Position numbers and translations under genes: made by a program
Shown: positions 1 through 64,000 of the stretch, piece by piece
Numbering within the stretch: position 1 is the stretch's first letter
Layout: each line of letters begins with the position of its first letter
Notes under the pieces: generated by a model
Told to the model about the DNA's origin: nothing
The model's database searches: none
Seen by the model: only the letters and a program-made list of their open reading frames with translations
Source of the DNA: Lutimonas halocynthiae
GTDB taxonomy: Bacteria > Bacteroidota > Bacteroidia > Flavobacteriales > Flavobacteriaceae
NCBI RefSeq assembly: GCF_030409835.1
Contig: NZ_JAUFQO010000016.1
Span: forward strand, 372,001 to 436,000
DNA: 64,000 nt
Reading direction: 5' to 3'

Positions 1-340
1 TGATGGAGGAGAAGGTGAAACGGTTACCTATTCAGTTGGTAATACCGGTTCAAGTGCCTATCTCTTTACGGGTGCTGATTTAAACAATGAGTCAAATCCT
101 GACTTCACATTCAAAAGAGGTCAGACTTATGTATTTGTTGTAAATGCTCCTGGTCATCCATTTTTAATAAAAACAACGGCATCTTTAGGAACTGGTGACA
201 CATATGATGATGGTGTTGCTAACAATGGAGCAGCCACTGGAACAATAACCTTTACAGTACCTATGGATGCGCCAGATACACTTTTCTATATATGTGAATT
301 TCATTCGGCAATGGTCGGTACTATTAATATAATCGATTAA
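1..340 (+). CDS. C-terminal part of a secreted cupredoxin-like protein (5' end outside window)
   Basis: An open frame runs from base 2 to the TAA at 338-340 and gives about 112 residues with no start inside the window. The visible part is a plastocyanin-type beta sandwich. A stretch reading FKRGQTYVFVVNAPGHPFLI is followed by a C-terminal FYICEFHSAMVGTINI, which resembles the Cys-x-x-His...Met copper loop of blue copper proteins. The upstream His (GHPFLI) would be the first ligand. Proteins like this in marine Bacteroidota are usually large secreted multidomain proteins with the cupredoxin repeat near the C-terminus. No sorting domain follows here. Copper binding is inferred from the ligand pattern. 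A strong terminator follows at 381. Confidence 0.7.
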   Translation, partial: DGGEGETVTYSVGNTGSSAYLFTGADLNNESNPDFTFKRGQTYVFVVNAPGHPFLIKTTASLGTGDTYDDGVANNGAATGTITFTVPMDAPDTLFYICEFHSAMVGTINIID

Positions 341-380
341 CATTCCCCCGAGTATGATTGATTAATCCCCCTGATAATTT

Positions 381-407
381 AAAAAACCCGGTTTATCCGG
401 GTTTTTT
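381..407 (+). terminator. Rho-independent terminator of the cupredoxin gene
   Basis: AAAAAACCCGG, a five-base loop and CCGGGTTTTTT form an 11-bp perfect hairpin that ends in a T-run. It lies 40 bases after the stop codon of the first gene and 33 bases before the pirin gene, so the pirin gene probably has its own promoter. Confidence 0.85.
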
Positions 408-439
408 ATTTAACTATCTTTACAAGAAATCATGATAAA

Positions 440-1453
440 ATGACTAATCCAGTAATACAAATTACCCCGCTTGGCTTTCCGTGGGAAACGAGTGATCCCT
501 TCTTGTTTTGCGTACACCATGAAGATTTTTATCCAAAAGGGAACAAGAAGCTAGGGCCAGATGTCTCTTTAGAAGGACGCAACTTAGGCAATGACTTTAA
601 CATTAAAGATGGGTTTAGGATGTACCACGGCGAAACAGTACCTGGATTTCCAGCACATCCTCATCGTGGATTTGAGACCGTTACAATCGCGAAAAAAGGT
701 TTGGTAGATCATTCTGATTCGATAGGAGCGGCCGGAAGATTTGGAAATGGTGATGTACAGTGGATGACAGCTGGGCGAGGAGTGCAACATGCCGAGATGT
801 TCCCGCTATTAAATCAAAAGGAAGAGAACCCCTTTGAATTATTTCAGATTTGGTTGAATCTTCCAAAAGTTAAAAAAATGGCTGATCCTCATTTTGCTAT
901 GCTGTGGAAAGAAGACATTCCAGTTTATGTTTATAAAGATAAGAATGGGTTTGGCACCAAAATAGATCTCATTGCAGGTCAAATGGAGGGGGTTACGGCT
1001 CCCAGTCCAGCCCCTGATTCCTGGGCGGCTGACCCAAAGAACGAAGTCGCAATTTGGACTATTAAGATGGAGGCGAATGCAACTTTTCAATTGCCAAAGG
1101 CTTCTGAAGGCATCAATAGACGCTTATATTTTTATAAAGGCGGCGCTATGAAAGTTGCAGATAAAGACATCCCAACATATCATGCAGCAAGATTGCAAGC
1201 TGAAGGTGAAGTAATGTTAGAGAATGGGGAGGAAGATTCTTTTTTACTTCTTTTACAAGGCAGGCCCATTGCAGAAACTGTAGTTCAACACGGACCATTT
1301 GTTATGAATACGGCTCAAGAAATACAAAATACGATGAATGTTTTTCAGGCAACGCAGTTTGGTGGATGGCCTTGGCCCACTTATGATCATGTGCACCCTC
1401 ATCACGAAGGACGTTTTGCAAAATTTGCCGATGGAACTTTAGTTAAAAAATAA
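440..1453 (+). CDS. Pirin family protein (bicupin)
   Basis: A 337-residue protein of the pirin family, cytosolic bicupins that bind a single iron and in some cases act as quercetin dioxygenases or redox-sensing cofactors. The N-terminal cupin carries the full metal-site pattern: His73 and His75 in AHPHRGFETVT, then His117 and Glu119 in GRGVQHAEMF. These match the two His, one His and one Glu ligand set of human pirin. The C-terminal cupin (about residues 200-300) lacks an obvious metal site, as is usual. It is longer than the typical 230-290 residues, with an extra N-terminal stretch. It is monocistronic between two terminators. The substrate cannot be told from sequence. Confidence 0.9.
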   Translation: MTNPVIQITPLGFPWETSDPFLFCVHHEDFYPKGNKKLGPDVSLEGRNLGNDFNIKDGFRMYHGETVPGFPAHPHRGFETVTIAKKGLVDHSDSIGAAGRFGNGDVQWMTAGRGVQHAEMFPLLNQKEENPFELFQIWLNLPKVKKMADPHFAMLWKEDIPVYVYKDKNGFGTKIDLIAGQMEGVTAPSPAPDSWAADPKNEVAIWTIKMEANATFQLPKASEGINRRLYFYKGGAMKVADKDIPTYHAARLQAEGEVMLENGEEDSFLLLLQGRPIAETVVQHGPFVMNTAQEIQNTMNVFQATQFGGWPWPTYDHVHPHHEGRFAKFADGTLVKK

Positions 1454-1570
1454 AGCTCAAAAGTGATAAAGTAAATTTTTTTAATTTTTTTTCCATTATG
1501 GGTTGACTTTTGTCTTTTAAGCGCACTAATGGATACTTAAATCAATCAAAATAAAGAAACTTTTCCCCCG

Positions 1571-1597
1571 AAACCCCTGTTAAAGCAGGGGTTTTTT
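1571..1597 (+). terminator. Terminator of the pirin gene
   Basis: AAACCCCTG, the loop TTAAAG and CAGGGGTTT form a 9-bp perfect stem that continues into TTTTT. It lies 118 bases after the pirin stop codon, leaving a long 3' UTR with no reading frame in it. Confidence 0.85.
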
Positions 1598-1713
1598 TAT
1601 TTTTCCTTATAGATCATTATATGTAACATTTATTACTTTTTATATGATTTTTATCACAACTTTTATCTGAATATATTTTTAATTTTACCTTGTCGTGATG
1701 TAAAATTTGAATT

Positions 1714-2127
1714 ATGAAAACTTATAATAAATCTTGGAAACAAAAAGTTGAACATAAAATAAGTAACGATTGGACTTCGTTTTCTAACCCTATGAGTTTG
1801 AAAATTGAGGAAGATAATAGCAGTACCATTTTCATTTCTGCATCCTTGGAATTCACTAACCTACATAAAAGAGAAATAGATAAAAAACAACAAGGTTCTT
1901 TGTACTATAAAATTTTGGTAAATGACCAAGAGCTGGTTGAGTACCATGTTATAGATCCTTCGAATGATAGAAAGCATTCTGATGTTAGCCTCCATGCGGT
2001 GTCTCAAATACCTGCTGGAGAGAATACCATAGAAGTATTCTATAAAGTTTCAAAAAATAGTTCTTGGGAACTTTTAGGAAATCAAAGTAAAAGACATTTG
2101 AGTGTTTTGTCTTTCCCACAAAGCTAA
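1714..2127 (+). CDS. Hypothetical protein, probable small beta-sandwich
   Basis: 137 residues, no signal peptide or membrane segment; I do not recognise the family. The sequence alternates polar and hydrophobic residues (SSTIFISASLEFTNL, SLYYKILVNDQEL, NTIEVFYKVSKNSSWELL), which suggests an all-beta domain of the immunoglobulin or jelly-roll type. It ends a few residues after the last predicted strand, so it looks complete. The start ATG at 1714 is the first in frame and has no purine-rich ribosome site, which is normal for this phylum. It stands alone, with about 170 bases to the next small gene. No function is proposed. Confidence 0.6.
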   Translation: MKTYNKSWKQKVEHKISNDWTSFSNPMSLKIEEDNSSTIFISASLEFTNLHKREIDKKQQGSLYYKILVNDQELVEYHVIDPSNDRKHSDVSLHAVSQIPAGENTIEVFYKVSKNSSWELLGNQSKRHLSVLSFPQS

Positions 2128-2295
2128 CGAAAGACCGATTATCCATTTTTTTTGATTTTTATTTAACAGAGCATCCCTGTCAGAATGTCTATATTTACAT
2201 TGTATTTAGCCGATTGAATCATAAGATAAAACATAATCTATGGCTTGTTTTTAAAGCTCTAGAAGTTCAATCCAGCAATATGTTAATTTGTTTAT

Positions 2296-2418
2296 ATGGA
2301 AGGATTTGATATTGTAATGGTTATTGCCATTATTCTCTTCGCCAGATTAGGAGTGCGTTTGGTCACTGAGTATATCAGGCTTAAAAAAGATCAGAAAAGT
2401 AATTCAAATCAAGATTGA
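2296..2418 (+). CDS. Small single-pass membrane protein (40 aa)
   Basis: An ATG at 2296 opens a 40-codon frame ending in TGA at 2416-2418. The product starts MEGFDIVMVIAIILFARLGV and continues with a strongly charged tail (TEYIRLKKDQKSN). That is one N-terminal hydrophobic helix of about 18 residues followed by a basic cytoplasmic end, the usual shape of small bacterial membrane proteins. Its end overlaps the 3' end of the convergent membrane-protein gene by 10 bases. It may work with that gene or only sit near it. Length alone is not proof of coding; the amphipathic layout is the main support. Confidence 0.45.
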   Translation: MEGFDIVMVIAIILFARLGVRLVTEYIRLKKDQKSNSNQD

Positions 2419-2831
2419 TTGGCAGTTATCCTTTCAGTGATTTTACCACCAATATATGCCATTGGTATATAAGCAAATACAATATCAATTACTGCAAACC
2501 AAGTAGGCCCCGGAATCATATAGTTGACCATAATTCCTCCAATTAAAAATAATATACCAACCACTAGCGCAAATTTCATTTTGTTATTAAATGCAACCAA
2601 ACTAGCTACAATGCCACCTGCTAAAGTGCCTAAGGCGTGGGCTAAAAACGGGAAAATAAAATATTCATAGGATAAGGTGGGCATAACAGCCACTAAGGCC
2701 TCCATGTTGTCGGGGTCAATTCCTTCGATCGGAAGGAGTGTATGACCAGCTTTGATGAGTCCCATATTGACAATACTACCAACCACCCATCCTAAAATAA
2801 CAGCTAAAATATTTTTAAGTATCGGATTCAT
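2409..2831 (-). CDS. Four-helix integral membrane protein, unknown function
   Basis: 140 residues with four hydrophobic segments: about residues 5-27 (ILAVILGWVVGSIVNMGL), 58-80 (FPFLAHALGTLAGGIVASLV), 86-107 and 112-130. Small residues (Gly, Ala) are packed within the helices, as in compact bundled membrane proteins. Similar short four-helix proteins are common in Flavobacteriia and carry no assigned function. The loop between helices 1 and 2 (PIEGIDPDNMEALVAV) is acidic and probably outside. It is transcribed alone on the minus strand. Confidence 0.7.
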   Translation of the reverse strand: MNPILKNILAVILGWVVGSIVNMGLIKAGHTLLPIEGIDPDNMEALVAVMPTLSYEYFIFPFLAHALGTLAGGIVASLVAFNNKMKFALVVGILFLIGGIMVNYMIPGPTWFAVIDIVFAYIPMAYIGGKITERITANQS

Positions 2832-3090
2832 GTGCTTTGTTTTCTTATCGTAAATAACATTTTTCTAGGACATATTAGAAGTTTATTCATCTTGATGAGC
2901 CAGAAGATTAATATACTTAAAAAAAATTAATTGAAGTCAGCGGTGTATAAATCAATGATTAAATGTTTTTTTTTGTTTAATAAATTGTAATTTAGTAGGG
3001 TATGGGCATGTTATTCTTTTTCTTTTTGATTTTACTGTAAAATTTTATTAATTTCAGGAAATATTAAATTGACAAAACAATTCGATAAAG

Positions 3091-3124
3091 AATAGATGCT
3101 ATTGGTATATAAATAGATGCCATT
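3091..3124. repeat. Pair of 13-base direct repeats, 21-base period (possible operator)
   Basis: AATAGATGCTATT at 3091-3103 and AATAGATGCCATT at 3112-3124 differ at one base and are spaced 21 bases apart, two helical turns. They lie 75-110 bases before the start of the hypothetical gene at 3200, inside a 368-base gene-free stretch (2832-3199). That stretch otherwise shows only A/T-rich sequence and no hairpin or frame I would trust. A regulator binding two sites on one face of the helix would fit, but no regulator can be named. Confidence 0.35.
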
Positions 3125-3199
3125 CATCCTAATTCGATTCATGTCATATGAAATAATATTTTAACTTGTATCATATTAATAATTTAAACCTTTATAAAA

Positions 3200-3550
3200 A
3201 TGAAATTAGTAGTTAGCGAAATAAATCATTATTGGGTTCACTTTCAAGCCGGACGTACTAAGAGCAGTCTGTTATATCCAAGAGCAATCATAAAATGCTA
3301 TCATGATGATGATTATGTATTACAGGCAAGTTTCTATCCTGACGGTAAGAGCCTTCCTGAAAATTATCATGATGTTAATTCTAAATTAGTGTATTTGCGC
3401 TATCCAATGTCTATGTATGCAAATGTTATTGATATACTTAGAAATGAAAAACCAGTTTACTTTAGTTATTCTGAAAAAACAAATCTTGGTTATATAAGAA
3501 CAGGTAAAGAGCCCATTGGTGAAGGAGAAAACGACGCCGACTTCTTTTAG
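3200..3550 (+). CDS. Hypothetical protein (116 aa)
   Basis: A soluble 116-residue protein without signal or membrane segments; I do not recognise the family. It has a mixed alpha/beta look (KLVVSEINHYWVHFQAG, DYVLQASFYPDG, KPVYFSYSEKTNLGYIRTG) and an acidic tail (GEGENDADFF). The start ATG has the long A/T-rich leader common in this window. A terminator-like hairpin follows at 3638, so it is a single-gene unit. Codon use and amino-acid composition look like a real gene. Confidence 0.55.
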   Translation: MKLVVSEINHYWVHFQAGRTKSSLLYPRAIIKCYHDDDYVLQASFYPDGKSLPENYHDVNSKLVYLRYPMSMYANVIDILRNEKPVYFSYSEKTNLGYIRTGKEPIGEGENDADFF

Positions 3551-3637
3551 GAAGAACATCGTTCATATTTATCATAAACTACTTTAGCTGTCTAAATAAA
3601 TTCTTTTAAACATAAGAATTCATTTTGCTAAAACAAT

Positions 3638-3676
3638 AAGGCCCAGTCACAATCTGTTGTGTACTGGGCTTTGTTG
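3638..3676 (+). terminator. Terminator-like hairpin between convergent genes
   Basis: GGCCCAGT followed by CACAA, a TCTG loop, TTGTG, a bulged T and ACTGGGC give about 12 paired bases ending in TTTGTTGTTTT. The T-run is interrupted by G, so efficiency is uncertain. It lies between the plus-strand gene ending at 3550 and the minus-strand PP-loop gene ending at 3694. Confidence 0.65.
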
Positions 3677-3693
3677 TTTTGATTTTAATAATT

Positions 3694-4512
3694 TTAAGCC
3701 AGAGGGTCTCTTTTTTTACCCTTGAATAGACCTACATTGATGAGTTGTGATCTTAATCCTAATTTTGCGGGCCAGAATACTTTTCTATAGTAGAATGAAA
3801 CAGCTCTTCTGCTAGCAGGGATGCGCCATCCAAATGATTCATCTAACGCAACAATGCATGGTCTGCATATGCCACATGGTTTTTCGTTTTGAGTAGGGTA
3901 GTGGCAAAACCAGGTCATATTCATGATATCCTGCCAACCTAGATCATTAGAAATCTTCCTCATTTTAATTTTAGTAAGCTCCATTAGGGGGAAGGTAAAA
4001 TATTTAAATATTCGAAAATCATCTAAAGCCATATGAATTGGGTCAATAATAAAGCTTTCCTGTCCACCAATCATGGCTTTCTTAAGTAGGGGCTTAAGAT
4101 TAAAATGACTTGGATCTGGATTTTCATGATCTTGAACAGAAAGTTGCATTTGGGTAATATTTTTAGAACAACAGAATCTTGCTAGCCATTCATATTGTGT
4201 GCCGACATGGTATTTATTCAGTATAGATCTATACGCATCACTGATTTCAGAATTTGGAGGGATGTCTCCTACAGCATTGTATTGAGTTGGTTTTAATAAT
4301 TCAGCAGTAAAAGGATGGTTTAAAAAAAGATAATTTTTAATCTGCTTCATGACTCTTATTTCCTTTCCTGTTGAAGGACGCTTCTCATGAATTAAATAAT
4401 AGGGGCTAACCTCACATTTATAAATTAGCAATAGTTGTAATAGTTGAAAGGTAGAATCCCATCCGCCTGTCCAAAGTAAGTTCACTTTTTTATTTTCCAT
4501 CTTGCATAGCAT
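3694..4512 (-). CDS. QueC/ExsB-like PP-loop ATP pyrophosphatase with zinc site
   Basis: 272 residues. The N-terminus carries a PP-loop, LLWTGGWDSTFQLL (residues 12-25), a variant of the SGGxDS motif that binds ATP in adenylating enzymes. The C-terminal third contains Cys-(9)-CGICRPC, the Cys4 zinc pattern of 7-cyano-7-deazaguanine synthase (QueC). QueC makes preQ0 for queuosine or 7-deazaguanine-modified DNA, but I see no queD, queE or folE neighbours, and the middle of the protein is unlike canonical QueC. It could be a paralog that uses another substrate, for example in surface sugar or small-molecule amidation. A second ATG at codon 5 (MENKK) is an equally good start. It lies downstream of a small membrane protein and may be co-transcribed with it. 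Confidence 0.7.
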   Translation of the reverse strand: MLCKMENKKVNLLWTGGWDSTFQLLQLLLIYKCEVSPYYLIHEKRPSTGKEIRVMKQIKNYLFLNHPFTAELLKPTQYNAVGDIPPNSEISDAYRSILNKYHVGTQYEWLARFCCSKNITQMQLSVQDHENPDPSHFNLKPLLKKAMIGGQESFIIDPIHMALDDFRIFKYFTFPLMELTKIKMRKISNDLGWQDIMNMTWFCHYPTQNEKPCGICRPCIVALDESFGWRIPASRRAVSFYYRKVFWPAKLGLRSQLINVGLFKGKKRDPLA

Positions 4513-4556
4513 ATTGAATTCACAGCACTTAGATGGTAAATTTAAAGTTTATTTTT

Positions 4557-4757
4557 TTATTTCCGATTCTTGAAAATTAGTGCTTGCATTAAATTTAAAA
4601 CCAATTGTATTAAAATTGGCAGCCATAATGGCGCAAAAACCCACCAGAAAGACCAATGAATAACAGCAAAATATTTTAATAGCGCAAAAACAATAGTTAG
4701 TATTGACGCGGATACCATAAACCAATTTTTGTCTTGTAGTCTTATCATTGTATTCAA
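4557..4757 (-). CDS. Small two-helix membrane protein (Fragile-X-F/TMEM185-like fold)
   Basis: 66 residues with two hydrophobic helices (about 13-31 and 38-60). The motif WWVFAPLWLPILIQLVL is typical of very short bacterial proteins annotated as transmembrane Fragile-X-F-like. The function of these is unknown. It lies 44 bases upstream of the PP-loop gene on the same strand, so the two probably form one transcript. The alternative start at codon 4 (MIRLQDK) cannot be excluded. A -7 box with an FNR-type palindrome sits just upstream. Confidence 0.6.
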   Translation of the reverse strand: MNTMIRLQDKNWFMVSASILTIVFALLKYFAVIHWSFWWVFAPLWLPILIQLVLNLMQALIFKNRK

Positions 4758-4770
4758 ATAAAATGTACTA

Positions 4771-4813
4771 CAAAGTTATAATTATAAAATTCAAGTAGAT
4801 TGATTTAAATCAG
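4771..4813 (-). promoter_or_regulatory. Promoter with -7 box and FNR/CRP-type palindrome
   Basis: On the minus strand an exact TAnnTTTG box (TAACTTTG, 4771-4778) precedes the small membrane gene by 13 bases. Upstream lies an FNR-type dyad at 4800-4813: TTGAT-TTAA-ATCAG on the plus strand, one base from the classical TTGATnnnnATCAA. The dyad is centred about 40 bases from the expected transcription start, the class II activator position. Regulation by a CRP/FNR-family protein is inferred. Confidence 0.4.
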
Positions 4814-4944
4814 TCGGGTTTGTTCCACCACACCCAAACATTGAATGTAGTTTTTCCAAAAAACCTGGTTTAGAGTCATATTCAGCCTTAGTATGCCTGG
4901 AGTCGATTCTGTTAAGACAACAGCCCGTATTTAGTAAGGATTAT

Positions 4945-5091
4945 TTAGTCTTTCAACAATGATCCTAACTTATTCTTTAGCTCCAGCATATCATGTCTCA
5001 GTTCAAAAAGTTCTTGAATGCTCATGCCTTTAAACACAGTATCATTCATTCCCTCATATCTGACGTACAAATCTATAGTTTCTCGATCCAT
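4945..5091 (-). CDS. Possible small protein (48 aa)
   Basis: An ATG at 5091 opens 48 codons to TAA at 4945-4947. The product begins MDRETIDLYVRYEGMNDTVF and continues into a helix rich in Glu, Leu and Lys (ELFELRHDMLELKNKL). The balanced charge pattern and heptad-like Leu spacing look like a real short helical protein, perhaps a coiled coil or a remnant of a longer gene. It overlaps a plus-strand frame (4993-5250) whose composition is less convincing. No family is recognised. Confidence 0.3.
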   Translation of the reverse strand: MDRETIDLYVRYEGMNDTVFKGMSIQELFELRHDMLELKNKLGSLLKD

Positions 5092-5356
5092 AAATTAGAT
5101 AACGAATTTTTTCAAAAAATAGTTTATTGCGAATTAATATGGCCTCAGATTTATGACATTGCAGGTCGCACAAATATCATTGGTGTGTTATTAATTTTGA
5201 TAGTTATTGGAGCTCATAGAAGATATAAACGTAAGCGTTGCGTATATTAGATATTCAGGTCACTATATATACCCCCGTTAAGATTATTTTTTGAAGGGGT
5301 TTCTTTTGCTGATAATTCTCATGCTTTATTATTTATGGTCATTCTACTTTTAATGT

Positions 5357-5533
5357 ATGAAAAAAATCAATAATAAAACAATTGGATACTTGTTCATAAT
5401 TGCAGGGTTTTTGATCATAATCACAAACGCAATTCAATATTTTTTCAGCAATTATTCAACACTTTTAACTACAATGACAATAGGTCTTTCCCTTGTAGTT
5501 GTCGGCTTATTTTACTCTAAAAAAGAGAAGTAA
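5357..5533 (+). CDS. Small two-helix membrane protein (58 aa)
   Basis: The frame from ATG 5357 to TAA 5531-5533 encodes 58 residues: a basic start (MKKINNKT), a first helix (IGYLFIIAGFLIIITNAI), a short polar loop, a second helix (TIGLSLVVVGLFY) and a basic end (SKKEK). The same layout and nearly the same length recur in the minus-strand gene at 27611-27784 (57 residues). Both look like members of a class of tiny two-pass proteins common in Flavobacteriia. Function is unknown. TACTTTTA, one base from the -7 consensus, lies just upstream. Confidence 0.5.
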   Translation: MKKINNKTIGYLFIIAGFLIIITNAIQYFFSNYSTLLTTMTIGLSLVVVGLFYSKKEK

Positions 5534-5718
5534 TAAGGTCATTCAGACCACCATGCCAAAACTGCATTCTCTTGGTGACCTGAGTCACATTATGTTATGG
5601 ATTTATTTAACTATATTTGATAGTAAGGTTGGATATTTTGAGTTGATCCATCCATTTTACAATATCAGTTTTTGAAAAAATCCCCTGTTTTTAAAAACTT
5701 TCTCATAGGATATTGTTG

Positions 5719-5753
5719 AAAAACCCGAGTGAAATCAATCGCTCGGGTTTTTT
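5719..5753 (+). terminator. Rho-independent terminator
   Basis: AAAAACCCGAGTGA, a short loop and TCGCTCGGGTTTTTT form a long stem followed by T6. It closes whatever is transcribed from the small genes upstream and isolates the lipoprotein gene at 5886. The rest of 5534-5885 shows no convincing reading frame. Confidence 0.85.
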
Positions 5754-5885
5754 ATTATATACTTCCTCTAAATAGATTATTTCGACACATACTTAAACTT
5801 GTCCTAATTCTTCATTTCAAGAAAATATGAGACTTCATTACTTTAGTTGTTATTGATATTTGTATCGAAAATAAATCTTAACGAT

Positions 5886-6341
5886 ATGAAAAATTTAAAA
5901 ATTATTCTAAAAAATCATTCTATTCTAGTATTAATTGTTTTGACTGTAATGTGTAACTCTTGCATAGATCCTGATGATATTGAATTTAAGTTTGGCGACA
6001 CAAATTATGTCGATGAAACATTTTTTTCACCGCCCAATTGGATTATTGGCAAATGGGAAGCCGCTCCACTAAATGATTTAGGCGAGAAGGTTGTATTTGA
6101 ATTTACTTCAGATAATATTATTGACCCCTTTTATGGGGATCGTAACGAGGTGATCAACCTTCATAGGAGTTTAGGCTTGAGAGCAAATGTCGATGAAACA
6201 AAATCAGACATCATGTATGACATGATTATTTATTGGGGTATAGATCCTTACAGGTATTCGTTTCAAAAAATTGATGAAAACACCTTGTTTGTTAAAGAAG
6301 GTTTCATAGATGGACAAATCGAGCTTAAAAGGACTGAATAA
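5886..6341 (+). CDS. Lipoprotein, lipocalin-like size, unknown function
   Basis: Starting at the second in-frame ATG (5886) gives 151 residues with a clear signal peptide: basic MKNLKIILKNH, hydrophobic SILVLIVLTVMC, then NSC with Cys26 as the likely lipidation site. I prefer this start because the 13 codons upstream would bury the signal. The mature part begins with the acidic CIDPDD, a pattern seen in surface-exported lipoproteins of this phylum. The body contains FSPPNWIIGKWEAAPLND and later FQKIDENTLFVKEGF, a beta-rich arrangement like lipocalin-type domains. No enzyme motif is visible. A box one base from TAnnTTTG (GATATTTG) lies upstream. Confidence 0.6.
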   Translation: MKNLKIILKNHSILVLIVLTVMCNSCIDPDDIEFKFGDTNYVDETFFSPPNWIIGKWEAAPLNDLGEKVVFEFTSDNIIDPFYGDRNEVINLHRSLGLRANVDETKSDIMYDMIIYWGIDPYRYSFQKIDENTLFVKEGFIDGQIELKRTE

Positions 6342-6502
6342 TATCATTCACAGGAATGATCGATTTTTAAGCATTAATTTGTCAATAAATAGAAGTGGTA
6401 GGTGTTAGTACAACCTGTTAAAACTAGCTTTTAAGAATGCTGACATTAATAAAGGTCGCTTTGTTAAATAGTTGATAAATAAAAAGAAAACTCAAAAAAA
6501 AG

Positions 6503-6586
6503 TGCGCATGACTGGACTCGAACCAGCACGTCCTTGCGAACACAGCCCCCTCAAGGCTGCATGTCTACCAATTTCACCACATGCGC
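6503..6586 (-). tRNA. tRNA-Leu (anticodon GAG)
   Basis: The minus strand gives a 7-bp acceptor stem (GCGCATG with CATGCGC), a D-arm with TGGTGAAATTGGTAGACA, an anticodon arm CAGCC-TTGAGGG-GGCTG with anticodon GAG, a long variable arm and a T-arm with GGTTCGAGTCC. The discriminator is A and CCA is not encoded. Length is 84 bases, a class II tRNA as expected for leucine. Confidence 0.95.
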
Positions 6587-6600
6587 ATTGTAAGTAAATA

Positions 6601-6608
6601 CAAATCTA
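6601..6608 (-). promoter_or_regulatory. -7 promoter element of tRNA-Leu
   Basis: TAGATTTG on the minus strand matches TAnnTTTG exactly and ends 14 bases before the tRNA-Leu 5' end. The same 14-base spacing is seen for tRNA-Lys. No TTG is found at -33. The box adjoins the terminator T-run of the upstream tRNA-Lys. Confidence 0.6.
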
Positions 6609-6633
6609 AAAAAAAATCCGTCAGAAGACGGAT
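6608..6633 (-). terminator. Terminator of tRNA-Lys
   Basis: Read on the minus strand, ATCCGTC-TTCT-GACGGAT is a 7-bp perfect hairpin followed by nine T. It lies between the two tRNA genes, 19 bases after tRNA-Lys, so the tRNAs are separate transcription units. Confidence 0.8.
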
Positions 6634-6652
6634 TAATTATTTGAACTTTTAG

Positions 6653-6725
6653 TGACCTGGCTGGGGCTCGAACCCAGGACCCTCTCCTTAAAAGGGAGAT
6701 GCTCTACCAACTGAGCTACCAGGTC
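6653..6725 (-). tRNA. tRNA-Lys (anticodon TTT)
   Basis: 73 bases on the minus strand: acceptor GACCTGG pairs with CCAGGTC, the D-arm reads TAGCTCAGTTGGTAGAGCA, the anticodon stem is TCTCC/GGAGA with loop CTTTTAA (anticodon TTT), and the T-arm contains GGTTCGAGCCC. CCA is not encoded. Confidence 0.95.
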
Positions 6726-6739
6726 AAATAATTCGGATG

Positions 6740-6769
6740 CAAAGATACATGGTATTATTAATTAAACAA
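6740..6769 (-). promoter_or_regulatory. Promoter of tRNA-Lys
   Basis: TTG (6767-6769), a 19-base spacer and TATCTTTG (6740-6747) on the minus strand match the Bacteroidota consensus TTG-N19-TAnnTTTG completely. The box ends 14 bases before the mature tRNA end. Confidence 0.75.
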
Positions 6770-6835
6770 GCGTTTTTTTTAAAAAAAAATTAAAGATATT
6801 TGTCGGCAATTTACAACACTATGAATCAGTAATTT

Positions 6836-7354
6836 ATGAAGACGGTACTTTTAGGATATATGGGCAGTGGAAAATCAACAGTGGCAAAATTGCTTGCAAA
6901 AGCCTTGAATCTGTCTTTTACTGACCTCGATGATTATATAGAAAAGAAGGAAAAAAAGAGCATTAAAGAATTATTTAAGGCTAAAGGAGAAATCTATTTC
7001 AGGTTACAGGAAAGCAAATATTTAAAAGAAGTGTTAGAAGATGCCAGTCCGGGCATTATAGCGCTAGGAGGAGGAACACCCTGCTATGCAAATAATATGG
7101 AATTGATAAAACAATTTTCAGAGTCTTTTTATTTAAAAGGCAGTATTGCAACAATTAGTGAAAGACTGCAATCCGAAAAAAGTCAGAGGCCCTTGATTGC
7201 TGCCTTAAACGAAGCGCAATTAACTGAATTTATAGCAAAACACTTATTTGAAAGAAGGGCTTATTATGAACAAGCTTCTAAAACTGTTATTATAGATGGT
7301 AAATCGGCAGAAGCGATCAAAGATGAATTGTTAATTGGTTTAAAGACGATTTAA
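6836..7354 (+). CDS. aroK: Shikimate kinase
   Basis: 172 residues, the usual length of bacterial shikimate kinase, which phosphorylates shikimate in the chorismate pathway in the cytosol. The N-terminus has Walker A GYMGSGKST (residues 7-15). It is followed by DLDDYIE (Mg and shikimate-binding Asp), the shikimate-binding Arg in FRLQES, GIIALGGGTPCY (the GGG shikimate loop) and the lid region with RPLI. The start ATG overlaps no other good candidate. The neighbouring phosphoribosyltransferase gene converges with a single-base gap, so there is no room for a separate terminator. Confidence 0.95.
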   Translation: MKTVLLGYMGSGKSTVAKLLAKALNLSFTDLDDYIEKKEKKSIKELFKAKGEIYFRLQESKYLKEVLEDASPGIIALGGGTPCYANNMELIKQFSESFYLKGSIATISERLQSEKSQRPLIAALNEAQLTEFIAKHLFERRAYYEQASKTVIIDGKSAEAIKDELLIGLKTI

Positions 7355-7355
7355 A

Positions 7356-7853
7356 CTATTCTAAGAAGGCCTGTGCTTCTTTTCCTTCAAATTCCACACA
7401 GATGTGCTCTTGCATAGATGTAGACAGTGAAATGCCCTTAAAATCGGCTTTGATGGGATACTTTTTGTGATTTCTATTTACCAGAACCACAGTTTTAAAA
7501 CGTTTTAAAGGTACTTCCAAAAACAATTTGGCGGCATAGATCAATGTTGTTCCTGAATTCAACACATCATCTACCAGGATTAAAGACTTATTTTTATACT
7601 CCGAAGCAGGTATGCTCGTCGTAATTGTTTCAAGTGGTTTCTTTTTATCGATTATCACTTCACATAATACCACATCAATAGGTGATATCTTTTCGAGCGC
7701 CTCCTTAATTCTTTTGGCAAAAATAAAGCCATTCTCTTTGATACCAGCTAAAATGACCTGTTTCTCACTGATATTTGATTCATAGATCTGGTACGCGATT
7801 CTTTTGGTCTTGTGTTGGATCTGCTCATTACTAAGGATAATCGTTTTTTGCAT
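7356..7853 (-). CDS. PyrR-like phosphoribosyltransferase family protein
   Basis: 165 residues with a type I phosphoribosyltransferase fold. The PRPP loop LILVDDVLNSGTTLIYAA (about residues 90-107) is the diagnostic motif, and the PyrR-like GIKENGFIFAKRI is in the N-terminal half. Family members either salvage uracil or bind RNA to attenuate pyrimidine genes. No pyr genes are near, so a salvage or unknown role is as likely. It is the last gene of a four-gene minus-strand operon, 6 bases after the methyltransferase stop codon. Confidence 0.8.
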   Translation of the reverse strand: MQKTIILSNEQIQHKTKRIAYQIYESNISEKQVILAGIKENGFIFAKRIKEALEKISPIDVVLCEVIIDKKKPLETITTSIPASEYKNKSLILVDDVLNSGTTLIYAAKLFLEVPLKRFKTVVLVNRNHKKYPIKADFKGISLSTSMQEHICVEFEGKEAQAFLE

Positions 7854-7859
7854 CTGGAA

Positions 7860-8468
7860 TTAATTTACTTTCTCAAAATTAATAAAAAGTTCTTTCCCTT
7901 GCCTAGGTTTTATAGAATTATAACAAGGAGCCAGGGTCTTAAGATGAAATCGTTTTTTAAAGTCAATGGTATAGGCATCCTCACTCCCTCCAAAGGGAGG
8001 CCCGATATCATCAAGTCTAAAATCAAAAAGCAACCCTACAAGCTTTCCGTTAAGCTTAAGTAAGTCTTTCATTTTGTCAATATAATTGACTCTTAAAGAA
8101 GGGTCTAAGGCGCAGAAAAAAGTTTGTTCAAAAATTAAACCGTAGCTACCTTCATGGGTAAAAAAGTCTTCTTGTAAAATTTTGTCTTTAGGAAAATCAG
8201 GAACACTTTTCTTGAAATTATCAAGTGGCTCTTTGGCTATATCCACAATGCTGACATTCGTAAAACCTTGTTCAAATAAATAAGCGGCTTCATAGGCATT
8301 TCCGGCTCCAGGAATAAGAATGGATACATGTTTATCTTCTAATTGATCTATGTACTCCTTAATCGGTGTAGAAATAGCACCAATATCCCAGCCAGTTTGA
8401 TTTGACTGGTATTTTTCACTCCAAAAAGATTGGTCAAGTTTATCCTTCTTCATCATTATAGGTGTCAA
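7860..8468 (-). CDS. TPMT-like SAM-dependent methyltransferase
   Basis: 202 residues of the thiopurine S-methyltransferase family. Visible motifs are FWSEKYQSNQTGWDIG near the start, the SAM-binding ILIPGAGNAYEAAYLFEQGF (about 50-69), EQTFFCALDPSLR and GPPFGGSEDAY. Bacterial members methylate thiols, selenium or tellurium compounds, or halides; the real substrate is unknown. Codons 5 and 6 are also ATG (MMKKDK) and give a start closer to family homologs. With any of these starts the gene overlaps the end of the S4-domain gene upstream, which points to translational coupling. Confidence 0.85.
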   Translation of the reverse strand: MTPIMMKKDKLDQSFWSEKYQSNQTGWDIGAISTPIKEYIDQLEDKHVSILIPGAGNAYEAAYLFEQGFTNVSIVDIAKEPLDNFKKSVPDFPKDKILQEDFFTHEGSYGLIFEQTFFCALDPSLRVNYIDKMKDLLKLNGKLVGLLFDFRLDDIGPPFGGSEDAYTIDFKKRFHLKTLAPCYNSIKPRQGKELFINFEKVN

Positions 8469-8811
8469 TATCTCTTCGGTCTTTTTTGGTAGGTCTTCCG
8501 GCGCCTTTCTTTCTGTAGTAATCTTTAGAGAACTTTAAAATATCCTGATTTTCAAAGGCTTCTTTTGGCGTAACGTCCTTTCTGTAAAGGTCAACCAGCT
8601 TGGCGCCAACTCTGTTTGCGGGTACGTCAATAACTACCATCTCATAGTTGATTTGATTCTTACGTATGGTAATTTTCTCCCCTGAAAACACATCTTTTGA
8701 TGGTTTTACATTGGTTCCATCTATTTTTATGTGCCCCTTTTTACAAGCCTCTGTGGCTATACTTCTCGTTTTATAATAACGAGTACACCATAAATACTTG
8801 TCTATTCGCAT
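8440..8811 (-). CDS. hslR: S4-domain RNA-binding protein, Hsp15-like
   Basis: 123 residues starting MRIDKYLWCTRYYKTRSIAT, the hallmark start of Hsp15/HslR. This heat-shock-linked protein binds free 50S subunits carrying nascent chains and helps recycle them. The S4 fold covers residues 1-60 (ACKKGHIKIDGTNVKPSKDV). A lysine- and arginine-rich tail follows (YYRKKGAGRPTKKDRRDID). It is second in the operon, 16 bases after the S41 peptidase and overlapping the methyltransferase start. Confidence 0.9.
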   Translation of the reverse strand: MRIDKYLWCTRYYKTRSIATEACKKGHIKIDGTNVKPSKDVFSGEKITIRKNQINYEMVVIDVPANRVGAKLVDLYRKDVTPKEAFENQDILKFSKDYYRKKGAGRPTKKDRRDIDTYNDEEG

Positions 8812-8827
8812 CGTTAAAAAATATAAA

Positions 8828-10351
8828 CTAATCTTTCAATTGTTTTTTAATAAGATGGTTAAAATACATTTCATTGCTAAATCTATCTTCTGGAAGGGTC
8901 ATTTTAATTTCCTTAGCCTGAAGCTGAAATTTCGATAAATTCTGTTTTGAAACAATTCCTGCAATATCATCTAGGGCAACTTTTAACATGGCTTCATTTC
9001 TGTCACCAAATGGTAAAACGTTATTCCAGTTAAATGTGTCATCAATTTCAATGTCAGGTTCAAATCCCTGAATATAGTCGCTTCCACCATCCTTATTAAA
9101 CACTTGAATACAAATGGGCTGCATGGCGTACTTATGATTTGGATTCGCATTGTCTTCACCTAAAAAATCCATTTCTCGTGGTGTGTCATATAATGTGATT
9201 GAACCTACATTTTTCCCTTCTGTTTTTGTCCCTATTAATTTAACACTAGACATATAAGGTCTCAACCCATTGATCAATAACTCACTTGCAGAAGCTGTAG
9301 AGCCAGTAGTTAATACATACAAGCGATCTAACGTATTTAATCTGTTAATTGGCTCTTCTCCAATAACCTCTAAGTCTGTATTTTGAATTTGAAGTGTGTT
9401 CTCAAACCTATCGGCAGAATTATATTGGGAGTGCTTTGCGTTAAATTTAGTTTCGTAAAAAATACCATTTGCAGCCTGAGCATAAATCATACTGGCCAGA
9501 TAGGTTGTTGCCAAACCTGAACCACCTCCATTAAATCTCAAATCAATTACAAGTTCATTGATTCCTTCACTTTTGAAAGATGCAAAAACAGCGTTTAATT
9601 CATCATTATACGAATCTGCAAAAGAGTTATATAAAAGATATCCAACTTTCTTTCCACCAATATCAGTAAATACTTTCTGAAAATGAACAGGATTGGCAGC
9701 AACCACCGCTTTTGTCATGGTCTTGTCAGCCAACTGAGTTAAGACTCCGTCATTTTCTGAAACAAAAGAAAGTGTAACAGTTTCATTCGAAAGGCCACCA
9801 AATGCGGCATCTATATTTCCTTGGTTTAGCACAGTTCCATTAATTCCATTTACAATATCTCCTCTTTTCATTCCAGCCAATTCAGCAGGAGAATTTTGTT
9901 CAACCAATAAAATTGCGATTACAATATCTCCAGCTTCGTTTATTTGAATGGTGCGTTGTGTAAAGCCAAATCTAGTTCTGATTCCTTGAAAAGCATTGTT
10001 TTGAGCCACATAGTCATCTATAAACCATGAATACCTGTCTATAGCATTTTCATCGCCAACTCTGATTGCATGATTATAACACAAATCATAGAAAAGGGTT
10101 CCATAGTCCGTATAACCGTTTAAAAAGGTATAATACTCCTCTAGATCATCATCTTTACTATCTGCAAGCTTGTCCGAATCCAATTGCCAATTATACCAGG
10201 AATTCATTCCTTGCCATATAAAACTATTGATTGGATCATCTAGCGTAACCTTATCTGTTGTAGGAGGTGTTACAATAATTTCGTTCGAATCACTACAACT
10301 TGTAAGCCCCAGGAAGAGCAGGGCGAAGGCCCACATTGGTAAATATTTCAT
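8828..10351 (-). CDS. S41 family peptidase lipoprotein (C-terminal processing peptidase type)
   Basis: 507 residues. The signal peptide ends LLFLGLTSC with lipidation at Cys19, so the enzyme is membrane-anchored outside the cytoplasm. A helical N-terminal part is followed by a PDZ domain (about 130-220, with SPAELAGMKRGDIVNGING). The tail-specific protease domain has the nucleophile region TTGSTASASELLINGL and the lysine region GTKTEGKNVGS of the Ser/Lys dyad. It is related to Tricorn/CtpA-like proteases that cut C-termini of periplasmic proteins. As the first gene of the operon its link to S4, methyltransferase and phosphoribosyltransferase genes is probably only transcriptional. Confidence 0.9.
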   Translation of the reverse strand: MKYLPMWAFALLFLGLTSCSDSNEIIVTPPTTDKVTLDDPINSFIWQGMNSWYNWQLDSDKLADSKDDDLEEYYTFLNGYTDYGTLFYDLCYNHAIRVGDENAIDRYSWFIDDYVAQNNAFQGIRTRFGFTQRTIQINEAGDIVIAILLVEQNSPAELAGMKRGDIVNGINGTVLNQGNIDAAFGGLSNETVTLSFVSENDGVLTQLADKTMTKAVVAANPVHFQKVFTDIGGKKVGYLLYNSFADSYNDELNAVFASFKSEGINELVIDLRFNGGGSGLATTYLASMIYAQAANGIFYETKFNAKHSQYNSADRFENTLQIQNTDLEVIGEEPINRLNTLDRLYVLTTGSTASASELLINGLRPYMSSVKLIGTKTEGKNVGSITLYDTPREMDFLGEDNANPNHKYAMQPICIQVFNKDGGSDYIQGFEPDIEIDDTFNWNNVLPFGDRNEAMLKVALDDIAGIVSKQNLSKFQLQAKEIKMTLPEDRFSNEMYFNHLIKKQLKD

Positions 10352-10490
10352 AGTTTTTAACTTTTTTCTTTTCTATAGGACGTAAAAATAATGCTTTTTT
10401 TACTTTTTTTTTGAAATCCTTGTAACAAATAAGAAGATGTGTCGTGTTAAAGGTGTAGCAAGATTTGATAAATTGCTCTATTAATTAGAA

Positions 10491-11003
10491 TTGATGAACC
10501 AAAAGGAATTTCTAGAAACGGTTTTACCCTTTAAAGACAAAGTTTTTCGTTTAGCGAAAAGGTTGTTAGTATCTTCAGATGAAGCTGAAGACGCAACACA
10601 AGAGTTATACTTCAAGCTTTGGAGAAACAAAGAAAAGATTGAAAACTATGATAATGTAGAAGCTTATGCCATGATGATGACAAAAAATTATTGTCTTGAT
10701 CAGTTAAAATCAAAACGAGCTTCAAATTTAACACTGGTTCACAGTAATTATAAAGATGAATCTGAAACACTTGAAACAAATGTAGAATTCAGAGATAGCG
10801 CGAGTATCATTAAAAAAATGATGAATGACTTGCCAGAAAAACAAAGAATGATCATACAGTTAAGAGATATAGAAAATTACGAATACGCAGAAATAGGAAA
10901 GATCATGAACATGGAGCCCACAGCAATTAGGGTAGCCCTGTCAAGAGCGAGAAAAACATTAAGAGAGAATTTTATTAAAAAACAGAATTATGGAATTGGC
11001 TAA
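10491..11003 (+). CDS. ECF-type RNA polymerase sigma factor
   Basis: 170 residues with sigma region 2 (VFRLAKRLLVSSDEAEDATQELYFKLW, about 18-45) and region 4 (LPEKQRMIIQLRDIENYEYAEIGKIMNMEPTAIRVALSRAR, about 113-153), the latter a helix-turn-helix. There is no region 1 or 3, so it is an extracytoplasmic-function sigma. Its gene overlaps the next by 14 bases, and that product has a single transmembrane helix as expected for the cognate anti-sigma factor. The two downstream DUF4252 genes are the likely co-regulated or target genes. The start MMNQ leaves two adjacent ATG codons; either may be used. Confidence 0.9.
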   Translation: MMNQKEFLETVLPFKDKVFRLAKRLLVSSDEAEDATQELYFKLWRNKEKIENYDNVEAYAMMMTKNYCLDQLKSKRASNLTLVHSNYKDESETLETNVEFRDSASIIKKMMNDLPEKQRMIIQLRDIENYEYAEIGKIMNMEPTAIRVALSRARKTLRENFIKKQNYGIG

Positions 11004-11457
11004 AATCGAAAATTTATTAGAAAAATACTTTGAAGCAAAAACCACCATACAGGAAGAGGCTGTTTTAAAAGAATACTTTGCACAAGAAGAAGTTGCGGCT
11101 CATTTAGTTGAGCATAAAGAAATGTTTAATTTCTTTAGCGACAGTTCACTAGAAACTTCTAATAGAACAATAGAATTAACTAGAAAAAATGAAAGAATAA
11201 TACCTCTTAAATGGTTGTCAATAGCAGCCATGTTGGTTTTCTTTATCGGAATTTATTCGATTTACCAACAAAATGAAACAGAAAAAGAAGAAGCCAGATT
11301 GGCTTATATGGAAACCCAGAAAGCCCTTGAATTGATTTCAAGCAGTTTAAATAAAGGGACAGGAGCAATTGCTCATCTGGATAATTTTAACAAAGGTACG
11401 GATGCAATGGCCCAGCTTCAAACCTTTGGGGATGCACAAAAGAAAATATTCAATTAA
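10990..11457 (+). CDS. Putative membrane anti-sigma factor
   Basis: 155 residues with a soluble N-terminal helix-rich part (1-70), one transmembrane helix at about 75-92 (WLSIAAMLVFFIGIYSIY) and an outer helical tail. There is no zinc-binding His-Cys-Cys motif, so the anti-sigma role is inferred from position and topology: it overlaps the ECF sigma gene by 14 bases and has the cytoplasmic-TM-outside layout of anti-sigma factors. The tail contains a short near-repeat (NKGTGAIAHLDNF / NKGTDAMAQLQTF). Confidence 0.7.
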   Translation: MELAKIENLLEKYFEAKTTIQEEAVLKEYFAQEEVAAHLVEHKEMFNFFSDSSLETSNRTIELTRKNERIIPLKWLSIAAMLVFFIGIYSIYQQNETEKEEARLAYMETQKALELISSSLNKGTGAIAHLDNFNKGTDAMAQLQTFGDAQKKIFN

Positions 11458-11487
11458 TAATCTAATAAACAATAAAACAATAAGATC

Positions 11488-12009
11488 ATGAAAATCAATA
11501 AAATCATTTTAGTAGCAGTATTGGTGATGTCTGGATGGATTGCCAACGCTCAAGCACAATTCGATAAGTTTGAAGACATCGACGGCGTAACTTCTGTAGT
11601 CGTTACACAGAAAGCCTTTTCATTAATGAGTAAGATAGGATCTGAATCAGACGAAGAGTATATGGACCTGATCAAAAACATTGAGTCTTTAAGAGTTTTT
11701 GCCACTGAAAGTGCAGAGGTAGCAATTCAAATGGAAAAAGCAGCAACAAGTTATTTGAAGTCAGCCAATCTTGAAAAGTTGATGACAGTGAAAGAAGATG
11801 GTAGCAACATAACCATTTACGTAAAAGAAGGTAAGTCAGAAGATTTTGTGAAAGAACTGTTTATGTTTGTCAAAGACAGCGATAAAACTTCAAAAGAATC
11901 TGTGATCATTTCATTAACAGGTGACATAGACCTAAATCAGATTGCCAAATTGACCGACAAAATGGACCTACCTGGTGGTGAACACCTTGAAAAAGCAAGT
12001 AAACAATAA
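11488..12009 (+). CDS. DUF4252 domain-containing exported protein
   Basis: 173 residues. A Sec signal peptide (MKINKIILVAVLVMSGWIANAQA) directs export, and the body from about residue 25 is a DUF4252 domain, a Bacteroidota-specific family of unknown role. Typical segments are VTSVVVTQKAFSLMSKIG and LRVFATESAEVAIQMEKAA. It is third in the sigma/anti-sigma operon and is followed 10 bases later by a lipoprotein paralog. The pairing of two DUF4252 genes with an ECF sigma pair suggests an envelope-related response. Confidence 0.85.
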   Translation: MKINKIILVAVLVMSGWIANAQAQFDKFEDIDGVTSVVVTQKAFSLMSKIGSESDEEYMDLIKNIESLRVFATESAEVAIQMEKAATSYLKSANLEKLMTVKEDGSNITIYVKEGKSEDFVKELFMFVKDSDKTSKESVIISLTGDIDLNQIAKLTDKMDLPGGEHLEKASKQ

Positions 12010-12019
12010 GCGATATATT

Positions 12020-12577
12020 ATGAAAAACACAATCAAAAAACTCTCCTTTATAATTATAGCTACAGTTTTACTTGTAGCCTGTAATAAGCAAGCCACAGTG
12101 CAGGAATACTATGTACAGAAACAAGAAAGCGATAATTTTATAGCCATAGATCTTCCGGCCAGTCTTTTAAAAGTGGAAGAAGGCGCTTCTGAGGAAACAA
12201 AGAAGACCATGGCAACGATTAAGAAACTAAACATTCTCGCCTTTAAAGTAAATGAGACGAATGCAGCAGAATATAAAACTGAATTAGCTGAAGTTAAAAG
12301 TATCCTTAAAGGGGATAATTATACTGAGCTCATGCGCATGAAGCACGAAGGAATCAATATTGTAATTAACTATCAAGGAACTGATGATGCCATTGATGAA
12401 TTTTTGCTCCTGGCCTCGGATAATGAAAAAGGATTTGCCCTTGCCCGCATATTGGGTGACAAAATGCAGCCGGAAAAAATAATGAAGATGGCTGAAGATT
12501 TTAAAAATATAGATAAAGAAGGAGCAGGTGATGCTCTGTCACAATTATCAGACCTCTTTGGAGATGTGAGTATGTAA
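12020..12577 (+). CDS. DUF4252 domain-containing lipoprotein
   Basis: Starting at ATG 12020 gives 185 residues with a lipoprotein signal (MKNTIKKLSFIIIATVLLVAC, Cys21). An ATG 15 codons earlier is in frame but would overlap the previous gene and bury the signal, so I reject it. The mature part again has DUF4252 features (NFIAIDLPASLLKVEEGAS, KKLNILAFKVNETNAAEY, NIVINYQGTDDAIDEFLLLA). It is a paralog of the preceding exported protein, here lipid-anchored. A strong terminator follows. Confidence 0.8.
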   Translation: MKNTIKKLSFIIIATVLLVACNKQATVQEYYVQKQESDNFIAIDLPASLLKVEEGASEETKKTMATIKKLNILAFKVNETNAAEYKTELAEVKSILKGDNYTELMRMKHEGINIVINYQGTDDAIDEFLLLASDNEKGFALARILGDKMQPEKIMKMAEDFKNIDKEGAGDALSQLSDLFGDVSM

Positions 12578-12600
12578 TTCTTTATTCTTTTAAATACCTT

Positions 12601-12634
12601 AAGCCGCTTTAGCAATACTAAAGCGGCTTTTTTT
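12601..12634 (+). terminator. Terminator of the sigma/DUF4252 operon
   Basis: AGCCGCTTTAG-CAATA-CTAAAGCGGCT is an 11-bp perfect stem followed by T7. It closes the four-gene operon and separates it from the M1 aminopeptidase gene. Confidence 0.9.
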
Positions 12635-12671
12635 AACCATATTTTAACGTGTCCTTTACTTTATATTCTTA

Positions 12672-12679
12672 TATATTTG
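12672..12679 (+). promoter_or_regulatory. -7 promoter element of the M1 aminopeptidase gene
   Basis: TATATTTG matches TAnnTTTG exactly, 29 bases before the ATG at 12709. An upstream ATG at 12649 would lie before this promoter, which decides the start in favour of 12709. Confidence 0.6.
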
Positions 12680-12708
12680 CCGCTCAAACCGTTAATTTTA
12701 AAGAATAT

Positions 12709-15162
12709 ATGAGAATTCAATTATTATTGCTATGTTTTTTCCTTAGTATTGGCTTGTCTTTTGCGCAGGAAACAGATGAGATAAATTCTGAATACAGAGC
12801 TGAAAGAGAAAAACTAAGTAATTTGGTTCACACCAAATTAAAAGTGAGTTTTGACTACGCTAAGAGTCAAATGCCAGGAGAGGCCTGGATCACTTTAACA
12901 CCACACTTTTACAATGTTAGTGACCTTGAGTTAGATGCTAAAGGGATGTTGATCCATGAAATCACCTCTAATGGAAAGGAGTTGAAATATGAATATGATG
13001 GAAGCATCTTAAATATTAAGTTAGGAAACACCTACGCTAAAGGTGAAGAATACACTGTATATATAAAGTATACCGCCAGACCTGAAGAAGTAGAGCAAGA
13101 AGGAAGCATTGCGATTACCAGCGCTAAAGGCTTGTATTTTATTGATCCGTTGGAAACGAATCCTAATAAACCTACTCAAATCTGGACACAAGGTGAAACC
13201 GAATCAAGTAGTTGTTGGTTTCCAACTATCGATGCTCCTAACCAAAAAACATCACAGGAGATCTATATGACTGTGCCAGATCAATATGTTACTTTGTCAA
13301 ACGGACTTCTAAAAGAACAAACCAAGAATAGTGATGGTACACGCACAGATTATTGGAAATTTGACAAGAAGCACGCTCCATACTTATTCTTTATGGGAGT
13401 TGGTGATTTCAGCATCGTAGAAGACAAGTGGAAAGATATTGCTGTAGATTACTATGTTGAAAAGGAATATGAACCCTATGCAATGGGAATTTTTGGGCTA
13501 ACACCTGAAATGATAGATTTCTTTTCTGATTATACAGGGGTTGAATATCCATGGTCAAAATACGCACAGATTATTGGACGGGATTATGTAAGTGGTGCTA
13601 TGGAAAACACAACTGCTGTTATTCATGGTGAAATGGCTTACCAGACTGCTAGTCAGCTGGTAGATGAAAACAGCTGGGAAAGTACGATTGCACATGAATT
13701 ATTTCACCATTGGTTTGGTGATTATGTAACAGCTGAGAGCTGGAGTAATCTAACCGTAAATGAATCTTTCGCTAATTATAGTCAATATCTTTGGTATGAA
13801 TATAAATATGGTCGTGATCATGCTGATTCACACAGACTTGATGAAATAGAGGGCTATATGACGCCTGATAATGAGTTAAAAGACTTAGTCCGTCATCATT
13901 ATAACAGCAGAGAAGATATGTTTGATGCGGTGTCTTATAACAAGGGTGGCGCAATACTGCACATGCTTCGCAGCTATTTAGGTGATGATGCTTTTAAAGC
14001 AGGGATCAAGCAATATTTAAATGACAATGAATACGGAACAGGAGAGGCCCATCAGTTGCGTCTGGCCTTTGAAAAGGTTAGTGGTAGAGATCTTAATTGG
14101 TTCTTTAACCAATGGTATTTTAGCAATGGACATCCAAAGCTAGAGGTAAAATATGTATATAGCGAAGAAGCTAAGATTGTAACGGTTCAGGTTGAGCAAA
14201 CTCAATTGAATCTATTTAAGTTTCCTTTAGCAATAGAAGTGTTTGAAGGAGATAGCCCTAAGCGATACGAAGTGTGGGTAGATGAAAAGAGTAAATCCTT
14301 CTCATTTAAATACACAGAAAAGCCAGATTTAGTCAATGTTGATGCTGACAGAACGCTTCTTGCTGAAATTACTGACGAAAAATCTGTAGAGAACTTAGTT
14401 CATCTATACAAAGTTGGTAAAAAATATGAAGATAGAAGAGAAGCAATTGAAGGCTTGGCAAGTGAGCAAAGCAATGAAGAGGCTTTTAAAACGATACAAG
14501 CTGCCCTAAGTGATTCATATTATGGATTAAGGATCATGGCAATTGAAAAAATTGATTTGTCGAATGACAATGCTAAAAAAGCCATCAAAACAATTGAAGG
14601 TATGGCTACCAATGATAAAAAGACCTTGGTTCAGGCCAAAGCGCTGAAAAAACTTTCAGAACTTGACGATGAAAAATACCTTGACCTATACACGAAGTCT
14701 TTATCCAGTCCTTCTAGCGCCGTTAAGGTGAGTGCCTTAAAATCGTTGTATTGGGTAGATAAAGACGCTGCTTTAACATTTGCCAATTCTATTACTGATG
14801 ATTTGGAAAAGGAAAGCTTAAAAGAGGCGTTAATACCCGTATTTATAATGGATAAAACAGAAGCTCAGGTGGCTTATGTTGCTGGTAATTTGATTTCTGG
14901 AATGTTCTTCTCTGAGGATAATGAGATTCAAAACATTTATAAAGATGGTTTTCAATGGGTAGCTGGTAGTTCAGATGAAGAAGCCACGCAAAATTTAGTA
15001 GACTCCTTTGTTTCACTAGGTACACAGTATGCACAATATGGAGCTGATAAAATAGCTGTTCAGGTGATGCAGCAGGTTCTTGGTGTAAAGCAAGCTTCAG
15101 ATTTCGAAAATAAAGAAACGTTGATTAAAATTGTAAAAGACGGAATCGCAAGTCTTGAGTAA
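12709..15162 (+). CDS. Secreted M1 family aminopeptidase with HEAT-like C-terminus
   Basis: 817 residues from the ATG at 12709. The signal peptide is MRIQLLLLCFFLSIGLSFAQ. The zinc-metallopeptidase core shows the exopeptidase motif GAMEN (296-300) and HELFH plus Glu 18 residues later (H329, E330, H333, E352), the full M1 zinc site. The C-terminal part (about 570-800) is a run of short helical repeats (LASEQSNEEAFKTIQAAL, YGLRIMAIEKI, SSAVKVSALKSLYWVD) of HEAT/PBS-lyase type. The enzyme should remove N-terminal residues from peptides in the periplasm or outside the cell. It is a single gene between two terminators. Confidence 0.95.
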   Translation: MRIQLLLLCFFLSIGLSFAQETDEINSEYRAEREKLSNLVHTKLKVSFDYAKSQMPGEAWITLTPHFYNVSDLELDAKGMLIHEITSNGKELKYEYDGSILNIKLGNTYAKGEEYTVYIKYTARPEEVEQEGSIAITSAKGLYFIDPLETNPNKPTQIWTQGETESSSCWFPTIDAPNQKTSQEIYMTVPDQYVTLSNGLLKEQTKNSDGTRTDYWKFDKKHAPYLFFMGVGDFSIVEDKWKDIAVDYYVEKEYEPYAMGIFGLTPEMIDFFSDYTGVEYPWSKYAQIIGRDYVSGAMENTTAVIHGEMAYQTASQLVDENSWESTIAHELFHHWFGDYVTAESWSNLTVNESFANYSQYLWYEYKYGRDHADSHRLDEIEGYMTPDNELKDLVRHHYNSREDMFDAVSYNKGGAILHMLRSYLGDDAFKAGIKQYLNDNEYGTGEAHQLRLAFEKVSGRDLNWFFNQWYFSNGHPKLEVKYVYSEEAKIVTVQVEQTQLNLFKFPLAIEVFEGDSPKRYEVWVDEKSKSFSFKYTEKPDLVNVDADRTLLAEITDEKSVENLVHLYKVGKKYEDRREAIEGLASEQSNEEAFKTIQAALSDSYYGLRIMAIEKIDLSNDNAKKAIKTIEGMATNDKKTLVQAKALKKLSELDDEKYLDLYTKSLSSPSSAVKVSALKSLYWVDKDAALTFANSITDDLEKESLKEALIPVFIMDKTEAQVAYVAGNLISGMFFSEDNEIQNIYKDGFQWVAGSSDEEATQNLVDSFVSLGTQYAQYGADKIAVQVMQQVLGVKQASDFENKETLIKIVKDGIASLE

Positions 15163-15186
15163 ATAAATATGCAACAAAGATTTTTA

Positions 15187-15224
15187 AGAACCCTCAGGAG
15201 TATTACTTCTGGGGGTTTTATTTT
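15187..15224 (+). terminator. Terminator between convergent aminopeptidase and XRE genes
   Basis: ACCCTCAGGAG and CTTCTGGGGGT pair over 11 positions (two G-T) around a five-base loop, followed by TTTATTTTA. It overlaps the last codons of the minus-strand XRE gene. Confidence 0.75.
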
Positions 15225-15610
15225 ATGTATTCTTTAAAAGTTCCGTCATTAAAGAAGATGACAATCCTTTCTATCTTTTTTGAACTAGGTGCTGTAATTA
15301 AGTTTTCAGCACTCATCGTAAGATCAACAATATTCTCTTCTTGCTTTGTTATCTTTTCTGAGGCAATAGGAGAGGGCTTATCATCTTTCGGAAAAGTTCC
15401 CTTGCCATTCAGGAGCCAATACAATTCGACATCTTCAAACTCTTTAACAACCTTCAAAACAAAATCCAGACTCGGCTTGTTTCTTCCAGATAGCAAGTGG
15501 GAAATACTAGACCTGGGAACCTGAATTTTATCTGCAAAAGCAGCAGCCGATAATTGGTGCAAATCCATAATAGTTCTTATCCGGCCTGAAAATTCTGAAT
15601 TGTTTATCAT
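15218..15610 (-). CDS. XRE-family transcriptional regulator
   Basis: 130 residues. Residues 8-62 form a helix-turn-helix of the XRE/Cro class (SAAAFADKIQVPRSSISHLLSGRNKPSLDFVLKVV). A variable linker leads to a short conserved C-terminal element, KIERIVIFFNDGTFKEY, which I recall from many Flavobacteriaceae XRE proteins and may be a sensor or dimer strand. The gene starts beside an exact palindrome TTTACAAATGTAAA (15627-15640), and similar palindromes precede the divergent M14 gene. It probably represses both itself and that gene. Confidence 0.9.
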   Translation of the reverse strand: MINNSEFSGRIRTIMDLHQLSAAAFADKIQVPRSSISHLLSGRNKPSLDFVLKVVKEFEDVELYWLLNGKGTFPKDDKPSPIASEKITKQEENIVDLTMSAENLITAPSSKKIERIVIFFNDGTFKEYIK

Positions 15611-15640
15611 TGTAAATCGTAATAATTTTACAAATGTAAA
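15603..15640 (-). promoter_or_regulatory. Promoter/operator of the XRE gene (two palindromes)
   Basis: A perfect dyad TTTACA-AA-TGTAAA lies at 15627-15640 and a degenerate copy TTTATCATTGTAAA at 15603-15616 covers the XRE start codon. On the minus strand the first dyad contains TACATTTG (15631-15638), an exact TAnnTTTG -7 box 20 bases before the ATG. A protein bound to the dyad would block the promoter: autorepression is inferred. Confidence 0.55.
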
Positions 15641-15825
15641 TATTATGATGATAGCTTCCTAAACATCGGATCAATAAGTTATTTAAATTCAATTATGTAT
15701 TTAAGTGATACGTTAGTATAATACACATTAAACAATGATATACAGTGTTTTAATATAAAATATAATTAACAATAAATATATGTTATACTAAGATAATTAC
15801 AATGTATTTAAAGGCATGTGTTACG

Positions 15826-15897
15826 TTTACATTTGTAATCAAATTAATGAAATATATTGTTTACAATTGTAAATAACTATTTGTTTACATTTGTGAA
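15826..15897 (+). promoter_or_regulatory. Operator array and promoter of the M14 peptidase gene (three palindromes)
   Basis: Three copies of the same dyad precede the gene: TTTACATTTGTAAT (15826-15839), TTTACAATTGTAAA (15860-15873, perfect) and TTTACATTTGTGAA (15884-15897). The last contains the -7 box TACATTTG (15886-15893), which ends four bases before the ATG. The remainder of 15641-15825 is A/T-rich with no other motif seen. Confidence 0.55.
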
Positions 15898-17016
15898 ATG
15901 AAAAAAATTGACATTGAAAAGATCACATCCTGGTATAAGGAAAATCATGTAGTCGGGCTTGATGATCGTTACCTAACGTCAGATAATATAAGACCGCATT
16001 TGACTGCTTTAAATGAGCTTTTTAAAGTTGAGAAGATTGGCGAGTCATTTGAAGGTAGGGCTATAAATAAAGTTATTTTTGGTAGGGGCAAGATTAAAAT
16101 ATTTCTCTGGACGCAGATGCACGGAAATGAATCGACAGGTACAAGGGCTCTTCTTGATCTGATGGAATTTTTCACCAAGCCTGAGGCTGAAGCAAATCTT
16201 GCAAACTATATTTTAGAGGCTGCTACGATATATTGTATACCTATATTGAACCCTGATGGCGCTGTGGCTTATACCAGAGTAAATGCTCAGGGAATTGATT
16301 TAAATCGCGATGTAATAGATAAAAAAGCCAAAGAAAGTCAATTGCTGCAAGATTGGCTGAAGAAAATAAACCCGGATTTCTGTTTTAATTTACACGATCA
16401 ACGGACCATATTTAGTGTAGCTCCTCATAATAAAACGGCAACCCTTTCGTTTTTAGCCCCATCAATTGATGAGAAGAGGAGCCTGAATCAAGGCAGAAAG
16501 GAAACAATGACGGTGATAGCTGCTATGAATGATTTATTACAGCAGTTTATCCCCGATCAGATAGGCAGGTATACCGACGAATTTTATCCTACAGCTACAG
16601 GAGATAACTTTCAAAAGATGGGTCATAATACCATTTTGATTGAATCGGGTCATGCTAAAGGTGATTATAACAGGTATATATCAAGGGAGGCAACGTTTAT
16701 GGCATTACTTGAAGGAATGAGATGTATTGCTGCAGGATTAGGAACGGATAATCATTTGAGTTATTTAAGGATTCCTAATAACGAAAAGAAATACCTTGAT
16801 GCCATTTTTAAAAATGTAAGTGTTGCTGGAAGAAAGACTGACATTGGCGTGCTATTTATTGAAGAATTAGTGCAAGAAAAGGTCTGTTTCCGACCAAGTA
16901 TTGATCAAATGAAAGACCTGGATGATTATAATGCAGATGAAATAATCAACGGAGAAAACCTTGATTTCGAGAACAAAAACGCTGCAGAGAATTGGCTCAA
17001 AAATAGATTTAATTAA
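15898..17016 (+). CDS. M14 family zinc carboxypeptidase (cytosolic)
   Basis: 372 residues without signal peptide. The zinc ligands are His75 and Glu78 (QMHGNESTGT) and His166 (FNLHDQR). LNPDGAVAYTR and LNRD (Asn136, Arg137) form the substrate carboxylate pocket, and Glu249 (LIESGHAKGD) is the catalytic base. This is the M14 carboxypeptidase plan. Family members in this phylum are often annotated as DUF2817-like or zinc carboxypeptidases acting on peptides or peptidoglycan fragments. The gene is preceded by three XRE-type operators and a -7 box four bases from the ATG, so it may be leaderless. It is followed by an Lrp regulator. Confidence 0.9.
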   Translation: MKKIDIEKITSWYKENHVVGLDDRYLTSDNIRPHLTALNELFKVEKIGESFEGRAINKVIFGRGKIKIFLWTQMHGNESTGTRALLDLMEFFTKPEAEANLANYILEAATIYCIPILNPDGAVAYTRVNAQGIDLNRDVIDKKAKESQLLQDWLKKINPDFCFNLHDQRTIFSVAPHNKTATLSFLAPSIDEKRSLNQGRKETMTVIAAMNDLLQQFIPDQIGRYTDEFYPTATGDNFQKMGHNTILIESGHAKGDYNRYISREATFMALLEGMRCIAAGLGTDNHLSYLRIPNNEKKYLDAIFKNVSVAGRKTDIGVLFIEELVQEKVCFRPSIDQMKDLDDYNADEIINGENLDFENKNAAENWLKNRFN

Positions 17017-17061
17017 ATATAGCCCATTAAAAGGCAATCTTTTTTAATAAAAAGCGTATTT

Positions 17062-17092
17062 AATTTACAAATATTTATCATATTTGCAAATT
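17062..17092 (+). promoter_or_regulatory. Large inverted repeat before the Lrp gene (probable autoregulatory operator)
   Basis: AATTTACAAATA (17062-17073) and TATTTGCAAATT (17081-17092) pair at 11 of 12 positions around a 7-base centre. It lies 19 bases before the Lrp start. Lrp/AsnC proteins commonly bind such dyads at their own promoter, so autoregulation is inferred. Confidence 0.5.
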
Positions 17093-17110
17093 AAACAAAA
17101 CATTGTACTT

Positions 17111-17596
17111 ATGTCAAAATTCAAATTGGATGAACTTGATCATCAGATTTTAGAAGCCTTGATTGAAAATGCCAGGACGCCCTTTACAGATATCGCAAAA
17201 AACTTGTTGGTTTCAGCAGGTACGATTCATGTTAGGGTTAAGAAAATGGAAGATGAAGGGGTTATAAAAGGGTCAACCCTAAGTGTTGATTATAACAAGA
17301 TGGGTTATACATTTATAGCCTATGTAGGATTGTTTTTAGAGAACTCTTCAACAACTCAGGCAGTCATAGATGAAGTTAGAAATATAGCTGAGGTTACAGT
17401 AGCGCATTTGACTACTGGTAAATTTTCTATTTTTTGCAAGATTAGAGCAAAAGATACGATGCATGCCAAAGAAATTATTTTTAGACTTGACAGGATTCAA
17501 GGGATCAAGCGAACTGAAACATCTATTTCATTAGAAGAAGTGATCAACGATAAGAAAAGGTTGATGCATCAGATCTTTAAAGAAATTGCTTTCTAA
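17111..17596 (+). CDS. Lrp/AsnC family transcriptional regulator
   Basis: 161 residues from ATG 17111 (MSKFKLDELDHQILEALIEN, the standard Lrp start). An earlier in-frame ATG nine codons upstream lies inside the inverted repeat and is rejected. Residues 5-60 form the winged helix-turn-helix (TPFTDIAKNLLVSAGTIHVRVKKMEDEGVIKG). Residues 70-150 are the ligand-binding RAM domain (IAEVTVAHLTTGKFSIFCKI). Such regulators sense amino acids. The next gene downstream is a branched-chain-type oxoacid dehydrogenase, a plausible target, although a terminator lies between them. Confidence 0.9.
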   Translation: MSKFKLDELDHQILEALIENARTPFTDIAKNLLVSAGTIHVRVKKMEDEGVIKGSTLSVDYNKMGYTFIAYVGLFLENSSTTQAVIDEVRNIAEVTVAHLTTGKFSIFCKIRAKDTMHAKEIIFRLDRIQGIKRTETSISLEEVINDKKRLMHQIFKEIAF

Positions 17597-17620
17597 AAAG
17601 GAAACATTAAAAAATCAAGG

Positions 17621-17660
17621 TCCTCCTCATTATTATTTTAATGAGGAGGATTTTTTATTT
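17621..17660 (+). terminator. Terminator of the Lrp gene
   Basis: TCCTCCTCATTA and TAATGAGGAGGA form a 12-bp perfect stem with a six-base loop, followed by T6. It is one of the strongest terminators in the window. Confidence 0.9.
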
Positions 17661-17725
17661 AATATGATTGAAAGATGATAAATTATTCGATATTTGGGTA
17701 ATTATTCTATCGATTATATTTCCCT

Positions 17726-19705
17726 ATGAACTTTGACTATGACAGCCCGCATCTGAAGGATACAAAACTTCTTGATCTATATAAGGCGATGATAAAATCG
17801 CGATTGATTGAAGAAAAAATGCTTATTCTCCTGCGACAGGGAAAAATCTCTAAATGGTTTTCCGGGATGGGGCAGGAGGCAATTTCTGCTGGGGTGACCT
17901 TAGCCCTGCAGCGTGATGAGTATATCCTTCCAATGCACAGAAATCTAGCAGTATTCACCTCTAGAAACATCCCATTGCACAGACTTTTTTCTCAATGGCA
18001 AGGTAAGGCTGGTGGCTTTACTAAGGGTAGAGACAGATCCTTTCATTTTGGAACCCAAGATTACAAGATTGTTGGTATGATATCGCATTTAGGGCCTCAA
18101 TTAGGCGTTGCGAATGGAATTGCTTTGGGTCATTTGCTTAAAAAAGAGAAAAAAGTTACCGCTGTCTTTTCAGGAGAAGGAGCAACCAGTGAGGGAGATT
18201 TTCACGAAGCATTGAACGTTGCCTCTGTTTGGAATTTACCGGTCCTTTTTTGTATTGAAAATAATGGCTACGGCCTGTCAACACCTGTTGCTGAGCAGTT
18301 TAAATGTGAGCATATCGCAGATAAGGGTATTGGCTATGGAATGGAAAGTCATATCATTGACGGAAATAATATTGTTGAAGTCTATACTAAGGTAAGTAGT
18401 CTGGCAGAAAGTCTCAGGCAGAATCCACGCCCTGTTTTATTAGAATTTAAGACCTTTAGAATGCGGGGCCATGAAGAGGCCAGTGGCACCAAATACGTGC
18501 CAAAAGAAATATTAGAAAAATGGGCTTCAAAAGACCCAATTGAAAATTTTCAGGCTTTTCTGCGAAAGAATGACATATTAACAGAACTTGATGAAGTAAA
18601 GATAAAAGAAGGATTTATACATGAAATCAGCAGAGACCTGGATAGGGTTTTTAGCGAAAATGAGATTGAATCTACTTTAGAAGATGAATTAATTGATGTG
18701 TTCAAACCATTTGAAGCAGAATTGATTGAACCTGAGGATAAAAAATCTCGTATCAGACTCGTGGATGCAATTTCAAAAGGCTTGTTTCAGAGTATGGAAC
18801 GATTTGATGAAATGGTTATTATGGGGCAGGATATTGCATCGTATGGCGGGGTATTTAAAATTACTGAAGGGTTTATGGATGCCTTTGGTAAAGATCGTGT
18901 AAGAAATACGCCAATTTGTGAGTCGTCTATTATTGAAGCTGCTTATGGATTATCTGTGAACAATATTAAATCTGTAGTTGAATTACAATTCAGTGACTTT
19001 GTGACTGCTGGATTTAATCCGGTAGTAAATTTATTGGCCAAATCTCATTATCGATGGGGGCAGGCTGCAGATGTTGTTTTGCGTATGCCTTGTGGAGCAG
19101 GTGTGGGGGCAGGTCCTTTTCACAGTCAAACTAATGAGGCCTGGTTTACCAAGACGCCTGGTTTGAAAGTTGTTTACCCGGCATTTCCAGCAGATGCCAA
19201 AGGCTTGCTTTGTGCCTCGATAGAGGATCCTAATCCGGTTATGTTTTTTGAACACAAGCAATTATATAGATCTGTTTATCAGGAAGTACCAGATTCTTAT
19301 TATACGATTCCACTCGGCAAGGCAGCTTTGATTCGTGAAGGAGACGAAGTGAGTATTATCAGTTTTGGGGCCGGAGTGCATTGGGCTTTATCCAGTCTTG
19401 AAAAAATGGGTGTTAAGGCTGACTTAATTGACCTAAGAACTTTAATGCCTTTGGATGAAGCTTGTATTTTTACCTCGGTAAGAAAAACGGGAAAGGTAAT
19501 TATTCTTCAGGAGGACAGTATGTTTGGCGGTATCGCTTCTGATATTTCAGCCATGATTATGGAAAATTGTTTTAAATATTTGGATGCCCCTGTAATGAGG
19601 GCGGCATCTCCTGACATGCCCATTCCTTTCGCCAAAAACCTGGAAGCTCTTTATTTGCCCAACCAAAAGTTTGAAATAATGCTAAAAGAGATACTTGATT
19701 ATTGA
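17726..19705 (+). CDS. 2-oxoacid dehydrogenase E1, fused alpha and beta subunits (2-oxoisovalerate type)
   Basis: 659 residues. The N-terminal half (1-320) is E1-alpha with the thiamine diphosphate motif GEGATSEGDFHEALN ending in the Asn-Asn of FCIENNGYGLSTP, and MHRNLAVF near the active site. The C-terminal half (335-659) is E1-beta (MGQDIASYGGVFKITEGF, PICESSIIEAAYGLSVN, LRMPCGAGVGAGPFHSQTNEAWF). In bacteria the two halves are often separate genes; the single-chain form is common in Bacteroidota and usually assigned to branched-chain oxoacids. It would decarboxylate 2-oxo acids from Val, Leu and Ile and pass acyl groups to E2, which is not encoded here. The first Gly-Asp-Gly is Gly-Glu-Gly, as in branched-chain E1. 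Confidence 0.9.
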   Translation: MNFDYDSPHLKDTKLLDLYKAMIKSRLIEEKMLILLRQGKISKWFSGMGQEAISAGVTLALQRDEYILPMHRNLAVFTSRNIPLHRLFSQWQGKAGGFTKGRDRSFHFGTQDYKIVGMISHLGPQLGVANGIALGHLLKKEKKVTAVFSGEGATSEGDFHEALNVASVWNLPVLFCIENNGYGLSTPVAEQFKCEHIADKGIGYGMESHIIDGNNIVEVYTKVSSLAESLRQNPRPVLLEFKTFRMRGHEEASGTKYVPKEILEKWASKDPIENFQAFLRKNDILTELDEVKIKEGFIHEISRDLDRVFSENEIESTLEDELIDVFKPFEAELIEPEDKKSRIRLVDAISKGLFQSMERFDEMVIMGQDIASYGGVFKITEGFMDAFGKDRVRNTPICESSIIEAAYGLSVNNIKSVVELQFSDFVTAGFNPVVNLLAKSHYRWGQAADVVLRMPCGAGVGAGPFHSQTNEAWFTKTPGLKVVYPAFPADAKGLLCASIEDPNPVMFFEHKQLYRSVYQEVPDSYYTIPLGKAALIREGDEVSIISFGAGVHWALSSLEKMGVKADLIDLRTLMPLDEACIFTSVRKTGKVIILQEDSMFGGIASDISAMIMENCFKYLDAPVMRAASPDMPIPFAKNLEALYLPNQKFEIMLKEILDY

Positions 19706-19740
19706 CTTCATTTGGAAAGGTTTTAAAAAGAATTATTTCG

Positions 19741-19748
19741 TAAATTTG
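19741..19748 (+). promoter_or_regulatory. -7 promoter element of the lipocalin/OmpA operon
   Basis: TAAATTTG is an exact TAnnTTTG box, 30 bases before the ATG at 19779. TTTG occurs 26 bases upstream, wider than the usual -33 spacing. Confidence 0.5.
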
Positions 19749-19778
19749 AGATTCTAATTAAAACTAAAAACTTATCCG

Positions 19779-20285
19779 ATGAAAAAACTACTATTCTTCT
19801 CATTGATTCTGCTGCTTGTCAGTTCTTGTGGCTCAACTCAATCAAATACAGAAGCCAAACCCAGCAAAAAAACCTTAAAAGGGACATGGGAAATTACAAA
19901 CATTAAATTTGTAGGAGAACAAGGTCTGTACAAAGCAAACCTCTTTGATATGTCTGATTCAGCTTGCTTTAAAGGTAGTGAGTGGGTATTTATTCCGAAT
20001 AATGGCTCTGGAAAGTACTCTATTAAAGAAGGATCTCAGTGTGAAGCTGTTGCTACAAGGATTCATTGGTCTTTTTATGAACCAGGTGATGGAACTTATC
20101 AATTTCAATTCAAGTATGTAGACGAAAAGAATAAACCAATTGACGCTGCAAACCGTGGCTATCGATCAACGATAGATTCGCTTGAAGAGAATACAATGCT
20201 TATGAGAGTAAAAACCACTCATGAAGGAAAAGAGTTTGACGTAGTATTGACATATACGAAGGTTTCAGAAGATTTCGCTTTATAA
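19779..20285 (+). CDS. Lipocalin-like lipoprotein
   Basis: 168 residues with signal MKKLLFFSLILLLVSSC (Cys17). After a polar linker the mature part begins KKTLKGTWEITNIKFVGEQG, the G-x-W opening of the lipocalin-like barrel, and ends with DVVLTYTKVSEDFAL. The family is common in Flavobacteriia; the ligand is unknown. It lies 11 bases upstream of the OmpA-domain gene and is almost certainly co-transcribed. The protein should sit in the outer membrane beside the OmpA lipoprotein. Confidence 0.8.
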   Translation: MKKLLFFSLILLLVSSCGSTQSNTEAKPSKKTLKGTWEITNIKFVGEQGLYKANLFDMSDSACFKGSEWVFIPNNGSGKYSIKEGSQCEAVATRIHWSFYEPGDGTYQFQFKYVDEKNKPIDAANRGYRSTIDSLEENTMLMRVKTTHEGKEFDVVLTYTKVSEDFAL

Positions 20286-20296
20286 AAAAATAAAAA

Positions 20297-20971
20297 ATGT
20301 TGAAAAAAATTAAAATATACGGATTGTCTTTGGTAGTTATTCTATCATTGAATTTAAGTTGTACAGCCATTCAAAATTCTAACAAAACCCAAAGGGGAGC
20401 TGGAATAGGTGTTGCAGCTGGAGCATTGGTCGGAGGGCTAATAGGAGGAAATATTGGTGGCGCATTGATTGGTGCTGCTATTGGTGGCGCTGCTGGAGGC
20501 CTTATTGGTAACCAAATGGATAAACAAGCAAATAAAATTGAAGAAGCCGTTCCTGGTGCTGAAGTAAAGCGTGTAGGAGAAGGAATTCAGATCATTTTTG
20601 ATGACAAGAGTGGTGTTAATTTCGGTTTTGATAGTGCAGATTTAACTGCAGAAGCAACTAAGAATCTAGATGCAGTGGCAGAGATATTTATGGAATTTCC
20701 TGATACCGAACTCATGATCGAAGGTCATACAGATAGTGTGGGCGATGATAATTATAACTTAAAATTATCTAAGAGAAGGGCTGATTCTGTTGTAGCGTAT
20801 TTGAAATCAAAGGGAGTTGCCGGTAACCGATTTAAGGTTGAGGCCTTTGGTGAAACCAGACCAAGATTTGACAATAAGGATAAAGAAGGTCAGGCAAAGA
20901 ATAGAAGGGTCGAGATTGGTGTTGCTGCAAATCAACAAATGATAGAAGATGCTAAGGCGCAGGCTGAATAA
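20297..20971 (+). CDS. OmpA-family peptidoglycan-binding lipoprotein with glycine zipper
   Basis: 224 residues. The lipoprotein signal ends SLNLSC (Cys22). Residues 34-73 are a glycine-zipper segment (GVAAGALVGGLIGGNIGGAL) of the YMGG type that packs in a membrane. Residues 105-215 form an OmpA C-terminal domain: NFGFDSADLTAEATKNLD, MIEGHTDSVGDDNYNLKLSKRRA and the terminal NRRVEIGV. The Asp and Arg that bind meso-diaminopimelate are present. It links the outer membrane to the cell wall. Confidence 0.92.
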   Translation: MLKKIKIYGLSLVVILSLNLSCTAIQNSNKTQRGAGIGVAAGALVGGLIGGNIGGALIGAAIGGAAGGLIGNQMDKQANKIEEAVPGAEVKRVGEGIQIIFDDKSGVNFGFDSADLTAEATKNLDAVAEIFMEFPDTELMIEGHTDSVGDDNYNLKLSKRRADSVVAYLKSKGVAGNRFKVEAFGETRPRFDNKDKEGQAKNRRVEIGVAANQQMIEDAKAQAE

Positions 20972-21067
20972 AATGACGGACTCTGTCCTCTGTTTTATAT
21001 AATACTTTAACTAAAAGATGATTTTAATTAGCTTAGTAAGAATTCATTTTATTTTAGTAGCTCTGTA

Positions 21068-21682
21068 ATGAGTGGGGCAAACTTTACATCCAATATAGGA
21101 GCTGTGGTCTTAGCGGCTGGAGCTTCTAGTAGGATGCAAGAAATCAAACAATTGCTACCCTGGAAGAAGACAAACTTACTCAATCATGTCATAGGGCAGT
21201 TGAAAAGTTCAGATGCATCTCATATTTATGTTGTCATAGGTGCAAACCAAGATGAGATATTCAGCGAGATAGACACTACAAATATAACCGTGCTTGTCAA
21301 CGAGGATTGGTCATTGGGTATGGGTACGTCCATCTCCGTCGCGGCTAGTCATATAGAGAAAATCTCAGCCCAGTATGACGGATTGTTACTCACAACATCT
21401 GATCAACCACTTATTGAGTTAAACACCTATAACAAGCTAATAAATAGCAGTATAAATCACGATAGGATTGTTGCGTGTTCTTATGCGAAAGGTTTTGGCA
21501 TACCAGCCGTTTTCGGTAAAGCATATTTTACTGAATTGAAATCATTAGGTGAGGATATTGGCGCAAAATCAGTGATAAAGAATCATCTCAATCATTTGGT
21601 TTTAATTGAAGATCCTCAGGCTGAATTCGATTTGGATACAAAAGAGGTGTATGATAAATACCATAATATATATGGTCGATAA
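21068..21682 (+). CDS. MobA/MocA-like nucleotidyltransferase
   Basis: 204 residues with the NTP-transferase N-terminus AVVLAAGASSRMQEIKQLLPW (about 12-32), the CTP/GTP-binding loop. TTSDQPLI holds the metal-binding Asp and DIGAKSVIKNH lies near the end. These match the MocA/MobA molybdenum cofactor nucleotidyltransferase family. No molybdoenzyme genes are near; a TauE/SafE permease follows 54 bases later on the same strand. Which nucleotide is transferred cannot be told. Confidence 0.85.
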   Translation: MSGANFTSNIGAVVLAAGASSRMQEIKQLLPWKKTNLLNHVIGQLKSSDASHIYVVIGANQDEIFSEIDTTNITVLVNEDWSLGMGTSISVAASHIEKISAQYDGLLLTTSDQPLIELNTYNKLINSSINHDRIVACSYAKGFGIPAVFGKAYFTELKSLGEDIGAKSVIKNHLNHLVLIEDPQAEFDLDTKEVYDKYHNIYGR

Positions 21683-21736
21683 GCATTCGAATCGCTTTAT
21701 AAATGATTGCCTTATAATTAAATCTAAACTATAAAT

Positions 21737-22495
21737 TTGATAGCATTACTTGAGAGTTTTCAGATTTCAGGCTTTGACTTGTTTTTAGCGTTTTCAGCAA
21801 CTTTACTTCTGGGCATTGGAAAATCTGGCATCAAAGGATTAGGGGTCGTTATTGTTACCTTAATGGCCCTGGTCTTTGGAAGTAAGGCGTCAACTGGAAT
21901 CTTAATGCCAATGATGATTACTGCAGATATTTTTGCAGTTATTTATTATCACAGGCATACACAATGGGTCTTTTTGAAGAAACTATTACCTATGATGGTG
22001 GTGGGGGTGTTACTTGGTGTTTGGTGGGGTAATGATATTTCAGAAGAACTCTTCAAACAGATCATGGCCTTCTTCATCTTGGCTACGGTTGTCATCATGA
22101 TCTGGATGGATCGAACAAAATCGTTTGGAATCCCCAGGCATTGGGCATTTTCGAGTTTTATGGGCCTTTTATCAGGAATTACGTCAATGATTGGTAACCT
22201 GGCAGGTTCTTTTGCCAGTATTTATTTATTAGCTATGAGGCTACCTAAAAATGAATTTATCGGGACGGCAGCCTGGCTCTTTTTTATCATTAATGTATTC
22301 AAACTTCCATTTCATATTTTTATTTGGAAAACGGTTGATGCACAAACTTTGCAATTGAACTTACTTCTTTCTCCAGCTATCGTAATTGGTTTTTTTCTTG
22401 GCATTAGATTAGTTAAAATAATTCATAATGACCTGTATAGAAAGCTTGTATTAATTGTTACTGCAATTGGCGCTTTAATTATATTGTTTAAGTAG
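21737..22495 (+). CDS. TauE/SafE family membrane permease
   Basis: 252 residues with seven to eight transmembrane helices: FLAFSATLLLGIGKSGIKGLG at the start, LLPMMVVGVLLGVWWGNDI in the middle, and TSMIGNLAGSFASIYLLAM, the repeat of the family's two-half plan. Members export sulfite, sulfoacetate or related anions. No ATG is near the start: the frame can open at TTG 21737, but that TTG is also the end of an exact TAAATTTG -7 box (21732-21739). Either the box is fortuitous or initiation is at another non-ATG codon just downstream; the first ATG is some 40 codons in, inside a helix. Confidence 0.85.
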   Translation: MIALLESFQISGFDLFLAFSATLLLGIGKSGIKGLGVVIVTLMALVFGSKASTGILMPMMITADIFAVIYYHRHTQWVFLKKLLPMMVVGVLLGVWWGNDISEELFKQIMAFFILATVVIMIWMDRTKSFGIPRHWAFSSFMGLLSGITSMIGNLAGSFASIYLLAMRLPKNEFIGTAAWLFFIINVFKLPFHIFIWKTVDAQTLQLNLLLSPAIVIGFFLGIRLVKIIHNDLYRKLVLIVTAIGALIILFK

Positions 22496-22522
22496 ATACC
22501 GATTATATCCTACCAATATCAG

Positions 22523-22565
22523 TAGATTTGGTATAAGTTTTTGTGAGTACAAATCATTACATTTG
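22523..22565 (+). promoter_or_regulatory. Two candidate -7 elements before the GPH/GH94 sugar operon
   Basis: TAGATTTG (22523-22530) and TACATTTG (22558-22565) both match TAnnTTTG exactly, 74 and 39 bases before the ATG at 22605. Neither has TTG at a standard distance, so an activator may be needed. Confidence 0.4.
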
Positions 22566-22604
22566 AGAGAATTTATATAAAAATCTAATTTGTAAAGCGC
22601 ATAA

Positions 22605-24254
22605 ATGTCTACATCAAAACAGCCTCAAAAGAAAGTTAAATCAGCAGCGCTATCAACCAAAGAGGTTATTGGTTATGCGGTAGGCGATGCCGGTTTTAAC
22701 TTTTACTGGATCATAATTGGGTCTTATCTATCTTATTTTTACACCGATATATTTGGTATCTCAGCCGCCGCAGCAGGAACCATGTTTTTGGTTACTAAAA
22801 TTGTTGACGCCTTTACTGATCCGGCAATGGGTGCAATTGCTGACCGTAGCAACTCAAGATGGGGAAAGTTCAGGCCTTACCTGCTATTTGGAGCGCTTCC
22901 AATGGCAGGGGCTGCCATACTAACCATGAGTACACCTGACCTGGGAGATACCGGAAAAATCATATGGGCTTATGCAACCTATACGATGATGATGCTTTGC
23001 TATACCATATTAAGCACACCTTATTCATCTTTGGCAGGAGTCATAACTGCTGATGCCACTGAGAGAAATAAGATTTTTGGCTGGCGTTTTTTCTTTGCCT
23101 ATTTCACCGGAATTATCGTTGGCGCGTTTACACCGGGGCTAGCTGAGTATTTTGCGAACGGAAATGAAGCATATGGCTGGAAAATGACAATGGTACTGTA
23201 TTCTTCAGTTGCCACGATTTTATTTTTAATCACGTTTGCCACTACAAAAGAGCGCATACAACCACCTAAAGGACAAGACACTAAACCGATTGATGACATC
23301 AAGGACCTTTTAAATAACAGACCATGGATCATCTTGTTTATTTTGGCCATGATCATTATGATGACCATCGTATTTAGAGGAAGTTCTGCAACCTATTATT
23401 TCAAGTATTTTGTTGAAAGACCTGATTTGATGGGCGCCTTTATTGGTGTTCAGATGGCGGCCTATGCTGTTGGTTGCCTGCTATCACCATATCTGACTAA
23501 ACTTATGGATAAGGCAAAACTATTGATGTTACTCATGGGAATTGTCGGTACTTTAAGTGTCGTGTTTTCATTTATTCCTAAGCCGTCAACAGTTGGAGTG
23601 ATAACAGTTAATAACAATCAGGCAGTGAGTATAAATGCTTCTGATCTTATGGAAAATTCAAATGACGTAGCGGGAAGCTATAAATGGGTTGAACATCAGT
23701 CAGGTGTTTTTTGGTTCATTAAAGATTATATTACTATTGGTGACAGCTCTGATCATTTAGAATTGGAAGCCATTGCGGATGGAGCAGAAGGTAATCGGGT
23801 GATAAGTGTCTATAAGCTTGATACATCAGGCAATGTGATTATGGATAGTTCAGATTTTCCAATTGAACTCAAGTTGATGTTTTTATTAAATGTATTGATC
23901 AGCCTTGCTTTGGGGCCAAAATCACCAATTGCCTGGTCAATGTATGCTGATGCGGCTGATTTTAATGAATGGAAAACAGGAAGAAGGGCAACTGCCATGA
24001 CCTTTTCTGCCGCCACTTTTTCACAAAAACTTGGTGGAGCCCTAGGTTCTGCCGGTATTTTATGGGTATTGGCCTCAATGGGTTATGCTGCAAATCAAAT
24101 ACAAGAAGGAGCCTCATTGACCGGAATTGTTTGGTTGCAAACCTTGGTTCCGGCTTTCTTTGCTTTTATAGCCATTTTTGCCCTTAAATTTTATGATTTA
24201 AACGGCAAGAAATTAGAAAAAATACAAAAAGAGCTCAGCGAAAGAAATTCTTAG
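22605..24254 (+). CDS. GPH-family sugar:cation symporter (MFS) with extra soluble insertion
   Basis: 549 residues with 12 predicted helices. The start GYAVGDAGFNFYWIIIGSYL and KIVDAFTDPAMGAIADRS (MelB-type Asp motif in helix II) followed by RWGKFRPYLLFGA define the glycoside-pentoside-hexuronide family, which imports glycosides with Na+ or H+. It is about 90 residues longer than typical members because of a polar beta-rich insertion at about 333-423 (VNNNQAVSINASDLMENS onward) between helices 8 and 9. The next gene, 35 bases downstream, is a GH94 phosphorylase, so the transported substrate is probably a beta-glucoside disaccharide or an oxidised derivative. Confidence 0.9.
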   Translation: MSTSKQPQKKVKSAALSTKEVIGYAVGDAGFNFYWIIIGSYLSYFYTDIFGISAAAAGTMFLVTKIVDAFTDPAMGAIADRSNSRWGKFRPYLLFGALPMAGAAILTMSTPDLGDTGKIIWAYATYTMMMLCYTILSTPYSSLAGVITADATERNKIFGWRFFFAYFTGIIVGAFTPGLAEYFANGNEAYGWKMTMVLYSSVATILFLITFATTKERIQPPKGQDTKPIDDIKDLLNNRPWIILFILAMIIMMTIVFRGSSATYYFKYFVERPDLMGAFIGVQMAAYAVGCLLSPYLTKLMDKAKLLMLLMGIVGTLSVVFSFIPKPSTVGVITVNNNQAVSINASDLMENSNDVAGSYKWVEHQSGVFWFIKDYITIGDSSDHLELEAIADGAEGNRVISVYKLDTSGNVIMDSSDFPIELKLMFLLNVLISLALGPKSPIAWSMYADAADFNEWKTGRRATAMTFSAATFSQKLGGALGSAGILWVLASMGYAANQIQEGASLTGIVWLQTLVPAFFAFIAIFALKFYDLNGKKLEKIQKELSERNS

Positions 24255-24289
24255 TAAATCAATTTTAATAATTCAAGAAAAATTTCAGC

Positions 24290-26665
24290 ATGTTACTAAA
24301 AACAACTGATAAGGGTGAAAGACTGAATCTTTATAGCCCGACAGCAATGCCAAAGGCTGCAGCCTTTCTTTGGAACACTAAAATGATGATTCACATGAAT
24401 TGTCGGGGTTTTGCCGTTTCTCAATTTATGCAACCCGAACCTGCAAAATATGCTCATGCTCCAAATTTGGAAGCAAAAACGTTTATGCAGCCTGAGCAAC
24501 CTTACTTTGCGCATCATGCCGGGCGGTTTTGCTATTTCAAAGATTTAGATCATGATGATTTGTTTTCAGTACCACATGAACCTGTCAAAAGTCAGATGGA
24601 TGAATTTTGTTTTTCTGCAGGACAGAGTGATATATACTGGCTTCTGAAAAAAAACGACCTTGAAATTAAAATGCAATTGAGCCTCACTAAAAATGATGTA
24701 GTGGAATTGTGGTCGATCAAAGTAAGGAACAAATCCTCAAATAAAAGAAAAATACAGTTGTTTCCTTATTTTCCTGCGGGTTATATGTCTTGGATGAATC
24801 AATCCGCTGAGTATAATCAAGAGCTTGAAGCCATTGTTTGTAGCAGCATATCACCTTATCAAAAATACCAGGATTACGATAAAGTTAAACACTATAAAGA
24901 CAAGACTTTCTTATTGGCCGGAACTTCACCTGATGCCTATGAAACAAACCAGGAAGCCTTTGAAGGAGAAGGCGGTTTACATAACCCGGCTGCCATACAA
25001 GACGGCGGCTTACAAAACGGTGAGGCACGTTATGAGACGCCTGCCTGTGCGATGCAGTATAATATCGAATTATCAGCCAATGAAGAAAGGGAATTTAAAT
25101 TTGTCTTTGGCCCGGCTAAGGATAACGCTGAAATCAAAAGGGTTAAGAATCAATATCTGAGCCAGGTTGATGGTTTTTCAATTGCCCAGAATGAGTATGA
25201 TGCATATATAAAAGAAGGTAAATCTTGTTTAAAAATAAATACGCCAAATAAAAAGCTTGATAACTTTGTAAACCATTGGCTTTCAAGACAGATCTATTAC
25301 CATGGGGAAACTAATAGGTTAAGTACTGATCCTCAGACTAGAAATTATTTACAGGATAATATGGGTATGGGCTATATCAAACCCAATGTAACCAGAAATG
25401 CCTTTATAACAGCCTTAAGTCAGCAAGAATTCTCAGGCGCCATGCCTGATGGCATTTTAATAGAAGAGGGTGCCGAACTTAAATATATCAATCAGGTGCC
25501 ACATACAGACCATTGTGTTTGGTTACCCGTTTGTTTAAAGGCCTACTTGGATGAGACCAATGACTATGATTTACTCAAAGAAGAAATTGCTTTTGCGGAT
25601 AGTGATGTAAAACTCAGTGTTGCGGAACACATCAATAAGGCGATGCACTGGTTACTAGAAAACAGAGATGATCGAGGTTTGAATTTTATTAATCAAGGTG
25701 ACTGGTGTGATCCAATGAATATGGTGGGTTATAAGGGTAGAGGTGTTTCAGGCTGGCTAACACTAGCTACTTCATATGCGATTCAAGTATGGCTTGATAT
25801 ATGCGAAGTACATCAAACAAAAACAGCTAAACCTCATTTCTTAAAAGCCATAGACAGTTTAAATGAATCTGTCAATACCTATTTGTGGGATGGTCAATGG
25901 TATGCGCGTGGCATTACAGATGATAATGTGGTTTTTGGTGTAAAAAATGATCATGAAGGGAGCATCTTTTTGAACCCTCAGGCATGGTCACTATTGTCTA
26001 ATGCAGCTGATGCCGGTAAAGAAAAGAAACTCATTCACGCAGTTGAAACAGAATTAGAAACGCCCTATGGCGTTGAAATGCTCAGCCCTTCATTCACTGC
26101 CATGAGAGAAGATGTGGGCAGGGTGACACAAAAACACCCGGGTTCAGCTGAGAATGGTTCTGTGTATAACCACGCCGCTTCATTTTATATCTATGCACTT
26201 TATACCAAAGGTTATAAAGAAAATGCCTACCGATTGATAGACAAGATGATCCCGGGTGAGGAGGGTGATCTGATACAGCGTGGGCAACTTCCTGTGTTTA
26301 TTCCTAATTATTACCGTGGTGCCTTTAAGCAATTCCCTGATACAGCAGGCAGATCGAGTCAGCTTTTTAACACAGGAACGGTTCATTGGATCTATCGCTG
26401 TTTGATAGATGGCCTATTTGGATTAACTGGTGAGCCATCAGGTTTGAGAATTAAGCCTCAATTACCCAATGACTGGAATGAGGTCAGTGTAGTTCGTGTT
26501 TTTAGAGGAGCCACCTTTCATGTTGTAGTACAGCAAGACAAAGAAGTTTCTGGTCTTCAGGTTTTTCTGGAAGGAAAATTACTAGCTGACAATTTGATAA
26601 GCGATTTTTCAGAAGGAGATATCCTGCATGTTGAAGTTAAAACACCTGTTGAATCAGCGCAGTAG
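24290..26665 (+). CDS. GH94 family glycoside phosphorylase
   Basis: 791 residues, the length of the shorter GH94 enzymes. An N-terminal beta-sandwich (to about 290) is followed by the (alpha/alpha)6 barrel. The catalytic-acid loop is QGDWCDPMNMVG (about 469-480), equivalent to GDWND of cellobiose and chitobiose phosphorylases with Asn replaced by Cys. Phosphate-binding residues fall in the HPGSAENGSVYNHAASF region, and WIYRCLIDGLFGLTGEPSGL closes the barrel. The enzyme would split an imported beta-linked disaccharide with phosphate, giving a sugar 1-phosphate. The length and the GDWCDPMN loop make a cellobionic-acid phosphorylase-like activity possible; that is inference. No signal peptide: it acts in the cytosol after the GPH symporter. 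Confidence 0.88.
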   Translation: MLLKTTDKGERLNLYSPTAMPKAAAFLWNTKMMIHMNCRGFAVSQFMQPEPAKYAHAPNLEAKTFMQPEQPYFAHHAGRFCYFKDLDHDDLFSVPHEPVKSQMDEFCFSAGQSDIYWLLKKNDLEIKMQLSLTKNDVVELWSIKVRNKSSNKRKIQLFPYFPAGYMSWMNQSAEYNQELEAIVCSSISPYQKYQDYDKVKHYKDKTFLLAGTSPDAYETNQEAFEGEGGLHNPAAIQDGGLQNGEARYETPACAMQYNIELSANEEREFKFVFGPAKDNAEIKRVKNQYLSQVDGFSIAQNEYDAYIKEGKSCLKINTPNKKLDNFVNHWLSRQIYYHGETNRLSTDPQTRNYLQDNMGMGYIKPNVTRNAFITALSQQEFSGAMPDGILIEEGAELKYINQVPHTDHCVWLPVCLKAYLDETNDYDLLKEEIAFADSDVKLSVAEHINKAMHWLLENRDDRGLNFINQGDWCDPMNMVGYKGRGVSGWLTLATSYAIQVWLDICEVHQTKTAKPHFLKAIDSLNESVNTYLWDGQWYARGITDDNVVFGVKNDHEGSIFLNPQAWSLLSNAADAGKEKKLIHAVETELETPYGVEMLSPSFTAMREDVGRVTQKHPGSAENGSVYNHAASFYIYALYTKGYKENAYRLIDKMIPGEEGDLIQRGQLPVFIPNYYRGAFKQFPDTAGRSSQLFNTGTVHWIYRCLIDGLFGLTGEPSGLRIKPQLPNDWNEVSVVRVFRGATFHVVVQQDKEVSGLQVFLEGKLLADNLISDFSEGDILHVEVKTPVESAQ

Positions 26666-26912
26666 CAGTTTCAAATTCATCTTGAGTAAAATGGGATATA
26701 TTTCAGTTTAAACCCGTTGATATCAATTAAGTATACCTTTATAAGACAAGACGTGTTGTAGAGCGAATTTTATTTTCATACTTAATGTTTCTTCTTAATT
26801 TTAAGGCAGGATGCTAATTATGAATTATAGACGACAGCATATTTGTCATAATAAATAAGGTGGTATTCGAATAAATTAAGGAATCAATTTTTAATAATTA
26901 AACAAAAAAATA

Positions 26913-27509
26913 ATGAAACAAGTTAGCTTAATTATGTTGCTGGTATGTTTGGGTTTAGGACCTGTATTAATGGCGCAAACAAGTTTATTTAATGGCAAAG
27001 ACCTTTCTGGATGGGTGCCTTATGGTACTGAAAAATGGTATGTAGAAGATGGATTGTTAATTTGTGAGAGTGGCCCGGATGCGCAATATGGTTATTTGGC
27101 AACAGAAAAACATTATAAAAATTTCGAATTAAACCTGGAGTTCAAACAGGAAGCTGATGGCAATAGTGGTGTATTTATCAGATCAACCATCGAGGGTGTT
27201 AAAGTTAGTGGGTGGCAGGTAGAAGTGGCCCCAAAAGGGAAACATACTGGAGGTGTTTATGAATCTTACGGAAGAGGCTGGTTGATCAAACCTGAGGCTG
27301 AGAAGGAAGAAGTTCTAAAAGAAGGTGAATGGAACAAAATGAAAATTGTGGTTAATGGAGACACTTTAACTTCTTATTTGAATGGTGTTGAGATGATTAC
27401 GATCACAGATGCAACAATAGGCGCAGGTGAAGGATCTGTAGCTTTACAAATTCACGATGGAGGTGGTATCAAAGTAAAATGGAGAAATCTAGTTATAAAG
27501 GAATTGTAA
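26913..27509 (+). CDS. DUF1080 (3-keto-disaccharide hydrolase) family secreted protein
   Basis: 198 residues with signal peptide MKQVSLIMLLVCLGLGPVLMAQ. The mature part is a single DUF1080 concanavalin-like domain: SLFNGKDLSGWVPYG at the start, EADGNSGVFIRSTIEGVKVSGWQVEV in the middle, LNGVEMITITD and VALQIHDGGGIKVKWRNLVI at the end. Members hydrolyse 3-keto-glycosides. Its closeness to the sugar operon suggests a shared role, but a 247-base gap with A/T-rich sequence and no clear promoter box separates them. A terminator follows. Confidence 0.9.
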   Translation: MKQVSLIMLLVCLGLGPVLMAQTSLFNGKDLSGWVPYGTEKWYVEDGLLICESGPDAQYGYLATEKHYKNFELNLEFKQEADGNSGVFIRSTIEGVKVSGWQVEVAPKGKHTGGVYESYGRGWLIKPEAEKEEVLKEGEWNKMKIVVNGDTLTSYLNGVEMITITDATIGAGEGSVALQIHDGGGIKVKWRNLVIKEL

Positions 27510-27540
27510 TTTTGTAGTAATTTTAAGTTATTTTGAGTAA

Positions 27541-27575
27541 AATCCTCGAGGCAATCGCTTCGAGGATTTTTTTTA
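27541..27575 (+). terminator. Terminator of the DUF1080 gene
   Basis: AATCCTCGA and TCGAGGATT pair over nine bases around a ten-base loop and are followed by seven T. It lies 31 bases after the stop codon. Confidence 0.85.
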
Positions 27576-27610
27576 TATAAATTTACTACATTCTCTTATC
27601 CATGATCCTG

Positions 27611-27784
27611 TTAATTCTTTAAATCTCGAATGGTCACTATCATGGCTAAAATCAATAGAATATTTCCAATAATGCCTGTATATGATCCATTTTGAAGATT
27701 GTCAAAATCCAGTTTTGAGACATTGACAATCAAAAGAATACTACTCACAATAATGGCAAAGTATAATATGTATAATTTATTCAT
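27611..27784 (-). CDS. Small two-helix membrane protein (57 aa)
   Basis: An ATG at 27784 opens 57 codons to TAA at 27611-27613. Product: MNKLYILYFAIIVSSILLIV as first helix, a polar loop (NVSKLDFDNLQNGSY), a second helix (TGIIGNILLILAMIVTI) and a short charged end RDLKN. It has the same plan as the 58-residue protein at 5357. Its start lies only ten bases after the SRAP gene stop codon, so it is probably the last gene of that transcript. Confidence 0.55.
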   Translation of the reverse strand: MNKLYILYFAIIVSSILLIVNVSKLDFDNLQNGSYTGIIGNILLILAMIVTIRDLKN

Positions 27785-27794
27785 TTTATTTTAT

Positions 27795-28394
27795 TTAAAA
27801 TAAGGTGTGTTGTTGGTATAATCCCGGATTCGTGGTAAAATCAAATCTGGGTTTTACTGATTCGGCATGCAGCCAACTTTGCATTTCTTCCTGGCTGTAC
27901 AAGGCAAAAGGCATTCTTAATTTTGTATTGTGAATTTCTTTCATGACGCCTTGGGCTTCTGTGGTGACAACGGTATAGGTTTTTGTATCTGCCCAATGAT
28001 CGTATAAACCTGCCAGTGCAAAAAGTTCATTATCAAATCCAATCTCATATTTAATTTTAGTGTTGCCAACATGCTGCCATTCATAAAAACCATTAACGAG
28101 AATCAAGCACCTGTTATTGACTATATTCTTAAAAGATGGCTTTTCTTCTAAGGTTTCAATTCTTGCATTCAATGTATAATTTCTATTCCAGGAAGCATCA
28201 GCCCAATAGGGTATAAGCCCCCATTGGTATAATTGAATTTCATGTTCCTCCTGATCAGTAATCACCGGGGTTTTTGGGAAATCGAAAGCTTTTATCACTT
28301 CGCTCGGATCAAATTGATCTAAACCAGTAATCTTGGCATCAAAATGCCTTTTTAATTCTTCTTTCTTTTTTGTGATTTTCGTTTGGTAACACAT
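27795..28394 (-). CDS. SRAP domain protein (YedK/HMCES-like abasic-site sensor)
   Basis: 199 residues. After removal of Met the catalytic Cys2 (MCYQTK) becomes the N-terminus that cross-links to abasic sites in single-stranded DNA. The other active-site residues are in the expected places: Asn76 (LNARIET), Glu105 (GFYEW) and His155 (IHNTKLRMPF). The His loop differs slightly from the usual IHxRMP by a short insertion. The upstream gene on the same strand is a DnaQ-like/GIY-YIG nuclease, so the two may form a DNA-damage module. Confidence 0.93.
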   Translation of the reverse strand: MCYQTKITKKKEELKRHFDAKITGLDQFDPSEVIKAFDFPKTPVITDQEEHEIQLYQWGLIPYWADASWNRNYTLNARIETLEEKPSFKNIVNNRCLILVNGFYEWQHVGNTKIKYEIGFDNELFALAGLYDHWADTKTYTVVTTEAQGVMKEIHNTKLRMPFALYSQEEMQSWLHAESVKPRFDFTTNPGLYQQHTLF

Positions 28395-28425
28395 ATCGCC
28401 AATAACTTAAAAAAAATCTAATTAT

Positions 28426-29832
28426 TTACATTTGAAAATTTACCTGCTCTTCAAGGGCAACAAATTTACTTTCATTCTTGTTTCTGAATCCTCTTAAAAT
28501 TCTTTGCACATCTCTATTGTCTTTTTTAAGAATCAAAAATTCTTTTAATTCTAAAAGCGAAGAAATCTGTTGTTCCTGGTCAATATATCCAAATCCCTGG
28601 TAAATGCCGTTTTCAATTAGAACGAATGCCTTTTCTTCATTATGCCTTCCTTTTTGCGGGATGACATAACTCTTGCTGTCATTGCTCATATAGGCTATGG
28701 CCTGAGAAACCCTGTCATTATAGGAAGCTATATCTTCTTCTCCACTACATATTCCTTTACATTTCTTAATTTGATAATGAAAGCAAGAATTCACATTTGA
28801 TTGTAAATGACAGTACTTAGGGCAAAGTTCAAACTTTTCACATACCTGTTCCATAAACAGCCTGCTTTCAGTAGTATTGTAAAACTTAGTGATAGGGTTA
28901 GGAACACTTTTTAAACTGTTCCAAGCTAAATGTATCAAACCAGCTCTATCCTCATAACTGAATATTCCATAGCCTTCATTATTGCGTCTTTGAGCCCGAT
29001 TATATACCGGATAATGATGTTTAATCTCTGATGATTCCAATAATAAGGCCAGTAATTCTGAGCCGGTTACTTCAAAAGTGATGTTCACCGTTTGTTGGCA
29101 CATGGCCACTTCTCGGTTCTTTTTATCATAAAAATGACTTAATACTCTTTTCTTAATATTCAGTGCTTTTCCAACATATATAATATCATCCTTGTTGTCC
29201 CTAAAATAATAAACACCGGTTCTTTCTGGTATTTGATCAAAAATTGACTTGGCCAAGCCTGGTGGCAAGGTTGCTTGCCGAGATCCTGGCTTTAAAAAGG
29301 ATGAAAAAACGCTTTGATCAGCATCTATGTTTAATAGTTTTTCAAAAAGTATGGTTGTAGCTCTGGTATCACCCATGGCTCGATGGCGGTCATTGAGCTG
29401 GATACCAACTGAATTGCATAATTTCCCAAGACTGTAGGAGGGAAGCCCAGGAATCAATTTTCTTGAAAGACGCACCGTACAAAGTTTCTTCCGTCTAAAC
29501 GGGAAGCCCAGATCTGCGAATTCCTTATGGATTACATTATAATCAAAATTGACATTATGGGCCACAAAAATGCAATCACTGGTTATTTCAATGATCTCTT
29601 TGGCTATTTCATAAAACTTAGGTGCATCAGCCACCATATAATCATTGATGCCCGTTAACCTTGTTATGGTATGCGGAATACTCCGTTCCGGATTAACAAG
29701 ACTCTCATATTCCTGAATTACCTTCTGGCCATCATGAACAAGAATTGCAATTTCAGTAATGCGATTGCCTTGAATACCCATACCCGTGGTTTCAACATCA
29801 ATAATGGCGTATTTATTCTCTTTGATCTCCAT
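28426..29832 (-). CDS. DEDDh exonuclease fused to a GIY-YIG (UvrC/Cho-like) nuclease
   Basis: 468 residues. The N-terminal half is a DnaQ-type 3'-5' exonuclease: Exo I AIIDVETTG (Asp12, Glu14), Exo II VAHNVNFDYNVI, Exo III with HRAMGDTRATTILF. After a linker, residues about 205-285 form a GIY-YIG domain (TGVYYFRDNKDDIIYVGKAL ... KKRVLSHF) as in the UvrC N-terminus. A Cys-rich stretch (CPKYCHLQSNVNSCFHYQIKKC) follows. The combination is known from several phyla as an exonuclease-Cho fusion, likely for excision of damaged DNA. It starts divergently from the CPXCG gene. Confidence 0.9.
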   Translation of the reverse strand: MEIKENKYAIIDVETTGMGIQGNRITEIAILVHDGQKVIQEYESLVNPERSIPHTITRLTGINDYMVADAPKFYEIAKEIIEITSDCIFVAHNVNFDYNVIHKEFADLGFPFRRKKLCTVRLSRKLIPGLPSYSLGKLCNSVGIQLNDRHRAMGDTRATTILFEKLLNIDADQSVFSSFLKPGSRQATLPPGLAKSIFDQIPERTGVYYFRDNKDDIIYVGKALNIKKRVLSHFYDKKNREVAMCQQTVNITFEVTGSELLALLLESSEIKHHYPVYNRAQRRNNEGYGIFSYEDRAGLIHLAWNSLKSVPNPITKFYNTTESRLFMEQVCEKFELCPKYCHLQSNVNSCFHYQIKKCKGICSGEEDIASYNDRVSQAIAYMSNDSKSYVIPQKGRHNEEKAFVLIENGIYQGFGYIDQEQQISSLLELKEFLILKKDNRDVQRILRGFRNKNESKFVALEEQVNFQM

Positions 29833-29933
29833 AGAATTAAGGCAAATTCATGATAAATTATTTTCCTTCTAAATTAAGAAAGATATTTTTTACTTAAATT
29901 GAATTTTTAAATAATCTGAAAAGTATTTCAATT

Positions 29934-30116
29934 TTGGACGAACATTTTTTTCAATGCCCTTATTGTTGGGAAACCATTTCAATGCTTATGGACCCTTCAA
30001 GTCATGAACAGCAATATGTTGAAGACTGTGAAGTCTGCTGTAATCCGATGGAAATCAATGTAAAGTTTCAAGACAATGAATTGGTGTCATTCGAGGTTAA
30101 GAATCTAGAGCAATAA
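29934..30116 (+). CDS. CPXCG motif-containing small zinc protein
   Basis: 60 residues opened by TTG at 29934. Two zinc knuckles are visible, CPYC (positions 8-11) and CEVCC (33-37), in the layout of the CPXCG cysteine-rich family of unknown function. The TTG start is supported by the short distance from start to the first CPxC in relatives, and no ATG is available. It converges with the Bcr/CflA exporter gene. Confidence 0.8.
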   Translation: MDEHFFQCPYCWETISMLMDPSSHEQQYVEDCEVCCNPMEINVKFQDNELVSFEVKNLEQ

Positions 30117-30134
30117 TCAGTGATCAAACAGGCT

Positions 30135-31361
30135 CTATGTCAGTTTTGAAATCACTTTTTCACGCTGGCGTTTGTTATCTAGTCTCAAGTAAATTACAAT
30201 CAGAATTGACAAAAAACCACAGATCAAGAAACCAATAAATAGAGGTAAAGCCCTTTGGTCAACAAATTTCCCAATGTAAATGCTAATGGGTACGGCCATC
30301 ATAGTAGATAAAAACCCTGTAATGGCAGCTCCAATTCCAGCAATATGACCAATGGGTTGCATGGCCATAGCTCTTAGATTACCAAATAAGAAACCAATAG
30401 CGAAAAACTGCATGGCGAAAAAGGCCAATAGTACAATGACGTTTGGATTAGGCGTATTATAAAATAGGATCAAATACAATAAGGATATTCCGAAAAAACT
30501 AAACAGGGAAATATTAATAATGCGTTCCATCCCATATTTTACGACTAGTGTTCCATTTAAAAAAGTAGCAGACCCGATAGATACCGCCAATCCGGCAAAA
30601 ATGAATGGAAATTCCTCTTTTAAGCCATATTGCGCATGAAATATCTGTTGGGAAGCACTTAAATAAACCATGAATGAGCCCGTCACAAAACCTGAAATAA
30701 TAGTGTATCCAATGGTTTTTTTATGTTTTACCAGTTCTCTTAAACCATCCGGAAATATATGTGAAGTAAACTTCACTCTTTTTTCAAGGGCCAGTGTTTC
30801 TCCTTGTCTTTTCCAAAACCAAAAAGAAACCAAAATGCTGAATATCAATTGTATATAAAATATAGCTTGCCAGTTATAGTGATCCAGCACAAATTTACCC
30901 ATAGCCGGAGCGATAATAGGAACGAGGATAAAAACTACTGTGATAAATGACATAATTCTGGCCATATAGTCTCCACTATACGTGTCTCTTACCATGGCAA
31001 TAGCGATGGTTCTTGGAGCCGATAAACCGACACCTTGTAAAATTCTGCCAAATACCATCCAAAAAAGGCTTTCAGAATTAATGCAAATCAAACTAGCAAT
31101 GATAAACACAGTAAAGCCCATGTAAACAACTGGTTTTCGTCCTAAACTATCTGAAATAGGTCCAAAAAGCAAAGGGCCAATTCCAAGACCCAGAAAGATC
31201 ATCGTGATCAATAACTGTGTATCACTTGACTTAGTAGTGCCAATAGAAAAACCAATATAATCTAAAGCGGGGAGTAGCGCATCAATAGCCAAAGCCACAA
31301 TTGACATCAGGGAGGCCATCATGGCAACAAATTCGAATTGTGAAGCTTTTTGATTTTGCAT
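30135..31361 (-). CDS. Bcr/CflA-type MFS drug exporter
   Basis: 408 residues from the ATG at 31361; a start six codons upstream is also open but would overlap the -7 box. Twelve helices are predicted. Motif A is GPISDSLGRKPVVYMGF between helices 2 and 3, and helix 4 starts FGRILQGVGLSAPRTIAIAMVRD, the DHA1 drug:proton antiporter signature of Bcr/CflA proteins. It would export a drug or small metabolite from the cytosol. It is a single gene whose -7 box ends four bases before the ATG, so the mRNA may be leaderless. Confidence 0.88.
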   Translation of the reverse strand: MQNQKASQFEFVAMMASLMSIVALAIDALLPALDYIGFSIGTTKSSDTQLLITMIFLGLGIGPLLFGPISDSLGRKPVVYMGFTVFIIASLICINSESLFWMVFGRILQGVGLSAPRTIAIAMVRDTYSGDYMARIMSFITVVFILVPIIAPAMGKFVLDHYNWQAIFYIQLIFSILVSFWFWKRQGETLALEKRVKFTSHIFPDGLRELVKHKKTIGYTIISGFVTGSFMVYLSASQQIFHAQYGLKEEFPFIFAGLAVSIGSATFLNGTLVVKYGMERIINISLFSFFGISLLYLILFYNTPNPNVIVLLAFFAMQFFAIGFLFGNLRAMAMQPIGHIAGIGAAITGFLSTMMAVPISIYIGKFVDQRALPLFIGFLICGFLSILIVIYLRLDNKRQREKVISKLT

Positions 31362-31365
31362 CCGG

Positions 31366-31373
31366 CAAAAATA
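31366..31373 (-). promoter_or_regulatory. -7 element directly before the MFS exporter start
   Basis: TATTTTTG on the minus strand matches TAnnTTTG and ends four bases before the ATG at 31361. The same four-base gap is seen for the M14 gene and the LytS gene. No TTG is found at -33. Confidence 0.5.
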
Positions 31374-31470
31374 CGCCAAATTAATGATACGATTGACTAA
31401 TGAAATATGATTTAATCAAATGCTAATACCAGTTCCCAATTGCCTAAGCATTTCTTAACATACAAGAGTA

Positions 31471-32745
31471 TTACAGTGTTTTGATCCACTTTAGCATGGA
31501 ATCCATGTATTTAGGATGCAAGGATTGCCAATAAGGAAAATCAGTATTATCAAGTTGCATCATAGCATGATTTGCTCCTTCTAATTCTGTGTATTGATTC
31601 TTTTTGTTTCCTTTCTTTCCAATTGTTTTTTCAATTATCTCAAGGCTATTTAATTGAATAATCTCATCTTTTGATCCTTGAATAAGCAGCATAGGAGATG
31701 TGTTATGTTCAAAATAGGGTAGCGGTGAATAGTCTAGTTTTTTATCGAAATCTACCTGATCTAACTCGGGTATCCAGACTTTATCAAACCAAGTTTTAGA
31801 CTTATTTACTTCAATTTTTTTTTCTAAATCTTCTCTTGATATAATCTCTGCTATATATTGAAAAACAGCACCTTGTAATTCTGAAGCATCAGCAATGTCA
31901 GCATTCCCAATAACTTCGGCATTTCTGTTTTTCCAATAGTTAAGATCACTTTCCCAGAGCGTAGAAGCAGGGCAACTGACCACGATACCAAAGGCTAATT
32001 TGGGTTGTTCTTTTAGTATATAAGGAATCTTTGTACCACCTTGACTACTACCTTTTATACCGATGTCGGCAAAATCTATTTTTTCTGATTGATGCAAAAA
32101 TTCCAGGGCATGCAGGTCATCGGCACAAAGCTCAGGTATGGAAGACATTTCCCAATTACCATCCGAAATACCAGTCCCACGTTTATCGATGTGAAAGCTA
32201 ATATAACCGGCTTTGGCCAATAGCAAGGCCTCAGCTCTAGAACCACTACGATCTTGATTACCCGAAGAAGTGACTATATAAATGGCTTTACCATTATGAT
32301 TTTCAGGATAATAGATGGTGCCATAAAGCAATAACCCCTCAGATCTAAATCTAATATCCTTGGATTTGAAAGTAGCAGATTCTGTCTGATTTTCTTTTTT
32401 GAGTTTCAAATCATACGAATTACCATCAACATGAAGAACAGTCAATAGCTCATTGTTCTTATTTAAAGTAGAACTGAAATCATATCTGTAATAATCACTT
32501 TGAAGGGCAAATTTCAAAGTATCGTTTTCAACTTTAATATCACCAGCAGGAATACCAAAAGCATTTTGGCTTAAACTATTGAATTTAATTGCATAGAATT
32601 CATCAGTTGCTTGAATATCAAATTCTACATCAGTTTTAAATTTACCATGCTTAAAAGTACCAGTATACAAACCGGAAAAATCATTTCCTTGAGCAATAAT
32701 TAATTGAGAAAAAGAAAAAAGAAAGAATAGATAGATGTATTTCAT
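31471..32745 (-). CDS. Secreted alpha/beta hydrolase
   Basis: Starting at MKYIYLFFLFSFSQLIIAQG (ATG 32745) gives 424 residues with a signal peptide; the 20 codons upstream are rejected because they precede the signal. An N-terminal beta domain (to about 130: FSGLYTGTFKHGKFKTDVEF) is followed by a hydrolase fold with nucleophile elbow IKGSSQGGTKIPYI. The Asp falls near LLIQGSKDEIIQL and the His near LEGANHAMMQ, the full triad. It resembles acetyl-esterase/prolyl-oligopeptidase-like enzymes; the substrate is unknown. A palindrome lies 42 bases upstream. Confidence 0.85.
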   Translation of the reverse strand: MKYIYLFFLFSFSQLIIAQGNDFSGLYTGTFKHGKFKTDVEFDIQATDEFYAIKFNSLSQNAFGIPAGDIKVENDTLKFALQSDYYRYDFSSTLNKNNELLTVLHVDGNSYDLKLKKENQTESATFKSKDIRFRSEGLLLYGTIYYPENHNGKAIYIVTSSGNQDRSGSRAEALLLAKAGYISFHIDKRGTGISDGNWEMSSIPELCADDLHALEFLHQSEKIDFADIGIKGSSQGGTKIPYILKEQPKLAFGIVVSCPASTLWESDLNYWKNRNAEVIGNADIADASELQGAVFQYIAEIISREDLEKKIEVNKSKTWFDKVWIPELDQVDFDKKLDYSPLPYFEHNTSPMLLIQGSKDEIIQLNSLEIIEKTIGKKGNKKNQYTELEGANHAMMQLDNTDFPYWQSLHPKYMDSMLKWIKTL

Positions 32746-32787
32746 TAACAATTGATTCTGTTTATACGACTTAGTTTTGTGTAAAAA

Positions 32788-32802
32788 GTTACAAAATGTA
32801 AC
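32788..32802. promoter_or_regulatory. Palindrome before the hydrolase gene
   Basis: GTTACA-AAA-TGTAAC is a 6-base perfect inverted repeat with a 3-base centre, 43 bases upstream of the start of the secreted hydrolase. It recalls the TTTACAnnTGTAAA operators of the XRE region with one extra central base. Operator function is inferred. Confidence 0.35.
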
Positions 32803-32889
32803 CAAAAGTTTCAGAAAGGAAGTTATGGATTAAATAAATATACCTTGGGCAGGGTATGGTTTCACATATTCTATTTAACATAATATTAA

Positions 32890-33004
32890 TTATAGAACAT
32901 TTGTAGTAATTCTCGTATAGCCGTATTTACGGCTATTTAATATAAAATCAGTTCTGTCTCCTTTAGGAACAGAACGGCACCGATTTTATGTTAAAGGGAA
33001 TTAC
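32890..33004 (+). repeat. Structured repeat unit 1 (5'-half alpha, 3'-half A)
   Basis: The first of four related units. It opens with TATAGAACATTTGTAG, then an outer stem GTAATTCTC (32906-32914) with GGGAATTAC (32996-33004). Inside are hairpin 1 ATAGCCG/CGGCTAT (32917-32936) and hairpin 2 ATAAAATC/GATTTTAT enclosing GTTCTGT/ACAGAAC (32942-32989). Together they form a three-way junction. Its first 48 bases (from 32891) are identical to unit 4 and bases 32932-32997 are identical to unit 3. There is no reading frame. It may be a structured RNA or a hairpin DNA element. Confidence 0.7.
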
Positions 33005-33040
33005 GGGATTGAATCACTTTATAAACTTTCTAGATCAAAA

Positions 33041-33164
33041 TTCTTATAGAACATTTATAGTGTTTACCGTATAGCGCTTTTTAGCGCTATTTTACATACG
33101 GCATAAAAAGGAAAGATTGAGAATCTTTACTTTTTTGAGCGAGCTGATGCGGCTGGCAAACATT
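33041..33164 (+). repeat. Structured repeat unit 2 (5'-half beta, 3'-half B)
   Basis: This unit shares TATAGAACATTT with the others. Hairpin 1 is ATAGCGCT-TTTT-AGCGCTAT (33071-33090), extended by CCGT/ACGG. The 3' half is unlike unit 1: AAAAAGGAAAGATT-GAG-AATCTTTACTTTTT, a 14-bp hairpin with one mismatch, then GAGCGAGCTGATGCGGCTGG. Bases 33096-33164 (69 bases) are identical to unit 4. GTGTTTACC near the start can pair with GGCAAACAT at the end with one mismatch. Confidence 0.7.
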
Positions 33165-33210
33165 TCTAATTTTTTTTTGAGTTGATTGATCTGTTTTCAG
33201 TTATACTAAA

Positions 33211-33330
33211 TTCCTTATAGAACATTTATAGTATTTACCGTATAGCGGCTGAAAGACGCTATTTAATATAAAATCAGTTCTGTCTCCTTTAGGAACAGAA
33301 CGGCACCGATTTTATGTTAAAGGTAAATAC
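33211..33330 (+). repeat. Structured repeat unit 3 (5'-half beta-like, 3'-half A)
   Basis: The outer stem is GTATTTACC (33231-33239) with GGTAAATAC (33322-33330), a 9-bp perfect pairing that differs from unit 1 on both strands. Hairpin 1 is ATAGCG/CGCTAT with a nine-base loop (33242-33262), again changed on both sides. The 3' half (33258-33323) is identical to unit 1 over 66 bases. Start-to-start distances between units are 154, 171 and 154 bases. Confidence 0.7.
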
Positions 33331-33364
33331 GGATTCCTATCCTCAATTCGAATCCGAACAACAA

Positions 33365-33489
33365 TTCCTTATAGAACATTTGTAGTAATTCTCGTATAGC
33401 CGTATTTACGGCTATTTTATATACGGCATAAAAAGGAAAGATTGAGAATCTTTACTTTTTTGAGCGAGCTGATGCGGCTGGCAAACATT
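33365..33489 (+). repeat. Structured repeat unit 4 (5'-half alpha, 3'-half B)
   Basis: The first 48 bases of the motif (33370-33417) are identical to unit 1 and the last 69 (33421-33489) identical to unit 2, so this unit is a chimera of the two types. Hairpin 1 is ATAGCCG/CGGCTAT. Its GTAATTCTC cannot pair with its own 3' end, unlike in unit 1. Confidence 0.7.
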
Positions 33490-33529
33490 GCTCGTTTTCC
33501 AAAAGCAATCTTTGATATTCTATTTTTAT

Positions 33530-33681
33530 CTTTTGTCTTGAAACAAAAGAAACAAAAGTTCAAGGCTGCAATTGAACTAACAGCCCTTACTTTATAAATA
33601 CCGAGTGCGGTTGGGTGATTTCCTTGAGCATCTCTTCGGAACTACCCAATCTTACTAAGTATTTATTTTGAAAGTGCAGCC
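33530..33681 (+). other. Hairpin and long imperfect stem-loop downstream of the repeat array
   Basis: CTTTTGT/ACAAAAG (33530-33549) is a simple hairpin. It is followed by a long nested structure: GGCTGCA (33564-33570) with TGCAGCC (33675-33681), ATAAATAC with GTATTTAT (33594-33601/33659-33666), TTGGGT with ACCCAA (33611-33616/33644-33649) and TTCC with GGAA (33620-33623/33638-33641). No reading frame is present. I recall similar intergenic sequences in other Flavobacteriaceae, but that is memory, not a search. The remaining 33690-34040 shows nothing I can name. Confidence 0.5.
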
Positions 33682-34042
33682 ATTTCAATTGAGGCCGGGT
33701 TTAGATTCATATCATATTAGTTGTATAGTATCTGATACATTGTATTCTACGTAAGATTAGATCTCTTAATTTATTGGGATTTAGTAATTGTCGTGAAACT
33801 CCCGTATTTGAATAAATATACAGGAAATAAAATTCTGCGCGATTCTCATAGATAGTTGGATTAGATAAAATTAGAGACAGCTCCATTTGTCCTGTGGCAT
33901 GGTTAAATTGATCATTAAGATAATTTCTAATCGTTCATCGTGAAGAGCTTTGAGTCACATAAATTGTAATATTGGTCATTATTAATAGTGCTCACTTATT
34001 CTCACCTTGAGATTAATTCATAGTTAAACTTATCTAAAAAAG

Positions 34043-34072
34043 AATGAACATTCATTTTTATTTGTATCTTTG
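34043..34072 (+). promoter_or_regulatory. TetR operator and -7 promoter element
   Basis: AATGAA-CA-TTCATT (34043-34056) is a perfect 6-base inverted repeat of the kind bound by TetR dimers. It covers the region where a -33 element would lie, upstream of the exact -7 box TATCTTTG (34065-34072), 19 bases before the TetR start. Autorepression of the operon is inferred. Confidence 0.55.
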
Positions 34073-34091
34073 TACTCTAGATTAAGATCAC

Positions 34092-34670
34092 ATGGCTAAA
34101 CTTCAAAAGAGCATAGACAAGAGAAACGCACTTATAAAAGCAACCATTGAATTGGTGAATAACAATGGTTTTCATGCAGCTGCCATGAGTAAAATTGCCA
34201 AAATGGCAAACGTCTCTCCTGCTACCATCTACTTATATTTTGAGAATAAGCAAGACTTGGTAAATCAAACTTATATCGAAGTCAAGGAAAAGTATACGCA
34301 GTACGCTTTTGAAACATATGATGAAAATATGGCTGTTGAAGCCGGTTTTCAAATCATTTGGAATCGAATTGCAGAATTCAAACTCAAGGAATCTGAAAAT
34401 GCATTCTTTCTAGCCCAATGTGATAATACACCTATGATTGATGAACAAAGTAGACAAGAAGGTATTAGACATCTTCAACCCCTACTCGACCTTTGGACGC
34501 GTGGTAAAAAGGAAGGTATCATAAAACCATATGCAAATTACATCTTATATGCTTATTCAATAAATCCTTTGTCATTTTTGATGATGGCGCAGAAACAGGA
34601 GGCATTTCAATTAAATCAAGACCATCTTGAAGATGCATTTCAGGCAGCCTGGAACAGTATAAAAAAATAA
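34092..34670 (+). CDS. TetR/AcrR family transcriptional regulator
   Basis: 192 residues. The N-terminal helix-turn-helix (ALIKATIELVNNNGFHAAAMSKIAKMANVSPATIYLYFENKQDLVNQTY, about 13-60) is the TetR DNA-binding domain. The rest is an all-helical ligand-binding domain. It is the first gene of a five-gene plus-strand cluster of oxidoreductases and probably represses that cluster until an electrophile or aldehyde is sensed. A matching inverted repeat overlaps the promoter. Confidence 0.93.
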   Translation: MAKLQKSIDKRNALIKATIELVNNNGFHAAAMSKIAKMANVSPATIYLYFENKQDLVNQTYIEVKEKYTQYAFETYDENMAVEAGFQIIWNRIAEFKLKESENAFFLAQCDNTPMIDEQSRQEGIRHLQPLLDLWTRGKKEGIIKPYANYILYAYSINPLSFLMMAQKQEAFQLNQDHLEDAFQAAWNSIKK

Positions 34671-34707
34671 AATAAGCTAAAAAGAAAGGATCATTAAACA
34701 ATCAAAA

Positions 34708-35376
34708 ATGAAAAAAACAGCCATAATATTAGGAGCCACAGGCTTAACAGGTTCAATTCTTTTAGAAAAGCTTATAAATGATGATCGCTACACAACGATC
34801 AAACTTTTTTCCAGAAAAGAATTAGGTGGGATGCCTTCGAAAGTGAATCAATATGTTGGCAATTTATTTGAATTAGAAAAATTTAAAGTCGATTTTACGG
34901 GAGATGAAGTGTATTGCTGTATTGGGACAACAGCTAAAAAAACACCAGACAAAGCGGTATATACAGCCATCGATTATGGAATACCAGTTGCAGCCGCTAA
35001 ACTTTCAAAAGAAAATGGAATACCTACATTTTTAGTTGTTTCAGCGTTAGGTTCTAATGCAAATAGCAGCATCTTTTACAACAAAACAAAAGGTGAAATG
35101 GAGCGTGATGTGCTTTCAGAAAAAATTCATAACACATTTATATTGCAACCATCAATTATTGAAGGTCAGCGAAATGAACAACGAATTGGGGAGAAAATTG
35201 GTTTGGCTGTTTTCAAATTGGTTCAACCTTTATTCTTCGGAAAATTAAAAAAATATAAAATTACTAAAGCGGAACATATTGCTCAGGCCATGGTAAATTT
35301 GGCAAATACACCTTCAAACAAACAAAGAATAGCTTCACATGACATAGAAGCATTAGCAATCAATACGAATCTATAA
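34708..35376 (+). CDS. NAD(P)H-binding SDR-like protein (atypical, HTATIP2/YwnB type)
   Basis: 222 residues with an N-terminal Rossmann motif GATGLTGSILLEKLI (residues 9-23), CCIGTTAKKTPDKAVY in the fourth strand region, and FLVVSALGSNANSSIFYNKTKGEMERDV holding the Tyr-x-x-x-Lys-like YNKTKGE. This matches the short atypical SDR group with NAD(P)H-binding but unknown substrates. It sits 37 bases after the TetR gene and 12 bases before the MDR reductase, so it is part of the same operon. Confidence 0.85.
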   Translation: MKKTAIILGATGLTGSILLEKLINDDRYTTIKLFSRKELGGMPSKVNQYVGNLFELEKFKVDFTGDEVYCCIGTTAKKTPDKAVYTAIDYGIPVAAAKLSKENGIPTFLVVSALGSNANSSIFYNKTKGEMERDVLSEKIHNTFILQPSIIEGQRNEQRIGEKIGLAVFKLVQPLFFGKLKKYKITKAEHIAQAMVNLANTPSNKQRIASHDIEALAINTNL

Positions 35377-35388
35377 AATAACATACCC

Positions 35389-36384
35389 ATGAACAAAGCA
35401 ATTTTATTAGAGAAAAGACCAGTTGGTTTACCTCAATTGTCCGATTTTAAATTTGTTTCAAATGAAATTGAAACGATAACAGAAGGAGAATTGTTATTAA
35501 AAACAACCTATGTTTCTGTGGACCCTTATTTGAGAGGAAGAATGAATGATGTCAAATCATATATACCGCCATTTGAATTGCATAAACCCATTTCATCTGG
35601 GATTATTGCTGAAGTAATTGATTCTAAAAACACTGCATTTAAAAAAGGTGATTTTGTATCCGGAATGTTAGAATGGAAAGAGTTTCAAAAATCTAATGGA
35701 GAAGGTTTGATAAAAGCAGATGCTTCGAAGGCACCAATGTCAACCTATTTAGGTGTTTTGGGATTAACTGGTTTAACTGCCTATTTAGGTTTGACCGAAA
35801 TAGGAAAACCGAAAAAAGGTGAAACAGTTGTAGTTTCTGGAGCGGCTGGAGCTGTGGGCAGTATCGTTGGCCAAATCGCTAAATTAAATGGATGTAAAGT
35901 TATTGGTATTGCAGGAAGTGATGAGAAAGTAGCCATGTTGAAATCTGATCTAGGATTTGATGAAGCTATTAATTACAATACAACTAAGAATATGGCAGCA
36001 GCCATTAAAAAGGTGGCCCCCGATGGTGTAGATATTTATTTTGACAATGTTGGAGGTCCAATTTCTGATGCTGTTTTATTAAACATTAATCAATTTGCAC
36101 GTTTTATTATTTGTGGTGCCATTTCTATATATAACAATACAGAATTACCAAAAAGCATTAGCGTTCAACCATTTTTAATAAGGAATAGTGCTTTGATGCA
36201 AGGTTTTATTGTTTTCAATTATGCTGAAAAATACCCGGAAGCCATCAAGCAGTTATCACAATGGCTGGCAGAAGGGAAATTAAGCTATACAGAAACCATT
36301 GTTGAAGGTTTTGATGCAATTCCTCAAGCATTTTTAGACCTTTTTGAGGGCAAGAACAAGGGTAAAATGCTCGTAAAAATTTAA
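35389..36384 (+). CDS. NADP-dependent MDR oxidoreductase (prostaglandin reductase/curcumin reductase-like)
   Basis: 331 residues of the zinc-free medium-chain dehydrogenase group. The N-terminal GroES-like domain has TTYVSVDPYLRGRMNDVKSY, the family signature. The Rossmann part has VVVSGAAGAVGSIVGQIAKLNG, with GCKVIGIAGSDEKVAML following. These enzymes reduce the double bond of alpha,beta-unsaturated aldehydes and ketones with NADPH. In this operon it would detoxify enals beside the YqhD-like alcohol dehydrogenase. Confidence 0.92.
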   Translation: MNKAILLEKRPVGLPQLSDFKFVSNEIETITEGELLLKTTYVSVDPYLRGRMNDVKSYIPPFELHKPISSGIIAEVIDSKNTAFKKGDFVSGMLEWKEFQKSNGEGLIKADASKAPMSTYLGVLGLTGLTAYLGLTEIGKPKKGETVVVSGAAGAVGSIVGQIAKLNGCKVIGIAGSDEKVAMLKSDLGFDEAINYNTTKNMAAAIKKVAPDGVDIYFDNVGGPISDAVLLNINQFARFIICGAISIYNNTELPKSISVQPFLIRNSALMQGFIVFNYAEKYPEAIKQLSQWLAEGKLSYTETIVEGFDAIPQAFLDLFEGKNKGKMLVKI

Positions 36385-36407
36385 AGAACACATTAAAAAT
36401 CAATATT

Positions 36408-37568
36408 ATGAATAATTTCGATTTTCAAAATCCAACAAAAATATTGTTTGGTAAAGGGCAAATAGAAAAACTCAGCAATGAAATTCCAGAAGGCGCAAAA
36501 GTGTTATTGCTTTTTGGAGGCGGGAGTATTAAAAAAAATGGCATCTATGAACAAGTTTCAAAAGCACTCTCAAATTTTGATGTTATAGAATTTGGAGGAA
36601 TACCAGCTAATCCAGAATATGAGGTTTTGATGGAGGCTTTAGATATTATTAAAGCTGAAAAAATTACATTTTTATTAGCTGTAGGTGGTGGATCTGTAAT
36701 TGATGGAGCAAAATTTTTATCAGCAGCAGCCTTATATGATGGTGATGAGCCTTGGGATATTTTGACCAAAAATAAACGCACCATCAAAGGAATGCCTTTT
36801 GGTACCGTACTTACATTACCTGCAACAGGTTCAGAAATGAATTCGGGTGCAGTGATCACTAGAAAAGAAACCAAAGAGAAATTTGGTATGGGTGGTCCTG
36901 GTTTATTCCCGCAGTTCTCAATTCTAGACCCTGAAGTTGTAAAGTCGATTCCACAGCGTCAATTAGCAAATGGTTTGGCAGATTCATTTACACACGTTTT
37001 AGAACAATATATGACCTATTCTGTGGAAGCAACATTACAAGATCGTTTTGCTGAAAGCATATTGCAAACCATTATTGAAGTTGCTCCGGCTATCATAAAA
37101 GATCCTTCAGACTATAAAGCGGCTTCCAATTTTATGTGGAGTTGTACGATGGCCTTAAACGGATTGATTCAAAAAGGCGTGCCCTCAGATTGGGCTGTTC
37201 ATGCAATGGGGCACGAATTAACCGCATTATTTGGTATCGATCATGCACGGACCTTAGCCGTAATCACACCAAGCCATTATAAGTATAACTTTGAAGCTAA
37301 AAAAGAAAAATTAGCGCAATATGCTGAGCGTGTCTGGAATATTACTGAAGGAAGTACAGACGATAAAGCCTACGCTGCGATTGAAAAAACAACTGAATTT
37401 TTCCATTCTCTAGGAATAGAAACAAAACTATCTGATTATACCAAGGAATATGAAGGAACTGCAGAAGAAATTGCAAAACGTTTTACAGACCGTGGTTGGT
37501 TAGGATTAGGTGAACATCAATCGTTATCACCAGATAAGGTTGAAAAAATTGTAAAAATGGCTTATTAA
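36408..37568 (+). CDS. Iron-containing alcohol dehydrogenase, YqhD/butanol dehydrogenase type
   Basis: 386 residues. MNNFDFQNPTKILFGKGQIE and LLAVGGGSVIDGAKFLSAAA (GGGS nucleotide loop) define group III dehydrogenases. Metal-binding residues fall in LADSFTHVLEQYMTY, VHAMGHELTALFGIDHARTLA (two His) and near the middle Asp. It should reduce aldehydes with NADPH using Fe or Zn, as E. coli YqhD does for short aldehydes and lipid-peroxidation products. It is the fourth gene of the TetR-controlled operon. Confidence 0.93.
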   Translation: MNNFDFQNPTKILFGKGQIEKLSNEIPEGAKVLLLFGGGSIKKNGIYEQVSKALSNFDVIEFGGIPANPEYEVLMEALDIIKAEKITFLLAVGGGSVIDGAKFLSAAALYDGDEPWDILTKNKRTIKGMPFGTVLTLPATGSEMNSGAVITRKETKEKFGMGGPGLFPQFSILDPEVVKSIPQRQLANGLADSFTHVLEQYMTYSVEATLQDRFAESILQTIIEVAPAIIKDPSDYKAASNFMWSCTMALNGLIQKGVPSDWAVHAMGHELTALFGIDHARTLAVITPSHYKYNFEAKKEKLAQYAERVWNITEGSTDDKAYAAIEKTTEFFHSLGIETKLSDYTKEYEGTAEEIAKRFTDRGWLGLGEHQSLSPDKVEKIVKMAY

Positions 37569-37624
37569 TATTTAACATAATATCTTATAAATCATTAGGA
37601 TTAGAGGTTGCTATGATAAATAAC

Positions 37625-37645
37625 CTTCTGAAAAAGATTCAGAAG
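37625..37645 (+). other. Small hairpin before the DJ-1/PfpI gene
   Basis: CTTCTGAA-AAAGA-TTCAGAAG is an 8-bp perfect hairpin in the 103-base gap after the alcohol dehydrogenase. No T-run follows, so it is not a normal terminator; it may stabilise or process the transcript. Confidence 0.4.
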
Positions 37646-37671
37646 AATTAACAGGATTATAAAATAAAAAC

Positions 37672-38349
37672 ATGAAAATATTATTTGTATTAACATCTCA
37701 TGATCAATTAGGAGATACAGGAAAGAAAACAGGATTTTGGGTGGAAGAATTTGCCAACCCATATTATACATTATTAGACAAAGGGGCTCAAATTACAATT
37801 GCAACACCTAAAGGAGGTGCCGCACCAATAGACCCGAGTAGTGACTCACCGGATGCTGCCACTGAAGACACAGAACGTTTTAATAACGACGATGAAGCTA
37901 AAGGAAGTATAGCCAATACTAAAGTTTTGGCAGACATGAATCCAGACGATTTTGATGCTGTTTTTTATCCAGGAGGACATGGCCCATTATGGGATCTAGC
38001 AATCAACACGGCTTCGATTGCTTTAATTGAAAAATTTAATAGTCAAGAAAAACCAATTGGCTTTGTATGTCACGCGCCAGCAGCTTTAAAAAATGTTAAG
38101 GATGCAAAAGGAAATCCTTTAGTAAAAGGGAAAAAGGTAACCGGATTTACAAACACCGAAGAGGCTGCAGTTGGCCTTACTGATGTTGTTCCTTTTTTAG
38201 TAGAAGATATGTTAAGTGAAAATGGAGGAATCTATTCTAAAAAAGACGATTGGGCAGCTTATGCTATTCAAGACGGAAATCTAATTACGGGTCAGAACCC
38301 TGCTTCGTCTGAGTTAGTGGCCGAAAAATTGTTAGAGAGTTTAAAATAA
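37672..38349 (+). CDS. Class I glutamine amidotransferase-like (DJ-1/PfpI, Hsp31-like) protein
   Basis: 225 residues. MKILFVLTSHDQLGDTGKKTGFWVEEFANPYY and VFYPGGHGPLWDL are typical of Hsp31/HchA-like members. The nucleophile elbow is GFVCHAPAALKNV with its Cys (about residue 136), followed by FTNTEEAAVGLTDVVPFLVE. Relatives act as glyoxalase III or as chaperone/deglycase on methylglyoxal-damaged molecules; the sequence alone cannot separate these. Position at the end of the reductase operon supports an aldehyde-stress role. A perfect bidirectional terminator follows. Confidence 0.9.
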   Translation: MKILFVLTSHDQLGDTGKKTGFWVEEFANPYYTLLDKGAQITIATPKGGAAPIDPSSDSPDAATEDTERFNNDDEAKGSIANTKVLADMNPDDFDAVFYPGGHGPLWDLAINTASIALIEKFNSQEKPIGFVCHAPAALKNVKDAKGNPLVKGKKVTGFTNTEEAAVGLTDVVPFLVEDMLSENGGIYSKKDDWAAYAIQDGNLITGQNPASSELVAEKLLESLK

Positions 38350-38367
38350 TTCTTTTAAACCATAAAT

Positions 38368-38400
38368 GAAAAAGGTTGTCTATAAAAGACAACCTTTTTC
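38368..38400. terminator. Bidirectional terminator between convergent operons
   Basis: GAAAAAGGTTGTC-TATAAAA-GACAACCTTTTTC is a 13-bp perfect hairpin with A-tracts on the left and T-tracts on the right, so it can stop both the DJ-1 transcript and the minus-strand Msr/thioredoxin reductase operon. Confidence 0.9.
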
Positions 38401-38410
38401 TGTTTTAGGA

Positions 38411-38683
38411 TTATAAGATATTCTTATTAGTCACTAGTTTATCCAACCATTTTATGAGTACTTCTTTTTGAGGGTTTCGCAACTTCTTTTTACCAATAGT
38501 AATTGTTGGAAAATTAAGTTTTCCATTTTCATAAAGTCCACGAAGTGCTTCCGCATTGGCTTTATCATGTTCTACATCTAAAAATTCATAGGCAAGCCCC
38601 GTATCATCTAAAAACAATTGATAATATTGTGTTTTATGACATCTTGCAGCTCCATATAATTTTATAGTTGGCATAGCATCCAT
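38411..38683 (-). CDS. Glutaredoxin-like protein, monothiol
   Basis: 90 residues (86 if the fourth codon ATG is used) with a thioredoxin-like fold: PTIKLYGAARCHKTQYYQLF, the cis-Pro segment NFPTITIGKKKL and a final helix. The active site is CHKT instead of CPxC, so only one Cys remains, as in monothiol glutaredoxins. It is the last gene of the msrB-msrA-Grx/TrxR operon, 10 bases after the fusion. It may be a substrate-binding or regulatory partner, because a single Cys cannot do dithiol exchange. Confidence 0.75.
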   Translation of the reverse strand: MDAMPTIKLYGAARCHKTQYYQLFLDDTGLAYEFLDVEHDKANAEALRGLYENGKLNFPTITIGKKKLRNPQKEVLIKWLDKLVTNKNIL

Positions 38684-38693
38684 TTGAAAGTAT

Positions 38694-40100
38694 TTATGTT
38701 AAATAATTCCTTATCCCATAACTCGCTAATACGCCTTCTCCTGTTGCTGCTGCAACCTGCGCAATAGCACCTTCTCTACAATCTCCAGCTGCAAATATTC
38801 CATCCACAGAAGTTTGAGCTAATGCAGATGTTTGGATAAAGCCGCTGTTATCTAAATCAACAACCCCTTTAAAGGATTGGGTATTTGGAATCAAACCAAT
38901 AAAAATAAAAGTACCATCTGCCTTGAGTACAGCTTCTTCACCAGTTTCGTTATCTTTCATTAGCAAACCTTCAAATAAGCCATTTTCATTTGGAACAAAT
39001 GCAATTGATGTTTTATTCATATAGGTCGAAATATTATCGATAGTTTTTAATTTTTCGATGTATGTTTCTGAGGCTGAAAATTTTTCAGATCGATGTACAA
39101 TCTTTACACTTTTACAAAAACCAGCAAGAAATATCCCTTCTTCTAAAGCTGAATTCCCACCGCCTATTACAATAATATCTTTATCTCTATAAAAAGCGCC
39201 ATCACAGGTAGCGCAAAAATGAATTCCAGAACCGATTAATTCTTCTTCATTAGGAATTCCTAACATACGATATGTAGAACCTGTAGATAAAACCACTGTT
39301 TTTCCTGAATAAGTAGCTCCCTTAGTTTGAATAGAAAACAAACCATTTTGCTTTTCTATGCCAACAACTTCTTCCCCAGTTTTAATGGCAGCGCCATAAG
39401 TCTTGGCTTGCTCTTCCATTTTTTCCATTAATTTAGGACCAGAAATGGATTGAAACCCAGGATAGTTCTCTATTTTTTCGGTTAGAAAAGCATTCCCTCC
39501 TATGGTTGATTTCTCGAGAATTAAAGAATCAAATCTGTCTCTTTGCGCATAAATAGATGTTGTAAGACCAGCTGCTCCTCCACCAATGATTATTGTGTCA
39601 TAAATTTTATGTTCTTTCTCGATGTTTATTGAAAGAAGGTCTGTTAATTTTACATTATCAGGATTGGTATACGGTACATCATCAATCAAGATGGTTGGAA
39701 TAATTCTTTTTCCGTTATTGATTTCTTCAACTTTAGCAGTTGCCCATTCATAGGCATCCACATCAATAAAATCGAAATGAATACCATTATCTCTTAAAAA
39801 ACTTTTAGCCCTTCTGCAATCCGGACACCAATCTGCTCCAAACAATTGCACCCTTCCTACTTCATTTATTCCTAACAATGAAGCAAGTTCAATATTATCA
39901 GGATTGGTATAAGATTTACCTTTAAGAATGAGCGTTGGAATGATCCGTTTCCCATTATTAATGGCTTCAACCTTTGCTGTTGCTTCTTTATCCAAATCAA
40001 CATCTATGAAAGTGTAGGCAATATTATTTTCTTTTAAATAGGCTTTGGCCCTTCTGCAATCTGGACACCAGTCTGCTCCATAAAGTAAAATATCTATCAT
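38694..40100 (-). CDS. Triple fusion: two glutaredoxin-like domains plus thioredoxin reductase
   Basis: 468 residues. Domain 1 (1-77) and domain 2 (83-158) are near-identical Grx-like modules, each with GADWCPDCRRAK (Cys12/Cys15 and Cys92/Cys95) and an IIPT cis-Pro. From residue 167 a complete thioredoxin reductase follows: FAD loop IIGGGAAGLT, redox pair CATC (Cys296/Cys299), NADPH loop VIGGGNSALEEG and the C-terminal FAAGDCREGAIAQVAAA. Typical bacterial TrxR has about 310 residues and no such domains. Electrons could pass NADPH to FAD to CATC to the fused WCPDC sites and from there to MsrA and MsrB, whose genes are immediately upstream (4-base gap). A WCPDC pair is also found in mycoredoxin-like proteins. 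Confidence 0.93.
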   Translation of the reverse strand: MIDILLYGADWCPDCRRAKAYLKENNIAYTFIDVDLDKEATAKVEAINNGKRIIPTLILKGKSYTNPDNIELASLLGINEVGRVQLFGADWCPDCRRAKSFLRDNGIHFDFIDVDAYEWATAKVEEINNGKRIIPTILIDDVPYTNPDNVKLTDLLSINIEKEHKIYDTIIIGGGAAGLTTSIYAQRDRFDSLILEKSTIGGNAFLTEKIENYPGFQSISGPKLMEKMEEQAKTYGAAIKTGEEVVGIEKQNGLFSIQTKGATYSGKTVVLSTGSTYRMLGIPNEEELIGSGIHFCATCDGAFYRDKDIIVIGGGNSALEEGIFLAGFCKSVKIVHRSEKFSASETYIEKLKTIDNISTYMNKTSIAFVPNENGLFEGLLMKDNETGEEAVLKADGTFIFIGLIPNTQSFKGVVDLDNSGFIQTSALAQTSVDGIFAAGDCREGAIAQVAAATGEGVLASYGIRNYLT

Positions 40101-40104
40101 GGTT

Positions 40105-40647
40105 TTAATTTTTTAATTTATCACTGTGAAGCTTGCGCAACTTCGCTAATTTTGGTGTTATAACAAAACTGCAATAGCCTTGTTCTTGATTGTTTCGATA
40201 ATAATCCTGATGTTCTTTTTCGGCTTCAAAAAACACATTTAATGGCGAAATTTCTGTTACAACCGGGTTTTTATAATATGGTGTGATTTCTTTTGAAACC
40301 ACTTCAGCAATTTCCTTTTGAAGCGCGTTGTGATAATAAATTACCGAGCGGTATTGCGTACCGCGATCTGCACCTTGCTGGTTTAAAGTTGTTGGATCAT
40401 GTGTTGTCATGAAAATAACTAAAATATCCTCATAGGAAATCACATCAGCATCAAAAGTTATCTGAATCACTTCGGCATGTCCAGTTAGGCCCGAGCATAT
40501 TTCTCGATATGTTGGATGACCAGGAACATTACCTCCTGAATATCCTGATACTATTTTTTCAACTCCTTTTACTTCTTGAAATACTGCTTCAGTACACCAA
40601 AAACAACCACCTCCTAAGGTAGCTACTTGTATATTTTTATTTATCAT
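40105..40647 (-). CDS. msrA: Peptide methionine-S-sulfoxide reductase
   Basis: 180 residues. The catalytic Cys is in GGGCFWCTEAVF (Cys15), and GHAEVIQITFD, THDPTTLNQQGADRGTQYRS and FFEAEKEHQDYY are the MsrA signature segments. The last resolving Cys is in QGYCSFVI. It reduces the S-epimer of methionine sulfoxide and needs a thiol donor, here probably the fused Grx/TrxR encoded next. It overlaps the msrB stop by 11 bases. Confidence 0.97.
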   Translation of the reverse strand: MINKNIQVATLGGGCFWCTEAVFQEVKGVEKIVSGYSGGNVPGHPTYREICSGLTGHAEVIQITFDADVISYEDILVIFMTTHDPTTLNQQGADRGTQYRSVIYYHNALQKEIAEVVSKEITPYYKNPVVTEISPLNVFFEAEKEHQDYYRNNQEQGYCSFVITPKLAKLRKLHSDKLKN

Positions 40648-41098
40648 GACTTTTTTCTTTTTCTAGTTGCATAGATTCTGAATTGATACAATACCGTAAC
40701 CCGCTTGGCTCTGGCCCATCTGGAAATACGTGTCCTAAATGTCCATCACAGGTATTACATTGGACTTCAACGCGAACCATACCAAAAGTTGTATCTCTTT
40801 CATATTTAATGGCATTCTCTTTAATAGGTTGCGTAAAACTTGGCCAACCAGAACTTGAACTAAATTTAATTGTTGAATCAAACAAAGGTGTATTACAACA
40901 TATGCAGTTGTATTTTCCTGCGTCATGAATACTACAGAGTGCCCCACTATGTGGTGCTTCTGTACCTTTTTGTCTTGTAATTCTGAATTGCTCCGGACTT
41001 AATAGCTCGCTCCATTCAGCCTCCGTTTTTTCAACGCGTCTGTCTGGAGCTAGGTTTCCTTTTACTGAAAAATGAATCACTTCTTTCCAAGTTAGCAT
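40637..41098 (-). CDS. msrB: Peptide methionine-R-sulfoxide reductase
   Basis: 153 residues. Zinc-binding pairs CICC and CNTC are present, as are FSSSSGWPSFTQPI and GHVFPDGPEPSGLRYCINS with the catalytic Cys in RYCIN. It reduces the R-epimer of methionine sulfoxide. It is the first gene of the four-gene minus operon and overlaps msrA, so both epimers and the reductant are made together. The start ATG at 41098 is the first in frame. The upstream 41099-41450 holds no gene; it contains CGGTAATTTACCG at 41170-41182, a nearly perfect palindrome that could be an operator. Confidence 0.96.
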   Translation of the reverse strand: MLTWKEVIHFSVKGNLAPDRRVEKTEAEWSELLSPEQFRITRQKGTEAPHSGALCSIHDAGKYNCICCNTPLFDSTIKFSSSSGWPSFTQPIKENAIKYERDTTFGMVRVEVQCNTCDGHLGHVFPDGPEPSGLRYCINSESMQLEKEKSHDK

Positions 41099-41457
41099 AA
41101 TCTATTCCTTTCTTAAGTTTAATTTTTAATGGCATAAAAGCCAAATTCATTTCATAATGCTGACTTAGTCGGTAATTTACCGATACCTTTCTTCATATAA
41201 AAAAACACTTAATTCAGTACGTTTTTGTGCATATGACAAGGGTAAATAACGATTAAATTAAACCAAAAAATTTCGTTTTAACGACCTGCAGAATATTTAA
41301 AACACATTCCACTCCCCTCTCAGATAGTCATCTGAAAACATACAATTCCTTTTCTTATGGTGTTGACCTGCTTTAGTATAAGCGAAGTAAAACAACACGT
41401 TTGGTTTTATATCCAATAGAAAAAGTCACTTCTCTTATTAAATTGGTCTGCAGGTAG

Positions 41458-41465
41458 TATATTTG
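41458..41465 (+). promoter_or_regulatory. -7 element before the DEAD-like gene
   Basis: TATATTTG is an exact TAnnTTTG box, 47 bases before the ATG at 41513. TTG occurs 12 bases upstream of the box, closer than normal. Confidence 0.5.
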
Positions 41466-41512
41466 CTTAATTATCATGAATACGACACCGAACCATTATT
41501 TCTATAATTCAT

Positions 41513-42124
41513 ATGCCTTTTAAAAAATTACATCCTGAAATAAAAGAGAAACTAGAGGAGCTAGAAATAGCTACTCCTACTCCTTTTCAGCGAAAAAGCA
41601 TTCCTGTCGTAAAAAGTGGCGCCAATGCTTTTTGCGCGGCTTCTAAAGATAGTGGAAAAACGACTTCACTTATACTTACTACTTTGCAAAAATTAAAATG
41701 CGAGGCAGTTGGAGATATGCCAAGAGCTGTGGTTCTTGTAGAAAATAAGGAAAAAGCCCTGGAATTATATGAAGCTTTTTTAGTATTTACCAGATACAAG
41801 TCCTTACGGGTTTATGCTGCGTATGAACAGCTTCATATTGATGTGCAAAAATCAGAAATATTTGAAGGTATTGACATCCTTATTTCTACGCCTGCCTCAA
41901 TGAAAAAGTTACTCTTATCAAATGGAGTAAGTACGTCTCAATTAAAGATACTTAGTATTGATGACGCTGAGTTTCTAGTTCAGCCATCAGCTTATACGGC
42001 AGTTTTGTTGATTACCCAAAGTATTGGAAAATGTCAATATGTGCTATACTCAGAAAAAATGCACCCTATTCTAAAACGCTTTGAATCCAATTTTATGGAA
42101 TACGCTGCAAAAGTTACCGTTTAG
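41513..42124 (+). CDS. Stand-alone, degenerate DEAD-box helicase RecA1 domain
   Basis: 203 residues covering only the first RecA domain of a DEAD-box protein. The Q motif is TPTPFQRKSIPV (21-32) with the expected Gln26. Walker A is AASKDSGKTTS (42-52) instead of AxTGxGKT. The TPGR motif reads STPASM, DEAD reads IDDAEF (149-154) and SAT is lost (LYSEKM). There is no RecA2 domain; the ORF ends after the first lobe with a TAG in all reading contexts seen. It probably cannot unwind RNA, but the intact Lys and Asp pairs could still bind ATP. I recall similar short proteins in other Flavobacteriaceae, which argues against a recent truncation. Confidence 0.75.
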   Translation: MPFKKLHPEIKEKLEELEIATPTPFQRKSIPVVKSGANAFCAASKDSGKTTSLILTTLQKLKCEAVGDMPRAVVLVENKEKALELYEAFLVFTRYKSLRVYAAYEQLHIDVQKSEIFEGIDILISTPASMKKLLLSNGVSTSQLKILSIDDAEFLVQPSAYTAVLLITQSIGKCQYVLYSEKMHPILKRFESNFMEYAAKVTV

Positions 42125-42181
42125 GATGCCAATGATGTATGACCAGTTAAATGCAACAACTTTAAATTTACAGAGCAAAAC

Positions 42182-42826
42182 ATGATAATACCTAAACTGC
42201 ATTATGTTTCACAGGGAAATTCACCAAAAGAGCATTTGGATAATATTCAAAAGGCATGCACATCAGGTGCAGAATTGGTGCAATTAGATGTAAAAAATGT
42301 TTCTGAAAAGAAATTTTTAAAGTTGGCCGTAGCCGCCAGAGAAGTCACTTCTCATTATCAAACCAGATTAGTCATTAGCCATCATTATAAAATAGCTAAA
42401 GAAGTAAAAGCCGATGGTGTCTATTTATGGCAAACTGATTCCTGCCCTACTATAGCCAGAAAGCATTTACACAGCTGGCAAACCATTGGAGCAGCGGCAA
42501 ATACTTTGCAAGAATGCGAATCATTAATTGCTAAAGAAGTCGATTATATTAGGTTAGGCCCCTTTAGAATAACTGAAACTAAAGACAACTTAAGTACTGT
42601 TTTAGGCTTGAATGGTTATACTGTAATTCTTGAAGCTTTACATACTGATACACCTATTCTTGGGGCTGGAGGAATCACAACAGAAGATGTTACAGCCATA
42701 TTAGAAACAGGTATTTCTGGAATTGCCGTATCAGGAGAAATTACCCGAAATTTCAATAGTATAAGAACGTTTAACCAATTGCTAGTCGCATCGTCAACCG
42801 AAGAAAAACCTTATACTTTTCAATAA
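42182..42826 (+). CDS. Thiamine phosphate synthase-like (ThiE/TenI family) protein
   Basis: 214 residues in a TIM barrel of the ThiE/TenI family. LHYVSQGNSPKEHLDNIQKACTSGAELVQLDVKN is the start; YIRLGPFRITETKDNLSTVLGL and ILGAGGITTEDVTAILETG are the phosphate-binding loops. The catalytic Lys/Arg in QLRxK is changed to QLDVK, and the NDR motif to ISHHYK, so activity as a thiamine phosphate synthase is doubtful; a TenI-like isomerase or another role is possible. No other thi genes are near. It follows the DEAD-like gene by 57 bases. Confidence 0.8.
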   Translation: MIIPKLHYVSQGNSPKEHLDNIQKACTSGAELVQLDVKNVSEKKFLKLAVAAREVTSHYQTRLVISHHYKIAKEVKADGVYLWQTDSCPTIARKHLHSWQTIGAAANTLQECESLIAKEVDYIRLGPFRITETKDNLSTVLGLNGYTVILEALHTDTPILGAGGITTEDVTAILETGISGIAVSGEITRNFNSIRTFNQLLVASSTEEKPYTFQ

Positions 42827-42962
42827 AAGCAACTATTTTCTGATGACGTTCAACTCTACTCAAAACGTGGATTTTAGTGCATGACTGTATTAAGAGCTTC
42901 ATAATTATTTCTTACATTAGCTTAATTATTCTAACCCAATTATTTGGTTAAAACTACTTCTT

Positions 42963-43451
42963 ATGAAAATTAAATCGCCTATTTTAAGCCTTTTTATCCT
43001 GGTGTTCTCAATGTTTATGTTTGTTTCATGCGCTGAGAAAAAGGCTGAAAAAAAATCTGAACCTATCGAAGAAACCAATGCCATTGTTGAATATAAATGC
43101 CCGATGGATTGTGAACACGGAAAAACATATCATGAAACGGGAAACTGTCCGGTTTGTAAAATGGACCTGAAGGAAGTTGATGCTAGTCATGCCGAGACCT
43201 GCAAGAAGCACAAAGATGGTAATTGTACTTGTCAAGGAAATAAGTGTAAATGCAAAGACTGTAAAGAGCATGCTAAAGAAATGACTTGTGAGCAACACAA
43301 AGACGGAAAATGTTCATGTGAAGGAGATAAATGCAAATGTAAAAATTGCAAAGAACACGCTACGGCTATGACCTGTACTCAACACAAAGATGGTAAATGT
43401 ACTTGTGAAGGTGATAAGTGTGAATGTGCTAATTGTGCTGAACACTCCTAA
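42963..43451 (+). CDS. Lipoprotein with heavy-metal-binding domain and three metallothionein-like repeats
   Basis: 162 residues. The lipoprotein signal ends MFMFVSC (Cys23). Residues 43-71 form a heavy-metal-binding domain (YKCPMDCEHGKTYHETGNCP then VCKMDLKEV) as found on metal efflux proteins. From residue 80 three repeats of 29-residue period follow, each CxxH-KDG-CxC-(4)-CxC-xx-C-xx-H: Cys/His at 80-103, 109-132 and 138-161. That is 18 Cys and 6 His within 82 residues, a metallothionein-like cluster. It would sit on a membrane facing the periplasm or outside and bind several Zn, Cd, Cu or similar ions. I know no named family with this domain order. Confidence 0.85.
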   Translation: MKIKSPILSLFILVFSMFMFVSCAEKKAEKKSEPIEETNAIVEYKCPMDCEHGKTYHETGNCPVCKMDLKEVDASHAETCKKHKDGNCTCQGNKCKCKDCKEHAKEMTCEQHKDGKCSCEGDKCKCKNCKEHATAMTCTQHKDGKCTCEGDKCECANCAEHS

Positions 43452-43499
43452 ACCCATAAGAAACCCTGTACTAACGAATAGTAAAAGGTGTTTCCTGCT

Positions 43500-46400
43500 A
43501 TGCTTAAGAAAATATTTAGAAGTCTTTTCAAAATTTTCGGTGTACTAATAATTATTATAACATTAATAATTTTTGGAGCATCCTATTATATCGAGAACCA
43601 TAAGGAAAGTTTGTTAGACTTTATGGAAGGAAGCTACAGCGATAATTATTATGGTAATTTAACTTTTGATGATGTTTCCATAAATACATTTAAAAACTTC
43701 CCTAACGCTGCTGTAACCTTAAAGAACTTTGCGATTTCAGACAGTATTTCAAATTACAACTATGGTAGTTTGGCCTTAGAGCAAGTGTTTTTCACTATTT
43801 CTGTAAGAAACATATTCGACAAAAAAATCCAATTCAAATCATTGCAAATCCGCAACGGTGATTTAAAGCTAATTAAAAAAGAAAAACATAAGACACCATT
43901 GCGTAAGCTATTCTCCAAGCGCACTAATGACTCACTTGGTATTGCCCAGAATTCCAACACATGGTTTTTTCATAAAAATGTGAACGTATTCGTTCATAAC
44001 GTGCATGTTTCATTGGAGAATCAGGTTAAAAACAAAAGAATAAACTTTTTAATAAATGAATTTGATTCTCAATTATCCTTTACAGATAGTATTATTTATG
44101 GTGATAATAAATTGAATCTTGAGATAAAAGAATTGGGTCTAAATGTAAAGAATGGAACTTTTTTTAATGGTACTCAGTTGAGCGGTGATTTCCCCTTAAC
44201 TTTCAATAAAGTAACTGAGCAAATATCGACTCCTTTTTTTGATTTAAACATTGACAATCAGGCGCATAAGCTAAAGGTTGATATCAGCACTAGTGATCAA
44301 GGGAAATTCAAAATTGCCTTAGAAAATACTGCTACAGATATAAAAAAAATTAGCCACTTCCTTAGCCAAAATATTGAAGAAAAATTGCAAAATTTCAAAA
44401 TATCTAAACCCTTTTATACCTATGCAGAAATTGAAGGAGGCTTAGGACCTGGAAGCCTTCCTCTGATTAAAATTAATTGCAGAACTAAAAATAATGACAT
44501 TTTCATTAATGATAGCACGCATATAAAAAATGTGTCTTTTTCAGGTGATTTTGTGAATACGATAGACAAGCAGATGCCAATGGTAATCGGCCAAAAAAAA
44601 GGCTTTCAGATTCATGTAGATAGTTTAATTGCTGACTTCAATAATTCGTCAATAAACATCAATCATATTCAGGTATCTCATAAATTTAATAACAAATACC
44701 AAACAAAAAATAATAATTGGTTTCCAAATATGGATAGTCATATTATAATTGAAAATGGTGATTTTATGATGTTGGATACCCTAAAGAATAAGCGTATATC
44801 TGGCTATATTAATGAACTGAACACAAAACTTAATTTTAATAAGAACACCATCAACTCATCTATTCAATTGGATATTCAAATGAAAGAAATGGGCTTGAAC
44901 CTTTCCAATGGAACTTTTTTCAATGACGCTCATTTAGTTGGTAATATGACATCGACTTTTAATAAGTTAAGCAAACACATTGAAGTACCTTTTTTTAAGT
45001 TAAAAATTGACAAACAAGAATTTAATGTAAAGGCGGACATAAATACAAATAATGCCGGAAGTTTTATTTTTGTTTTAGAAAATCACCAGACTAAATTTAA
45101 AGAAACAACCTCACTCCTATCTCAAAACATTCAAAGAAAACTGAACAGCTTTAAGGCTTCTAAACCTTTTTACACCTTTACTACTCTAGATGGAAGCTTT
45201 GAACGAGGGAGTAATCCTTTGGTATCAATAGATTTTGAAACATTCGACAATAACATTGTCATAAACGATACTATTCATTTTGATAATGCAAATTTTTCTG
45301 GACAGTTCAGCAATAGAATCTATGATGATGAACGAAGAAAATTTGAGAGTAAAAAGAATCTAAAAATAAAATTCAACGACTTAAAGGTCGAATATGACAG
45401 CATAGCCTTGAATTTCAATTATGCAACATTTTTAAGTACACCAACAGTAAAAAATTATATAGACTATGAGTTTACTGTAAAAGAACCTGCCAACGTTTTA
45501 AACTCATTTTTTAATAATACCAATTTTATTTTTACAAAAGGAACGCTTGATTTTATTACCAGCTACAAAGGTGAAATTGATGAATTAAGCTATTTGTATT
45601 ATAATTCGAATAGTAGTTTAAGGCTTCTAGAAAGTAATATTTTACACAACGCATTAAATTTAGAATTTCCAATCGATACGCTTCAGGTTAAAATTGTAAA
45701 TACAAATGGTTTTCTTGAAAATTTGGTTATTCCTATGAATAACACAAAAAACAGTTTGCATTTTAAAGGTGAAATTGACAATGTAACTTCTTTAATATTT
45801 GAAGACGGAGATGCAGCTAAAACGAATCTTGAGATGTTTTCAGATCGCATTATTTGGAAAGACTTTTTCGCCATGTTTAAGGCCCTTAAAAAAAGTAAAA
45901 ATAGAATTGATGAAGAAGGGAAAACGGTACTTTTTAGTGAAACCATTAAAGTCATTAAGCAAAAGTTTAACCCTACATTTAATTTACTGATAAATAGTTT
46001 TAAATATGATGATACCCAAATAAACAATTTGACTTCAGAAGTCTTATTGTATAATGAGCATGTGTATTTAGGCAAAACTGGATTCAATTATAGAGAAGGT
46101 GAAGTATCATTAGAGTTGGATTTTGATATTTCAAAAACCGATGAATCATTGTTTGATATAAGTCTTGAGTTTACAGATATTGACTTGGAGCCTTTTTTAA
46201 AGGAGTTTGATTATTTTGAAATCTCATCTTTACAAAATGCAACAAAAACTACTGGAATCATTTCTTTGGACACAGGGATGTCGGGTGTAATACATGAAGT
46301 TAACGGGCTAGACACGAGAAGTTTAAAGGGCTATATAAATTTTGATTTAAGAAAACTTGAATTAAGTGATTTTGAGCCTATTCAAAAAATTGGAGATAAA

Positions 46401-46841
46401 ATTTTTAAAGATAAACGCCTTGAAGATATTAAGTTTGCAGATATTTCACAAGAGATATACATTGCCGACAGAACAATAGAACTGCCGAGAACCGAAATAC
46501 AATCTACTGCTTTTAATTTATTTATTGAAGGGCATTTTAATTATGATGACAACACAAACTTTTGGCTATCTATTCCGTTGGCTAACTTTAAAAAACGAGA
46601 TATAGTTACTATTCCCGATAAACAAGGGTTTATTAATTCAGGGAAAAAAGTTTTTATTCAGGTTAAAAATAATGAAGACGGCGAATTAGATTACAAACTG
46701 CACCTTTCAAATAAAAAACTATATAAGGAAAGAGGTAATCTCACCCAGTATAGAGAAAATCATAAGAATAATCGGAAATTAAGAAATCATAATGAGAAAA
46801 TGAAAAGAGTTAAAAACAGAGAATTAAAAAGACTAGAATGA
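43500..46841 (+). CDS. Very large AsmA-like envelope protein
   Basis: 1113 residues from ATG 43500; a GTG four codons earlier is also open. One N-terminal transmembrane helix (LFKIFGVLIIIITLIIFGA) is followed by a long beta-rich part typical of AsmA/TamB-like proteins, which span the periplasm and are thought to move lipids or control outer-membrane assembly. An internal duplication is clear: about residues 217-340 and 469-590 share FFNG/FFND-x-x-L, FNK, PFFxLxID, LSQNI-x-x-KL, SKPFYT and INDxxH at the same spacing. The C-terminal AsmA-2 region ends in a basic tail (NHKNNRKLRNHNEKMKR). Its last 9 bases overlap the convergent esterase-like gene. Confidence 0.85.
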   Translation: MLKKIFRSLFKIFGVLIIIITLIIFGASYYIENHKESLLDFMEGSYSDNYYGNLTFDDVSINTFKNFPNAAVTLKNFAISDSISNYNYGSLALEQVFFTISVRNIFDKKIQFKSLQIRNGDLKLIKKEKHKTPLRKLFSKRTNDSLGIAQNSNTWFFHKNVNVFVHNVHVSLENQVKNKRINFLINEFDSQLSFTDSIIYGDNKLNLEIKELGLNVKNGTFFNGTQLSGDFPLTFNKVTEQISTPFFDLNIDNQAHKLKVDISTSDQGKFKIALENTATDIKKISHFLSQNIEEKLQNFKISKPFYTYAEIEGGLGPGSLPLIKINCRTKNNDIFINDSTHIKNVSFSGDFVNTIDKQMPMVIGQKKGFQIHVDSLIADFNNSSININHIQVSHKFNNKYQTKNNNWFPNMDSHIIIENGDFMMLDTLKNKRISGYINELNTKLNFNKNTINSSIQLDIQMKEMGLNLSNGTFFNDAHLVGNMTSTFNKLSKHIEVPFFKLKIDKQEFNVKADINTNNAGSFIFVLENHQTKFKETTSLLSQNIQRKLNSFKASKPFYTFTTLDGSFERGSNPLVSIDFETFDNNIVINDTIHFDNANFSGQFSNRIYDDERRKFESKKNLKIKFNDLKVEYDSIALNFNYATFLSTPTVKNYIDYEFTVKEPANVLNSFFNNTNFIFTKGTLDFITSYKGEIDELSYLYYNSNSSLRLLESNILHNALNLEFPIDTLQVKIVNTNGFLENLVIPMNNTKNSLHFKGEIDNVTSLIFEDGDAAKTNLEMFSDRIIWKDFFAMFKALKKSKNRIDEEGKTVLFSETIKVIKQKFNPTFNLLINSFKYDDTQINNLTSEVLLYNEHVYLGKTGFNYREGEVSLELDFDISKTDESLFDISLEFTDIDLEPFLKEFDYFEISSLQNATKTTGIISLDTGMSGVIHEVNGLDTRSLKGYINFDLRKLELSDFEPIQKIGDKIFKDKRLEDIKFADISQEIYIADRTIELPRTEIQSTAFNLFIEGHFNYDDNTNFWLSIPLANFKKRDIVTIPDKQGFINSGKKVFIQVKNNEDGELDYKLHLSNKKLYKERGNLTQYRENHKNNRKLRNHNEKMKRVKNRELKRLE

Positions 46842-48053
46842 TGCTATTTTAGCTTTTATTTCTGGCTGATCTTCGTCGAGTTCTAATGACTTCTCATAGG
46901 CTTTCTTAGCCTTTTTTCTTTCACTGATTGCAAGATAAACATCCCCTTTTCCTTCATATAAGACTGCTGAATTAGGAAATCTGCTTATTCCTTTGTCATA
47001 AATCAGTAAAGCTTCCTCAGCATTATCATTTTTCAAATAGTAAGAGGCGAATCGATCTAACCAGAAATCTCGAGAAACCAACTCCAGGAAATCATCAAAT
47101 TCTTCCATATATGAATCAAAACGTTCATAATTATCTTCATTCATGGCATTATAAACCAAAAAATGCTTTGTTTCTTTATGGATGTCAGTTGGAAGGTCAT
47201 AGCGTTCTCCTCTTTTTTTATAATAGGCCCGTAATGCATCTAATCCACCGTATTGATCATAAGCTTTAAGACTTCTCAACCTGATTGGTTTATAGTCATT
47301 AAAATAATCACTCAAACCCTCATGAATTGTTTTAAGAGGTGTTGTATAATGATCTTCTCTATCCAAAACTGTATACCTCCAAACTTGTTCTGTTTTTATG
47401 GGTTGTTCAATTATTGATAAAAAAGTGCTGTCTTGAGTAATCCAATGTTCTTCTGGCGCTGCTGTAACCAAAAGAAATTTATTTGATTCAATAGCATCAC
47501 TCTTTAATAACTTTACTTTTTCCATTCTTTCATCCGTAGCATGTGTGGGGCTTGCTAAAATAAAAGCGCTAAAAAGGTTATTCTTTTCTGTGAGGACCTC
47601 AAATCCCAAGCCAGCGGCCATTTCCCAACCAAAATAGATACGTTCCTTTTCCTTTTTTGTTCTATAAGTGGCATCGATATAAGGTACGAGTTCAGTTTCC
47701 AGAAAGCCGAGAAAACTATCTGATTCCTCATAAAATAAAACCCTTCTTTTCTGTCTGTCTGTATTAATTCCTACAACAATAAATTTAGGCGTCTTATCTC
47801 GAAAAGCCAACATTTCTTTATAGGCTATTCCAAGCATAAAATATTCTTGTCCGTCTAAAACATATAGCACTGGGTAGCTTTGTTCCGACACATCATAATC
47901 ATTTGGTAAATAGATTTTTATAGTTCTATCTTGATTTAAAATTAAAGATTTAATCGTATGATTAAAACCTATAGTAATTTCAGAATCTTCTTCTTGTGCA
48001 AAGCTGTTTATACTTAAAAAACAGCATGCGAGTACAATGATTAATAGTTTCAT
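46833..48053 (-). CDS. Esterase-fold protein with lost nucleophile, plus TPR tail (secreted)
   Basis: 406 residues with signal MKLLIIVLACCFLSINSFAQ. The central part is an esterase D/enterochelin-esterase alpha/beta fold (TIKIYLPNDYDVSEQSYPVL, YVLDGQEYF, FIVVGINTDRQKR). The nucleophile elbow normally reads GxSxGG; here it is FGWEMAAGLGF, with Glu144 where Ser should be. The His (DREDHYTTP, about residue 233) is retained. Residues about 335-400 form two to three TPR units (EEALLIYDKGISRFPNSAVL). It may be a binding protein and not a hydrolase. A good promoter precedes it. Confidence 0.85.
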   Translation of the reverse strand: MKLLIIVLACCFLSINSFAQEEDSEITIGFNHTIKSLILNQDRTIKIYLPNDYDVSEQSYPVLYVLDGQEYFMLGIAYKEMLAFRDKTPKFIVVGINTDRQKRRVLFYEESDSFLGFLETELVPYIDATYRTKKEKERIYFGWEMAAGLGFEVLTEKNNLFSAFILASPTHATDERMEKVKLLKSDAIESNKFLLVTAAPEEHWITQDSTFLSIIEQPIKTEQVWRYTVLDREDHYTTPLKTIHEGLSDYFNDYKPIRLRSLKAYDQYGGLDALRAYYKKRGERYDLPTDIHKETKHFLVYNAMNEDNYERFDSYMEEFDDFLELVSRDFWLDRFASYYLKNDNAEEALLIYDKGISRFPNSAVLYEGKGDVYLAISERKKAKKAYEKSLELDEDQPEIKAKIASF

Positions 48054-48080
48054 TTAATTGCTTGGTTTAATGATAAAGCC

Positions 48081-48109
48081 CAAATGTAAACGCTTGAATT
48101 CTCAAACAA
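48081..48109 (-). promoter_or_regulatory. Promoter of the esterase-like gene
   Basis: TTG (48107-48109), an 18-base spacer and TACATTTG (48081-48088) on the minus strand match the Bacteroidota promoter consensus in full, 27 bases before the ATG at 48053. Confidence 0.7.
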
Positions 48110-48153
48110 TCACATTTGAACTTTTTTACCATTTATTTAACTTTAAATTACCC

Positions 48154-51100
48154 TTATAGACTTATTATATTATCTGTAAAGTTTTCATCAGACCTTGTTC
48201 CATATGGATCTATAGCAATATACTTAGGTAGTTCTTTTACAATGATCTTAATGATTGTTTCTTCTTTATTAATAGTATTTGATTCATAATATAGAAGCGT
48301 ACTATCATCTTTCACAATAGAAGGATGTGCTGTAAATACTCCGATTTTAATGGGTTCATTTATAGCTATTTCCTTGATTTCTCCAGTATCCAATGTTTTA
48401 AAACGTTTTGCTTTGACTTTTGCAGTAATCTCATAAGTTCCATTCACTAATACTTTATAAGAACTATCTTCAATTCCTAAATCATAGGTAATCACTTTTT
48501 TAAACCAATCATCAATTAAAATATGTTGCTCTTGAGATGTTACTTTATAGAGCTCTTCTAAAAACTCAATAGAAGTGGCATCTAATTTATTTTTATTTCG
48601 GTGTTTGTCTGTTATGGTTTTCAAGACATAATTTACTTGCTTCTCTCCTATTAAATCTCTTAAGGCCAACATTACAGTTAAAGCCTTTCCATAAGAAATA
48701 TAGCCTTGACTTGTTACCTTATAAACGGGAGGTTCAAGTTCGTTTGCATAAGACCTTCCTGTAAAATAGCGCCTTCTAGAGTCTTCGTTCAATGTAAATA
48801 TTGCTCTTTTTCCGTACATCTTTTCTAGAACTACCGCTTCTGTATATTTTGCAAATCCTTCTATTAATAAAGAACCTCCAGCTACAGGTTTTGCAGATAA
48901 AGTATGGCCCCACCATTGATGTGCCACTTCATGAATCGTTCTTTTGGCCACTAAATTAAAAGTCTCTGGATTACTTTGGTCGGTCAAATACAATCTGTCT
49001 TCTACCATTGATATCATACCGGGATGTGCAAATCCACCAAAAGGCCAATGTGCAGGAATTTCTGCAATTCTGATATGACCAAAATTGTAGGCGCCAAAGT
49101 TTTCTTGACAATAATCTAAGGTTTGTTTTATGCTGTTTTCAACGTTATCAATATTAAAGTGATGCTTGGCATCATAATACTGTTCTATTGCAATTTCGTT
49201 ATGTATAGTCTTCTGAGTTTTATACTTCGCTGAAAAATAGGCGACTACTGGTAAAATTTTATCCTTGGATTTATAATGGTAATAATTTCTTTCATTTTCA
49301 GACCACGCTTTAATTAAGCTGCCAGAGCTTAATGCCGTTTGACCTTTTTCAGTAGAAATAATTGTTTCAAACCTGATTTTTTCATTTTTGACATCTTCCA
49401 TTAAGACATGCGCATCGGTATTATTCTCTTCTACTCTTTCGGGTAAACCTCTTTTTTGGCGTTCAAAACTATTTGTTATTTCTAATCCATTACCATAACC
49501 TAAAACAGGTTCAAAATTTCTATCACTTATATAGCTTCCGTTTTTAACAATCGAATTGTCTTCATCATAGCCTTTTAATGACTTCTCAAATTCATAGCTG
49601 AATTTCACAGAATCATTTGGCTGTAATGCTTTTTTGAACTGAAATAAATAAGTGCTAAAAAAGCTATCATGCGCTACCAAATCTGCATTTTCTATGGCTA
49701 TTTTTTCTAAAGAAATTCTTTCGTGAATAAAAACTTTTGACAGTGGTTTGTCACTTTTATTTTTCAATATATAATGGGCCTTTACCGTATATTTTCTTTC
49801 ATTTGGATAAAGTGCTACTTCTGTTTTTTTAGAGGTAGCAATCGGTCTTTCTAAGATTTCATATTGTTTAAATTTACGCTCATAGTTTTCTCTAAAATCC
49901 AAATCATCATTACTGGTTTCATAAACAGACAGGATGTTTACATTATAAAAAACCAGACTTCCTGCTCCAATAAATAATAGCATTAAAAATGTAAAGGCAA
50001 TTTTTTGCAACGCCGACCATCCATATTTTAGTTGTTTTAGTTTTGTTGAAAAAGGAGCAACTACGCCTCTATTCCAAATTTTAAACGAAACAATCACTAA
50101 TAACAATCCCAATGCAAACCAAAACAGAGCCAAGTGATCAAATAAAATTGAATCGTCACTGAATCCATTCATATTGTTATACGTTACTCTTGGCATAAAA
50201 CCAATACTTGTTAATGGATGTTCTAATCCTAACATGCCTGATTTCAAACTGAGAATAACGATTAAACCAAATATTCCCATTCCCATGTATTTATGTTGCA
50301 CCAGATTATTTACAAATAAGGCTATCATAGAGTAGACTACTAACTGAACTCCGTAATAATAAAATAATGAAGCATATAAACTAAATTCAAAGTTTGAATA
50401 GTTTAAACCTACTTGAAACAGCATACATATGATGATTCCAGTACTCATTAGAATTATGGGTAACAACAACAGGGCACTTAATTTTGATAAAAAGAAAACC
50501 CAATTCTTACCAGGTGTCGCATCAACAATACTATTGAAATTTAAATTGCGTTCTTTCCAAACGATTTCTGAACTATAGAACGTAATGAGGATCAAACTAA
50601 AAATTGATAGTGGATCGACAAATAAATCTAATAACTGATTAGTAAAAGGATAAACGCTCACACCATATTGACCTCCGCTAATAACAGTTGAATATAATTC
50701 TGAAAAGACAATAAATAACCACATTAATAAGACCGCAATAAAGGGCAGACTTCTAAAAACATTTTTCAACTCTATGCTTAATAAAGAAAAGAAGGCATAT
50801 CGTTGCGCTTTAAAATTATGCAATGCTTTGATTGGTTTGTAAGTCAATAATTGTTGTTCCTCTTTATTAGCTTGGGGTTCTTTTTTAACTTTTTTAGTGA
50901 TTTTCCTAAATGAAAACAGTTTATAGGTTACTAAAAGAAATCCAACAGAAACAAGCATCCAAATAATTCTATTCATTAGAAATATTCCTGAAAAAGAAAG
51001 CAATTGTGTATTCTTTTGAAAAGGTGTCCAAAACTGTGTTTGTTCAAAAAATGCGGCTATTCCAAATGGGTCTGCAATTGCTGCTATGACCATGCTTTCT

Positions 51101-51711
51101 GGAGAAGCCGGAACAGCTTGTGCCATTAATGGCGAATTTAAAAAGATAGAACTCACAAAATATAGCATATAAACAAACACGGCACTTACATAGGTTGCTG
51201 TACTATTTTTAGTTAGTGTACTTACAGAAAAAATAATTGTAGAACATATAAATATATTAGGAACAACAATGTATAGCCAAGGTTGCAAATAGGTCATGAA
51301 CTGAAAATCTGCGATTCTTGCTGTATCTAAATTAGAAGTAGTAATTCCCAAAAAATATCCAAAAAGAAAAGGCGAAAATGCAAGAACACTAAAAATGAAT
51401 GTTCCTATAAAACGACTCCAGAAATAGTGACTCTTTTTAATTGAAGAACTATAGATTAAACCCTCCAGATCATATTGTTTGTCTCTAAGCATAGCGCTTA
51501 TGGCAAAAAACATGGTTATAAATACACTTGCCAGCGTAAGGATATTTGTATAAAAATATACTTGATATACAGCGTTAAAGTTAACACCTGCAGGTGCAAA
51601 ACCTTGTCTGCCTATAAATACGCCTAATGCTAAAAACAAAAGGGCGAATATGGGAAAAGCGCGTTGTTTTAATTGATAATAAACTTCAAATTGGATTAAT
51701 TTTTTAAACAT
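48154..51711 (-). CDS. ABC-2 type permease fused to M1 aminopeptidase
   Basis: 1185 residues. The first 580 residues hold about twelve transmembrane helices of ABC-2 permease type in two blocks (FPIFALLFLALGVFIGRQGF at the start; FRSLPFIAVLLMWLFIVFSE in the second). After residue 600 a soluble M1 metallopeptidase follows, with the zinc site HEVAHQWWGH at about 927 and the third ligand in LLIEGFAKYTEA. This permease/M1 architecture is known in Bacteroidota and some Proteobacteria, always next to an ABC ATPase. The peptidase should lie outside the membrane, so the complex may process and transport a peptide. It follows the ATPase gene by three bases. Confidence 0.93.
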   Translation of the reverse strand: MFKKLIQFEVYYQLKQRAFPIFALLFLALGVFIGRQGFAPAGVNFNAVYQVYFYTNILTLASVFITMFFAISAMLRDKQYDLEGLIYSSSIKKSHYFWSRFIGTFIFSVLAFSPFLFGYFLGITTSNLDTARIADFQFMTYLQPWLYIVVPNIFICSTIIFSVSTLTKNSTATYVSAVFVYMLYFVSSIFLNSPLMAQAVPASPESMVIAAIADPFGIAAFFEQTQFWTPFQKNTQLLSFSGIFLMNRIIWMLVSVGFLLVTYKLFSFRKITKKVKKEPQANKEEQQLLTYKPIKALHNFKAQRYAFFSLLSIELKNVFRSLPFIAVLLMWLFIVFSELYSTVISGGQYGVSVYPFTNQLLDLFVDPLSIFSLILITFYSSEIVWKERNLNFNSIVDATPGKNWVFFLSKLSALLLLPIILMSTGIIICMLFQVGLNYSNFEFSLYASLFYYYGVQLVVYSMIALFVNNLVQHKYMGMGIFGLIVILSLKSGMLGLEHPLTSIGFMPRVTYNNMNGFSDDSILFDHLALFWFALGLLLVIVSFKIWNRGVVAPFSTKLKQLKYGWSALQKIAFTFLMLLFIGAGSLVFYNVNILSVYETSNDDLDFRENYERKFKQYEILERPIATSKKTEVALYPNERKYTVKAHYILKNKSDKPLSKVFIHERISLEKIAIENADLVAHDSFFSTYLFQFKKALQPNDSVKFSYEFEKSLKGYDEDNSIVKNGSYISDRNFEPVLGYGNGLEITNSFERQKRGLPERVEENNTDAHVLMEDVKNEKIRFETIISTEKGQTALSSGSLIKAWSENERNYYHYKSKDKILPVVAYFSAKYKTQKTIHNEIAIEQYYDAKHHFNIDNVENSIKQTLDYCQENFGAYNFGHIRIAEIPAHWPFGGFAHPGMISMVEDRLYLTDQSNPETFNLVAKRTIHEVAHQWWGHTLSAKPVAGGSLLIEGFAKYTEAVVLEKMYGKRAIFTLNEDSRRRYFTGRSYANELEPPVYKVTSQGYISYGKALTVMLALRDLIGEKQVNYVLKTITDKHRNKNKLDATSIEFLEELYKVTSQEQHILIDDWFKKVITYDLGIEDSSYKVLVNGTYEITAKVKAKRFKTLDTGEIKEIAINEPIKIGVFTAHPSIVKDDSTLLYYESNTINKEETIIKIIVKELPKYIAIDPYGTRSDENFTDNIISL

Positions 51712-51714
51712 AAT

Positions 51715-52602
51715 TTATGCTTTTTGTATTACTTGATTAAACAATGTTGTGAAGTAATAATCTTCTAAATTTGGTGTTATCATTTCAAAACCTGCCTCAG
51801 GTTTGTTATCAGAAAGGACCCTGATTTGCGTTTCGCCAGAAACCAGCTTTGTGGAGATTACATCAAAGGTTTTTTTATAAACATCAAGATTTGCTTTAGG
51901 AATAATCTTTGTCCAAATTTTCCCTTCGATGCTTGCAACCAGTTCTCTTGGATTTCCTTCTGAAATGATTTCACCATGAGCAAGTATTGCCATTTTAGGA
52001 CATAAATTTTTTACATCTTCTACTATATGAGTAGATAGAATAACAATGACGTTCTCCCCTATTTCACTGAGTAAATTTAGAAAGCGGTTACTCTCTTCTG
52101 GGTCTAAGCCAGCTGTAGGTTCATCTACAATAATCAATTGTGGATTGGCCAAAAGGGCTTGAGCAATGCCAAAACGTTGACGCATTCCACCAGAAAAAGT
52201 ATAGACAGATTTTTTTCTATGTTGGTACAGGTTTACCTGTTGTAATAAAGCATTCACTTGATTCTTGCGCTCCTTTTTATCTAGAATACCTTTAAGAATG
52301 GCTAAATGATTGAGTAACTTTTCTGCCGAAATTTTTGGATAGACCCCAAATTCCTGAGGTAAATAGCCCAAATTCTCCCTGACATATTGAGGATTCGAGA
52401 TAATATCAACATCGTTAAATATAATGCTGCCTTCACTCGGTTCTTGCAAGGAGGCAATGGTGCGCATTAAAGAAGATTTTCCTGCTCCGTTAGCTCCCAA
52501 TAAGCCAAACATACCGTTTGTAATTTTTATAGATATACCATCAATAGCTTTTACGCCATTGGGATAGGTTTTACTTAGATTTTTAATTTGTAAAGTGTTC
52601 AT
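51715..52602 (-). CDS. ABC transporter ATP-binding protein
   Basis: 295 residues. Walker A GANGAGKS (36-43), Q-loop LPQEFG, signature TFSGGMRQRFG, Walker B LIIVDEPTAGLDPEE and the switch His in ILSTHIVED are all intact. The C-terminal 60 residues resemble the Bcr/NosF-type regulatory tail. It should drive the permease-M1 fusion encoded immediately downstream. It lies 21 bases after a possible 31-codon small ORF and is divergent from the LytS/LytTR system, which probably controls it. Confidence 0.95.
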   Translation of the reverse strand: MNTLQIKNLSKTYPNGVKAIDGISIKITNGMFGLLGANGAGKSSLMRTIASLQEPSEGSIIFNDVDIISNPQYVRENLGYLPQEFGVYPKISAEKLLNHLAILKGILDKKERKNQVNALLQQVNLYQHRKKSVYTFSGGMRQRFGIAQALLANPQLIIVDEPTAGLDPEESNRFLNLLSEIGENVIVILSTHIVEDVKNLCPKMAILAHGEIISEGNPRELVASIEGKIWTKIIPKANLDVYKKTFDVISTKLVSGETQIRVLSDNKPEAGFEMITPNLEDYYFTTLFNQVIQKA

Positions 52603-52623
52603 ATAGATTGGTTTATTTTATGT

Positions 52624-52719
52624 TTAATTGACATTATTAAAACGTCTTCTGATATTCCATTTATAACCCATTGTGTTTTGATTTGTGCGTGTATTCATAT
52701 TGCTATATATAGTTTTCAT
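52624..52719 (-). CDS. Possible 31-aa leader or peptide gene before the ABC transporter
   Basis: ATG 52719 to TAA 52624-52626 encodes MKTIYSNMNTRTNQNTMGYK followed by WNIRRRFNNVN. It is the first frame after the -7 box at 52743-52750 and ends 21 bases before the ATPase start. It is basic and polar with no signal or helix. It could be a leader peptide, a substrate of the peptidase-transporter, or chance; a 31-codon frame is not significant on its own. Confidence 0.3.
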   Translation of the reverse strand: MKTIYSNMNTRTNQNTMGYKWNIRRRFNNVN

Positions 52720-52742
52720 AATGATTATTTTAATGTTCGAGA

Positions 52743-52750
52743 CAAACATA
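52743..52750 (-). promoter_or_regulatory. -7 element of the ABC/M1 operon
   Basis: TATGTTTG on the minus strand matches TAnnTTTG, 23 bases before the small ORF and 140 before the ATPase start. No TTG at -33; an activator such as the adjacent LytTR regulator could act here. Confidence 0.5.
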
Positions 52751-52889
52751 TGGGCATTGTTTAGGCTATCGAATTATTAATGACAAAGAGGATATAAATG
52801 AGCTTACATGATCTTATAATCAGGCTCAATTGAGTTCATGCAGAAAAAGTGCTGGTTCATGTCAATTATCATAGTGTCTGCCAATTTAG

Positions 52890-52920
52890 TTGCCCAGAAC
52901 AGATAACATATTTACTTTTG
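52890..52920 (+). promoter_or_regulatory. Promoter of the LytS/LytTR operon
   Basis: TTG (52890-52892), a 20-base spacer and TACTTTTG (52913-52920) form a full consensus promoter. The box ends four bases before the ATG at 52925, so the mRNA is probably leaderless or nearly so. Confidence 0.7.
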
Positions 52921-52924
52921 ACCT

Positions 52925-54049
52925 ATGATTCAGTTTTTGAAAAAATACAAAGCGTTTTTTATTGGATTAATTATAGTACCAATAATAGCTGTACTAGAAT
53001 ATATTGGGGTTTTCATTATTCCAGAAAATGGGCAATTAGAAGTCTTCTTCGTTATTATTTTTTGGTGGTTATTAATTTCATTACCAATACATAACTGGAA
53101 ATATTTGAGACGGTATAAAAAATCCTTTTTAAGAATTTCATCTCTATTGCTGTTATTCCTTACAGCGCTATTTATAGATGGCTTAATGGATATACCAGAC
53201 AATCCAATAACATTTGTCCTTTTAATGGGATTCTGGCTTGGCTCTGTTTATGTTTTGATTCCTTCGTTTATTAAAAAATATTGGAAATTGATTCTAATTA
53301 TTTATGGACCACTATTTTTATATTTCCTTTATTTAAGATTGTTTTCTGGTGATGTAGAAGCCTATTTAGAAATTAAACAAGATTTTCCTTTTTTCATATT
53401 CTTTTTACCGATTCCAGTACTATTTCTTGTTTGGGTCTTTGAACAATGGAAATGGATACAAAACCTGAAGGCAGAAAAATCAAAGTCAGAATTAGAAATG
53501 CTGCAGGCACAAATTAATCCACATTTCTTTTTTAATACATTGAATAATCTTTATGCCTTGACCATTAAACATTCGGATAAAGCACCAGAAGTCATTTTAA
53601 AATTATCCGAAATGATGCGCTATACTATTTATGAAGGAAAAAAAGATTTTGTTCCTATTAAGGACGAGATTGAATACCTTTCCAACTATATTGAATTGCA
53701 CAAAATAAGGTATCGCAATAAAGTTGATATCCAGTTTAATCATGATATTGAGAGCAACATTGAAATTGCTCCACTGTTATTTATCATTTTTTTAGAAAAT
53801 GCTTTTAAACACGGTCTTGAAAAAAATCATGAAACGGGTTATATTCACATGAATTTAGAAGGTAACACTCAGCAAATTCATTTTAAAATTGAAAATAATT
53901 TTGAGTTGGAGAAAGAAGATGACACAACTGGTATCGGCTTGACTAATTTAAAAAGGCGCTTGGAATTGACCTACCCAAATAAGTATGAATTGAAGATAAC
54001 AACCGAGAATAAAGTATATGTTGCCGACCTTAAAATTAAGCTAATATGA
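52925..54049 (+). CDS. LytS-type sensor histidine kinase
   Basis: 374 residues with four to six transmembrane helices in the first 170 residues (FFIGLIIVPIIAVLEYIGVF, ISSLLLLFLTALFIDGL, FPFFIFFLPIPVLFLVWVF). The His-kinase domain begins EMLQAQINPHFFFNTLNNLY (phospho-His in NPHF) and ends with an ATP-binding lid GIGLTNLKRRLELTYP. There is no extracytoplasmic sensor domain, as in intramembrane-sensing kinases that watch an ABC transporter. It overlaps the response regulator gene by four bases. Confidence 0.93.
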   Translation: MIQFLKKYKAFFIGLIIVPIIAVLEYIGVFIIPENGQLEVFFVIIFWWLLISLPIHNWKYLRRYKKSFLRISSLLLLFLTALFIDGLMDIPDNPITFVLLMGFWLGSVYVLIPSFIKKYWKLILIIYGPLFLYFLYLRLFSGDVEAYLEIKQDFPFFIFFLPIPVLFLVWVFEQWKWIQNLKAEKSKSELEMLQAQINPHFFFNTLNNLYALTIKHSDKAPEVILKLSEMMRYTIYEGKKDFVPIKDEIEYLSNYIELHKIRYRNKVDIQFNHDIESNIEIAPLLFIIFLENAFKHGLEKNHETGYIHMNLEGNTQQIHFKIENNFELEKEDDTTGIGLTNLKRRLELTYPNKYELKITTENKVYVADLKIKLI

Positions 54050-54750
54050 TGAAGTATATTATTGTTGATGATGAGCCTTTGGCACATGATGTTATAGAAT
54101 CCTTCTGTGAATTATTGCCCCATTTAAGTTTAGAAAAACACTGTTATAATGCTATGGAAGCGATGCAGTATTTGAATAACAATACAGTAGATTTCATGTT
54201 TTTGGATATCAATATGCCAAAGCTAACGGGCTTTGACTTTTTAAGGACGCTTACGAATCCGCCTAAAATTATTGTGACCACTGCCTATAAAGAATTTGCT
54301 TTGGAAGGCTATGAACTTAACGTTTCAGATTATATATTAAAACCTTTTAGTTTTGATCGTTTAGTGAAAGCGATAAATAAAGCCATTAGCGAGGTGCCAA
54401 AAAATGTACATACTACAATTGCCCCAGACTCAAGTGAGGTTCCTTCAAGATTATTTTTAAAGGGTGATAAAAAATACCATCAAATTCATTTGGATGACAT
54501 CTTATATATAGAAGCCTATGGTAATTATTCTAAGGTATATCTAAAAGATGAAATGATTGTGAGTCATGAGAAAATATCTCATTTTGAAGAGCTGTTAAAT
54601 GCCTCTAACTTTTTGCGCGTTCACAAATCATTTATTGTGGCCATTAACAAGATCAAATTTATAGAAGGTAACCGAATTTTAATAAATGACCATAAAATAC
54701 CAATTGGTCAAACATATAAAAGCAATATTAATAAGCTTTATAACAGCTAA
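54046..54750 (+). CDS. LytTR family response regulator
   Basis: 234 residues. The receiver domain (1-120) has IIVDDEPLAHDV, the phosphoacceptor Asp54 in FMFLDINMPKL, Thr in VTTAYKEFA and Lys in YILKPFSFDRL. The C-terminal LytTR DNA-binding domain (about 135-232) has DILYIEAYGNYSKVYLKDEM, FLRVHKSFIVAINKI and IPIGQTYKSNI. It is the partner of the kinase and most likely controls the divergent ABC/M1 operon. Confidence 0.95.
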   Translation: MMKYIIVDDEPLAHDVIESFCELLPHLSLEKHCYNAMEAMQYLNNNTVDFMFLDINMPKLTGFDFLRTLTNPPKIIVTTAYKEFALEGYELNVSDYILKPFSFDRLVKAINKAISEVPKNVHTTIAPDSSEVPSRLFLKGDKKYHQIHLDDILYIEAYGNYSKVYLKDEMIVSHEKISHFEELLNASNFLRVHKSFIVAINKIKFIEGNRILINDHKIPIGQTYKSNINKLYNS

Positions 54751-54829
54751 TTATAGCTTCATCTACGGTCTGCCTCACTCCTACAGATAAAAAGATCACC
54801 TGTACAGTATATGGTCTTTCTAAAATAAA

Positions 54830-54856
54830 AAAACCATCTATTTAGATGGTTTTTAA
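54830..54856. terminator. Bidirectional terminator
   Basis: AAAACCATCT-ATTT-AGATGGTTTT is a 10-bp perfect hairpin flanked by A-tracts and T-tracts, usable by the LytTR operon from the left and the cold-shock gene from the right. Confidence 0.85.
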
Positions 54857-54874
54857 AATTGCTAAATGCCTTAT

Positions 54875-55066
54875 TTAAGCTAAACTTACTTTTACCGCAC
54901 TTAATCCTTTCTCGCCTTGTTCAACATCAAATGTTACATTGTCGTTTTCTTTTATTTGATCAATAAGGTTTGATGTATGCACAAAAATTTCTTCATCAGA
55001 GTCTTTAACCGCTATAAATCCAAATCCTTTTGCGTTATTGAAAAATTTCACTGTACCTTCTTTCAT
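54875..55066 (-). CDS. Cold-shock protein (CspA family)
   Basis: 63 residues from the ATG at 55066 (MKEGTVKFFNNAKGFGFIAV, the usual start). Longer in-frame starts up to 55117 would add a tail without homology. RNP1 KGFGFI and RNP2 IFVHTSNL are intact. It binds single-stranded RNA and melts structure in the cold. It lies 86 bases after the desaturase gene on the same strand, so a joint cold-response transcript is possible. Confidence 0.93.
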   Translation of the reverse strand: MKEGTVKFFNNAKGFGFIAVKDSDEEIFVHTSNLIDQIKENDNVTFDVEQGEKGLSAVKVSLA

Positions 55067-55152
55067 AATAGTATCTTTATTAGTATTCATTAATTTATTA
55101 AAAAACTGTTTTATCATTATTCTATATTTTAATTTATTCTCGAATTCATCTT

Positions 55153-56250
55153 TTATATAATACTTGCTTTTGGTTTTTCCCCTAATAAACGGAGCATCTT
55201 CATGTGATCTAAAATGGCATGAAAAATTGATTTTTTAACATGATATGGCATACCAAATTCTTGTGCTGTATCTGACACTATTTTTGTTAGTTTTTTATAG
55301 TGTACGTGACATACATCTGGCAGTACATGATGCTCTACCTGGTAATTCAGGCCACCAATAAGCCAAAATAACAGGTTGCTTTTTGGTGAAAAGTTACTGG
55401 TGGTAGCAAATTGATGTCCATACCAATCATCGTCCATAACACCCATTTTATTGGGAAGCGGAAACTTGTTAGTCGGCATAATATGTGCAATTTGAAAAAC
55501 AATACTCACTAAGATTCCAGTCACAAAATGCATGCATAAAAATGCCAATAAAATAAGCCACCAAGCTTGTGGCAACATAATCATAGGCAATATGAGTGCA
55601 TATGAATAATACAAAATTTTCCAAGCTGTCATGCTCATTAGTGCTTTGTTGTATTCATTTTTCTTATCTAAAAACCCCATGGATTTAAAGCGTTTTAAAC
55701 GCACAAAATCTTTACTGGTAATCCAAAATAGCGTCGATATCGCATAGATAAACCATATATAAATATGTTGAAACCGTTGTATTGAATTGTGTTCAGCATT
55801 TGGGGAAAATCTTAGAAAAAATGGGGTATTAATATCATCATCTGCATGATCTATATTGGTATAGGTATGGTGCAATACATTGTGTTGTATTTTCCAAACC
55901 CTTGCATTGGCTCCAATAAGATTTAAGGTATAGCCTAAGAGTGTGTTTATTTTCTTGTTTCTTGAATACGAACCGTGTATGGCATCATGCATAACGCTCA
56001 TGCCGATTCCTGCCATTCCCAATCCACTTAATATATACAGTAAAAAAAGAGACCAAACGGTTGTCGCCATTCCTGAAGCGAGCAGAATTAATGGTAAAAA
56101 AAATAAGGCCAACATAAATACAGTTTTAACAACCATAGTTGAATTGGCATTTCGACTTTTGTTGTTGGTCTTAAAATATGTATTTACCCTGCTTCTTAAT
56201 GTTTTTGAAAAGTTGGAATTTATGTCTCTTGAAAATTTTAGATTTTCGAT
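55153..56250 (-). CDS. Membrane fatty-acid desaturase (acyl-CoA/acyl-lipid type), start codon ATC or lost
   Basis: Histidine boxes HDAIH, HNVLHH and QVEHH with four membrane segments define the front-end/acyl desaturase family. The first ATG (56136) gives 327 residues, but the frame stays open for 38 codons more. These encode IENLKFSRDINSNFSKTLRS followed by RVNTYFKTNNKSRNANST, which looks like the conserved N-terminus of full-length relatives (about 365 residues). No ATG, GTG or TTG exists there; the extension can only begin at ATC 56250 or ATA 56265, before a stop. Either a rare ATC start is used or the start was mutated and a short form is made. It would introduce a double bond for membrane fluidity and sits beside a cold-shock gene. 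Confidence 0.85.
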   Translation of the reverse strand: MENLKFSRDINSNFSKTLRSRVNTYFKTNNKSRNANSTMVVKTVFMLALFFLPLILLASGMATTVWSLFLLYILSGLGMAGIGMSVMHDAIHGSYSRNKKINTLLGYTLNLIGANARVWKIQHNVLHHTYTNIDHADDDINTPFFLRFSPNAEHNSIQRFQHIYIWFIYAISTLFWITSKDFVRLKRFKSMGFLDKKNEYNKALMSMTAWKILYYSYALILPMIMLPQAWWLILLAFLCMHFVTGILVSIVFQIAHIMPTNKFPLPNKMGVMDDDWYGHQFATTSNFSPKSNLLFWLIGGLNYQVEHHVLPDVCHVHYKKLTKIVSDTAQEFGMPYHVKKSIFHAILDHMKMLRLLGEKPKASII

Positions 56251-56461
56251 GTTATTATTTTTTATTTATTCTTGCTACTTCAATAACCCTATGATTTCAA
56301 CTAAGAGATTTTTGTACAATTCTTAACTAAATAATAATGCATAGAAGCTTTTTGACGAATTAGACCTATTGGACTAATGCATGTCTATAAAAAAAATGAA
56401 GAAAGCGAAAGGCTGATTAAAGTTGTAAGAAATTAAAAAAGAAAGCCGTCTAAATAATTTA

Positions 56462-56493
56462 CCCCACAAAGGTACACTAAATTAGTGTGGGCC
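56462..56493. repeat. Inverted repeat in a gene-free stretch
   Basis: CCCACA (56463-56468) pairs with TGTGGG (56486-56491), and inside it ACACTAA-A-TTAGTGT (56474-56488) is itself palindromic. The stretch 56266-56660 has no reading frame I trust. This may be a protein-binding site or a weak RNA hairpin. Confidence 0.3.
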
Positions 56494-56663
56494 TTTCTAA
56501 TAATGTGTTAAATAATTGATAATCAATTTCATACTGTTTGCAGGCCTTCCCATCCAATACTACAGTCATTTTTGAGCAATAGTGTTACAAGAGATGAAAT
56601 TTAACAAGAGATAATCCGATATATTTCAAACGGCTATTAGAAGAAATTCAAGTAAACAACTAA

Positions 56664-56707
56664 AAAAAGGAGCTTATATTTAAATAATATAAACTCCTTT
56701 TTTTTAT
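56664..56707. terminator. Terminator of the FKBP genes
   Basis: A run of A, GGAG, a mismatch, TTATATT, a loop, AATATAA, CTCC and a T-run pair over about 18 positions. On the minus strand the hairpin lies 19 bases after the stop codon of the last FKBP gene and ends in seven T. Confidence 0.8.
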
Positions 56708-56725
56708 TAAATTGAATTCTTAATA

Positions 56726-57184
56726 CTAATTTATCGAAATTAAATTTACTTCAAAAACCAGCACTGATCCACCGGGAATACCATTATAGTCACAGCTTCC
56801 ATAGGCTAGATGAGCTGGGATGAGCAATAAGCCGCTACCACCTTCTTTAAAATATTGAATACCTTCTGTCCAACCCGGAATTACACGATTTAAATCAAAT
56901 GAGATACCATCTTCATCACTTTGATCAAAAATATCACCATTAGTGAAAGTTCCTTTGTAAGCTACTGTTACATTAGAATTTTGGGTTGGTTGAGCCCCTG
57001 TTCCTGGTTCATCAATAACATAAAACAATCCTGAGCCAGACTCAGAGGCATCTAAATTATTAAAATCTATAAATTCAATTATTTCCTCTTCATTTTCTGC
57101 TCTATAATCCTTATCTAAACAATTTTCGTCATCATTACACGATATAAAAAGAAGAACAAAAAAGGCAATAAAAAATGGTTTCAT
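56726..57184 (-). CDS. FKBP-type peptidyl-prolyl isomerase lipoprotein (one domain)
   Basis: 152 residues. Signal MKPFFIAFFVLLFISC (Cys16) is followed by an acidic NDDE and a helix, then one FKBP domain (about 50-152: GSGLFYVIDEPGTG, VAYKGTFTNGDIFDQS, VIPGWTEGIQYFKEGGSGLL, IPAHLAYGS, GSVLVFEVNLISI). The proline-isomerase active-site residues Tyr, Phe, Asp, Trp and the final Phe are all present. It should aid folding of exported proteins. Its first 64 bases (with leader) are identical to those of the upstream two-domain paralog. Confidence 0.92.
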   Translation of the reverse strand: MKPFFIAFFVLLFISCNDDENCLDKDYRAENEEEIIEFIDFNNLDASESGSGLFYVIDEPGTGAQPTQNSNVTVAYKGTFTNGDIFDQSDEDGISFDLNRVIPGWTEGIQYFKEGGSGLLLIPAHLAYGSCDYNGIPGGSVLVFEVNLISIN

Positions 57185-57188
57185 ATTT
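57125..57188. repeat. 64-base duplicated segment, copy 1
   Basis: Identical base by base to 58100-58163. It covers the start codon, the signal peptide codons and a few leader bases of the one-domain FKBP gene. Such identity in an otherwise diverged pair points to recent duplication or gene conversion. Confidence 0.9.
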
Positions 57189-57328
57189 AGATATTTTTTT
57201 ATTTAATCCGCCGAAACTACAAAATAAAATATTGTTAAATGTTAGAATTAACCTAAAGTTTGACTTCGTTTTCTTTCAGCTGTAATTGACTGATATCATT
57301 GGTCAATGATCAAATTTAAATCCAGTTT

Positions 57329-58159
57329 CTAATTGACTGAAACTAAATTAACTTCAAAAACCAGCACGGAACCACCAGGAATATTCTGACTCCCAAACCT
57401 ACCATACGCTAAAGATGAAGGTATCAATAGTTTTCCCTTACCCCCTTCTTTAAAAAACTGAAGCCCCTCTATCCATCCAGGAATAAAATTGTTCAGTTGT
57501 GTGGTGATACCATTTTCATCGCTTTCGTCAAACACATCGCCATTCGTAAAATATCCTTTATAAGCAACTGTCACAGTTGATGTCTCTAAAGGGAAATCTC
57601 CATCTCCCTGTTCATCAATAACATAAAACAATCCTGAATCACTTTGAACAGCCTGTAAGTCGTTATCAGAAACATATGCTAAGATTTCAGATTTATTTTC
57701 AGCGACATAATCTATCAATTCAACTTCGAAAATAATAACAGAGCCAGCAGGGATTTCACCATAATCGTTACTTCCATAAGCCAAATGTGCCGGAATTAGC
57801 AACATACCGCTTCCGCCTTCGTTAAAAAATTGCAGGCCTTCTACTAAACCTGTTATTTCAGATTGTAAATTAATTGAGACCCCTTCTTCATTATTCTCTA
57901 AAAGAACTTTGCCATCAGTTAGCATCCCTTTATAACGCAATGAAACATCCGAGGTTATCGTAATTTCCGTCCCCTCACCTTGCTCATCTACCACATAATG
58001 CAGGCCTGATCCTGTAGCCTTGGCATCCAAATTGTTTTGACGAATGTATTCTTGTATTTCTCTTTCGTTTTCTGCTTTGTAATCAACTGATATAGACTCT
58101 TCGTCATCATTACACGATATAAAAAGAAGAACAAAAAAGGCAATAAAAAATGGTTTCAT
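57329..58159 (-). CDS. Double-domain FKBP-type peptidyl-prolyl isomerase lipoprotein
   Basis: 276 residues. The same signal peptide as the downstream paralog (MKPFFIAFFVLLFISC) leads to two FKBP domains (about 45-150 and 165-276). The second is closest to the one-domain paralog (VAYKGYFTNGDVFDES, FIPGWIEGLQFFKEGGKG). The first has substitutions in the active site (RYKGMLTDGKVLLENNE), where the usual Phe-Asp is Leu-Leu, so it is probably not catalytic but may bind clients. The linker duplicates the N-terminal helix motif (AENKSEILAYVSDNDLQA). Confidence 0.9.
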   Translation of the reverse strand: MKPFFIAFFVLLFISCNDDEESISVDYKAENEREIQEYIRQNNLDAKATGSGLHYVVDEQGEGTEITITSDVSLRYKGMLTDGKVLLENNEEGVSINLQSEITGLVEGLQFFNEGGSGMLLIPAHLAYGSNDYGEIPAGSVIIFEVELIDYVAENKSEILAYVSDNDLQAVQSDSGLFYVIDEQGDGDFPLETSTVTVAYKGYFTNGDVFDESDENGITTQLNNFIPGWIEGLQFFKEGGKGKLLIPSSLAYGRFGSQNIPGGSVLVFEVNLVSVN

Positions 58160-58163
58160 ATTT
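58100..58163. repeat. 64-base duplicated segment, copy 2
   Basis: Identical to 57125-57188. It covers the start, signal-peptide codons and leader of the double-domain FKBP gene. Confidence 0.9.
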
Positions 58164-58285
58164 CAATTTTTTTTAATTATGGCGGCAAATATACTTAATT
58201 GTATTTGTTGTTAATTAAAATTTGCGTTAAAATAAACACAAGATTATTTATAGTCTCCAAGTGATATCTCTTACATTAGCTATTC

Positions 58286-59101
58286 ATGGATTTAACAGAT
58301 AAAAACATACAACTGCAATATCAAGGATATGTGAACACGCCCTTATTATGGCAGCTTAATTCGCTTTATGGCTTGAAGCAGTTTGAGTTTTCTGAATCTT
58401 CAAAACAGATATTTCCAGATAGTATTCCTGAAAGGATGCGACTTGGAAATCGAGTAGAGAAATTTGTTTATCATGATTTGAGACATAACCTGAATATTGA
58501 GATGCTGCTTGAAAACCAACAAATTCAGGATGGGAAGCTTACCATAGGTGAGTTAGACTGTGTTTTAAAACAAGACCACCTTCCGATTCATCTGGAAATT
58601 GTCTATAAATTTTACCTGTATGATCCTGAAGTAGGCAGTTCTGAACTTGAGCACTGGATCGGGCCGAACAGAAATGATACCTTGCTCAAGAAGCTCAATA
58701 AATTAAAGCATAAACAGTTGCCGCTACTTCACAATAGGCATACAAAAGAAGTTTTGAATAAAGTGAATCTGCTGGCTGATGAGATTAATCAAAGAGTCTA
58801 TTTTAAGGCTCAGTTATTTGTGCCTTATCAGGCACATGTTGAATTCGATCAATTAAATGAGCAGTGTCTAAAAGGTGTTTATATTCATGCCTCAGAAATT
58901 GAACAACTATCAGGTTGTGAATTCTTTATCCCAACTAAGGTTGATTGGCTTCAAGAAGCCAGACCTGAGGTTGATTGGATGCCTTTTATTAATTTCAAGG
59001 AACTTATCAAGCCTATATTACATGAAAAAAGAGCTCCCTTGTGTTGGATAAAATTCCCGGATGGTAAACTTCAGAAATTTTTCGTGGTTTGGTGGAGCTA
59101 A
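58286..59101 (+). CDS. DUF1853 family protein (PD-(D/E)xK-like fold)
   Basis: 271 residues, soluble. The motif GELDCVLKQDHLPIHLEIVYK, with Glu, Asp and Glu-x-x-Lys spacing, resembles the PD-(D/E)xK nuclease core of the DUF1853 family. Further typical segments are EHWIGPNRNDTLLKKLNKL and HKQLPLLHN. Family members are of unknown role. It is transcribed divergently from the FKBP genes and converges with the oxidoreductase gene. Confidence 0.85.
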   Translation: MDLTDKNIQLQYQGYVNTPLLWQLNSLYGLKQFEFSESSKQIFPDSIPERMRLGNRVEKFVYHDLRHNLNIEMLLENQQIQDGKLTIGELDCVLKQDHLPIHLEIVYKFYLYDPEVGSSELEHWIGPNRNDTLLKKLNKLKHKQLPLLHNRHTKEVLNKVNLLADEINQRVYFKAQLFVPYQAHVEFDQLNEQCLKGVYIHASEIEQLSGCEFFIPTKVDWLQEARPEVDWMPFINFKELIKPILHEKRAPLCWIKFPDGKLQKFFVVWWS

Positions 59102-59104
59102 TCA

Positions 59105-60073
59105 TTACAGTTTTAATACGGCACTGGCAACTTTATGGCCGCCGTCAACATAAGTATAAGCTTCTACAATCTCTGAAAATTTAAATCTTCTTCCGATTAC
59201 TGGTTTGATATGATCCAGTTCCACGAGTTCAGAGACAACTTTTAAATCTTCTTTTTTGAAAATTGCCACCCCGGCAACTACTTTTTTAGATCCTGAAATC
59301 GAAGTAGACATGACCTGGCTATATTCTTTTAATCCTGCTGCGGCCAATAAGATTGTTCCATTTTTATTCAAAGAGGCCTTACATTTTGAAAACTCAAGTT
59401 TACCGACGGTATCGTAAATAATATTATAGGTTTCAGGATTTTCTGTAAAATCTTCTTTCTTATAATCAATGACATGATCAGCACCCAGAGATTTGACTAA
59501 TTCAACATTCGAAGTACTACATACCCCGGTTACTTCAGCGCCAAAATATTTTGCCAATTGAACCCCATATACACCCAAGGCACCGGAAGCACCATTGATC
59601 AGAATTTTTTGTCCTTTCTTGATTTTTCCAAAATCCCTGAGATATTTTAAGGAGGTCAATGCACCAAATGGTATCGATGATGCTTCTTCATGAGAGACCT
59701 TTTCCGGCTTATGAACTATTGCCCCATTCTCTTTGATCACGAGATACTCGGCGTGACATCCGAATCCTTCCTTTGATCCGAAAACGGCATCGCCTTTGCT
59801 GAACGCTGTTACCTTGCCCCCCGATTCTTCTACTATTCCCGAAAACACTACACCCAAAACAGGGTTTTTAGGACCTTTAAATCCAAACATTAGCTTTGTT
59901 ATAAATTTAAATCCAAAGGGGACGTTCAAACCTCTGATTCTTGCATCTCCTGAGGTTACAGGTGTTGCTAGAACCTTTACAAGAACTTCATTTTCTTTTG
60001 GAATAGGCTTCTCGATCTCCTGAATTGTAGCTACTTCAGGAGGACCATATTTCTTTGTAATAATGGCTTTCAT
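59105..60073 (-). CDS. NAD(P)H-dependent quinone oxidoreductase-like MDR protein
   Basis: 322 residues from ATG 60073 (MKAIITKKYGPPEVATIQEI, the usual zeta-crystallin-like start). A 19-codon upstream extension lacks homology. GroES-like domain: VLVKVLATPVTSGDARIRG, GVVFSGIVEESGGKVTAF. Rossmann: ILINGASGALGVYGVQLAKYFG. There is no zinc-site Cys cluster. It probably reduces quinones or enones with NAD(P)H. It is divergent from the transporter gene with a 100-base gap. Confidence 0.9.
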   Translation of the reverse strand: MKAIITKKYGPPEVATIQEIEKPIPKENEVLVKVLATPVTSGDARIRGLNVPFGFKFITKLMFGFKGPKNPVLGVVFSGIVEESGGKVTAFSKGDAVFGSKEGFGCHAEYLVIKENGAIVHKPEKVSHEEASSIPFGALTSLKYLRDFGKIKKGQKILINGASGALGVYGVQLAKYFGAEVTGVCSTSNVELVKSLGADHVIDYKKEDFTENPETYNIIYDTVGKLEFSKCKASLNKNGTILLAAAGLKEYSQVMSTSISGSKKVVAGVAIFKKEDLKVVSELVELDHIKPVIGRRFKFSEIVEAYTYVDGGHKVASAVLKL

Positions 60074-60173
60074 AATCCTTTGACGTCTGGTAAGTGTTTT
60101 TGTTACAACCATATCCCATGATATTTTCATTTAAATTAGTAAATTACTCATCCAAACTGATTGGGTCCTATTT

Positions 60174-62366
60174 ATGATCAACGAACCAAAAACCATTAAA
60201 AAATTCGGAACCTTTGGAGGTGTTTTTACGCCTACCCTACTCACCATATTAGGGGTGATCATGTACCTGCGTTTGGGCTGGGTAGTGGGGAATGCCGGCC
60301 TTCTCGGAGCCTGGTTAATCATTATTATTTCTTTTCTAATCACTTTATGTACAGCACTTTCGATGTCGGCGATAACCACAAACATACGGATTGGTGCCGG
60401 GGGTGCCTATGCCATTGTATCTCAAGCCTTAGGCCTTGAGGTTGGTGGTAGTTTAGGAATTCCGCGATACATTTCACAAGGCCTGGCCGTTACCATGTAT
60501 ATTTTTGGTTTCAGAGAAGGCTGGTTAGGTATTTTCCCCGAACACAATGCCTTTTTGGTTGATATTAGTGTATTTGTAATTCTCTATACCATAGCCTATA
60601 TCAGTGCAAACCTGGCCATTAAGACACAGTTTATCATTATGGCTATCATTGTCTTATCCTTGATCTCGATTGCCGTTGCAGCTTATGATGGTTCTATGAC
60701 CATTCCTACAAGTGAGGCATTAAGTTGGGGATCCTTCAAAGGATCCATAGAAAATGATTTTAGTGGCAGTAATTTCTGGATTGTATTTGCCGTATTCTTT
60801 CCGGCAGCCACGGGGATCATGGCCGGGGCCAATATGTCTGGTGAATTAGAATTTCCAAAAAAGAGTATTCCCAGTGGAACCCTTTGGGCCATTGGCGTCA
60901 GTTTTGTGATTTATATGGTACTTGCCTTCTGGATTGCACGAAGTGCGACTGAAAATGAACTACTAAATGATTATTATATCATGGTTGATAAGGCCTTTTT
61001 TGGCCCGCTGGTTATTGCCGGAATCCTGGGAGCAACTTTTTCGTCAGCTTTGGCTTCGATTGTCGGTTCCTCTAGAATTCTTTTTGCCATGGGTGAACAT
61101 CAGGTACTGCCCTATTCTAATTTTTTAAAGGGTCAAAGTAAAAATGGTCAGCCCAGAAATGCCATGATCGTTACGGGTATACTCATCTTTTCAACCTTGC
61201 TGTTAAGAAATATTAATGCTGTTGCTCCTTTGGTTACACTGTTTTTTCTCATCACATATGCCATGATCAATATTGTAGTGATCATCGAGCAAAACCTCGG
61301 ATTGATCAGTTATCGTCCGGTATTTAAGATTCACAGGTGGGTACCATGGTTCGGATTGTTTTCGTCTGTATTTGCGATGTTTATCATAAATCCTGCCGTT
61401 AGTTTGATCTCTATCATGATCGTTTTAATGGTGTATTGGTATCTCCAAAGACAAAACCTGGAAACACCCTTCGAGGATGTTAGATCAGGTTTATTTGTTT
61501 CCTTTGCCGAATGGGCTGCCAAACATACATGGGGCATGAAAAATATGCAGCAAAGGGCATGGAAAGCCAATTTGATGGTTCCCGTAAGAGATATCAGTGG
61601 TTTAAAAGGAAACTTTGAGTTTTTAAGAAATATTGCCAAACCCAAAGGCTCTATCAAATTATTAGGAATAGAACCTTTTTCAGCCTCGAGCTCCCTGGCC
61701 TCAGAGTTAGAAGCCATTTCAGCTGCATTCAGACAAAAAGAAGTGTTTTCATCTTCTTCGGTCATCCATACCCAGGAATTTGCCAAGGGTATTAATTATG
61801 GGAATCAGGCCCTTCAAGGAGCCTTTTTCAGGCCCAATATTGTCTTTTTGAATTTGCAGGACCACGATAATTATGAAACCGAACTCAGGCCGGTTATGAA
61901 AGAGTGTATTAGGTTAGAAATTGGTGTTTTGTTGTATTTATCTCACCCTACAGCCTTATTAGGGCAGCGTAATACCATTAATGTATGGGTAAGTGACAGG
62001 CGTGGTAACTGGAATTTAGGATGGGATATCGGAAATCTAGATCTTTCGATACTAGTGGCTTATAAACTGAAAATGAATTGGGGCGCACGTATCAGGCTCA
62101 TCACAGTGGTCAATAATCCGGATGAAGAAGAGAATGCGAAAGAATTCCTAAATACTTTAACGAGTCTGGCTCGATTGCCGCAAACCATGACCGAAGTGTA
62201 TGTTGGCGATTTCTATACAGTTGTGAAAAATGCCCCAAATGCCGATCTCAATATTTTTGGTATGGATGAGGATCTCAAGTTTGAGTTTGTGAAAGAAATG
62301 TCACATAAAACAAAAAGTTCTTGTCTTTTTGTAAGGGATTCGGGTCATGAGAGTATTTTAGCTTAA
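60174..62366 (+). CDS. SLC12-type cation-chloride cotransporter-like permease (APC superfamily)
   Basis: 730 residues. The first 450 hold about twelve helices: FGGVFTPTLLTILGVIMYLR is the hallmark SLC12 start, then GAGGAYAIVSQALGLEVGGS and FFPAATGIMAGANMSGELEF. The C-terminal 280 residues are soluble (FEFLRNIAKPKGSIKLLGIE ... VLLYLSHPTALLGQRN), as in Na-K-Cl cotransporters and bacterial homologs. It should move cations with chloride or amino acids. No partner gene is adjacent. The ion cannot be told from sequence. Confidence 0.9.
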   Translation: MINEPKTIKKFGTFGGVFTPTLLTILGVIMYLRLGWVVGNAGLLGAWLIIIISFLITLCTALSMSAITTNIRIGAGGAYAIVSQALGLEVGGSLGIPRYISQGLAVTMYIFGFREGWLGIFPEHNAFLVDISVFVILYTIAYISANLAIKTQFIIMAIIVLSLISIAVAAYDGSMTIPTSEALSWGSFKGSIENDFSGSNFWIVFAVFFPAATGIMAGANMSGELEFPKKSIPSGTLWAIGVSFVIYMVLAFWIARSATENELLNDYYIMVDKAFFGPLVIAGILGATFSSALASIVGSSRILFAMGEHQVLPYSNFLKGQSKNGQPRNAMIVTGILIFSTLLLRNINAVAPLVTLFFLITYAMINIVVIIEQNLGLISYRPVFKIHRWVPWFGLFSSVFAMFIINPAVSLISIMIVLMVYWYLQRQNLETPFEDVRSGLFVSFAEWAAKHTWGMKNMQQRAWKANLMVPVRDISGLKGNFEFLRNIAKPKGSIKLLGIEPFSASSSLASELEAISAAFRQKEVFSSSSVIHTQEFAKGINYGNQALQGAFFRPNIVFLNLQDHDNYETELRPVMKECIRLEIGVLLYLSHPTALLGQRNTINVWVSDRRGNWNLGWDIGNLDLSILVAYKLKMNWGARIRLITVVNNPDEEENAKEFLNTLTSLARLPQTMTEVYVGDFYTVVKNAPNADLNIFGMDEDLKFEFVKEMSHKTKSSCLFVRDSGHESILA

Positions 62367-62393
62367 AACGCTATAAAAGTGGCTCCTCACTTC

Positions 62394-64000
62394 TTATTTA
62401 TTAAACCAATAGACAAGTTTGACCGTTAAAGATTGAGTTGTTTCTGTATAAGGAGGTAGTTCATCGTTATAAGTATATACTATGAATAGATCAGATGCAG
62501 GCTGGTACCTCCATTGAAAACGTGAATTCAGATTAAAATTTTTGGACTGTTCATTATACTGAAACAGGGTAGCAAAAAACAGTTTATTGGTAAAAGTAAT
62601 ATCTGCTTTAGCACCTATTAGCCAAAAGTCAGTTGTATTCCAAGGTGCAGGCATCTCAATATTATTATAGCTAATTACCGAACTAAGACTCACATAGGGT
62701 TGAAACCTATAACCCAACTCGTTATTGATGCTAGTCCATGAACCGTCTTGATAATAGCCTCCAAATCTGGTTCCGATGCTATAAGTAAACATACTTTGCG
62801 GCTTTGAATTGTAATTCATTCTCAAAGCATTCCAATGGTGTTTTGAACCAGCCGGTAATTCTGGTTTACCAGTACCTGTAGGATCGAAAGGTTCAAGGAG
62901 TTCAACATATTCATCGATAAAGGTCAAACGAAATGAACTTCGATTTCTGAAATTGAAATAGTATTGAAGTAAATTTAAATAGTCGGTATTCTTTAAATCT
63001 TCATCGAAGTAAAAAATACTGGTCCATTTTGGGCCATGACTTAAAAGCGTGTTATTCTTTTCAGGATAAAACAAATAGCCTACAAAAGGATTCGCTTTGA
63101 AATAGCCCGTTCGAGGCACAAAACCTACCTCAGCTCGATAATCATCGGCTACATATTCTTCCTTAAAGCCAAAGTTCCAGTTTTGTGTTTTGTATTCAAT
63201 ATTAGCCGCTTGTGAAAATCCATTACCTTCATCATCAGGTGAGAATGATTTAAAAACAAAAGCCTTACCCGTCCATAAATTATTGTAGGAGGCCAGGTTA
63301 TATTCCAGTCCCAGATTTCGGTTGAACTTAGGGTATAATTCTCTGTACTCTTCTGTATCCATGGGATAAGATGTAGATTCCTTGTTTACAAACATCAGCC
63401 CGATACTAGATTGACTGAACACTTTTCTCTGAAACGTTAGTGCTGCAAAATTCTGACTTGGCAAACCTGTTTCTTCATCACTGGCTGTCTGCATATCCAT
63501 GAGGCCCATACGCCAGTTTTCATTCAAATTACCACTTACCCTTACCCCAGCATGAATGGGTACATCCAATCCAATTCTCCTTGAGAAAAACGGTCTGATA
63601 TTAGCATAACCAAAACTGGCAAACAAATCAGCATTTTCAAGAAAGAACTGTCTTTTTTCAGGATAAAATAATTCGAAGCGATCAAGATTAACAATTTGCT
63701 GGTCTACTTCAACTTGTGAAAAATCAGGGTTAATTGTCAAATCGAGGTTTAATGATGAAGTCAAGGCAAATTTTACATCACCTCCTATTTTGGTTTCGTA
63801 ATCTGTTTTATTACCATCTATATTATCAGCATTGACACTTCCTAAAACATAAGGAATTAAAGAGAAATTTACACCTGTAGGTGGTGGTGCTTCATCCCAA
63901 ACTAAAACACCTGAATAGGCCAGAGTGGATGTTGAAAATTGTCTTGGAACAGGGGTCCAGCTCGATTTTTCACTAGTTTTAAGGTCAAGTCTGCTGAAGT
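62394..64000 (-). CDS. DUF5916 outer-membrane protein with carbohydrate-binding N-terminus (partial at window end)
   Basis: The visible frame runs from the stop at 62394 to the window edge and gives about 535 residues; a TTG at 63764 is internal. The motif GGDVKFALTSSLNLDLTINPDFSQVEVD, covering 63690-63775, is the DUF5916 signature. The C-terminal half has alternating strands ending in TQSLTVKLVYWFNK, with a terminal aromatic consistent with an outer-membrane beta-barrel. Full-length relatives of about 730-880 residues carry a CBM9-like domain at the N-terminus, here outside the window. Confidence 0.9.
   Translation of the reverse strand, partial: FSRLDLKTSEKSSWTPVPRQFSTSTLAYSGVLVWDEAPPPTGVNFSLIPYVLGSVNADNIDGNKTDYETKIGGDVKFALTSSLNLDLTINPDFSQVEVDQQIVNLDRFELFYPEKRQFFLENADLFASFGYANIRPFFSRRIGLDVPIHAGVRVSGNLNENWRMGLMDMQTASDEETGLPSQNFAALTFQRKVFSQSSIGLMFVNKESTSYPMDTEEYRELYPKFNRNLGLEYNLASYNNLWTGKAFVFKSFSPDDEGNGFSQAANIEYKTQNWNFGFKEEYVADDYRAEVGFVPRTGYFKANPFVGYLFYPEKNNTLLSHGPKWTSIFYFDEDLKNTDYLNLLQYYFNFRNRSSFRLTFIDEYVELLEPFDPTGTGKPELPAGSKHHWNALRMNYNSKPQSMFTYSIGTRFGGYYQDGSWTSINNELGYRFQPYVSLSSVISYNNIEMPAPWNTTDFWLIGAKADITFTNKLFFATLFQYNEQSKNFNLNSRFQWRYQPASDLFIVYTYNDELPPYTETTQSLTVKLVYWFNK

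Follow-up and report, generated by a model that had tools for sequence, protein, structure and literature searches.

A rearranged array of folded repeats beside dif resembles the attachment sites of Xer-exploiting mobile elements in Bacteroidota

Introduction

Integron attC sites are folded single-strand recombination sites of conserved structure and variable sequence, and integron cassettes form ordered, one-sided arrays at one chromosomal site. Gene movement at dif, where the copies of a chromosome become separated and on which the host recombinases XerC and XerD act, is already described in the literature for integrative mobile elements exploiting Xer (IMEX), for the dif modules of Acinetobacter and for single-stranded DNA (ssDNA) phages. 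In CTXphi, attP1 (centre of 12 bp) and attP2 (centre of 5–7 bp) lie inverted to one another and 90 bp apart; they pair in single-stranded DNA, and XerC recombines them with dif (PMC4246890; this and the following accounts are cited from parts of their texts). The pdif and chromosomal dif modules of Acinetobacter are gene modules flanked by Xer sites and are thought to be moved by the host XerCD (PMC12907356, PMC11705084). LME-1, a mobile element of Legionella, carries a mimic of dif and uses a host recombinase to integrate there (PMC9765430). In Bacteroidota, PhiCjT23-like ssDNA prophages of 6.0–8.4 kb are integrated at dif (PMC9719478), as are BMV microvirus proviruses, among which BMVs 4–6 bear an additional dif-like sequence near one end (PMC3091885).

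Here we analyse a four-unit repeat array in a 64,000-nucleotide stretch of the Lutimonas halocynthiae chromosome (hereafter referred to as the window, whose numbering we use; all features are on the forward strand). Our preferred interpretation of the array is a rearranged set of folded sites at which Xer-exploiting elements attach, lying at the place where such elements insert. In the open-licence literature, searched through titles and abstract openings, we found no account of these hairpins or of defence cassettes at dif in Bacteroidota.

Results

The array abuts a predicted dif site

An earlier note on this DNA, made from the letters alone, had described four tandem units at 32890–33489. 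This interval begins 17 bases into what is predicted to be the dif site of the chromosome (32873–32900), which the array abuts and which is its most informative part. The site is composed of the XerD arm ATTTAACATAA (32873–32883), the centre TATTAA (32884–32889) and the XerC arm TTATAGAACAT (32890–32900), a division that we assume by analogy with E. coli dif. The dif pattern has a single match in the 4.0-Mb genome at up to three mismatches, and that match is exact; the reversed pattern, serving as control, gave one forward and one reverse match at up to three mismatches and none at two. GC skew changes sign at the site, being positive in eight of nine sampled blocks to the left and negative in 12 of 13 to the right, with one block spanning dif. 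The pattern is present in at least 119 stretches of genome contigs, and the 80 titles listed among these comprise one Pseudoalteromonas, one unnamed bacterium and otherwise Bacteroidota. The XerD of the L. halocynthiae genome scores above the NCBIfam cut-off, and its XerC-like protein reaches 294.7 bits against the 335 required; all six matches to the tyrosine recombinase family PF00589 in this genome lie on contigs other than that of dif. Since dif forms the left edge of the array, with the XerD arm on the left and the XerC arm on the right, every unit opens with the XerC half-site of dif, TTATAGAAC.

Two complete and two partial units

The array itself was confirmed: TATAGAACATTT occurs at 32891, 33045, 33216 and 33370 (spacings of 154, 171 and 154), and all four repeats of 32890–33500 open with TTATAGAACATTT. 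The stretch was also rightly called gene-free, as 32806–34091 (1.3 kb) holds no open reading frame (ORF) of 60 or more amino acids, and the inner hairpins and outer stems carry the letters reported for them, the outer stem of unit 1 including one G–T pair. What did not stand is the equality of the four units. Units 1 and 3 are complete, whereas units 2 and 4 share only their left half and have another right half.

Unit 1 (32890–33043) is a three-way junction that starts with the XerC half-site. Its outer stem P1 is formed by a 5′ arm at 32906–32914 and a 3′ arm at 32996–33004, both placed by folding and the helix also by covariation; P1 encloses the hairpin P2 (32917–32936; fold and covariation) and the stem P3 (32937–32995), described below. 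Unit 3 (33215–33368) has the same organization, with P1 at 33231–33239 and 33322–33330, P2 at 33242–33262 and P3 at 33263–33321. Both match the covariance model R1 (see below), at 106.4 bits for unit 1 and 100.5 bits for unit 3, each being one of its training sequences. The left half of units 2 and 4 consists of the XerC half-site, the 5′ arm of P1 and P2. In unit 2 (33044–33214; weak R1 match, E 0.0052), P2 lies at 33071–33090 and is followed by a divergent right half without P3; in unit 4 (33369–33500, its right end being undefined; weak R1 match, E 0.0011), P2 lies at 33396–33415 and the right half is like that of unit 2.

The halves form a checkerboard. Left halves are identical between units 1 and 4 (47/47) and similar between units 2 and 3 (40/48), whereas right halves match between units 1 and 3 (67/70) and between units 2 and 4 (78/84). 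Exchange within the array is the one account of this pattern that we offer. Inversion was considered as a possible source of units 2 and 4: their right half resembles a region at cassette ends in other genomes (genomes, contigs and loci are given by our G, C and L numbers), in reverse sense in L014 but forward in G388.

The sequence preceding TTATAGAAC changes among the four units, while TTATAGAAC itself is common to all. At the inter-unit junctions it is preceded by AATTCCT or AATTCT, and the XerD-like arm found at the junctions of other genomes is absent there; neither the inverted arm attP2 nor a junction with a 9-nt centre (both described below) was found in the 20 kb beside dif in this genome. 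The Xer-like parts of the window array are P3, the XerC half-sites and a degenerate site at 37571, and the pair of outer arms of the CTXphi type was not found. Because its junctions have no XerD-like arm and attP2 is missing, competence cannot be claimed for the window array. Two or three tandem units with a spacing of about 100–210 bp also lie beside dif in L060 (Olleya), L295 (G203), L207 and L217 (G058) and L267 (G023), so arrays without cargo are not peculiar to the window.

To the right of the array lies a short conserved box (33526–33570), a hairpin with a CTTGA loop followed by TCAAGGC, whose membership of the element is uncertain. Several loci carry it with 97.8% identity over 45 bp; in other genera it stands in the leaders of dif cassettes, mostly 409–717 bp past dif or a junction and in three cases at 969–1547. 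The box core has 12 copies in the L. halocynthiae genome at up to three mismatches, 11 of them besides that of the window; a dispersed intergenic repeat with a CTTGA-loop hairpin is seen at 33518–33690 and elsewhere in this genome (G000), on C16 at 799–905 kb, on C12 and on C1. A reading of the box as a rolling-circle origin was rejected because the 11 further copies appear, by eye, to be pieces of a longer dispersed repeat.

Folding is conserved and fits DNA better than RNA

Units 1 and 3 fold into the junction of P1, P2 and a long P3 with an unequal internal bulge. Against dinucleotide shuffles, and with RNA parameters, the fold of unit 1 has a z-score of −5.6 and that of unit 3 of −5.2 (0/200 shuffles as good for either); unit 2 reaches −3.6 (1/200) and unit 4 −2.9 (0/200). 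DNA folding parameters yield nearly the same fold for the complete units.

Four tandem copies alone are insufficient evidence of selection on pairing, and an alignment of 31 units, of which two are from the window, is much better. Paired positions in these homologues keep pairing, with 87.2% of cells paired, a share biased towards structure because the structure was set by inspecting the same alignment. Double changes occur in 23 of 34 pairs, and double-change cells number 160, compared with 52.5 in shuffles. The covariation score is 0.385 versus 0.139 in shuffles, none of 500 shuffles reaching the former value, and sliding the partners by one to three columns, as a control, lowered it to 0.119 or less. 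The proposal that selection has kept this fold through compensatory changes is thus supported.

The molecule that folds was proposed to be RNA, with folded single-stranded DNA named in brackets. A structured RNA family (a small RNA or a cis element) that sits beside dif by chance would be in keeping with the strong covariation, with the stable RNA folds and with the 21 G–T versus 3 A–C cells of P3, the excess expected if one strand folds as RNA. However, P1 and P2 together show no such excess (10 G–T versus 14 A–C cells), and the excess in P3 falls partly in XerD-arm columns, where protein binding could account for it. G–T makes up 31 of 914 standard pairs in the units (3.4%) compared with 30 of 301 (10%) in 14 distinct tRNAs of the loci, a weak yardstick given that the tRNAs are higher in G+C and that ARAGORN brackets only standard pairs, which restricts the comparison to this share. 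Rfam returned only two tRNAs over the window at gathering cut-offs, and with relaxed thresholds the best matches at the array had E values of 0.2 to 10, far under the cut-offs, so that the absence of a named family holds for Rfam. An RNA family would also leave unexplained why the unit starts are XerC half-sites and why position and orientation are bound to dif across genera (see below). We consider this reading improbable. The tie to dif and its XerC half-site, the dif-mimic stem and the lack of a G–T excess in P1 and P2 leave it unsupported, and the bracketed alternative fits better: it is the link to dif that makes folded DNA preferable, P3 on its own being ambiguous.

P3 is a predicted folded mimic of dif

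The 5′ strand of P3 reads as a XerD-like arm, six bases and a XerC-like arm; its 3′ strand, reversed, again gives XerD- and XerC-like arms, with nine bases between them. P3 is thus, by sequence and predicted fold, a folded mimic of dif with an unequal centre, much like the folded single-stranded attP of CTXphi. The centres hold throughout the family, at 6 nt in 30 and 9 nt in 27 of the 31 units. When the first half-site is left out, the dif consensus scores best at P3 in all 31 units, with a mean of 14.6/18 versus 10.7 in shuffles, and 23 units beat all 100 of their own shuffles. Units 1 and 3 of the window are weak in this respect, both scoring 13/18, with 2/100 and 7/100 shuffles as high. 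P3 is intact across unit boundaries and is therefore not the cut site in the insertions that we see.

Relatives lie on one side of dif

Homologues exist beyond this locus. In blastn searches the array matched 16 of 100 relatives, and R1, built from the 31 units, matched 22 of 100 relatives and 10 of 296 genomes of the phylum (L. halocynthiae being counted each time). These overlapping sets gave 40 R1 matches in 30 genomes. The filters used for them were stricter, at the cost of weak matches such as that of G046, which was recovered in a locus-level search. Aquimarina, Olleya, Maribacter and Polaribacter are among the named loci with matches. A blastn search set for distant similarity gave no match in plasmid and phage collections.

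We sought dif at up to two mismatches in 32 genomes and found it in 31. For 36 of the 40 R1 matches, a dif of the same orientation is present on the contig, and the match lies on its XerC side at a distance of 19 bp to 15 kb; 22 of them directly adjoin dif and 10 sit 4 to 15 kb away. Of the other four, that of G207 is on the opposite strand over its own hairpin, that of G019 is in a genome without a dif match, that of G029 has its dif on another contig and that of G048:C1 is located elsewhere. In the 20-kb flanks of dif from 18 genomes, all selected because R1 (blastn in the case of G046) had a match in them, R1 matched on the XerC side in 18/18 and on the XerD side in 0/18. The model covers the XerC half-site of dif and leaves out its XerD arm, and hence this one-sided location is not built into it.

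Such placement bears on a palindromic repeat of the MITE or REP type, moved by a transposase and preferring dif by accident. The inverted dif-like arms do resemble terminal inverted repeats, several copies stand in tandem, and the R1 match of G048:C1, like two weaker relatives, is not at dif. Yet all four DNA matches to the array in the L. halocynthiae genome fall in this one cluster, copies occupy a single side of dif in a single orientation, and no target duplication was noticed in an unsystematic inspection. We regard such a repeat as very improbable; the MITE interpretation of the inverted repeat was dropped after one of its arms turned out to be dif.

Presence and absence bear on the idea that the units are an accessory element of the host, regulating recombination of dif at the terminus. 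Such an element would adjoin dif in many genera, as the units do, and its dif mimicry could titrate or position XerC and XerD. However, R1 finds nothing at E 0.1 in 89 of 119 dif loci (training loci account for 23 of the other 30), and 10 of the 36 placed copies sit 4 to 15 kb from dif. Within the same genus, dif is bare in G001 and G013, the unit is truncated in G011 and ends after P2 in G002, and G007, G016, G018, G020 and G021 carry a unit. A host function is therefore hardly credible. Among the genomes compared, no occupied and empty dif with the same flanks formed a pair.

Two observations on related loci are recorded here. About 300 bp downstream of the unit of G002 that ends after P2 lies an ORF that resembles, by eye, an IS110-type transposase (L008:1893–2870), suggestive of insertion of such an element into the hairpin. 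Three genera have, at places other than dif, another type of folded dif-like hairpin, TATTTTACATAATAnCAGTTATAG, whose loop is longer (R1 E 0.0001 to 0.03): L298:7522–7672 (G048:C1), L299:4111–4267 (G047:C1) and L300:5316–5473 (G292:C1), with, by eye, an HsdM-like ORF near one and an AAA-like ORF near another.

Units open gene cassettes in some relatives

The region that follows dif in some other genomes opens with an inverted dif-like arm whose centre measures 7 nt (attP2); a third arm (attP3) comes about 70–190 bases further on, and then genes. The cassette ends at a junction, ACATAA-CGCAGAACA-TTATAG, in which a XerD-like arm and a 9-nt centre meet the next XerC half-site. Junctions elsewhere were defined as a XerD-like arm, 9 nt and TTAT(A/G), a pattern set by this analysis itself; in 19 genomes, 11 such junctions were found on the XerC side, in six genomes and in a single orientation, and none on the XerD side. 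Among 106 dif loci with 600 bp on the XerC side, attP2 occurs in eight, attP3 in seven and the junction in five (none on the XerD side), and the full layout is thus that of a minority. Where cargo is present, successive units or junctions are 4 to 13 kb apart, and the first cassette of G388 measures 12.7 kb.

The junction arm and attP2 occur together in G026, G045, G046, G185 and G021. In DNA folding, dif pairs with attP2 in four of four stretches, and of five junction stretches that of G026 alone has its outer arms paired around P1–P3. The first cassettes of G026, G045 and G046 have only a short loop in place of P1–P3, which shows that P1–P3 is not essential to the outer arms.

The cargo includes defence systems. 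Per-protein scans of selected proteins (PADLOC, n = 20; Pfam, n = 10) identified type I restriction–modification (G026), Gabija (G185), a CBASS cyclase and phospholipase (G021) and PDC-S60 (G023) by PADLOC, and a DncV-like cyclase (G040), an RND pump (G045) and a C39 exporter (G388) by Pfam. In G046, PADLOC also identified DRT3, which lies past the second unit in a part where we saw no closing junction. Other cargo genes are unrelated to defence, such as those for an amidohydrolase and a nitroreductase (G046). At E 1e-30, 113 PADLOC models match in 66 cassette ORFs as against four in 64 XerD-side ORFs from eight of the nine cassette genomes, a contrast that is only rough because the models are redundant and 25 of them are listed. 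The nine genomes are a non-random set, chosen because a second unit or a junction could be recognised (in G039 only with a loose pattern), and G319, G032, G056 and G035 fall outside the cargo scan. PF00589 tyrosine recombinases are absent from the cassette coordinates of all nine. Among the 25 PHROGs listed of 40 in cassette regions there is no phage structural family, and we noticed no replication or transfer gene in these 25 families or in the 25 listed of 44 in a second scan. Elsewhere, on contigs G185:C15 and G040:C26, we observed tyrosine recombinase genes in pairs (products of about 320 and 300 amino acids), each pair present twice, about 7 kb apart. In relatives, then, the hairpins often stand at the head of gene cassettes, several of them anti-phage defences, that appear to enter the chromosome through the host XerC and XerD.

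The same cassettes might be satellites of a dif-integrating ssDNA phage, in which P1–P3 would be the signal by which the helper replicates or packages them, and the cargo would be carried along. Bacteroidota ssDNA phages do integrate at dif (PMC9719478, PMC3091885), and the nine cassette regions without a tyrosine recombinase would suit a satellite. However, R1 has no match in FLiP at E 1 or in 25 dif-bearing viral loci at E 0.1, and three exact element patterns are absent from viral contigs. The first cassette of G388 exceeds both FLiP (9.2 kb) and the PhiCjT23-like prophages, for which the part of the account used gives 6.0–8.4 kb (PMC9719478), and the box once taken for a replication origin is a dispersed repeat. 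The box pattern has two matches in viral contigs, one of which was inspected and showed no link, and neither comes with an R1 match. We consider satellites unlikely. Several of the viral contigs L143–L167 have, by eye, a dif match and then a motif like AAGTCCAATACTAGACGGTATCGGAC after the XerC arm; these are perhaps dif-integrated phages of other hosts.

A candidate cassette in the window

A loose search of both strands of the window for a XerD arm, 4–12 nt and a XerC arm returned dif, a site at 37571–37596 and a weak one at 58227. The site at 37571–37596, an uncertain candidate for a second Xer site, is composed of the exact XerD arm ATTTAACATAA, a 4-nt centre (unlike the 9-nt centre of other junctions) and a XerC-like arm TTATAAATCAT, in the orientation of dif. 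It is located 4.7 kb from dif on the XerC side, directly after the last of four genes (34092–37568) that encode TetR-like, NAD-binding, curcumin-reductase-like and alcohol-dehydrogenase-like proteins. These four genes may form a cassette of which the site is the decayed end.

Discussion

We propose, with a probability of roughly two in three, that the units serve as attachment sites for mobile elements, which use the host XerC and XerD to enter the chromosome at dif. The proposal is based on the position and orientation of the units, their common half-site, their fold and covariation, the cargo of relatives and the nine cassette regions without a tyrosine recombinase. As in IMEX, the elements are located at the host dif (36/40 R1 matches, and dif with its skew in the window), and the PF00589 search of the cassettes of nine genomes revealed no recombinase of their own.

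A typical element would begin with the XerC half-site, followed by a loop domain (often P1–P2–P3, in which P3 mimics dif in a compact folded form) and by a dif-like arm in inverted orientation; cargo would come next, and then a XerD-like arm and a 9-nt centre abutting the next XerC half-site. We infer a single-stranded intermediate, a choice of the folded substrate and strand exchange by XerC. In the single-stranded state the inverted arms would pair into a dif-like stem with an unequal centre, and XerC would swap one strand of this stem with double-stranded dif, as reported for CTXphi. Each insertion would rebuild dif on the XerD side and displace older elements towards the XerC side, which would produce one-sided arrays of one orientation. 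In L. halocynthiae, the outcome would be four hairpin units without recognised junction arms between them, and 37571 may mark the end of one four-gene cassette.

A wider interpretation, which we put forward tentatively as a possibility, is that Bacteroidota possess an integron-like platform without an integron integrase, in which dif is the insertion point, XerC/XerD the recombinase and the covarying hairpin the mobile site. If so, ordered arrays of anti-phage defence and other cassettes would gather at the replication terminus, and P1–P3 units could move or persist free of cargo, the window being an example. Insertion at dif in this way would account for defence systems reaching one fixed, common site of Bacteroidota chromosomes without integrases, and reading the DNA between dif hairpins would be a simple route to new defence genes. 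It would also add, beside integrons and CTXphi, a further natural folded single-strand substrate of tyrosine recombinases, with natural variants numerous enough to derive recognition rules.

Among known systems, integron attC cassettes share with the elements described here a folded single-strand site of variable sequence and ordered, one-sided arrays. They differ in that here no integron integrase lies beside the array (cassette regions have no tyrosine recombinase, and the PF00589 matches of L. halocynthiae are on other contigs), in that arms and boundary are of the dif/Xer type and in that the cassettes are multi-gene and 4 to 13 kb long. The Acinetobacter dif modules likewise place genes between Xer sites, with host XerCD thought responsible; those carry resistance cargo, and the parts of the two accounts cited do not mention a folded, covarying domain (PMC12907356, PMC11705084). 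LME-1 is similar in its dif mimic and in its integration at dif by a host recombinase, but it uses a single-recombinase XerL host system, and the part of the account cited does not mention a folded site (PMC9765430). The PhiCjT23-like prophages and BMV proviruses use dif within the same phylum, but have capsid and replication genes (PMC9719478, PMC3091885), and R1 is without a match in FLiP or in dif-bearing viral contigs. To the extent of the account cited, CTXphi attP(+) offers two inverted dif-like arms with unequal centres, a XerC half-site at the boundary and a location beside dif, as seen here, and its arms are able to pair in single-stranded DNA, as those described here may be (PMC4246890). 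The centres here are of 9 nt and of 6 or 7 nt, instead of 12 and 5–7, and there is an additional three-way junction, whose P3 would be a second, compact dif mimic. In place of a filamentous phage genome, with no phage structural family noticed among the 25 PHROGs listed of 40, the cassettes carry restriction–modification, Gabija, CBASS, efflux and similar proteins, in Bacteroidota hosts.
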